Source of the DNA: Hypomesus transpacificus
Taxonomy: Eukaryota; Chordata; Actinopteri; Osmeriformes; Osmeridae
Assembly (NCBI RefSeq): GCF_021917145.1
Contig: NC_061061.1
Coordinates: 4,039,390 to 4,103,389, forward strand
Length of the DNA stretch: 64,000 nucleotides
Direction: 5' to 3'
Shown one piece after another: positions 1-64,000 of this stretch (positions are counted from its first letter, which is position 1; every line of letters starts with the position of its first letter). Below the pieces are notes generated by a model. The model saw nothing but the letters and a program-made list of their open reading frames with translations. It did no database searches and was not told the DNA's origin. Position numbers and translations under genes: made by a program.

Positions 1-46
1 CCAGAGACTGAGGCCCCTAATGGACTGTGTGTTCCCTCCCTTCAAG

Positions 47-3000
47 GAGCCCGTGTAAATGCCAAAGACAACAAGTGGCTCACCCCTCTCCACCGGGCGG
101 TGGCATCGTGCAGTGAGGTACGTGGGATGGTCTCCGTCAGTCCCTCCCTTGCTCCGTCTTCTCTCGCTCTCTTTCCGCGTCTGTGTCTCTCTTTTGCGCT
201 CTCCGTTCGCTCTTCGGCCATCGCCGGTTTCTCTCGCCTCACCTCTCTCCTCTCCACTCTCTTCCTCTCCGCTCTCTCTCTGTTCCTCCACCGTCTGCGT
301 ACGTCTCCTGGCCCCGCTGCTCACCGCGACCCCCCCCCCCCCCGTCCTCTCCCCAGGAGGCGGTCCAGGTGCTGCTGAAACACTCGGCGGACGTCAACGC
401 CCGGGACAAGAACTGGCAGACGCCGCTTCACATCGCCGCCGCCAACAAGGCCGTCCGCTGCGCCGAGGCCCTGGTGCCCCTGCTCAGCAACGTCAACGTG
501 TCGGATCGGGCGGGGCGCACGCCGCTGCACCACGCCGCCTTCAGCGGTCACATGGAGGTCAGTCTGGGTCCGCCTGCCCCGCCCCCCCACACCCCCCTAA
601 ACGTACTAGACCTGAGGGTCAGATGTCCTTGAAATTGGAGCCGAAAAATATCGAAATCAACGCAGAACTTCAATCGATTGTCCATAGGGGCCAAGGCGGT
701 AGCTTCGTTATTTATCGTAGGCCGTGTTTGTGTTCGACCGAGCACTGCTTTGCGTTGGGAGCGTGTCCTCTCACCATGACCTTACGCTGCTCTGTTGGTC
801 TTCTATTGGATGCATCTGTTGCCGTCCCGTGTCTGACCCTGTGTCCACGCCCCCCCGGCCATCAGATGGTGAGGATCCTGCTGTCTCGAGGAGCCAACAT
901 CAATGCGTTCGACAAGAAGGACCGCCGCGCCATCCACTGGGCTGCCTACATGGGTAAGCCGACGCACACTTGTACATCTATATGTGGTACATTGTGTTCG
1001 GATCTCCCTTCTCCCCCCCCCCCCCTGATATTGAATCCGCCATTTTGACTATGTTCACATCTACACGGTCCAGCTAGAATTTTCTTTCACAAGGGACTGG
1101 GCCTGTGTGTTTGCGTCAGCTTTGCGTCTTTGCCGTGCACACCTCGTCAGGTGTACTGTGTAATCATTATTCGATTTTTCTGCGACAGTTGCAACTGAGC
1201 TGCCACTCTGCATACCTGGGTTATCTTTTGAACACTAAAGATAACGTTTTCTTTTTTCATTTTTTGCTGACATTCTTCTCCCCCTCTCTTTACATTTACA
1301 TGTTAGTCATTTAGCAGACGCTCTTATCCAGAGCGACTTACAGTAAGTACAGGGACATTCCCCCGAGGCAAGTAGGGTGAAGTGCCTTGCCCGAGGACAC
1401 AACGTCATTTGGCACAGACGGGAATCGATCCGGCAACCTTCCGATTACTTACCCGATTCCCTAACCGCTCAGCCAGCTGACTCCCCCTCTCTGTCTTCGG
1501 CGGTTTCGCAGGGCACATTGAGGTGGTGAAGATCCTGGCGTCCCACGGCGCCGAGGTGGCCTGCAAGGACAAGAAGGCCTACACGCCGCTGCACGCCGCC
1601 GCGTCCAGCGGGATGATCAGCGTGGTCAAGTACCTCCTGGACCTGGGCTCCGACGTGAGTTTCTACCGGCTCCCACCGGCTGTGGGGGGGGGGGGGGGGG
1701 TCTCCAACCCTGGTCCCGCAGAGCTGTCTACCTCCCCCCAAGGTCTTTGCTCCAACCCCTGTTGACGCGAGCCGGATTCAATACATCAGCCAGACCAATC
1801 AGAAGTCGGCTGTGCTCGATGAGGGTTCGAACTCCAGCTAGGTAGTACAAGGTCGTTCTCTGGGAGCAGGGTTGGAGACGTCTACTTTAGAGGATTCCTT
1901 CATGTTCATGCGGTATTATATGTTGTTTATAAAAGTGTTCGCTTGCATACGATTGGGATTGTTATGCGTGGAAGTCAAGATTAGGAACCATATAGTATTT
2001 AGGTTAGACTGCTAGGAAACCGTTGAAAGGAGCAATACCAAGAATTTCAGTGTACCAGTGGCAGATAAACTTGCAACTTGAGCTCAGCCCGCAGCGTTTC
2101 ATATTGAGCGGCCTGCTATTGACCGATGGGCCCCTCTGACTGTATTAGACTGCATCAACTGGACTAAAACAGCACTGAAGCCCTAATGGGATATGGAATG
2201 ATTTCCTGTATGATGTATACAGAAGAGTGACGCTGCTGAGCGCTCTGGACAGTCAGCTCTGTCTGCTCAGGCTGTCTCTAATGTCTCTAATCTATAATAA
2301 CCCATGACAATGGAGACACTGCTAATCTGAGCCCCGCCATCCCTCCCTCTCACTCCCTCCATCCCTCCCTCCCTCTCTTCAACCACTCTCCAACCCTCCC
2401 TCCCTCTCACCCCCTCCATCCCTCCCTCCCTCTCACCCCCTCCATCCCTCCCTCCCTCCCTCTCGCCCCCTCCATCCCTCCCTCCCTCTCACCCCCTCCA
2501 TCCCTCCCTCCCTCTCGCCCCCTCCATCCCTCCCTCCCTCTCGCCCCCTCCATCCCTCCCTCCCTCTCGCCCCCTCCATCCATCCCTCCCTCTCTTGAAC
2601 CACTCTCCATTTCTCCCTCCCTCTCCATCCCTCCCTCTCTTCAACCACTCTCCATCCCGCCCTCCCTCCCTCTCCGTGTCCAGATCAACGAGCCCAACAC
2701 CTACGGCAACACCCCACTGCACGTGGCGTGCTACAACGGGCAGGACGTGGTGGTGAACGAGCTGATCGAGTGCGGCGCCAATGTCAACCAGGTGAACGAG
2801 AAGGGCTTCGCCCCGCTCCACTTCACCGCCGCCTCGCGCCACGGGGCGCTGTGCCTGGAGCTGCTGGTGGGCAACGGTGCCGACGTCAACATCAAGGTGA
2901 GGGTCCGCCTCGCCGTCGCAGATCTGTTACACAACGCTCTAGAGCAGGGGTTCCCAATCCTGGTCCCCGGGCCTCCCTGCCCTGCATGTTTTAGACGTTT

Positions 3001-6000
3001 CCCTGCTCCAACACACCTGATTCCAATGAATGGTCGTTAGCAGGCTTCTGCATAACTAGATAACGACCCATTCATTGGAATCAGGTGTGTTGGAGCAGGG
3101 AAACGTCTAAAACATGCAGGGCAGGGAGGCCCGAGGACCAGGATTGGGAAGCCCTGCTCTAGAGTTTGGTTGGAGCTTTCCTCAGCCTGGGGGGGGGGTT
3201 AGCTTCTGCCCAGACTGAGCGTGTCCCCCTCGCCCCTCTTGACCCCACAGAGTAAAGACGGAAAGACCCCCCTCCACATGACGGCCATCCACGGGCGCTT
3301 CTCCCGCTCCCAAGCGGTCATCCAGAACGGTGAGGCCCTGTGAAGGGCAAACGCATCCTCCCCCCAGACTCCGATGGCTTCGCTAGTGAGGCGGGTCTTC
3401 GACAGACGTCGGACGGAAAACCGGTCTCCACCCCAGAAATAGAAACCACCTTTTTTAGAGCCTTTTAATACCGTTACATCGCGGGAGAGAGGGATAGGAT
3501 CGAGGGCGATGCCCTAGTTGTGACCCTGTTCTGTGTACACGCATATTTATACAAGGTTACATGAATAAACATACTGCGCTTCTGACTGATATGACATATT
3601 TCACACCAAAAAAAAAAAAAGTTGATATTTTTCATATCATAGAACAAGCATAGGTCCAACCTCCACCTTCATGACACGTGTTCGGTCCCTCCGTCTGCGC
3701 GGCAGCTCCGCGTCCTTGGCCGCCTCCGGACCCCAGTCCGTGTCCGGGCGGGTGACGACTGAGCAGGCTCTGTTGCGTTCCTTTGGCAGGCGCCGAGATC
3801 GACTGCGAAGACCGGAACGGAAACACACCGCTGCACATCGCCACTCGCTACGGCCACGAGCTGCTCATCAACACCCTCATCACCAACGGCGCCGACACGG
3901 CAAAGTAAGCCAGCGCACGGCCCCCCCCCCCCTCGCTGGGGGGTCACATGACCTGCACCTTAGTCGAATGGCCTCGTGGAATCACGGGTTTAGCTCGATG
4001 AGCCGCCAGCTCCTTGCGCGGGTGGAGTGCAAACGATGCTGGGTAAACGCGACGGGAATAACAAGTCTGTGATTTTGTTTACCCGTTTGCAGACGAGGAG
4101 TCCACGGAATGTTCCCCCTGCACCTGGCAGCCCTCAGTGGATTCTCCGACTGCTGCCGGAAGCTTCTCTCTTCAGGTTGGCAATGTGGGACGCCGTGTTC
4201 CTGGCCTGCATGTTCCCGCCTCGAATAACACTTTCATTTGATTAAAGCTATTTACTACGCTCGCTAAATTTACATTTAGTCATTTAGCAGACGCTCTTAT
4301 CCAGAGCGAAATAAATAGGAGGCCTTTGGTGTTATTAATTCCACTTTTAAGGATATTAAAGGTGATCAGGGCAGGGATTAACAGATACTTAGGTGTGTGA
4401 CTCCCGAAAAACCTTCTATGAACCCAGACCAGGAAGGGGGTCGTATAGCGCTCCTAATCTGCTCCTCTGACGCAGGCTTTGACATAGACACCCCGGACGA
4501 CTTTGGAAGGACCTGTTTACACGCTGCAGCAGCTGGAGGGTGAGTCGAAGAGCCCCTAGCTCTCCTCGTCACAGCACCTCCTCCGGCCAGAGTGCCTTCG
4601 TGGTCTGACGAGCTCCTGACTGATCTGCTGTCCCGCACCGCCTGATTGCTAATGGTCATTTTTTTAACCCCCTCCCCTAGGAACCTGGAATGTCTGAATT
4701 TGCTGCTCAACACCGGGGCAGACTTCAACAGAAAAGACAGCTTTGGAAGGTGAGGAACCTCACACTCCCCTTCATCTCCACCTGCGTCGAGAGTTTCAAA
4801 AGAATGTGACAAACCTGCTTTCAAACGTGGGTGGGGCAGCCGTTTGGAGGCAGCCATTAAACGTCATTGACTTCGTCATAAGCGACCGGACAGATTTGGC
4901 CGCCTCCAAAACGCTGTCGTGCCGCCGCCCCGCCTGTCATGAAACCCGTGCCCCCTCATGACAAACGCATCCGAGGCCTCACTGTGTTCCCACGTCCCTC
5001 CAGGACCCCCTTGCACTACGCCGCGGCTAACTGTAACTACCAGTGCCTGTTTGCCCTGGTGGGCTCCGGGGCCAGCGTCAACGACCTGGACGAGAGGGGC
5101 TGCTCGCCGCTCCACTACGCCGCTGCCTCGGACACGGACGGAAAGTACGAGTTTTGGGGGGGGGGATTTTGTCCATTTACTTGTCTTCCATGTTATGTGT
5201 GTGTGTGGAGTGGTTCTGTATTTTCCACAGTCATTACAGGTGTCATGGCTAAGTCTTTTTGTTTCGGTCTGGTTTCCCAGGTGCCTGGAATACCTGCTGC
5301 GAAACGACGCAAACCCGGGGATCCGGGACGGTCAGGGCTACAACGCCGTGCACTACGCCTCGGCGTACGGACACCGCCTCTGCCTGGAGCTGGTGAGAGA
5401 CACACGACGACACGGCGGGGGAGGGGAGAGGCCCGGGGCCCGCCGTCCCGACACATGCGTTTGTTGACAGTGCTGAATGTGGGTCACGTGGTCAGGGATT
5501 GCGACCGGGGGGGTTAATGTGGCGTGTGGCTTTTTTTTCGTTACAGATCGCGAGTGAAACGCCTCTGGATGTGGTGAGTGCCGACCGAGAAGCGGTCGTC
5601 CTTCTTCTACACCGCGGTGTCGTTTCGTCATTTGCCGCGTTCCGTTCACTCTTTTAGCCTGCGTCGCGTGTAGAAAAACCGACGCGTTCTTCCATGTGAG
5701 GTGTCGCCTATTTTCTGCGATTCGAAAGATGACTCCTCCCACCTCTGCTCCTCAGCTAATGGAGACGTCGGGGACAGACATCCTGAACGACTCTGACGTC
5801 CGAGCCCCCATCAGCCCACTGCACCTAGCTGTGAGTACCGCTGGAAGGTTGTTCTTCAGATAGATGGACTTGTGTGGTAACGTACAGACAAGCGTACATT
5901 TACTACCTGTAAAAAATAAAATTAAAAAAATGGTTATAGGCTTTACCAAAAAAGAAAACACCAAGTCAACGGTCGGTTCTCTCTCCACGTGTCATAGTTT

Positions 6001-9000
6001 GGGTCCTTGTATTGTGTCCAGGCGTACCACGGCCACCACCACGCCATGGAGGTGCTGGTGCAGTCGCTGCTGGACCTGGACGTGAGGAACGGCCAGGGGC
6101 GCACGCCTCTGGACCTGGCCGCCTTCAAGGGCCACGTCGAGTGCGTGGACGTCCTCATTAACCAGGGGGCCTCCATCCTCGTGAAGGACTTCACCCTGAA
6201 AAGGACCCCCATCCATGCTGCAGGTAGACCCCCCCCCCCAGTCGTTAAGCCGTCCTGTGCTCAGGTGGGAGTCGGATGGCTGAGCGGGTTGAGCATCGGG
6301 CTTGTAATCTGAAGGTTGCCAGCTCGATTCCCGTCCGGTGCGCATGACGCGGTGTCCTTGGGGCCAAGGCACTTCACCCTACTTGCCTCGGGGGGGGAAT
6401 GTCCCTGTACGTACTGTAAGTCGCTCTGGATAAGAGCGTCTGCTAAAAGACTACATGTAAATGTAACACGTGCCCCCTCTCCCTCTCTCCAGCCACCAAC
6501 GGCCACTCTGAGTGTTTACGCCTGCTGATCGGAAACGCCGACCACCAGAGCGCCGTGGACATCCAGGACGGCAACGGACAGTAAGGGAGCCGTTCGGGCC
6601 GGGGGACGTCTGTGAACTCGTCGACGTCTCTAGGTCACCGTTGTTGTTGTTTTCCCGTGCTCCCCAGGACCCCGCTGATGCTGGCGGTGCTGAGCGGGCA
6701 CACGGACTGCGTGTACTCCCTGCTCAACAAGGGAGCCAACGTAGAAGCCAAAGACAAGTGGGGGAGGACCGCGCTGCACAGGGGGGTGAGGAGGAGGTCT
6801 CGCTGGTCTTACAGGCACACACAGACGCAGAGTAGGAGTCCATCAGAACATGCCCTGCAACAACCACACGTCTGAGTGTGAATCTTTTATTTTTAGGTTG
6901 TCAATCTAGTTGGACTTGTTTTGTAGTATACATGGCTTGACCTTAATTCAAGTCAATAACATTATTTTAAGAAATCTTGTCTCGCGAAACGCTATTACTG
7001 CAGTGCCAGCAAAATGTACTTGTCTTAAGCATAAGCAAGCTCACTACGAACAAAAAAAAGATTCCACTTTGCAGTGTGGCGCGTATTCAGCTCTATGACA
7101 CGGCGTGTGTGTGTGTGTGTCCAGGCGGTGACGGGCCACGAGGAGTGTGTGGAGGCCCTGCTGCAGCACAGCGCCAGCTTCCTGACGCGGGACTGTAAGG
7201 GGCGCACCCCCATCCACCTGGCGGCCGCCTGCGGCCACATCGGGGTGCTGGGGGGGCTCCTGCACGCCGCCCAGAGCGTGGAGACCCTCCCCGTCGTCAC
7301 CGACAACCAGGGCTACACGCCTCTGCACTGGGCCTGCTACAACGGTAGGAGCGGGGCGGGAACGGCGCCGCGGTCGCTCGGCGGACGAGCGCGCGTCGCC
7401 GCGTAGGCTCGAGGCCTCAAGGGTTCAAATCCGGCCTCGGCCGTTTGGGGGGGTCGTGTTTTCCCCTCTCTCTCTCTCCCTACCGTTCCTGTCGTGCTTT
7501 ACTTACAAACTGTCCAATGTAGTATGTAAGGATGAAAAATGCAACAAACAAAACAAAAACCGTGTTCAGAAACGGTCCCGTCGTGTTCAAACCCCACAGT
7601 GGGTTTTTCAGGCCCCTCGCTTCGCAGCGGCTTCTCCCCTCGTCTGTCCACGTGATTCACACGGCGACGCGAGAAGAGCGTTCGCCTGCTCTGGAGCATC
7701 GTGCTGTGGGCGGGGGGGTCTCACGTGAGCGCGTGTCTTCCCCCGCAGGCCACGACACGTGTGTGGAGGTGCTGCTGGAGCAGGAGATCTTCCAGAAGAC
7801 GGAGGGCAACACCTTCAGTCCCCTCCACTGTGCCGTGTAAGAGCCCACGCACCTCCCTCCGTCGCTGCCGGGGGGGCGGATGTTTACGGGGATGGCGCAA
7901 ATTGTCATGGCGACGGCTGGGCTTTTCCCGGGCCCAAAGGCTAAGTGCACGTCTCCTTTTCTCCGGCAGGATTAACGACAACGAAGGAGCGGCCGAGATG
8001 CTGATCGACACGCTGGGTCCCGCCATCGTCAACTCGGCCGACGCCAAAAAAAGGTAGGTAAACATGCCGCTATTCGACGCTGCTCACGGGGACAGACTCG
8101 ACACTGGGGGTAGCGGAAGCAGACGTGGCAACTTGGGGGCACGGTAGAGTCGTACATCTCTTTGACGGAGCTCGTGAAGCGTAGGCGACGGGAAGTGACT
8201 GCTGTCTCTTTGTGGTTGTGCGCCGGGCCCAGGACCCCCCTGCACGCGGCCGCCTTCACCGACCACGTGGAGTGTCTCCAGCTGCTGCTGAGCCACAACG
8301 CCCAGGTCAACAGCGTCGACGCCTCGGGCAAGACCCCGCTCATGTTGGCCGCCGAGAACGGCCAGACCAACGCCGTCGGTACGGACCTCCCGCCTCGCCC
8401 ACCGCAAGGGGGTGACTTTGCGAAACCCGTTTCTGAGGTGCAGATTTGTCCATTTTGAGGATTCGTGACTTGTTTTGTTTTTGTTTCCTTTTTGCAGAGG
8501 TGTTGGTGAGCAGTGCAAAAGCAGACCTCACCCTGCAGGACGCCGTCAAGAACACTGCCTTGCATCTCGCCTGCAGTAAGGTGAGCAACGTTGACTTTGA
8601 ACATCATCTTCGTATACCCCAGACATGCGGTGGTCTTCTGGCGGCTTGTGGTTTCAGCATCTCGAATCAGTCTGACGTGTGTCACTCGCTTTTCGAAGGG
8701 GCATGAAACCAGTGCCTTGTTGATATTGGAGAAGATCTCCGACAGGAACCTCATCAACTCGACGAACGCAGCCTTACAGACGTACGTCTCCTTTGTCACG
8801 TTGCTCACCTGCCGTTAACGCCTAATGCCAGTTACCTTCAAGGAATGAAATGGTCGCAGCTTGTTCTAAGTATGACATCGATTAAATGTACACATGCCCA
8901 TTCTAAATGTGTGTTTTCTTTTTTTGGGGGTCAGGCCCTTACATGTGGCAGCTCGAAACGGTTTGACTGTGGTCGTGCAGGAGCTACTAGCCAAGGGTGC

Positions 9001-9521
9001 CAGCGTGCTGGCTGTGGATGAGAACGGTAAGTTCCAGGACAGCTGGCACCGCACCACCAGTTTGAAATCTCAGTGTGATACGGACACTCCGCGGCCCGAG
9101 CCAAGGATTGCCGCCGCAGCCACGGAGCTGAGAGCACAAACAGCGAAAACCAGTCAGCACGCGATCACTTGACGCATCTCCAGCCTGCGCTGACCTCTTC
9201 CTGTTGCCCCTCCCCCACCCCCCTCCCCCAGGTTACACCCCCGCCTTGGCGTGCGCCCCCAACAAAGACGTGGCCGACTGCCTGGCCCTCATCCTGGCCA
9301 CCATGATGCCCGTGTCCCACGGCACGCCGACGCCCAGCCTGCCCTTCAGTGCCATGAACCACTACACCACCACCACCAGCCCCTCCAAGAGCGTGACGTT
9401 CGACAGCCTGCCCGCGCTCCGCGCCGACCACAGCTCCTACTGCAGCTTCAACAACGTCGGCCGCCGCGACGGCTCCTACAAGGACGAGGAGCTCAACGAC
9501 TCCGACTCTGAAACGTACTGA
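47..9521 (+). CDS. ankrd28: ANKRD28, PP6 regulatory ankyrin-repeat subunit A (5' end outside window)
   Basis: Scaffold subunit of protein phosphatase 6. In the known family it binds the catalytic subunit through SAPS-domain proteins. Twenty-five exons are visible: 47-117, 357-557, 866-953, 1512-1654, 2684-2896, 3251-3329, 3790-3904, 4093-4175, 4476-4539, 4681-4749, 5004-5144, 5281-5392, 5547-5573, 5756-5830, 6022-6223, 6493-6580, 6668-6785, 7125-7344, 7749-7836, 7970-8053, 8233-8378, 8498-8580, 8699-8781, 8935-9026, 9232-9521. All joins keep frame and give 990 residues, against about 1050 in human ANKRD28, so roughly 60 N-terminal residues lie upstream. The protein is almost entirely tandem ankyrin repeats (TPLHxAA motifs). 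It ends in a non-ankyrin tail closing with [10 protein letters not shown], as in human. Exon 5547-5573 is a 27-bp microexon. Assignment to ANKRD28 rather than ANKRD44 or ANKRD52 rests on the tail and on the HACL1-COLQ neighbours. Confidence 0.95.
1291..1486 (-). mobile_element. tRNA-derived SINE, full-length copy in ANKRD28 intron
   Basis: Read on the minus strand, it opens with a tRNA-like head (GGCTGAGCGGTTAGGG resembles a pol III A box). About 50 bases on is a B-box-like GATCGATTCCC. It ends with the conserved tail containing AGAGCGTCTGCTAAATGAC. Four further copies of the same family lie at 4268 (fragment), 6266, 11297 and 25830. I have not assigned a family name. Confidence 0.85.
1702..1878. 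mobile_element. Possible short inverted-repeat MITE
   Basis: The left end reads TCTCCAACCCTGGTCCC and the right end reads GGGAGCAGGGTTGGAGA, which are roughly inverted copies. Spacing and intronic position suit a small hAT-like MITE. I could not define a clean target-site duplication, so boundaries are tentative. Confidence 0.4.
2336..2680. repeat. Pyrimidine-rich tandem repeat (CCCTCCATCCCTCCCT type)
   Basis: Irregular repetition of CCCTCCATCCCTCCCTCCCTCTC blocks fills the end of the ANKRD28 intron and runs to within a few bases of the acceptor at 2683. Minus-strand reading frames across it encode only Gly/Arg/Glu-rich repeats and are artefacts. Confidence 0.9.
2945..3156. mobile_element. 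212-bp fold-back MITE of hAT type
   Basis: Ends are CAGGGGTTCCCAATCCTGG and its near-exact inverse CCAGGATTGGGAAGCCCTG. Inverted similarity continues for about 85 bases on each arm around a short loop near 3030-3068, so the strand can form a long hairpin. The 8-bp duplication CTCTAGAG flanks it at 2937-2944 and 3157-3164, typical of hAT insertion. It contains no coding sequence and lies in an ANKRD28 intron. Confidence 0.9.
4268..4310 (-). mobile_element. SINE tail fragment
   Basis: Only the terminal segment of the SINE family seen at 1291 is present (TTTAGTCATTTAGCAGACG through CCAGAGCG). It lies in an ANKRD28 intron. Confidence 0.75.
6266..6466 (+). mobile_element. tRNA-derived SINE, full-length copy, sense orientation
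   Basis: The head GGAGTCGGATGGCTGAGCGG, the B-box-like GCTCGATTCCC and the tail TAAGAGCGTCTGCTAAAAGAC are all readable on the plus strand. It lies in an ANKRD28 intron just upstream of the exon that begins at 6493. Confidence 0.85.
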
Positions 9522-10905
9522 CGACCGGGGCGGCACGGCGGGAAGGGGCCACGCGCTCGCACGCACTCTCACGCGTACCCATACAAACACACACACACAT
9601 ACACACGCCGTGTCTTAAATCACCACAGCCAGCTTGGGAAGGCGGGGGGAGGTGAAACGCTGCACAGGAGCCTTAAAGAGACCCAGATGGACGGAGGGAG
9701 GGACGAGCTGCATCAGGCTGGCCCATTACTCATCCTGACCTCATCCATACCCCAGGTTCTAGATCTGAGCAACTGCTGCTGTACTAGCCTGCTGGGTCTT
9801 CAACACGAGAAGCGGTATGGTGTGTGTGAGGGGGTGGGGGGGGCGGTGGGGGGGGGGGGGGGGGGGGGGGTGGTGGGCAAGCAACAATCTTATACGGCAA
9901 TAACATGTAGTGGAAGGATAGTAGCACTTCACCGAGTACTAAAGTGACAGGGACCAAAATATTCAGAAGCATTGTAAACCTAATTTGACCGTAGACGTTG
10001 GACGAAGCATTTTTGGTTGATCTGAAAACAATATCTAGGTTTCATAATTCCGATTTTAGTGGGGAGTTCTAACTGAAGTTTTCGCACACGAAGAACACAC
10101 TAAGACTCAGTCTGTAATACAAGTGGGGGGGGGGGGAAATCATTTATTTTTTAAGAACAACATTTTAATAGACTCATTCATGTCTTAAACTCCTTAGACT
10201 GGAGAGTTAAAAAAATAAATAAAAGATCATAGTATTTGCTGATATGAGTAGTTTAAACTGATTTTGAGTGTGTGCAGCAGGTCTTTTTAAGTTGATGAAC
10301 GTGACATTTGTAAACTGTCCATTGCCACCTAGTCTTTTAGAAATAAGTTATTCATGTATTCTTTTCTGTTCTATTTATGTCATTCATTTTGTGCCTTCAT
10401 TAGTGACTGAGAGGACAAGTGTAGGGGCAGCTCTAAGACTAGAACAATGATGCACACTACAGTAAGTACTACAACATTGTGAAAAGCACTGATACTATAT
10501 TAAGAAATATAAGGCTATGCTTGCCTTACTTTGAGAGGAGAAACACTGTAAACCAATGGTAGGACAGCTTTTGATTTTCTTTAGTTGTAAAAAAAAATAT
10601 TTTTCTTTTGATCATATATTAATCAATGTATCTTGACAGGTTTTGCTTGCTTTAACTTCGGAAAATGAAACCACTCAATCCTTTGTGATTGCCTCTTTAA
10701 AAATGGCTCTTCTTGGTCTCTAAAGATTGTTTGAACTGGAAATATGTACAAATGGCCAGCTTTGTCAAAATACAACAAGAGGTTGTCCGAACCTTTTTTT
10801 CCATTTAGAAGGATGAAACTAGCATGTACATATGAAATTGTGACTGTGAATTCGATACATCCATGAATTCTTTCTGTACCTGAGATTGCTGTATATTTTA
10901 TGAGT
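9522..10905 (+). other. ankrd28: ANKRD28 3' untranslated region
   Basis: AT-rich sequence between the ANKRD28 stop and tandem polyadenylation signals. It holds a G-rich run near 9830-9870, a G run near 10124-10136 and several T-rich patches. I see no open reading frame of note and no RNA gene. Confidence 0.7.
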
Positions 10906-10916
10906 AATAAAATAAA
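10906..10916 (+). terminator. ankrd28: Tandem AATAAA polyadenylation signals, ANKRD28
   Basis: Two overlapping AATAAA hexamers (10906-10911 and 10911-10916) lie about 1.39 kb past the ANKRD28 stop. They are the first strong signals downstream of it. Confidence 0.75.
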
Positions 10917-10919
10917 GAA

Positions 10920-11296
10920 ATGAGTTATTTAATACTGAACTGAGAATGGCCTGTTTTTTCACTTGTTTTTACAGTACATAAACCAGGTTGATTTAATGAA
11001 CCGACCATAGTCAGTGGTAGCCATACACTACAACCAGGAACGTGGAAGAGTGATTATAATAAATTACAAACAATGGTGATGGTGCCACTGGTACGGTTTT
11101 ACATTAATAGTTTTAACTGCACCACGGGTAATCTTTTGTCATTGCTATCAGCCTAACTGAATTAGCTGTGGTCCTGTGAAAAATGAAACTAAGCTAAAAT
11201 TATAAATTGCCTATTTTATTCAATGTCTAACTCAAAAACAGATTATTTTAGGTTTTTTTGCCAGTGCTAGTTCAATCTGATTTGATGTTTTGATAT
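10920..11296. other. Intergenic, nothing recognised
   Basis: AT-rich sequence between the ANKRD28 polyadenylation signal and a SINE. No gene or structured element is visible. Confidence 0.6.
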
Positions 11297-11488
11297 TACA
11301 TTACATTTAGTCATTTAGCAGATGCTCTTACCCAGAGCGACTTACAGTAAGTACAGGGACATTCCCCCCGAGGCAAGTAGGGTGAAGTGCCTTGCCCAAG
11401 GACACAAATCATGTGGCACGGCAGGGAATCGATCCGGCAACCTTCGGATTACTAGCCCAACTCCCTCACCGCTAAGCCATCTGACTCC
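11297..11488 (-). mobile_element. tRNA-derived SINE copy
   Basis: Same family and orientation as the copy at 1291. On the minus strand the head is GGAGTCAGATGGCTTAGCGG, the B-box-like segment is GGATCGATTCCC, and the element finishes in the conserved CTAAATGACTAAATGTAAT tail. Confidence 0.85.
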
Positions 11489-11907
11489 TTAATATGATAT
11501 AATGATATAATAGATATTTGCTAAAGTTTTGGAGGATTTTGAATGGAGGTGCGTAAGCGTCCAACTGTTTCCGATGAACAGATTTGAAATGTCCCAAGTA
11601 TGGCCTCCTATTATCATACGTGGTTGATGAGGGAAAGGAATCTTTAAAAAATGCTGTTGATTTGAAAATACACCATTAGAGGTATTGAATAGTAAAGGCT
11701 AGTATGCTTTAATGGTCTCCTGGCAACCTACATAAAGCACATGCTGTAGGCTATGTCCGTCCTCCAACTGCTGTTAAATGGACACATTATTACTGCAGCA
11801 TTTTTTATAACCTATTTGAGCAATGTCACCTTTTCCTGTGTGGAGATTTATTTCAATTAGCAGGCAGATGAGGGGCCAGTAAAAGGGAGGGAGTGATAAC
11901 ATGATTG

Positions 11908-11915
11908 TATAAAAG
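11908..11915 (+). promoter_or_regulatory. TATA box of the small secreted-protein gene
   Basis: TATAAAAG lies about 220 bases upstream of the start codon at 12131. A transcription start about 30 bases downstream would give a noncoding first exon ending near 11997 at the donor GTGAGA. That would splice to the acceptor TTTTTCATACTAG at 12129. A canonical TATA box suits a tissue-restricted gene. Confidence 0.6.
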
Positions 11916-12130
11916 CCAAACAACACCATGAAAGCTGAGAAGCACAGAAGATTACATACTTTTTTACATTCACATAAACGGAACTGAAGAACGATATGTG
12001 AGATGATGCTTTTGATTAGGTGTCAAATACATGAATGTTGTGACAATTCTTTTTACCGGGAAACACTGGTGGTTGGTGTCCTGCTAATGTACGTGTTTTG
12101 TTTTTATTTGAAATGATTTTTCATACTAGG

Positions 12131-12637
12131 ATGAGACTGATTTCCCAGACAGCAGCTGCTGTGATCACTGTGTGCATCGTCTCCGTTATGTCAGTGCCTG
12201 CAGCGAACATAGAGGAGTGGAAATCTCTCAGCAACCCACAGAACAGAGCTCTGGTAAGTCTTCTACATCTCACCCCGTTGTTGGTTTATTGATTGAAACT
12301 GTTTAGTTATTTATGCATGAATGGGGCTTACTCTAAGTTTGGGATATTATTAATTTGTATAAACAGAATGCATCTGTGTATTTCTTTACCTCTCACAGTT
12401 CTTAAGTAACTTAGTAATTGACTTTAGTTGCATATTAATTCATCATCATTGAATTAATGATTCAATCAAAATAAAATGAATGTACAAATTTAGTTTTTCC
12501 AGATTCTACAATCATATCTTGAAAGTAGAGACATGAACTCACTGGAAAAGCAGCAGCAGGACTTCGACAGCAGACTCCCAGTATCCAACTTGGAAAATTA
12601 CCAGCTTCATTTTCCAAACAACATATATGACGTTTAG
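12131..12637 (+). CDS. Orphan small secreted protein, 85 residues (candidate peptide hormone precursor)
   Basis: I do not recognise this gene. The coding exons are 12131-12253 and 12503-12637, joined in phase 0 by a GTAAGT donor and a TTTTTCCAG acceptor. The upstream context predicts an untranslated exon at about 11938-11997. Residues 1-24 form a signal peptide: MRL, a hydrophobic core rich in Ala, Val and Ile, then SVPA before a likely cut at Ala24/Ala25. The mature part of about 61 residues starts ANIEEWKSLSNPQNRAL. It has no cysteine, dibasic site or amidation glycine, is probably helical through residues 26-60, and ends FPNNIYDV. TATA box, signal peptide, small exons and a nearby AATAAA all suit a real gene. 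It lies where human BTD sits, between ANKRD28 and HACL1, but is unrelated to biotinidase. A fast-evolving neuropeptide or secreted factor is possible, but the function is unknown. Confidence 0.65.
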
Positions 12638-12746
12638 TTAAAACCAATTATAATTGTAATGTAGGTCTACCGTGTGTTTTTTGTGTGTGTCTTGTATGAT
12701 GTTAGATGTTTGTGCAACAAGTGTTCATTATATTTTATGCAGACTT

Positions 12747-12752
12747 AATAAA
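12747..12752 (+). terminator. AATAAA polyadenylation signal of the small secreted-protein gene
   Basis: AATAAA lies 110 bases past the TAG at 12635-12637. That spacing is typical of a compact 3' untranslated region and supports a short independent transcript. Confidence 0.65.
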
Positions 12753-13082
12753 TAATTGATTGCCATGCGATGACAATGTTCAAAATTATTATTATTATTT
12801 GTTTTTAAATTGTTGCAGTAGTATTGCAATAATACTCTGGTAGCCTATGTTAAGTGCAATTCAATTTCCTGATTATTCATCTAAAGTACATGATATTTTC
12901 ATGTTCTTGATATTATCAATTAGATTATTATTATTTCTTCCATCCATTTTTTGCACTCTCTAAATGTCGGTCTGTGCATCATCAAATTCAGAAGCAAAGT
13001 GCTTTACTTTTACTGTAGAATGGTTTACTTGGAATGTTATTGTAAATGGATGCAGTATTGCATTCATGTACTCTGGTGCACC
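12753..13082. other. Short intergenic spacer, nothing recognised
   Basis: About 330 bases of AT-rich sequence between the orphan gene and the HACL1 promoter. No repeats or reading frames of note are visible. Confidence 0.6.
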
Positions 13083-13108
13083 GATTGGCTAAGAATCACC
13101 CGGAAGTG
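13083..13108 (+). promoter_or_regulatory. hacl1: HACL1 proximal promoter: inverted CCAAT box and ETS site
   Basis: GATTGG (inverted CCAAT) at 13083-13088 is followed by ACCCGGAAGTG, an ETS/GABP-type site, at 13098-13108. Both lie 220-250 bases upstream of the HACL1 start codon with no TATA box, as expected for a broadly expressed metabolic gene. The transcription start is inferred, not seen. Confidence 0.5.
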
Positions 13109-13329
13109 ATCTGCAGCGGGTCGTTAATGTTTATTAGTTTTGTAAAGTAACTGGAGATAAGTTATTGGTCACAACCAAGTTTGTAGTTTTACAGAATAAC
13201 GGTACATAATAGAAAACGGACGGATTACATTTGCTAAACGTGGATATAACATTTGAAAGGCTAGACAGACGTAATAGTGGAAGCGTAAAATCAAGGTTCG
13301 GGCTTAGAGTTAGGGTTCGAGGGACAGCC

Positions 13330-14476
13330 ATGGAAGAGGTTACTGGGGCTCAGCTTATTGCTGAAGCATTAAAAGCTCAGGTAAGATTGTATCCATTTCG
13401 TTTGTTTCGTTAAAGTTGTGATTTATTTGTGCCCTTGCAATGACACACTAAACTACGCAGGAATTAGCCTAAGTGTACCAAAGGTCATTGAACTTAAATT
13501 TGTTAGCACAAGCATACACAATTTGTGGCCAAATGTTTACTTTCAACTGAAAAATGTTACTCGAAACCATAACTCAATGTGACATGTGAATGTGACTTTC
13601 TTTTCGGCAGAATGTAGACTATATGTTTGGAATAGTTGGTGTTCCAATCATAGAAGTAGCAATGGCTGCACAGGCTTCAGGAATCAAGTATATAGGGATG
13701 CGCAATGAACAGGCGGTAAGAATAACTCATTTAGTATCACTTAATATAGGGTGCTATTGTCCATCTAGTCCTAATATTATATCTAATAGTCTGTGTATCA
13801 CCCAACAGGCTTGTTATGCTGCATCTGCAGTTGGATATCTTACTGGACGGTATGACATAGGATAAATCAAGTTCTTAGGTGCCAAGGAACCCAAATTTTA
13901 CTCACTATTTTGACATAATTTGTTTGTTTGTACATTTAGTACTGTCTCGTTTTTTCTTCTAGTCCAGGGGCCTGTTTGGTTGTGTCTGGGCCTGGCCTCA
14001 TTCATGCACTTGGTGGGATGGCTAATGCCAATGTGAACTGCTGGTAAGACTTTCAAAACATAATACCTTACACATGAAAGATTTGTCTTTTATGCTTCAA
14101 ATTCCTGTGAGTTTGTTAGCAGGTCTCTCTCATTGTTTCACTCACTCACTCATTCACTGCTTCTGTCTGTGTAGGCCCGTGGTCGTCATTGGAGGCTCCT
14201 CAGATTCCAACCAGGAAACAACAGGGGCATTTCAAGAGTTTCCTCAGGTAAGTGTTTTTGTTGTTGTTACTTTTTCTAAAAAGTAGCGTCTTAGTTGAAC
14301 GAACACGTGTCTTTCAGGTGGAAGCATGCCGACTGTACAGCAAGTTCTCTGCCCGGCCAAGCAGTTTGGGGGCCATCCCATCTGTTGTCGAAAAGGTAAT
14401 TACATCTATCTTATTCAGACCTTCAAGGGCACAATTTTGCAAGACTGTACTACCAAGTCTCACTTCATGTTTTGTT

Positions 14477-14524
<48 letters not shown>

Positions 14525-17500
14525 AGGCGGTACGCACAAGCATGTATGGACGCCCAGGTGCCTGCTACGTGGACATATCTGGAGACATGGTCAATGCCAT
14601 GGTGGACAGGACCAAAGTCAGGTGTGTTTTCATCAACCGAAGTTGTGTGGGATGGCCTTATCTGTTAAGTGTTGCTGCATCATTTCATAATCGAAACTTT
14701 TATCATTTACTTTGTTCATCATTGATTTGAATGATTTGAATGAACGTTTTCCTTGTTTTATCTGGGGCCAGAGTGGTGTCCTGTTGTCTACCTCCTCCAG
14801 TGAGTTTGGCTGACCCTGTTGCAATCACCGAAGCACTCACTGTCTTGAAAGGAGCCAAAAGGCCTTTACTCATCATTGGCAAAGGTAGCAAACAATCTCC
14901 TATGTTTACTTAATCTGTACCTAGTCTATGTCCGACTCGGGTCACTCAGAGCAAAGGCAACGGCGACGGTTCAAGTCATGAATGATTCCGTGTAATGGCG
15001 CCCCCTACAGGCGCAGCCCATGGGAGAGCAGAGGTTTCTCTCAGGGAGCTGGTGGAAAGCTGTGGTCTTCCCTTCCTGCCCACTCCCATGGGGAAAGGAG
15101 TGCTGCCCGACGACCATCCCAACTGTGTGTCTGCTGCTCGGTCCAGGTCAGCCTAGCTTCCCTCACCAGCCCGGGCAGTATCCCCTCCCCACTCGCCACC
15201 TCTCACAGTATCTCACAGCAAAGTGTGCGTTTGTTTAGGAAACAAAGGCTGAGTGTGGTTCCATGCGCAATTTCTCCTATTGAACACGCTCTCTCTCTCT
15301 GTCCATTCTTTTTTGTCTTTTCTCCATTTTTTTTCCCTCTCTCCTCCGGTTTCTTAATGGATGCTTCTGATGTCCAGAGCTCTTCTTCAGGCAGACGTTG
15401 TGGTGCTGTTCGGTGCCAGGTTGAACTGGATCTTACACTTTGGCCTCCCTCCGAGATTTGACCCGGACGTAAAAGTCATCCAGGTACAGTAGGGGCAGAA
15501 CATGCCGTGTTTCGTTGCAGAAGTCATGCTTGATCTTTCACAGTCCTGGACGGTAAGTGCAAGGGTGGAGCGAAGTGAAATATTCACATTCCCTAACATA
15601 GAGGTGTTATATAAAAGAAAGTCTGAAATCAACTTTGAAACCGCACATCATTTTTGGTACAGCAGCCATAGTCCTAGCTGGCCAATAGCCAGGTCTCCAG
15701 CTGTCAGAATGGACTCCACATGCTTACCGCTGGTATGCTGTAGTAACATAGCATGTGTGTTATTTCTGTCCAGGTTGACCTTTGTGCCGAGGAGATGGGG
15801 AACAATGTGAAGCCTGCTGCTGCTCTCCTCGGGGACATCAACTCTGTTGTTACTCAGGTAAACCCTAAAAACCCACATAGATCACCCGATCCACACAACC
15901 ACATAACCCTTTAGTAGCTTCGAAGTATTTGGGAGAGTTGCTGCTGTGTTTAACTGTCTCTGGCTGTTGCTACTGTCGTCAGCTCCTTGAGCACATTCGC
16001 AAAGACGGCTGGATATATCCACCCGACGCCGAGTGGTGGACAATCCTGAAAGACAAGATGGCCGCTAATGCAAAATCATCCAAGGTGTGAGTTACTCTTC
16101 CTAGAATGTCTCCTCCTAGAATTCTCTAGAATACACATTGAGAAGTTTCTCCTCCTACACTAAAGTACATAATTATGTAGATATTCTGTAGACATGACAC
16201 TTGCACAATGACATTGTCGTCCAACTTCGAGTCGGGGAAATGTTGTCCTCATTTTTGCCTTAATTCTTGCCTCTCCAGGCTCTGGCTCTCCACTCGGTCA
16301 TGCCTATGAACTACTACAACGTGTTCCACCACATTGCCCAGCTGCTGCCTCGCGACTGCATCATCGTCAGCGAGGGTGCCAATACCATGGACATCGGACG
16401 CACCATGCTACACAACTACCTTCCCAGACACAGGCAAGGCATGCCCGCTCAGGCAGAGGTCAAAGGTTACATTCACCTCACGTTTGTTGGCCTCTGCCCT
16501 GTTTGGTCTAGGGATGCACCGAATCCAGATTTTTGGGGTTCGGCCGAATACCAAATCCACTGGTTAAGATTCTGCCGAATACCGAATCCTACTCCCATCC
16601 TCAGTCCATTAACACAGTAAACACATTAATGAAGTAAACAACGTCCACAGCAGTGTTTTAGTTTTTTTCTTTACTGTAAAAAAAAAGAAAAGGCAACGTT
16701 ATGCCAGGAAGACAAGTGGGAAAAACGATTTTGACAATAACCATAAGCCTATCCCAAGATCCAATCAATATCCAAAATATTAGCCTTTAAGATTTCTTGA
16801 AATTCTTTTGGATGTTTCATACGCAAATGTTTTAACAGCGGAGATGTTGTGTATTGTTTAGGGTCCTTGCCACCACGAGACAAATTGGCATTGCAAATTG
16901 AACATGTAGCTCGACTTGAATCGCCTTCTTTTGACTGAAAGTACTGCCAAACAACACTTTTTCTGCTCACGAGTTCCATTTTCACTTTCTCAGCCTACTG
17001 CATTGAACGCTCCACCTACGTAAACACCTTCCCGTAATCAACGTTGGCGTCATTATGTCGACCAGCGTAGCGCGCGTTGTGCAAGCGTAGGGTTCGGTGG
17101 AAAATAATTCTAAGGTTCGGCCGAAACCGAACCCCATCAAAAAGCCCAATATTCGTCAAAATCCGAATCCTGGATTCGGTGCATCCCTAGTTTGGTCATC
17201 GCCTTGAATACTGTTATGTCATGTTAGGTGGTTGCTCATGAATGTCATGACCCTCTGGAACTCATGTGGATGTGTGGCCTTGTAAGCGAACCCGGTGTGT
17301 GTTTGTGGGCAGGTTGGACGCTGGCACGTTTGGCACCATGGGGGTCGGCCTTGGCTTTGCCGTCGCGGCCGCAGCCGTGGAGAGGGGGAACGGCACGGGG
17401 CAGAGGGTGGTGTGCGTGGAGGGGGACAGTGCCTTTGGCTTCTCCGGTATGGAGGTAGAGACCATGTGCAGGTGTGTAGCGTCTCACTCATCTCTCTCTG

Positions 17501-19394
17501 TCCCGCTACCTCCTCACCACACAGGCCTTCAGGTCGAGGAATGATTCACACTATCATAACAAATCAGTTGTCATTTGTGTCGTCCTTTTTACAGTGTCAT
17601 AGAGGGCTTCACCTTTGCTGGTAGAACTGCACCTAAATCAGCCCAAAGCCGCAAGGTTCAGATTGTTACTCTCCCCTCTGTATCAGGTACAAGCTTCCTG
17701 TGATCATCATTGTGGTCAACAACAACGGCATCTACAGTGGAGTGGACTCTGAGACGTGGGAAGTGATGGGGAAGATGGGAGATCTGACCACAGTGTAAGT
17801 CACATGACCCAGGTGTCCTCATGCTCTGTGCCTTAACACCCTGCAAGGATGTTCTGGAGGATTCCACTGAGGGACGTTCTCGTCTGAATTTTTTTTCGGG
17901 TGCCCCAGTAGCTCACTGGATGGGAACACGTACCATTAAGGCTAATCCCAGGCGCATGGGCCAGGGTTCGAATGGAGGCCATTTTCTGCATGTCTCCCCC
18001 CCCCCCCCCCCCCCCTTCCATGCTTTCCTGTCTTTCATCAACTGTCCTATCAATAAAATGAGAGGACAGATCAAATCAAAACAAAACATATACTCATCCT
18101 GTTTGGTTGTGTCCACCCCAAGTGCCCCGCCAGTGACCCTGCTGCCGGACGCCCGCTACGATGAGGTCATGACTGCGTTCGGGGGCCAGGGCTTCCTGGT
18201 GAGGACGGAGGAGGAGCTGCGGAGGGCCCTGGAGCTCAGCCTGAGCGAGTGGGAGCGGCCCAGCCTCATCAACGTCCTCATCGACCCCGCCTCGGACAGG
18301 AAGCAACAGGTGACTGGGGCCGGGGGCACGCTTGCGTCGCAGGCCTTCCGGCATGCGGAGAGGTGTGTCTCTTGAGAAAGGGGAGAAGACGGCCGTTCGG
18401 GGGAAGAAACGGCAGACGAAGTCAGACCAAGTCAATGTATCTCTCTCTAGGGCTGTCTATCTCAGTAGGGTTGTCTCTGTCCCCGTAGGGCTGTCTCTAT
18501 CCCTAGGGCTGTCTCCGTCTCTGTAGGGCTGTTTCTGTCTCTAGGGCTGTTTCCGTCGCTGTAAGGCTGTCTCTTTAACTCTGTAAGGACTGTGTGACTG
18601 ACAGGAGCGTTCGGTAAGCCTCGACTCCAGGTGCACTTCAGAACCATTGTAGTCCACAGACAATCCCGCCACATCACACCAATCTGGCCTTTCTATTTGA
18701 AGAACCCCTTTAATTAGAGGGGTGAACCTCCTTTTGTTTATGTGGAAGGTATCCAAGCAACCCCCATGCTTGAGGATTGGATGCCATGGTGACAGTGGGA
18801 CACTTGAGCTGGTCTCTGGTCTGCTGAAACACAGGGCCCACACACGGGTCGTGGACACAGCCAGGGCCACAGAGCTGTACCTCATTTAACAGATAGGAGA
18901 ACACATAGGATATTGGTTGTATTTGCTCAAAACATAGCCGGCACAAGGCTTAAGCGAACACAGGGGCCCTGAGCGGCTGCTTAGGGCCCCTGTGGCTACC
19001 AAAGGGGCCCCAAGAGCACATGAATTTACAGTTTAATGTAATAAAAATATATATAAATACTTTTTTAAGCGACGCTGAGGGGCCCACACATCAATTTTGC
19101 TTGAGGCCCCATAAAGGCTTGGGCTGGCCCTGGATCAAAATACCTTGCCTACCTTGCCTACAGCAAGGAATGCATAGAAGAGCTTCAGGGATGTCACATT
19201 TATTCACGTCACATGTAATTGGTGATGGAACATTCTAGATTGAGTCACTTCTATGGAATTCTTGCTTAACTTTTTTCAGGCATAGCAATACCTCAGGATG
19301 TCTCTCACTCTCCCATGTTTTTTTTCTTGTTTGTTGTCTTGCTTGCTGTCTGTGTTTCTAGGAGTTTCCTTGGCTCACTCGTTCTAACCTGTAG
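13330..19394 (+). CDS. hacl1: HACL1, peroxisomal 2-hydroxyacyl-CoA lyase 1
   Basis: Thiamine-diphosphate enzyme that cleaves 2-hydroxyacyl-CoA (for example 2-hydroxyphytanoyl-CoA) to an aldehyde and formyl-CoA in peroxisomal alpha-oxidation. Exons: 13330-13380, 13611-13715, 13809-13849, 13963-14043, 14175-14247, 14318-14395, 14527-14621, 14772-14884, 15011-15146, 15378-15483, 15774-15857, 15983-16084, 16279-16433, 17313-17471, 17687-17794, 18123-18309, 19362-19394. The frame closes at 568 residues (human 578). The cofactor-activating Glu is residue 50, in MRNEQA. The ThDP/Mg motif runs from GDS at 444-446 to NNNG at 471-474. The protein ends SNL, a non-canonical PTS1-like tripeptide (human SNM). 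The intron after 16433 has a GC donor, the acceptor at 14526 follows 45 cytosines, and a hAT element lies in the intron at 16434-17312. Confidence 0.97.
14478..14522 (+). repeat. C45 homopolymer serving as the polypyrimidine tract of HACL1 exon 7
   Basis: Forty-five uninterrupted cytosines are followed by AAAG and the exon starting at 14527. The acceptor's pyrimidine tract is therefore almost pure C. Homopolymer length may be an assembly estimate. Confidence 0.9.
16509..17189 (-). mobile_element. Non-autonomous hAT transposon, 681 bp, in a HACL1 intron
   Basis: Terminal inverted repeats begin TAGGGATGCACCGAATCC and end GGATTCGGTGCATCCCTA. The 8-bp target duplication GTTTGGTC lies at 16501-16508 and 17190-17197. 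Sub-terminal copies of GGTTCGGCCGAA repeat inside both ends. The interior carries one minus-strand reading frame for a BED zinc finger and no catalytic transposase region. Confidence 0.93.
16749..16985 (-). pseudogene. BED zinc-finger remnant of a hAT transposase (78 residues)
   Basis: The frame begins [17 protein letters not shown] and holds a BED-type finger: a conserved Trp-Tyr-Phe region, then CSIC with paired cysteines, then HLRMKH with paired histidines. In hAT transposases and ZBED proteins this domain binds terminal repeats. The RNase-H-like catalytic core and the dimerisation domain are missing, so it cannot be a transposase alone. The intact frame and ATG leave open a DNA-binding peptide, but transcription is unproven. 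Confidence 0.75.
17898..18074 (+). mobile_element. tRNA-derived SINE of a second family
   Basis: The head has CAGTAGCTCACTGGATGGG (A-box-like) and AGGGTTCGAATGGAG (B-box-like). A body with CTGCATGTCTCCCC, a C run and TTTCCTGTC follows, ending in CAATAAAATGAGAGG. It lies in a HACL1 intron, ending about 50 bases before the exon at 18123. A diverged relative on the minus strand lies at 46330-46459. Confidence 0.75.
18940..19135. mobile_element. Possible MITE with GGCCC-rich ends
   Basis: AGCCGGCACAAGGCTTAAGC on the left and GCTTGGGCTGGCCCT on the right are loosely inverted. Internal GGGGCCC blocks are also arranged as inverted copies. It lies in the last HACL1 intron. Boundaries are uncertain and no clear target duplication was found. 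Confidence 0.4.
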
Positions 19395-20521
19395 ACTGAA
19401 GAGGCCTCTGCAGGAGATGTCCTGAGATGCACCAGCTTCTTCCTCCAGAATCACTCAATTCGGCTCAAATATTAAGTGTCTCTCTCATCGCTTATGTATG
19501 GAGAGATCTATGAGGCTATGTTTGTAATTTTTTATATGCAATTAACTGTTTCTATGAAATGTTGACAATAATCCATGTTTACTACACAGTAGTATTAACT
19601 CTAATTCTGTATATGATTGATGTCTGAACTATTTTCGTATAAATCATTGCAATATAAAATATATTGTAGCATTTTACGTACTTTTAAAAAAAGAACTTGA
19701 ATTTGAATAAGCTTTGAAATACGCTTTTTGCACCCCTGACCGATATCCACATAATTAAATTAGGCTACTCTTTCTGTAAATGCAGACAATTAATTGTGTG
19801 GTAGCTGAGGCCCGGGGTTGTTGGGGGACCAGATCGATATAACTCAAGAGAACGATCTGCTTTTCCTACTGCGTGTCAACTGAGAAGTCTCGATCTGCAA
19901 CGTCTGTTGCACGAACATCAGACGCGCACTGATAAATGATAGACCGTACAGATGCTAATAAAAACGTAAGCTAATGTCTGATGTAATGCGTTGTAATGAC
20001 ATGTTTGAGTTACAGAAGCTTCTTCGTAAAATAATATAAAACACATAAACCTACTTCTCTGAATAATGTTTTATTCTGTAGTTAAACGCTTGAAGACAAG
20101 GTCATATTATAATAGTTGTGCAGGTTATTTGCGTTCTATTGCGAGAGTAAGCTGCGCTTAATTTTACGAGAGCGACTTGCACGTAGCCCGCCAGTGTATG
20201 GCTCGTCTCCAGCTTTCAGTGTCCAATAGCATCTCCCACAATGTGAGGATGTCCATGAGCATAAGGAATAACAAAGGCACCCCTGCAGTAGTAAGGTTCT
20301 AATATTGGCACAAAGGGCAGCTGACTCTTGTAATTTTAGCGCACACCGATGCAGGGGGAAAGATTTAATGGCATTGGTTGGCATCCCCCCCCCCTCCTCT
20401 GCGTGGGGATACTGAGAGAAAGAGAGAGGGAGGGAACGGTAGTAGAAGAGTATCAGAGAGTGAGAGAGGAGTACTCTGCTGTGGATGAGAATAACAAGTT
20501 ACAGAGAGACTTCTGTACTGA
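19395..20521 (+). other. HACL1 3' region and COLQ 5' region
   Basis: AT-rich HACL1 3' untranslated sequence has an AATAAA at 19967-19972 as its best polyadenylation candidate. The stretch from about 20390 to 20521 is probably the COLQ 5' untranslated region. No other gene, repeat or RNA is visible. Confidence 0.5.
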
Positions 20522-23500
20522 ATGAAGAACAGCATGCACCTCATACCGGTTGGATTTTATCTCTCACTATCTTTTTGTTATGTTTTCTCCCAGTCCTCTT
20601 TTTTGGAAATTTTATCATTCCCAACAGGTGAGTGCATGCATTTATTGCAGGTGTCTGTGTGTGTGCATGCGTGCAAACCTACGAGCTTGCATGTGTGTGT
20701 AGCTTTTATATGTGCTTGTGTGTGTTTGCACATGTGTACGTGTGTGGATGTCTCGGCATACCATCCCATGTCGAATGTGTCAATAAATTGTTCTATTTAT
20801 TTTCATTTGTGGACACAAGAGTGCTGTCAGAATGGAAATAGCTCTATTAATAGCAAAGCCGTCTACAGTTTCTATGAGGAGAGCATATGCTACTTCATAT
20901 CGGTATCTAGCCAAAACAAGCTGACTGTGTGATGCTTTGACAGTTGATGGACTTCCACTTTGTTACTTTGGCTTTTGACAGCAGATTTCAGGTTTCCCTC
21001 GTTTTGTTGAATTTTGGGGTTGTCGTTGTACAAAAGTGTCTTTTGTCATATTGTTGGTACGATGTTCAGTTGCTGTGTCTGTGTTGATAAGATCTGCCAG
21101 TGTGTGAGTGGATCTGGAGAAGCCAGAACACCTGCTCGTTTGAAAACTGCTAGGCTGACATTTGTCACTGACGAGACACATCCATGACACATTATCTGCC
21201 GTATTTCATCACAACAAATCATTTCGGGGTAAGGGGAGATCTGCAGACCCCGTTGTGTTTCTCAAATGACTAACCCTCACGTCCGTACACTTCACACAGG
21301 TCTCCAGCCCCCCGACGAGCAGAGAAGATTCAGCCCGTGCTGCTTGCTGAGCCCGCCCCCACCCCCCCTGTTCCCACCTCCCCCAGCGCTTTGGCGGCGC
21401 CATGGTCAAGTGAGTCCAAGTCATGTGACTTCTCCTCATGTGGTGTCCGATTGTTGATGTGTCCTTGGGTGATATCCCAACTGCTCCCCCCTCTTCCCAC
21501 CTCTCTCTTGCCCTCTGGCTGAGAGCGCCGGTGGTTTGTCATGACAGAGGTGTGTAGGAGGTGCCAGCTTTGCTGCCGGCTCACCATAATGCTGACTGGT
21601 GCGCTTCGGAGGTGAGAAGTGGAGGATGTACTTACAGATGCAAGCCTTCCGCAGGATGCTGGGCCGTAGGTGTGGAAGTATCTGTGGAGAGATTACTTTT
21701 AGAAACTTGCAGATAGAAGAAAGATTTAAAGATCGTTGATAGACCCCTATCGTTGATAGACCCCCCCCCCCCAGCCAGTTGTCTCGTGTTACCACCAATG
21801 AGTGTGTTGTTTGCAATCTCAAAAGAATTGAGTCCATCCTGTAAACAAGCTGAACATGCTGAACAATTCATCAAGGACTTCTCAAGAAACACATAATTAC
21901 TTGAATGCTTGATTTGCCTAGAACCATGAATTCATGCCAAGTAACGGATTCCACAAGGAGACCGACGTGGAGAAGGGACTTTCCTGTGCCATCGGCCCCC
22001 CCGGCATATCTGGCCCCCCGGGCCCTCAGGTAGGAGCTCAAGCCTGGAATCACCCTTTTCCAGTCCCACAGTCAATGGTACTCAAGAAATCCTACTGTGA
22101 GCTAAACGTATGAAAAAGTTGACCATCAGTGGCTAATAGAATATTCTCAGGTAGTCTATTGTGTCCTGCAGGGTTGCCTAAGCTGTGGGCGTAGTTGAGT
22201 TCACAGGTGAGGGAAGTCATTTTAGTGAGGAGGTGAGAGACCCGGTGCTTTCCAATCCGAGACCCGTGTGAGATCCTGCGGAAGAGGGGACGGGGATTAC
22301 TCCGACCCCTGCCACACAGCAGGCCATTAACGCTCTCCATTTAGCTCCGACGCAAATAGCCTTTTTCCACTGCCTGCCAGTACTCCACACTCTCCGCACA
22401 CACACACACAAACCATTCTTAGAACCAAACAAGAGTCTGTCCGCTTGGAAACGTGTGCACGTGTGTGCGTGCGCTTTGTTTCCATTCAACAGCTATGGTC
22501 AATGTATTGCAAGAGAGCCTAATGCTATCCAGTTCCAGAACCCTGTCATCCAAATTACGGAGCTAGCCTATACCAGAGAGGAAGCTAGCAAGGCACATTT
22601 CCAAATCAGTATTGATCATTCAGCTCTGTGTCAGGTAACTGAAACTGTCGATGTGAAGCAGACTTTAGGGGAACTCTAATGAATTGGGGTTTTAGACACA
22701 ATGGGCAATACGTTGTGCAAAAGCAATCCAGTCTTGTCTAAAAAAACAGTTGGTGATAGCTGTGTTTGCTTCCTTCAGGGTCCCCCTGGTTTACCAGGCT
22801 TGAAGGGGTCGAAAGGAGAGAAGGTACGTTTGGAAGCTAGAGTCGCCACTCTAGGAAAATAATTGATGAAAGATATGGTCGTCATTTATTTTGACAATTC
22901 AGGATTCGTCTGTCCACCGTTAGAGGACAACTGTAATCCCTTTGGAACATTGCTTTTGAAAAAGGACTGCATGTAATTCAATTTGAAATGTTATCCATTC
23001 ATTCTGTTTGGTAAAGCAGTTACCCTTTCAGTCAGCATTTTATTGATTGCACGTTCATGTCTGCCATGACAGGAAAGAACCTTGGTGTAAATGTCTTGTT
23101 TCTCTCTCCCCCTCATACACATTCTGTTGCTAGGGAGAAATTGGAAGACCAGGACAAAAGGTGAGAATCGCCATTAATCACTCGGTTTTCTATACTAAGT
23201 GGATTTGCTCAGAAATTAGATTGAGGGCCTGCTGTAACTCATATGGGCGCCCTGTGTGGGTGCGAGCTGCTCGGCGCGTTATGAGATTCAGAGCATTCGC
23301 AACCTTGACAGGATGCACATCGTAGAGGACGCAGAGCTGCGGAGAGGTGGAGGTGCAGGGATGTGCTGTGCTGAGGTTGGAGGCAGAAGCACTCTGGATG
23401 TCCTCCGACAGAAGGGCAGGTCCTGATCACTCTCAGCCCCTTTAACCCATCCAGCTCACAGCCTCCAGCCTCTAACCCCCCAGCCTCTAGACCCTACTCC

Positions 23501-26500
23501 CTGTCCTCTTGCCTCTAAACCCCAGCCTCCATACTCTAGTCTCCAGCCTCTAACCCCCAGCCTCACGATTCCAGTCTCCAGCCTTTGCCCATCAGCTTTC
23601 AACTTCCAGCCTCCAACACAGCCTCTATCCGTCCTCCAGTATGCCTGTCTTGTGGCCCCCCTTCCACTTTTCGAAAGACAGAAGGACTGGCAGGACAGAA
23701 CCCTACAGGCGTGCCTCTCAGGGCAAGGAGACAGTGTTGGATGAAGGCCATCAAGGGAGAAGTGAGGTCCTGAACGATCAGTGGTTGTGGTTTAACCGCC
23801 AAGCACTCCCGATGGGAACAGGATAGTGGCTGCTCTTCAACTGGAGGAGCCTTGCAGCATTGCAGTGCAATTTAGCTTAGTGCTTCAGCAAGGCTATAAA
23901 TCATTTTATTTCCCACAAGCAGTGGGTCCTGTTCTATATTCAGCCCATCATTTAATTAAAGAGAGCAAAGTGACAGGGCTCGTTAAAGTAATCCTCCCTC
24001 CACATGTGCTATTGGTGGACACACAGCAGACAGGATGTCAGCATCTCCATCCTGTCCAACTAAGCACAATACATACACACCGTGTGCCCGTTTAGTCATT
24101 TCATTCCCCTCTTTTATAAACCTGGTGGTCAGTGATAGCTGTCTGCCCCTTATACTGGCTCAGATCTCTGATTCCATAAGTGGTTGATTGATGCTAGGTC
24201 AGGAAGTCGCTGAACAGTTCTGTCAGCTCAGCTTCTTCATCTCAGGACCAGGTTCTAGTGGTTTTGTTCATCTCCCCAACAGGGAAGAACAGGTCCGCCT
24301 GGTCTCCCAGGGCGACAGGGACCTGCTGGATGGCCTGGACCCAATGGGCCCAAAGTGAGTAAGTCCCATATCTTCTGTGCAGACCTGTCAGTAAAGCTCA
24401 CGTGAAATAGTAAACGTGTGCGTGCGATCGAATGGGAACAATCAGCGTATCCCTTTGCGTTTGAGGTTTTGTAGATCATGTCAGATAATACTTTATAGAT
24501 AAGAAAACTGTGTTTTCTCACGTGTGTTTGTGGGGGGCAGGGTGAGAAAGGGGACCCTGGATTGATGGGTCTACCTGGAGCAAGAGGGCCCTTTGGCCCC
24601 AAGGTATGTGAAGGATCCTATGTGAAAAACCCAACGGCATCATTAACAGACATGAACACCCCAATCTGCAGGACACACCATTCAAATCCAAATGTGTGTG
24701 TTCTATTCTAGGGTTTACCTGGATACAAAGGGGAAAAGGTGAGCGGTCGCTCCTATCATCCTGATGAAAGGACCCTGGTCCAGACATCATGGGCGGGGAG
24801 TGGGTTATTATCATTATGTAGGATGTTCCAGTAGTCAACAGTAGGTGTTACTCTTTTTGCTGTCTCATTAGGGTTCCCGTGGAGACCACGGGGAGAGCGG
24901 AATCAAAGGAGACAAGGTGGGTGGAGCTACGACATAGCTATGAGATCACCAACACTGACACAGTCAACTGTAATACTAATAGGAAAGACAGAAATGTATT
25001 AACTTTCTCTTCTTTTCCCCCACGCAGGGTTCAATGGGATACCCTGGGATGCTTGGACAGAAAGTGAGAAATGCATTCATTTAGGAAGAACTATCAACGC
25101 TTTTCCATCCTTATTATCACCAAAGTTGTATTGCAGTGTCCGCTGTTTGTGTGGTTGTTGACCTGAGTGAATGACTTGGTTTGTCAGGGTGAAATGGGTT
25201 CGAAAGGAGAACCGGGCCTCTCGGGGAATAGAGGCCCAGCCGGCCGCCCAGGGAAGAGGGGTAAACAGGTAAGGGATACATCGGATTTGGACGTGATATC
25301 ATATCATGTGTTCCTCGGGCTGTCAGGAAGTCATGTTGGCTTAATTTGGAACACCTTTCCCAATCCTCTATTTTAAGTTCCCCACCATGCAGTGTCACAA
25401 GATTTCTGTGAAATGTTTGGATCTCTGGAACACTGTTGTTGTTTTCACGTCTGTGCGTCTGTCTCCAGAGCTGAATCCGAATCCGTTTAGTCAGATGAAC
25501 CCATTTAGTCAGACTAACCCTGACAAATACTTGATTAGATATGTGATCTATGTGATCTATGTGATCTATGTGATCTATGTGATCGTCTGTGTGATCTTCA
25601 GGGCGGGAAGGGAAATGCAGGAACCATAGGCCCTCTAGGGCCCGCGGGCCCCCAGGGGTCCCCCGGCCACCCTGGTCCTCCTGGTATACCAGCCTCAGGT
25701 AGGAACCTCAGATCATGGTCAGTGTGTTCTGGGATGGTTCTTTTGTGTATGGGATTGTTTACTGCTGCTGTGCGAATTCGGTTGTTTTCGATTTTTTTGG
25801 ACTGTATTCTGTAACAATGCACACGGTATTACATTTACATTTAGTCATGTAGCAGATGCTCTTATCCAGAGCAACTTACAGTAAGTACAGGGACATTCCC
25901 CCCGGGGCAAGTAGGGTGAAGTGCCTTGCACAAGGACACAACGTCATTTTTGCACGGGTGGGAATCGAACCGGCAACCTTCTGATTAATAGCCAGATTCC
26001 CTAACAGCTCAGCCATCTGACCCCCTTTTACCTGACCCCCGTATTACCTGAATGCTTGACATTCATCACAGTGAATTGAGTCAGACTCTGGCCTAATGGT
26101 TTGTTGGGAGCACACATTGTGGGCTCTGTGTCTGTGGGAAAGGCCGTCCTCTCAGCGTGAAAAGCTGCAGCCCCTCGTGTATTACAGCAGATCAGGAAAT
26201 AACAGCCGAGCGAATTTAGCTTCGGGGGAACTCGATCCTCCCGAGGTGAACCAGACAGTTAGGGGAGGGGAAGTTTGAGTCATGACATCATGTCCCTAAA
26301 ATGGATTGATAGAGGTCCACCCTACTTAAAGATTTACAAACATGATGTCACCACATCATCAAAAGGACAGCTGCTGTCTTTCTGGGCAAATGAAGTCGAT
26401 TGCTCTACCGTCTTGATAGATGAGACCGAGATAGAACATTTCACAGAGGTGTGGTTGTGTTTACGACAGCTCAAGATCTGTCAGTTTGGCCTTGTACCTA

Positions 26501-28132
26501 CATAACCACCTCTCTGCTCACACACTCACACCTCTGCTGTCACAACAAAACTAAGAGTCCTTAACTGGTTATTGAGGTTCACATCACCCAAGGTTTGATA
26601 CAGTACATAGCATTTATACACCATAAATAAGAGAGATTTTTTACAATCAGTGTTGATTTTTATACATGTTTAGGGGTTTACATGGTTGGTCTGAAAGGTG
26701 AGAGGGGCCTACCAGGGCCCCCTGGGCGATGCGACTGCAACTCTGTAGGTGTCAAAAGTCCCCTGTTTGACGAGCATAACTCCAGGAGCAACTATCCTAA
26801 AGTGCCAGCGGTAAGCAAGCGACAGGAATAAACTTCACTCAGGAGCAAATGTCAAATTACTGTTGCTTACACACTGACTCAACCTCTTATGCTTGCCTTT
26901 CGCTCAGATCTTTGTCGTAGACAACGAAGAAGAATTAGACCGCCTTAACACTGACAACGCAATCGCCTTTCGGAAAGACCAAAGATCCCTGTATTTCAAG
27001 GACATTGACGGGTGGCTGCCAATTCAGGTAACGCATTCAAATGTAATATCAACACAGTCCGTCTGAAACACACACGCGTCATTCCTGTCCCATGACCTGT
27101 GTTGTATTTACACCATGGATAAGGCCTCTCTTTACGCAACTTGCTTTCTCGTTGATCTAGAGATTTCCTTTGAACTCTGACAGACTTTCTTCTTTCCAGC
27201 TCACACCGTTCCAGTCTATGGAGAACGCTCCGGACGACGATGGTTACTGTGGCGACGGGATTGTCCAGATCACCAACGAGGAGGAGTGTGACGATCACAA
27301 CCGCGTCGTCACCGACGGCTGCGTCAGTAAGTCACATGATCACAGCCAAATGTCACAGCTTTGCTGGGTTTTCTGTGGGTTCTCACCAGTGGCGATTTTA
27401 GACCCTTTTTAGGGGTGCTCAGGCATAAATAAATTATAATATTATAATTAGATGCTGGTAGTTCATGAAGAAAGGCACATCTTCAGTTTTTTCATTCATT
27501 CAATATTTTGCATAATAATACATAAATGTATTAATTGTTATCCAGTGAAATTAAGGATTTATTAGCACTTTTCCAAGGCACTGTATTCATGTCACATTCT
27601 CATTGGGGGCTGAGCACCCCTAAAGGTCTGATCCTAGAATCGCCCCTGGTTCACACTAAGGACTCATGTTACGGAAATGCACACATGCACAGAGAAAAAA
27701 GTACACACAAACAAACAGGCATACAAACACACGTAAACACACTGGCAAACACATGTATAATCACTCGCAAACACGTCAACACACTAGCAAACATATCATC
27801 TCTTGACCTGCCATCATTTCTTTTTGCAGAGTGCAAACATGCATACTGTGGAGATGGCTATCGCTGGGAAGGGGTGGAAGAGTGCGACGGAAAAGACTTT
27901 GGCTACCAGACGTGCAATTCCTATCTTCCAGGGTTCGTACCCATGCACCTCCTTGTGTTTTAACGCCCCCTCACAACTGTGGCTAGTCAGCTGCAGCACT
28001 GTCACTCGTCGGTAGTCATTGAACGTGTCACTGACTGGGTTTGATATGCTTTCTGTTTCCAGGTCATACGGGCGCCTTAGATGTAACGCATACTGTGTTA
28101 TCGACTCGACAAACTGCAAGTACTTCACATGA
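20522..28132 (+). CDS. colq: COLQ, collagen-like tail subunit of asymmetric acetylcholinesterase
   Basis: Secreted collagen that anchors acetylcholinesterase tetramers in the synaptic basal lamina. Exons: 20522-20627, 21300-21409, 21922-22029, 22779-22823, 23134-23160, 24283-24354, 24541-24603, 24712-24738, 24872-24916, 25028-25063, 25188-25268, 25602-25698, 26674-26810, 26908-27027, 27200-27326, 27830-27932, 28063-28132. The frame closes at 457 residues (human 455). A signal peptide is at about residues 1-24. The proline-rich attachment domain that binds enzyme tetramers is [15 protein letters not shown] at 49-63. Gly-X-Y repeats run from about 97 to 290 with one short interruption. The heparin-binding KRGK site is at 236-239. 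The C-terminal domain is cysteine-rich with two YCGDG motifs and ends NCKYFT. Most collagen exons are multiples of 9 bp. Exon 16 has a weak GTTCGT donor. Confidence 0.97.
25541..25587 (+). repeat. 9-bp tandem repeat GTGATCTAT beside the COLQ exon 12 acceptor
   Basis: About five copies of GTGATCTAT end 15 bases before the acceptor at 25601. The usual pyrimidine tract is replaced by TGTGTGATCTTCAG. Confidence 0.85.
25830..26024 (-). mobile_element. tRNA-derived SINE copy in COLQ intron
   Basis: Same family as at 1291. On the minus strand the head contains TCAGATGGCTGAGCTGTTAG and the B-box-like GGTTCGATTCCC, the best-preserved B box of the copies here. The tail is CTACATGACTAAATGTAAAT. Confidence 0.87.
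27387..27648. mobile_element. 262-bp hAT-type MITE in COLQ intron 15
   Basis: The left end CAGTGGCGATTTTAGACCC is matched in inverse by AGGATC...GCGCCCCTG-type sequence on the right (CAGGGGCGATTCTAGGATC read on the minus strand). AGGGGTGCTCAG and CTGAGCACCCCT extend the inverted repeat inward. Flanking octamers GTTCTCAC (27379-27386) and GTTCACAC (27649-27656) differ at one base and fit an aged 8-bp duplication. No coding content is seen. Confidence 0.85.
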
Positions 28133-30162
28133 GAACCCAGCGGGATGGTACAGTAGGTTTGCCAGGATCTTGTTTGCTCGAAGCAAAACATTTACAAAAA
28201 TAAGAGAGAACATATAAAAAAGAAGAACAACACTGCAAACAAGAGACTTCATAGGAAGTGGCAACATACAAATCCACAACCAAACGACAAACACGCTGTT
28301 AACGTTACTCCTCTGTTTTATCGCTGCTGAGAAGCCACGTAGCTACTGGGGGTGTTGTCGCAGGGTCACCCACTCACCCAGTCACAGGAAATGCACAGGA
28401 CGATTGCACTCTGTCTTAAATAACTCATGCAGGACTAAAGATGCCCCCTCCCCACCCTGCCTCATGAGACCAGAGCCTGTCTAGGATTGGTCAAATGAAG
28501 GACAGCCAGCCAGCCAATTGGGGGAGCTTCAAGAGACGTGTGGATGGAAGGGGGGGGGCCGGATCCACACACACTTGTACCTCGACATAGCACTGTTAAA
28601 AAGGAGACCCTTCGGTATTGCCCGGGCTTGGGTGCTGGGCACTGAATGGCGACGCTGCGCAGCACTTGCATGGGGCTGAGATTGCTGTAACCATGGCAAC
28701 AGCTCTCACTACCGAACGCATGTAACCAACCACAATACTTATTATCGTCATGTAACTGCTTTGTACTGTATACCTTAAGTGTATATATATATATCTCTGT
28801 AATAATATCAACATCTCGAAATGTTTTATGCGGAGTTGTCAAAAGGAGGCATATATTAAGAAGCTGATGTCAGGACAATATAGACAGGACAGGACTTTCT
28901 CCGACACAATGTCGACAGAGAGCCTCCTCTTAGCAAGCGGATAGGACTAGAGATGGACAGTGGAAGGGTCCGCCTCACTGATAGGCCAGGAGATTTCACC
29001 GTAGGCCTCTCCTGGAAACAGAACAGGCCCTCTTTTAGCCTGTGGATGGTGCTTGACAGAGGCGGTCCGAGTCCAGACAAAGTCACCGTAGCAATTAGAC
29101 ATTTGATGAACTACTCAGGAACCTCCAGGTAATGTAGCTCTCGTTAGGCAGCAGGTTGTGCAGATCTGCTCCGTCACTGTAGATGTCGGACAGATTCTGC
29201 ACTCTGGTGATGCACAAAGTTAAAGGAACTCAAATAAGTGCTTACATTTGATGTTGATGGAGTGCTGTTTGGAAATGAAGTTTGACTGCAAGTGTTGCAT
29301 TGTGAAATGGTTTATTACGTGATGGCTGGCGTACTGTTATTACAGGTTCTTAAGTGTTGCGTTAGCGAAGGAGGAATGGTTTATAAATGCTGCTCCAATG
29401 GAATCAATTCCCACATTCTCATAACTGTACTGTTTATACCTGTTCAACTGGTCCTTCTGTCATAACCTTCCCTGGAGCTCTGATGTTGAATTCTAAATGA
29501 TGGAGTGGAGATGTAGTCTGCTGTGTCCTGTGTACTAAGTGTCTGAATGTGGAAATAAGATATTAAGGTGTGTTTTCAAAAAGCAATGGGTCGCGATGCC
29601 AAATGGAACCTTTCACCACCCTACACTGGTGAGAGGTTGTTTAAAAGAGGTCAATGTTGCTTGTTTAAAAAATGATGTGCAAATAGGCCTCTGTCATTTC
29701 AAGACTGTTCCAAAGCTCTGCTTGTTTCTGATCCCTCAGTCATGACTTGTGAGATAGAAAAGCAACTAATGTGCCAAAGTAGGCTGTGAAATATCACTAA
29801 TTTCTGTCAACAAAGCGAACCGTCGACATGGGAGATGTCTTAACTTGAGACTGGGAAAAAACAGGGACAGCTCCATTTAGTCTCAGTGCAGTGAAACGTG
29901 ATATAAATGTATGTGTGGCAGAAGTTAATGTATTACTTATTCCTCCGAACGTAAACACAAATATTGAATAATAATGTTTGGCCAATAGTACTGTATCATA
30001 CTGGTTCTGTATGCTGAACTGTCTAATGCTGAAAACACATCATAGCACGTTAGTTTAAACAATGCTTGATGCCGTATGCTTTGTCCTACTCAGAGAGTGA
30101 AAACTCTGTCTATTTCATAATCCACACATTTTATACTGTCATGTACTTGTGGACAAAATAAA
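28133..30162 (+). other. colq: COLQ 3' untranslated region (inferred) with AATAAA at 30157-30162
   Basis: No protein-coding signal is visible in this 2-kb stretch. The first convincing polyadenylation hexamer after the COLQ stop is AATAAA at 30157-30162, in an AAAATAAAAA context. A long 3' untranslated region ending there is an inference. Internal sequence is unremarkable apart from a short TA repeat near 28782-28792. Confidence 0.5.
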
Positions 30163-30519
30163 AATCGTATAAATGACCCGTCCTCCCTATTGGAAATCTG
30201 TCTTCAGACCCAGGTTGTTAGTCAGCAGTGCTGAGTAGACTTCTCCCTGTCGTTAGCCATGGACAGTGATTGGGAGGCTGTGCGAGGGGGTGGACAGACG
30301 GTGATAGAAACGCTATTGACGTTCTCTCAGAGACAAGTCCCTGCTGCGAAACACCCGATGTACTTCAAGCAGAGCAAAGGTGCTGTCAGCAAGACACCCC
30401 CGTAAAGCGCTGCATCGGATGTGCTGGCAAACTGACTGAGCACAGGTCCTCCTCTGTACGGGGGCATGGATCAGGCAATGTCCTTTCCAGAAAGCCCTGA
30501 TGGAGAGTTCAGGACTGGG

Positions 30520-31480
30520 GCAATGGTTGAGGCAGAGGGCTGAGGCAGAAGGCTGAGAGAGGACTGAGGCTGAGGGCTGAGGCAGAAGGCTAAGAGAGGA
30601 CTGAGGCTGAGGGCAGAGGCAGAAGGCTGAGAGAGGACTGAGGCTGAGGGCTGAGGCAGAAGGCTCAGAGAGGGCTGAGGCAGAAGGCTGAGAGAGGACT
30701 GAGGCTGAGCCAGAAGGCTGACAGAGGACTGAGGCTGAGGCAGAAGGCTGAGAGAGGGCTGAGGCTGAGCCAGAACGCTGACAGAGGACTGAGGCTGAGG
30801 GCTGAGGCAGAAGGCTGAGAGAGGACTGAGGCTGAGCCAAAAGGCTGAGAGAGGACTGAGGCTGAACCAGAAGGCTGAGAGAGGACTGAGGCTGAGCCAG
30901 AAGGCTGAGAGAGGACTGAGGCTGAGGCAGAAGGCTCAGAGAGGACTGAGGCTGAGGGCTGATGCAGAAGGCTGAGAGAGGACTGAGGCTGAGCCAAAAG
31001 GCTGAGAGAGGACTGAGGCTGAGCCAGAAGGCTGAGAGAGGACTGAGGCTGAGCCAGAAGGCTGAGAGAGGACTGAGGCTGAGGCAGAAGGCTCAGAGAG
31101 GACTGAGGCTAAGGGCTGATGCAGAAGGCTGAGAGAGGACTGAGGCTGAGGCAGAAGGCTGAGAGAGGACTGAGGCTGAGCCATAAGGCTGAGAGAGGAC
31201 TGAGGCTGAGACAGAAGGCTAAGAGAGGGCTGATGCAGAAAGCTGAGAGAGGACTGAGGCTGAGGTTTGAGGTTGAAAACAGGCAGAAGGCTGAGAGAGG
31301 ATTGAGGCAGAGGGCTGATGCAGAAGGCTGAGAGAGGACTGAGGCAGAGGGCTGATGCAGAAGCTGAAAGAGGACTGAGGCTGAGACAGAAGGCTAAGAG
31401 AGGACTGAGGCAGAGGGCTGATGCAGAAGGCTGAGAGAGGACTGAGGCTGAGGGCTGAGGCAGAGCGCTGATGTAGAAGA
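30520..31480. repeat. Minisatellite, 30-bp core with longer variants, about 960 bp
   Basis: The core is about 30 bp, built on GGCTGAGAGAGGACTGAGGC plus TGAGCCAGAA, with interspersed longer variants that add TGAGGGCTGAGGC. Because the core is a multiple of three, long minus-strand frames encode a Ser/Gln/Pro/Ala decapeptide repeat. These lack start context, splice logic or a domain and are repeat artefacts. The array lies between the convergent 3' ends of COLQ and PLEKHA8. Confidence 0.95.
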
Positions 31481-32785
31481 CTACATGGCAGCCAGCCTGG
31501 GGCAGAGGACAGACTGGGCTCTGCCCTCTAACTCCATTACCCTGCCATATTTCTCTCCCTAATCACATCAAAGTCATTTGCCTGCAGAGATGCCCATGTA
31601 AGAGCTTACACACGCTGTTTTTATTAAGAAGGCCAATTGGATTTTGTGGCAGGTATTTCTTTATACTGCAGCTGGATGCCAGCGCAATGGATTCAACTGA
31701 GATCTTAATGAAGAGGTCCGAGGCGAGCACACAAGAATGTTTCATCTTTCTAAGGCTTTCCTCCCTCTTCCTCCGCTCCATATGAGGCGTGGCACGTCCT
31801 TAAAACACCCCCTCTAAAGACAACCCATCTGACCTAAATCCCACTGAACCTGCCACCACAGAATTTCACCCGTCAACCTGAGACACCCACTGAAACAAAG
31901 AATTCAATGATTTTGCTAAATTCTCTCTGTGGGCGCCGCTGACTGTACCAGAGAAACAGGATTGTTTTGGTGTAGGTTGAGTGGTGTCGCGTTACGGCGG
32001 CGGAGGGAGGCCTTGGGGGAAGGAATCCGCCAGGGGCCCAGCTGTCGACCCGGGCCCAGTGAAAATCCCTGACCTACAGGGAGGAATGGCCGGCATGCAG
32101 GGTGCTCCAGGTCCTGCTTTGGAAACACAGTCGTGCATTCAAAACACTTTCTTACACACCACCACTGTCAGTATTGGGGACTTGTTTTCACCCCAATCCC
32201 CCCCCCCCCACACACACACACCTTCTGTAAAATGTAGACTGGGCTACAACACATTGTTTACTTGCCAAATGAGTCCTTTTGGGTTTCCTTCAGTGAGCCC
32301 AAGTAGTGTACATCGTGAAGTGTTCGTCTTCAACACATCCTGCACATGCTTGCAACACTTTTTTACTGCAGTAATCTGTAGACAGAATCCACAAGAAATG
32401 GATTCACAAAAATACCTGTACAAAAATGACTGTTTCTCACCAAGTTTAATAGCACATTATGTATAAACATCTCACCTACATCCATACTGTATATAAAAAA
32501 TCTATTGGAAATATTACGTTACAATAGCGTTCACATGATTAACATTAGTGATATGCAACAATAAATCTCTATTGCACATCTCAGTTGAACCATTACAAAA
32601 AATGGTTTTCGTTGTTCATTGCCTCAGTTAACTCAAGGGTGAAGAAATACTGTTAATAACATACTCTATTGGTGCATCTGTAGATGAGAATATTAAACCT
32701 ATACTTGTAAAAGAGAATTGCTGCTGGCTTTCTGTATGGAAGGCTAACTAAGTGCAGTATGAAAGAGTAATGCCACTCGTGCATC
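31481..32785. other. Intergenic stretch between convergent genes, nothing recognised
   Basis: Unique, mostly AT-rich sequence with a C run and AC repeat near 32200-32220. A few Gly-X-Y-like codons near 32085-32115 are too short to be an exon. Confidence 0.55.
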
Positions 32786-32791
32786 TTTATT
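32786..32791 (-). terminator. plekha8: Candidate polyadenylation signal for PLEKHA8
   Basis: TTTATT on the plus strand gives AATAAA on the minus strand, about 1.3 kb past the PLEKHA8 stop. Other weaker signals may be used. Confidence 0.4.
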
Positions 32792-34115
32792 GTTATATGT
32801 TATTACTGCACACTATCTTATTGGCTGTTAAGGACAGAGACAAGAAACCAACAGGATCTTCTAACGATGGTTAATAGTATTACACTTAAGTCATTTAAAT
32901 CAACGTCTTGTTATTAGCATCAACAAACTCGCCTCAAACTTGATCTCTAGCCAACAACATGCAATTAACCATGCCCTATGGATCCAAGAGTCCTTACATG
33001 TGACACAAAACTAAGGCTTAAATGACGGATATTACAACATGAACAATTAACGCTTAAATTATTAAATAATGTCACTTGGTAAACACGGGCGAAAAAGCAC
33101 CCAAACGGTCCATGAGGCTGTGTCGAGGATGTCCCTGTAGATGTCGAGCCAAGCGAGGGTCAGTCATTGGACTGCTACAGTAATGCTCTTCCGTGTGGTT
33201 GGCAGCTGAAGAACATGCCACACATCCCTTTGGTCCCATTGGCCAGTCTATCTGGTGGAAGTTAGCTCAATCTTCTAGGTCATGGCTAAAAAAACACAAA
33301 TATATAACCCCTTGTCTTGACCGAAAAAAACAAAATATGTGCAGTTGGCAACCCAGAACTTAGAAAAGGTTTTAAAAAGATTTCAGTGCTGAACTAATAA
33401 GAAACAAAACCAATAAACAATACTAGAATGCTGCAGCATGTTGGAAAGTAGAAAAGGAAGTATGTTCTCTGGACAAAAACACCTACTTTTGGCTCATACT
33501 GTCTGTGTGTTTATAATTTGAACAGAAAAACGTTTATGCCTTCTCCTCATTGGCTAGAGTTAACATGAATATCTTCCAATGAATCATTCCCGGAGGAAGA
33601 CCCCAAGCGTCACATAACATACAACACAGTAACCTCAGAGACACAATCATAGACTGAAAAAGACAATGAAGACAAATACCAGTTAAAACTCCTATGTTAG
33701 AGTTTGCATAATAGAGTATTCTTCCAGAAAGCCCTTGGATTGAATGACTCAACCAGGGTCCAAAAACCAAACCACATGACTAACAGGGCTGTCTCTCGGT
33801 TTAATGTGTAAAAAAAGCCTGTTTAAACCTCTCAGGGTTACTGCTTCTGGATCTGAAACGACTCTCAGAGTCTAAACCTTCCTCTGACACCACAGCTGGA
33901 CGCTATCATTCCGGTGCAGCTGTGCGTCACTGCCAAACAGAGCCAGTTTGTCAGGCTGGACGTGTCCGCCAGCACTGGGCGAGGCCTACAGCGAGCACAC
34001 CCCGCGATCTCCGGCCTCCGACCCGGCCTCTCCTTTAGGGTGAGGCTCCTTCCAGACGTGGGGCCTCTCTCCGTCTGTGACCGGGCTGGGGAAGGGGGGG
34101 GGGGGGGGGGGGGGG

Positions 34116-37100
34116 TCACACGACCTCGTCTGACTCCAGACTGTACTCGCTGTACAGGGCGTCCAGGATGGACAGCTGCGTCTCCATGGCGGGCAGGTAC
34201 ACCCCCAGGTCTCGGCGCATGCCCAGCGCAAAGCCGTCCTTCAGCTCGTCGCCCGCTCTGGACACCAGGGCGGCGGCGAAGCCGGCGTGCGACGGCGCGG
34301 CTCTCAGGGCCAGCTGGACACAGGAGGCACGAGCGGTCAGGAGGGGGGGACACTCTCACAGACAACGGGGGGGGGGGTCGAGTCACAGTGTGAATGCAGG
34401 GGTGAGGGCGGTGGTACTCACCGCAAACACACCCCGGACCACCCATCCATGGTACCGTCGCAGCGTCTTCCCATAGGCGCTGTCTGAGGAGGAGAAAAGT
34501 CTCTGTTTTGGGGGGGTCATTTGGAACAGGTACAGGTTCTATGGACACTTTCTAGGCACTTTCTAAGCCTCTTTGGTCCTGCTCCTATTAACAATAGCAA
34601 ACGACCAGAACACTGATTAAAACGTTCTGCAACGTGTGCATATCCCTAGGTGGAAACGTCCCCCCATTTGAGAAAACACTGGATTAGAACATAAGAGCAG
34701 TAGTTAGTCAATAGTACGTGAGGTATATCTCGTAAAAGTATGTACCAATTTTCGGGTCATGCAAGTTTGTGTTCTGTATGTATATATATGTGTGTGTGTG
34801 TGTCTGCATGCATGTGTGTCTATATGTATGTATGTATTTATATACATATATATATGTATATGTGTGGGTGTATATGTGTGTGTTAAACGGACAGCCGACT
34901 CACTGAGTGCCCCCTGGATGTCGCGCGCCCCGGCGTTGACCTCCGACAGGAACTCCTTGAGGAAGCTGAGGCCTCGTCGGAGCCACAGCAGAGCCTCCGT
35001 GGCCGAGTTGCGGACCTGGGCCACGCCCGTCTGGACCTCGTGCAGAACGATGCTCTGCAGCGTGGGGAAGCTCTCAGGGTCGGACACCAGCTTCTGGTGG
35101 ATCTTCTACACAGCCACGGCACACGGGGTGTGGAGACACAGGTGTTGGGACTGAAGGAGTTGGGGATTCTGTTCTGTGATGTACTGTACAGTAAACTCCA
35201 ACTGTAAGGGTTTTGTGCATGTGGAGTGTCTACTTAAATTATTTCACTTGAGTTGTGAATCTTTCCTGTAAGTTATACCAGTACAGACAACTGAGAAAGG
35301 CGGAGTTTTAACCTTCAAGCCATGAACAATTAAGATGTGGTAACCTGTTTGCACTGCCAACATTCAAGACTCGAGGCCTCCTGACATAAAAACAGGGGCA
35401 TAAGGCGCCCCCATGTGGTCATATTGAGTACTACTAAGAATGGCAACGTCAGTGAGACGATTATAGGTTCTATAAATATAACTCTTTTATCATAAGCAAC
35501 AAGCATATGTGCAGTCACATCTTCACAAGCTGTCACACTCACCTTGATGTTTCCTACAAAATCCATTTTAACCGGAGCAAACACTGTGGACCCCAGCTTG
35601 TCTGAGGAGAGAGAGTCCTTTGTCATTGAGCATGTTGATCATTTAGCAGCTGGGCCACTGAGTTTCCGTCCCCACTAAACCATTGAGCATTGACAAGAAT
35701 TTCACAACCCGATTCGTTCACCTCAACCCGGACCACAAAGAAGTACCACATGCAACCAGGCACAGTGAACGACGATGGAGCATATAGTCAGCCAGTAAGG
35801 AAAAGGCAGGGGAAGGTCCTTTTGAGAGCGGGCCCCTCGTGTTGAGGACAGGTGAAAGGGGGGATACTGTGTGAAGAGTGAGTCCTTCCAGACGCACCAC
35901 AGCTGTCACGTTGACTGCGCGTGGCAAAATGACGAGTCATACCTCTTTGTTTGGTGTGAAAACCAAAGCGCTGACAGGTGACCACGGTTTAGCATGCAAC
36001 CCTCCCCACACGCACACCCGCACACCTACATACCTCAAAGGCCATTCAGTCAATTAGTAAATGTATGAAGAAAGCCTCGTAAAAGAAGTGAAAGAGGAAT
36101 GACATGCAGGCACGCTCGCGGGAGAGAGACAGAACAAAAGACTCGACGAGACCAGGCAGAGACAGGAACGGAGGCGCATGCACTAATGATCGGGGTGGGG
36201 GCGGGGGATGCGTGTGACAACGACGGTGTTTTAAAATGGCTTCCACCAGCCTCATTAAAGACGGAGAGTGACGTCAACATTGAACATCGGGCAACAGAAG
36301 AAACGGGAAGATGAGGCAGGCAGGTGAGGAGAGAGACTGGAGAGTGTGGAGAGTGTGACAGTCCTACCTAACACAGGCACTATCGCATAGCAAGAATCCA
36401 AAAAATCTTGAGTAGGGATACCACAGTCGTCGTCCAGTCTTATATCACTAAATCTAAAAATTGAAACAGATTCAAACAAAGGAATATATTAGGGAATGGT
36501 GCCAGCATTTCAAACTTTTATTTGAGCCAATGAATCAAGCATAAATAAATAAATACAATCAAAACCAAGACCAACATAGAAAGGATCCACCAAAGTGCAT
36601 GCAGTTGTGTCAGTGATGGAAGGGATTGTTCTAGAATCAAACTCTAAATGAAGCTGAATACAGTTGCTGTTAACTGGAATGGAAACTCCTATGTGATATG
36701 GTAACTAATCTAGAATGTGCTTTTCTGTTTCGTGGCATCTGGCTGCCTAAATAACGATATTGCTGAATCTTGTGCTTCAATACTGCATCTACACTTCCTT
36801 AATACTGCAACCACACACTGCTACACAGCAACAGTCTTGCTACATAGCGACGGTGAATTCCTCATGAGCAATAATCAAGCGCCATCATACGTGAACATCA
36901 TGGCAATGACAACTTCCTGCCAAGTGTTCAGGAACACTTAAGGGGTTTAGAGTCGGGTGAAATCAAAAGAAAGAGGAAAGATGATTACCAAAAAAATACT
37001 TTACAAACCCAAACATCAGGTGAGGGCATCTCTGTGTCATGTGATCAGGAGAGAACACACTGAAGTAAAACAATCATCATTCTCCAAATTTGATTTTCAG

Positions 37101-40100
37101 ACTGACTTCAATTCTAGTCATTTCACTTCTTAATGAAAAGGTTTGTTCTTTGGGGGGGGGGGGAAAACAGACCTTTGCTTGAAATCCAAGCACTGTTATT
37201 GTCCTCTTAATGGTTAACATTTCAGACGCAACATTAACAGAATACTGTATGAGTACACACTAAACAACCTCAAGTAATAGACATCTTGTGGTACTGATGT
37301 CAGTTCGTAATTTTAAAAGACAATGATATCAACCATTACCAGCACCTGGTAAAATAATGATTCTGTGTTCATTCTAACTGTCGTGTTTACGAAATGTGAA
37401 TTTTGGACCGCTGAGTCACCTAGAGAATGTGACCCTCCTGAGGCGTATTGCCATACCTGTGGCTCATTGTGCTGAAGAAGGTTTCCACCTGCTCTATCTC
37501 TTCCTCCTGCTCCTCCTCCTGCTGCTGCACAGCACCCTGGGAATGTTGCTCCTCCAGCTTAGACTCAGCCTGGTAAGGGACAGCTTCCGGTTTCTTCTGA
37601 AGCAGGACATGGCTCTTTTCCTCCTTCTCCTGGGTAATGTCCACTTGCTGTTTATTCTCCACTTCCTCCATCTCCTCCCCCAACTCTTCCCTGTCTCCGG
37701 AAGGTTCCGTCTCAGAGGGGTTCTGGGTAATCTGGGTAGGGGTTTCTGGTATCTCCTCAGGGACTGGTCGGTCCTCACCAGCTGGACAGTTCTCTATGGA
37801 CCACGACACACACACACACACACACAGACAGACGTGCACCCAAACGTTTAGCTTGGTCCACAACCACACTAAGTTGAACATTTGTCATGTCGAGTAATTA
37901 CATCTTGGCTTGTTAGTTAATGAGGGTCCATTCATTGAATATGCAAATGCAATAAAGTAGCAGGAGATTCATCACTGTCCCACCCTCTAAAAGGCATTAT
38001 TTTAACCATGACTGCGTACCACCGATTAGCCAATATTTCTGCAGGATAGTTCTCCTTTATGGAATGCAATATAGGTCTTATGTGTAAAGAGTCCAGATGA
38101 TAAAAAATAATATAAACATGTTTTAAAGCTAAACATCAGTCGGTCAGAGTATTCTCCTTTATGGTGTTCACTTTAGGATAAATTATTCAGATTCATAGTG
38201 TATCCTGTGTGTGTGTACGTGCATGCGTGTTGGGGGGGGGATTTGAACCTGTTGGGTGTGTTTGTGTGCTCTCTGGGACTGTGTCAGGCCCATCCAGCTC
38301 ATCTGGTCTATCTGCTCCAGAGCTCAGACTCTGGTTGTCAGGTTCTAAAGCGCTGTCCAAGATTGCACTAGGGTCACCCGCTCTGAAAAACAACAACACA
38401 AAGAGGGTTGAGAGAGAGAGAGTTCCTGTATGTAGCAAGATGTTAAAGGGGGGATTGCGTGAAAAGCAGGTTGAGTGATGGTATTGAATTTTAGAAGCGC
38501 GTGACCTACTTTCTTTCAAGGATCTGATTGGATTGGTTGATAGGTTTGACCTGTCGAGAACCCAAAACATCACATTTTATCCACATCCATTTAGTTTCAG
38601 GCATCAAACAATGAATTTGGCCGTGTGATTTGCACTTATAGCCTTCAGTCGGAATGACAACATTAAACTTCATACTGTTATATACACAAACATTCCACTG
38701 TCTATGTGTCTCCTTGGTTAAAAGTGTACGCTGAATGAATATATCTGCTCAATGGAGACGTTATCTCTGGGTGGTTGCGGGTGGGTGTACCTTCAGCGGT
38801 TTAACGGCCGCCACAGGGGGGGACCCGGGGGGGCTCTGCATGGGGAGCTCAGAGGTGAAGCTGTGGTTAGCTATCTGCATGCACTCCTCCAGGGTCTTCA
38901 GAAAGGTGGTGCACGTGGACTTCAACATGTTTCCCGTGTCCTCGCCCGCCTGAGAACGTTTCACACGACCTACTGTTACAAACTGCCGTGGCAGTGGGGA
39001 GATGTCACATGGCCGGGATTTTCCTTTGCTCCTCGAGCCAGGCCCAAATTCTTGGGTTACCTCTGCGGATTCCCTTGGCTCGTCGCTGTCCTTGATCTTG
39101 TTGACTTGCTGGAGGAGGAGGTCACAGTACAGCCGCAGTTCTGACATCTTGGTTTTCAGAGCCTCTGTGCTTTCCTGCAGCTCTGAGGGGGGAGGGAGAA
39201 CAAAATGAGACCAGGAAGAGGGAGCTGGCCCTCTTAAGTTGTTGGAGATATGGAACAGTGCACACATCAGGTATTGGGACTCAGCTGTCAATGCTATGAA
39301 ATGCTGTATTTGACAGAATCCAACAGAAATCCACCTTTCTCTCTCTTGGTTCTGTTGTCTGTAAGACAGGCTTTTGCGGTTCCCAGGGCAACCAGCCATT
39401 TCTGTCTCTCTGCTGTGTTGAGGGCTCGGAGGTAGAAGTACTGTTCTCCAGGGATGGTCAGGTCAACTCGGGTCAAGTCAGAGGGGTGAACTACGGTGAC
39501 GTGAATTTGATGGTTGGAGGAGAAAATCACGAGTTAGCTAACACGTTTCCTTATAAAAATAATGTAATTAACTAGTTTATTATGGTTTCATTATAGCCAT
39601 TTCCATTTAGTGGTAACCTATATCTACCAACCTTGTATCTCACAGACTGATATTTTAATGCTGCCCTTGCATCCTTTCCAAGCATCTTCTTGAGAATCGT
39701 AGTAGGACAAGGTCCCTCCCTTAAGCACAAACCATCGAGGCTGCCAGCCTGCAAGCAAAACACTCAATGAAGCACACCTCAAAAGCCGGTGTCGATTGGA
39801 TCTAGCTAGCACTTCTTCTCGCGAGGCAACCAGTCATTTCTTGATGATGTCTTGCAAAATCATAAATTGGGGTGAATTATCTATCAAATCATAATCTTGG
39901 GTTTGCAACTGAGCATCGTAACATAAAAGCTAGCCTCAGGTTATGTTCTGTGTAGTGATAATTACAGTCCCTAAGCACTATGTTGGATTCTAGCTAGCTT
40001 ACCTACGCTAGCTTCCAGTATGCAAAGGAGTTCAGCAAAAGCTAGCATGTATGTAGTATACCGGTATACTGATAACGTGGCCAACGTGTTAGTATGAAAT

Positions 40101-40334
40101 AACCCTGTCTCTCGCCTACTTGTAAGCCTTGCCTTGCTATGCATCTTGCTACCTAGTCACAGAGATGACAGTTCACACTAGTGAGCTAACACTAACCTTA
40201 TTTTATTAGCATAGCACCCTTACCTAACAAGCTAGCTAGATTAAGAAGACTTGCTATAAGACTGAAACAGCGAGTGGAGCGTAGGTCTACATACCACTTA
40301 TGTAATTTGTCCATTTATGCAGTATCCCCTCCAT
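34116..40334 (-). CDS. plekha8: PLEKHA8 (FAPP2), PH and GLTP domain glucosylceramide transfer protein
   Basis: Moves glucosylceramide to the trans-Golgi, targeted by PI4P and ARF1. Exons, 5' to 3': 40334-40295, 39748-39632, 39490-39335, 39182-39061, 38949-38791, 38550-38510, 38382-38249, 37793-37457, 36453-36368, 35601-35543, 35105-34904, 34483-34422, 34313-34116. The frame closes at 570 residues (human 519); the extra length is in the acidic middle encoded by exons 7-8. The PH domain is residues 1 to about 95, with Lys7 and Arg18, the PI4P-contact positions known from FAPP proteins. A TFFSTMS segment near 366-372 could be a phospho-FFAT site for VAP binding (inference). The C-terminal GLTP fold keeps Asp411, Asn415, Lys418, Trp458 and His496, matching the glycolipid headgroup site. 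It ends LESDEVV, as in human. Exon 7 has a weak GTTCAA donor. Confidence 0.96.
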
Positions 40335-43300
40335 TGTTTATCTCTTCTTGTGGTTCATTACTTGTTTTTCTAGGTAATTACAAGACGCGAGTTACAGCAG
40401 ATCTCAGACTGAGGCTACTCAGCGTATCATTTTGGAGCAGCTGTGCATTTTCTTCATTGAGGTTGTGGAGGTAACTTACGTAGCATTGTACGTGAATCGG
40501 ATGCAGTTTGATCGCGTAAAATCCTCCCCTGCCTTGTGACATGTGAGCACTGAATCGTTCTCAGCGCCAATGAACAGTAAACTTTTAGAAATGGGGCGCA
40601 ACTTACACACATTCTAAACCAATCGTAAAACAGGAGGAGGCTCCCAGCTAAGCAAGTGAATCATTTGTTGCCACTGTCAAGTGGGCTATCTGAAGTTGCT
40701 TGCCACGTAGCTATCGGCAATCCAAGCAAGTTTCATGCATTGTTGCAGTTTTGTCATTTCTGAAAGTGTTGCATAATTTTTGACAAGTACCGGTATGCAT
40801 AGCCTAGGCCCTAGGTTACAGTTGCTCTCGTATGCCTACATTAGTTCATACATTAAATGCTAGTACTACGGAGTGTTTCGCTTTTTGTTATTCTCTTTCT
40901 CTGGGAATTCCGCAAAACGACCAAACCAGAGATCAAACCATTTGTTTTCGGATGGTGACATTCTTCATGTTGACCTCGAGATTAGGCTACTCCAGAGTAA
41001 TGGGGCCATTTTTCATTTCAGGTGACTGCGGATAAACTATGCTCCGACGACTCGATTATGACTTTGTTCAATTGTCATCTAAACAAGTCGACTTTATCCA
41101 TCAGAAAACACGTGCGACCCACAACTATAGTTGTATTCAAGCCAAGGCTGTAGCATGGAGTCAACATTGGGGGGGACGAATTGCATTTTTTATGACAATT
41201 TTGGACAGCGTGCGTGGTTGCATGTCGTAGCGTAGCACATTTATATTTTAATATCAATATATTGGGGGGGATATTTTGACCAGATTTGAATATTGGGGGG
41301 GATGTGTCCCCCCCAATATGTATTATGATTACGGCCTTGATTCAAGCAACATTATAATAAGAGCAAAATCAAATAGGGCCTAGGTGTGGCACCCTGCAGG
41401 CTACAGCTCATCCTCATCATTCCCTACTACAATTTTGCTCCTTTCTTGATAGGCTATTCAACCAACCCCTAATCTTTCTTACAAGACCAGAAACTTGTTG
41501 ACTAACCCAATGTTGTCTTAATGTGGTTGATTAAAACGGGGTTGGATCTGTGTGGCTCCCGACAGCCGCCACCAAGGGGATAAGAACCCAGTGGTTCACT
41601 CTGGGCATCAGGGAAGTAATCAAGGGTTGGGATTGAAAGACGTGTTCCGGAAAGAGCAGAAGCTGATCATCCCTCCAGATCTGGTTTACAGAGTCAAAGT
41701 TAACCTAAATGACTTCGTTCGACTGGTTTGTTTTTATGTGATCAGCAAATTCATCATACCAACTCATGAATCCTAAGGCAAACTGAGTGAAGCAGTGATG
41801 CCCCCCGCCATCCTTATAGCCTACTCTAGATTAAGATCATAAAAAGTAACCAAATAATTGCCGCTCAGGAGGATAATGACATATTATACCTATATATTAG
41901 ATGTTATTCGATATTTTTATTGTCTGCCCGGGAATGAAAATTGCAGAATGTACGGTATTTTCCCCAAATTCACAATTATTATATTTACGTAAATTACAGG
42001 TAGTTAAATTAGATATATTAGGCCTACTAATTGTGAATATGTTGCAGTCATAACAGCTGGACAATTGAAACAGACTTTAAACAGTAAATTATCTGTTAAA
42101 TAACTTAATGTAGGCTAATTGTAAGATTAAACCAGATGCGTTCATGTTAAAATGGTTAGGCCTATAGGCTCCGTAAACTCAACAAAAGATAACCACAACA
42201 TTTAGCCTACATTTTTTACTTGTGCAGTCACTGATAGCTATGGCAACTGATGTCAAACGAAGTTTGCACTCGAGTCTTTTTTAACATTAGTCATCCACTG
42301 AAATAAAAAACATATTTCAAGAATTCTTCACTAGAGGGTGCGCTTGCTTGTCTCACGCCCAAAAAGTCATCAGTCCAATTGCACCTGTGCGTTTTAACAT
42401 CCGTTTGGCACTTGTACTCTTCGTGCACGTTCATGTTTTTATGAGTTACGGAAACTACCTTATTTCCAGTGATGTGGAGGAATCTAAAATGCATTCACTA
42501 TGGTTCTGTTTATACACTTTTTAATTGTGATCTACTCTATTGTATGGCAAGACAGCAGCATTCCTCACCACACCCCAAGTAGACAAGCCCATTAACAATT
42601 TGTTTGTGTTTCACCACATTTGCATATCAATCTACTGACATTGAGCCATTGAGTACGAATTCCATCCACGCCCAAATGAATTTCAGCCCTAAGTTGATCT
42701 CCGTTAAGACATTTTAATTGCTCTGTGAGTTTTGGCATGGAGCAAAACGAAAGTCCTCAACCTTGAACCAAATGATACAATCAAAACCTTTAGTTTAGCA
42801 ATGTCAAATAGGAATAAAACACATGAGAAACTGTAAATCTTTGCTGTTATTTTAAATATCAAGTTAAACAAAAAGGATGTAGGCTATAGGGCCTACATTC
42901 CATGTGAATTAAGTATTATGTAGATATGTTTTAAACTAAACGACTGACAATGATTACTTCATATACCTGAGTCTGGTGTGACAAAAACATAATGTCACCG
43001 TGTGTGCAATTTGTACATGCTTGTGAAAGACAGAGTTTGAGAGATGTGCATGTGCATCTGTTCAAAACAAACATGTAAAGAATAGAATAGCATAGAATAG
43101 CATTGCATAGAAACACTGTAATCACTTTGCATAGGCCTACAATTTAGAATTACATATATTTAGAGGTTATTTAGGTAAAAACAAAAGACTAAACTAAATT
43201 CAGAAAAACATGTAGATTTACTTTTGCAATACTGCACGATCCCTTTCTAGAAGTATAAGCAAGGTAATACGTGATATTGTTTCAGACGAACCCACATACT

Positions 43301-43507
43301 AATAAATTACTAGAATATGTAAAAAGATGATGATGAGCTATTCCTTCATTTTGATCCCACCTATTGAATATACTACATATTTAAATCATTGACAATGAGT
43401 TGTTGTCCTTACTAGCAGTAAGTACTCTCTAAAGTGTCCATTAAACACGTAAATGTAAAGCTACAGGTACACTTCGTCACTTGGCAGTGATTATAGTGCA
43501 TTATATT
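40335..43507. other. PLEKHA8 promoter side and intergenic stretch
   Basis: Two CCAAT pentamers (40567-40571 and 40619-40623) lie 230-290 bases upstream of the PLEKHA8 start codon and may belong to its promoter. The rest is AT-rich. Near 41160-41320, runs such as GGGGGGGATGTGTCCCCCCC look like a decayed repeat. Human WIPF3, SCRN1 and FKBP14 lie between these genes, but no trace of them is visible. Confidence 0.5.
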
Positions 43508-43834
43508 CTATTTTGCAACAACAGCCAGTCCGACATTTCCATTGTTAAAGTTGCTGTTATCTGGAATGGCCGCTCGAACTCTTCTTTTTTCTTTAAATCG
43601 TCCCGAACGAGAAATGTTGAGGTTCCGTCGGCAAGTCTGTTCATTGAACATAGGCTCAAACTCTGCCTCTTCAAAAATTTCCTTGTGAAATTTCCCCTTT
43701 TCAGAATCTGGAGATGCGATGGAAGACGCAGTTTCCCCATCAGGTTTGGCACCCCCGGATTGCTCATCTGTCGATATTGTGTTATTCTTCTTCCTCACGG
43801 TAAATGCCCGCCACCAAGGGTATCTCGCTGCCAT
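43508..43834 (-). CDS. prr15: PRR15 (proline-rich protein 15) homologue, 108 residues
   Basis: Single coding exon. An acceptor (ACTCTTACAG) 24 bases upstream of the ATG puts the exon start at 43858, so a noncoding first exon is predicted further right. Two conserved family segments are present: PWW near the N-terminus (residues 6-8) and RRNLNISRSGRFKEKRRVRA at 69-88, nearly identical to the mammalian core. Between them the sequence is acidic and Ser/Glu-rich. Only five prolines occur in the whole protein, so the family name fits poorly. Position next to CHN2, on the same strand, matches human 7p14. The molecular function is not established; mammalian work links it to early conceptus development and Wnt-related expression. 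Human PRR15 is about 129 residues. Confidence 0.88.
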   Translation of the reverse strand: MAARYPWWRAFTVRKKNNTISTDEQSGGAKPDGETASSIASPDSEKGKFHKEIFEEAEFEPMFNEQTCRRNLNISRSGRFKEKRRVRAAIPDNSNFNNGNVGLAVVAK

Positions 43835-43858
43835 GGTGAGGATTTTGTGGTAGTCCGC

Positions 43859-45424
43859 CTGTAAGAGTATATGAGTTCATGTTAATTATATTGTTATTAC
43901 AGGACTAATTGTATAATGTGTGTGCGTCTATTGCAGTGTTGATAAAAGCAGGCTAGTGACCTGATGCTGTCTTCTGTAGTCTTGGAAAGATTAAATCCAC
44001 TATGAATTTGATATGGTATCCCTCTTCCTACAGCAGACTTATGTTAACATAACTTACAGGAGGTTACAATGTTTGTGTCTGAATTTGCTCACCTCACCTG
44101 CCTTTATCACCTGTGTAGCTCCGCCCACATGGAGGCAGGTGAAATGATCTCTTATTCATACAAACAACTTGAGCAATAAGACAGACACAAAATAGTATAA
44201 ATGGAAGTTTCACATCCTTTAATAAATCATTATTTGATAAATTACAATCTTAATTGCACCCATCACAAAAATACTTTTAATAAAATTGATTTGTAAAAAG
44301 GATTCACATAATTATATCAAATTATACAATGGTTAGCTACCTTTATTACTCCGACTAAGTTGAAAGTTGGAGAAGGTAAAGGAAACTACTTTGGCTCCAG
44401 GCTGTTTGGGTGTTTCATAAATGTCCCAAACTATGTAGTCTGACTCATTTGAGAATTCTGCTGGGTATTTTAGTTGTTGCCACAAACGTTATAGGACGAA
44501 TAACCGTATACAGCATTCCGCAGTTGGTTGGCAAACTTTAACTCCCGCATGGACAGTATTATACAGATGTATACTGAATTTGAAAATATTTTGTCTATGC
44601 ATGCATCCATTTTTTCCATCATGAATATTTGTAAGGATGAACCCATTCTGACTTTGCTAAGAACATTCAATAATAAAATGAACAACACACTAACAATAAA
44701 AACAGATTTTCCTTGACGGGTATGCTGTTTTACTTGTACAGTAGTACACTTTTCCGAGTTTGCATTTGAAAATGAATGCTAGGCTAAACCACTGACACTC
44801 TTGACAGACAACATTATGTACATAATATTACACAAAAGAACATAATGCAGAAAAATTCCACCATAAAAACACATCTGAATAAAATAAATTCACCACACTC
44901 TTTGCGAAAGAAAAAGTGCTTTAAAAGCTACCAATGATCTTCATTGTCATTTAAGTTTGCGCATAGTTCTTAATGTGTTCCCACTCAAACCAGATTTTAA
45001 AAGTAACAGATCTTGGATTCAAATTGAACCTGCCTTCCCTTGTCAAACTCATCACAGTGTGCACAAAAACATATGATGCCTTTGACCAGCCAATCAATAT
45101 GGGGTCCCCTATTGATAAACGCACTATTGAACCCGAGCCACCGTAATGTGCTAATGCTACGAGTGGCTTGATTCACAGTAGTTGCTGAATGTTGGGACTT
45201 TTCCCCCAGTATCTCACACGGGAACCCAGGTGTGGTCTCTGACCTAACTTTGCCAGATACACTGTAGCCACGCTTAAGAGAGAAAAGCACTGTAAGCTCA
45301 AATCAGACCACGCTATGAACACGTTTCACATGTTGTTAGAAGACAGAATCAGGGCTTGGCTTGGTTTCCTCGGTTACAGAATAAATAAAAGTAATTTGTA
45401 AATAGGCGCACAAGGCTCCAGTCC
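43859..45424 (-). other. PRR15 upstream region and CHN2 3' region
   Basis: This AT-rich stretch should hold the PRR15 first exon and promoter and the CHN2 3' untranslated region. A minus-strand AATAAA (plus-strand TTTATT at 44342-44347) lies about 1.1 kb past the CHN2 stop and is the best polyadenylation candidate. I see no other gene. Confidence 0.5.
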
Positions 45425-63900
<18,476 letters not shown>

Positions 63901-64000
63901 CCCAATCGCTTTGAAGATCGGTTACTCGCGTGTGGTCAAGGTGCGCTCCCAGCACGTCTCCGGCGGTCCGTCCATCTCAACCTGTCACGTCCCCTTTCTG

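Follow-up and report, generated by a model that had tools for sequence, protein, structure and literature searches.

A small gene between ANKRD28 and HACL1 in Hypomesus transpacificus very probably belongs to the C2orf66 (DUF4720) secreted-protein family

What kind of gene lies in the short interval between ANKRD28 and HACL1 in Hypomesus transpacificus, and does it have relatives in other vertebrates? The question arises from a 64,000-nucleotide stretch (the window) of contig C2 of this 437-Mb genome, for which a sequence-only reading had proposed an unrecognised, lineage-restricted or fast-evolving gene for an 85-residue secreted protein, placed in no known family and occupying the position held by BTD in human. 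Upstream of it lies the 3' part of ANKRD28 (1..9521, plus strand; ankyrin exons, with the C-terminus at 9521), named by eye, and downstream a gene at 13330..18375 (plus strand, end approximate) whose exons match TPP_enzyme_N (E 9.6e-31) and TPP_enzyme_C (E 2.3e-8) and which we take, in line with the earlier reading, to be HACL1. COLQ, also identified by eye, comes next in the order, and all four genes are on the plus strand. The small gene is probably a real protein-coding gene and, as judged from its sequence, very probably represents the C2orf66 (DUF4720) family in this fish, encoding a secreted protein.

Gene structure and signal peptide

The TATA box reported earlier is present (TATAAAAG, 11908..11915, plus strand; one of three plus-strand copies in the 64 kb), and so are the stop, which ends at 12637, and the AATAAA at 12747..12752 (plus strand). 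The non-coding first exon (11938..11997, plus strand), whose start is placed about 30 bases 3' of the TATA box, is putative and its support is graded low: a donor does exist (TAT/GTGAGA, at 11998), but far from being good it is moderate, ranking only in the top 4.9% of GT sites by a splice-site matrix with approximate frequencies. By the same matrix, the acceptor preceding the start codon (AG 12128-12129) is fair (top 4.8%), and the donor of exon 2 (CTG/GTAAGT, 12254) is strong, ranking among the best 0.3% of GT sites on the plus strand. Exon 2 (12130..12253, plus strand), coding from the ATG at 12131, carries the signal peptide and the beginning of the mature chain; a phase-0 intron (12254..12493, plus strand), which has two acceptors in tandem, one with its end at 12493 and one at 12502, separates it from the coding part of exon 3 with its stop (12494..12637, plus strand), whose first residues would be Phe-Phe-Gln with splicing at 12493. 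Two phase-0 coding exons with good splice sites had been described, and the ATG, the end of exon 2 at 12253 and its donor stand as given, whereas the start of exon 3 probably does not.

The predicted signal peptide would span 12131..12202 (plus strand), that is, 24 residues if it is cut after V-P-A, the site proposed in the earlier reading. The simple rule used to scan for signal peptides is satisfied at 12131, in agreement with the earlier claim, and the earliest cut that it allows is after residue 21. Across the 64 kb the same rule is passed by 10 starts on the plus strand, including two nested starts of this gene's own frame (12113 and 12131), and by 11 on the minus strand, so this feature by itself is not rare.

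When 12100-12660 was searched as DNA against the genome, there was a single match, the query locus itself, which rules out a repeat-derived sequence. Four UnaL2 LINE 3' tails are found in the window (1301-1354, 11305-11358 and 25839-25892 on the minus strand and 6403-6456 on the plus strand), one of them about 0.6 kb upstream of the TATA box, and a long tandem array at 30528-31471 has a unit of about 30 bases together with longer-period forms.

Family membership and a tandem acceptor

Spliced at the acceptor originally chosen (12502), the 85-residue product matches one Pfam family by hmmscan, DUF4720, with a score of 24.9 bits (E 1.9e-5) that falls below the curated cut-off of 27 bits. An in-frame AG nine bases upstream (12492-12493) would add Phe-Phe-Gln, and the resulting 88-residue form matches the DUF4720 profile above the cut-off, at 40.2 bits (E 3.1e-10), a gain of 15.3 bits; the match runs from residue 12 to residue 65 and covers profile positions 8-60 of 96. 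The coding part of exon 2 alone matches DUF4720 at E 8.4e-4. That this family, PF15846, is the C2orf66 family is indicated by the mature chain of human C2orf66, which serves here as an identity check and does not come from a database record, and which scores 135.3 bits (6.6e-40) against DUF4720. Pairwise alignment with this human chain gives 15 identical residues of 29, ungapped, for the 88-residue form, over a core whose first half (residues 28-41) is encoded at 12212..12253 and whose second half (residues 42-56) at 12494..12538, both on the plus strand. For the 85-residue form the figure is 13 of 29, with a three-residue gap at the exon junction. When the mature chain of the window gene was shuffled, none of 5000 sequences reached the real score against that human chain, in either form. 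Beyond the 29-residue core the alignment is poor, the tail of the mature chain having no confident counterpart in C2orf66, and this, like the partial coverage of the Pfam profile, agrees with the earlier suggestion of a fast-evolving protein.

These comparisons, based on homology, make it most likely that exon 3 begins at 12494 rather than at 12503 and that the 88-residue form is the one to be favoured, the splice site having probably been misread by nine bases; the proposal of a compact secreted-protein gene stands, with a product length more likely to be 88 than 85. It is also conceivable, if considerably less likely, that gene and family are as described here while the acceptor is 12502, Phe-Phe-Gln being a pyrimidine tract read by chance. 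By site score 12502 is the stronger acceptor (3.36, top 3.1% of AG sites, against -5.6, the median, for 12493), and the in-frame pyrimidine tract yields Phe-Phe on its own. Against this, the family score depends on which residues are inserted: five arbitrary triplets in place of Phe-Phe-Gln gave 28.2-31.8 bits, five out of five below Phe-Phe-Gln and by 8.4-12.0 bits, which suggests that about 3-7 bits of the gain come from closure of the gap and a further 8-12 from Phe-Phe-Gln itself. Moreover, the alignment gap at the junction disappears with these residues, and the AG at 12492-12493 is the first to follow that at 12426-12427. Since 12502 has the better site score, both forms may be made, and the nine-base tandem acceptor is likely to be an annotation trap.

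The family match contradicts the idea of a lineage-restricted orphan gene, which we regard as highly improbable. There was no match in PDB, the 85-residue form found none in NCBIfam, and the coding part of exon 3 alone none in Pfam, as might be expected of an orphan, but DUF4720 is matched above its cut-off and the core aligns without a gap. Gene lists of human, chicken and turkey also name C2orf66, and a zebrafish table has a row for c16h2orf66, 'chromosome 16 C2orf66 homolog' (PMC11403715), a fish gene annotated to the same family. Just as improbable is that the open frames fell together by chance, or that the gene has decayed and is no longer expressed; the 21 starts that pass the signal-peptide rule leave room for coincidence, yet both exons are open in phase, the above-cut-off match crosses their junction, and a TATA box and a poly(A) signal are present. 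The apparent orphan thus joins a family of secreted proteins that has a name but is unstudied.

The ANKRD28 neighbourhood and the origin of the locus

Searching the genome with the ANKRD28 tail detected four further loci, on contigs C4, C18, C9 and C23. Those on C18 and C9 adjoin RNF41-like genes (USP8_interact) and are for this reason read as ANKRD52 copies, while the C23 locus is read as ANKRD44 because it is flanked by an SF3B1-like frame (by eye) and, on the opposite side, by a PIP5K-type kinase, with a raftlin gene at a distance of 46 kb. The C4 locus (C4:8480173) is a second ANKRD28-like gene, and about 2.3 kb from it lie the only two Vanin_C matches found in the genome, both above the cut-off (C4:8477347-8477912); one partial piece of this BTD-like gene reaches 20.6 bits for Vanin_C, below the 23.4 cut-off, and its N-terminal piece matches no family. 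GPR3-like and WASF2-like frames, seen by eye, are also near this locus, and we take these two neighbours to belong to another human region. Neither form of the window gene product has a Vanin_C match in Pfam, and, with the genome's matches located on C4, a BTD remnant is ruled out.

In human, ANKRD28 presumably follows BTD. A single 107-kb human deletion removes part of BTD, the whole of HACL1 and part of COLQ, so that these three genes are adjacent (PMC5428951, PMC6071571). Most simply, C2 and C4 would carry a pair of teleost duplicates that go back to a single ancestral ANKRD28-BTD-HACL1 block, of which the C4 copy would have kept BTD, and the C2 copy HACL1 and the DUF4720 gene. A raftlin gene lies 0.47 Mb from the ANKRD28-like locus on C4, whereas on C2 the distance between raftlin and the window is about 10 Mb, which supports the C2 block at chromosome scale only. 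To say that the small gene holds the position of BTD is therefore true of the interval but misleading about the gene, which does not replace BTD, probably kept on the C4 block.

The window gene resembles C2orf66 of human and C7H2orf66 of chicken and turkey in being small, in sharing the core EEWKxLxNPxNRxLFFxxLQxY and in lying near an ANKRD28/44-type gene, ANKRD44 being a paralogue of ANKRD28. The neighbours differ, however. In printed gene lists, the order GTF3C3, C2orf66, PGAP1, ANKRD44 is found in human (PMC4919381) and turkey (PMC7460020), followed in both by SF3B1, and in chicken (PMC11050503), where SF3B1 heads the list. In cattle, C11H2orf66 is printed on chromosome 11, with no neighbours given (PMC4032272), at odds with the expected block; this may reflect an error of naming or the existence of a second gene. 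Located between ANKRD28 and HACL1 and not beside PGAP1 and ANKRD44, the window gene does not have the position of a strict C2orf66 orthologue. A family member by ANKRD28 in the fish and by ANKRD44 in human, chicken and turkey suggests that two copies arose in the genome duplications early in vertebrate history and that opposite ones were then lost, and we consider it reasonably probable that the window gene is the ANKRD28-side duplicate (ohnologue) of C2orf66, the three land vertebrates keeping the PGAP1-ANKRD44-side copy. Overall, the locus offers an ordinary annotation and, through this possible opposite retention of duplicates, a modest evolutionary point. The zebrafish c16h2orf66, which presumably lies between ankrd28b and hacl1, would be the orthologue of the window gene.

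That the gene is instead the true C2orf66 orthologue, moved to the ANKRD28 locus, seems unlikely. It would account for the single DUF4720 match in the genome, although PF15846 was a search of low sensitivity, finding the window locus alone at 17 bits (E 1.73), and the search with the human chain, which found nothing and missed even the window locus, was uninformative. No credible match came from tblastn over the 30 kb downstream of the four ANKRD28-like loci (best outside the window E 0.24, with exon 3), nor over 60 kb around PGAP1 together with the 20 kb that precede each of the loci on C23 and C4 (best E 0.19, with the human chain), and a scan for the core motif over these stretches and the window detected the window gene only. 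A move would also fit the rearranged state of the ANKRD44-like block on C23, where PGAP1 (C23:1036472) and the ANKRD44-like gene (C23:8591784) are about 7.5 Mb apart, as opposed to adjacent in the human, chicken and turkey lists. Nevertheless, it would have required an unlikely chance landing beside the paralogue of the gene's own neighbour, and raftlin genes occur on the contigs of both blocks, albeit 10 Mb off on C2; both points argue against a move.

Predicted product and possible function

After loss of the signal peptide, the 88-residue product would be a secreted, cysteine-free chain of about 64 residues with a predicted net charge of -4. Human C2orf66 presumably carries a signal peptide as well. 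The chain after residue 24 contains no cysteine and no dibasic site, as noted in the earlier reading, and no N-glycosylation sequon; with zero dibasic sites, a dibasic multi-peptide hormone precursor is ruled out. An amphipathic helix at residues 38-59 is unsupported, its moment being reached by 17509 of 20000 shuffles. The core, which begins soon after the cut, could be the working part while the tail drifts, and its location near the mature N-terminus would suit a partner-binding role. In ghrelin/motilin-type precursors the active part comes directly after the signal peptide, and the window gene is similar to them in its compact, TATA-box layout and in the early position of its conserved part. 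Unlike them, it has no dibasic site and no Pfam hormone match, and the likeness is at most one of working principle.

In the accessible portions of the literature on C2orf66, DUF4720 and PF15846 we found no functional test and several bare list entries. The human protein is described in one such portion as small, uncharacterised and expressed in few tissues at a low level (PMC11323535). In zebrafish, c16h2orf66 is raised by 7.3 log2 units in slc4a7-morphant eyeballs and is among the 15 top raised genes, which also include gh1, urp2, ghrh, npvf, otpb, pomca, several hox genes and the cardiac cmlc1 (PMC11403715). The co-raised pituitary, hypothalamic and hindbrain or spinal genes suggest the presence of other tissue in the eyeball sample and, by extension, neural or neuroendocrine expression of c16h2orf66, a weak hint, given that cmlc1 and the hox genes form the pattern to be expected if other tissue had been carried over. 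In addition, p53 signalling is reported to be raised in these morphants (PMC11403715), and human C2orf66 is one of the genes that were given weights for p53 activity in motor neurons (PMC10119258); the rise may equally be a p53 response.

With such hints as a guide, it is a tentative guess that nervous or neuroendocrine tissue secretes the product as a signal or a binding factor, one that acts with no dibasic processing. More speculative still is the broader idea that DUF4720 is an undescribed neuroendocrine family of secreted signals, older than the genome duplications of vertebrates, of which fish and land vertebrates kept opposite duplicates, the fish 'C2orf66 homolog' being a different gene from human C2orf66. 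If this were true, the genes called C2orf66 in fish and in tetrapods would be different duplicates, a distinction that matters whenever function is carried over from zebrafish to human.
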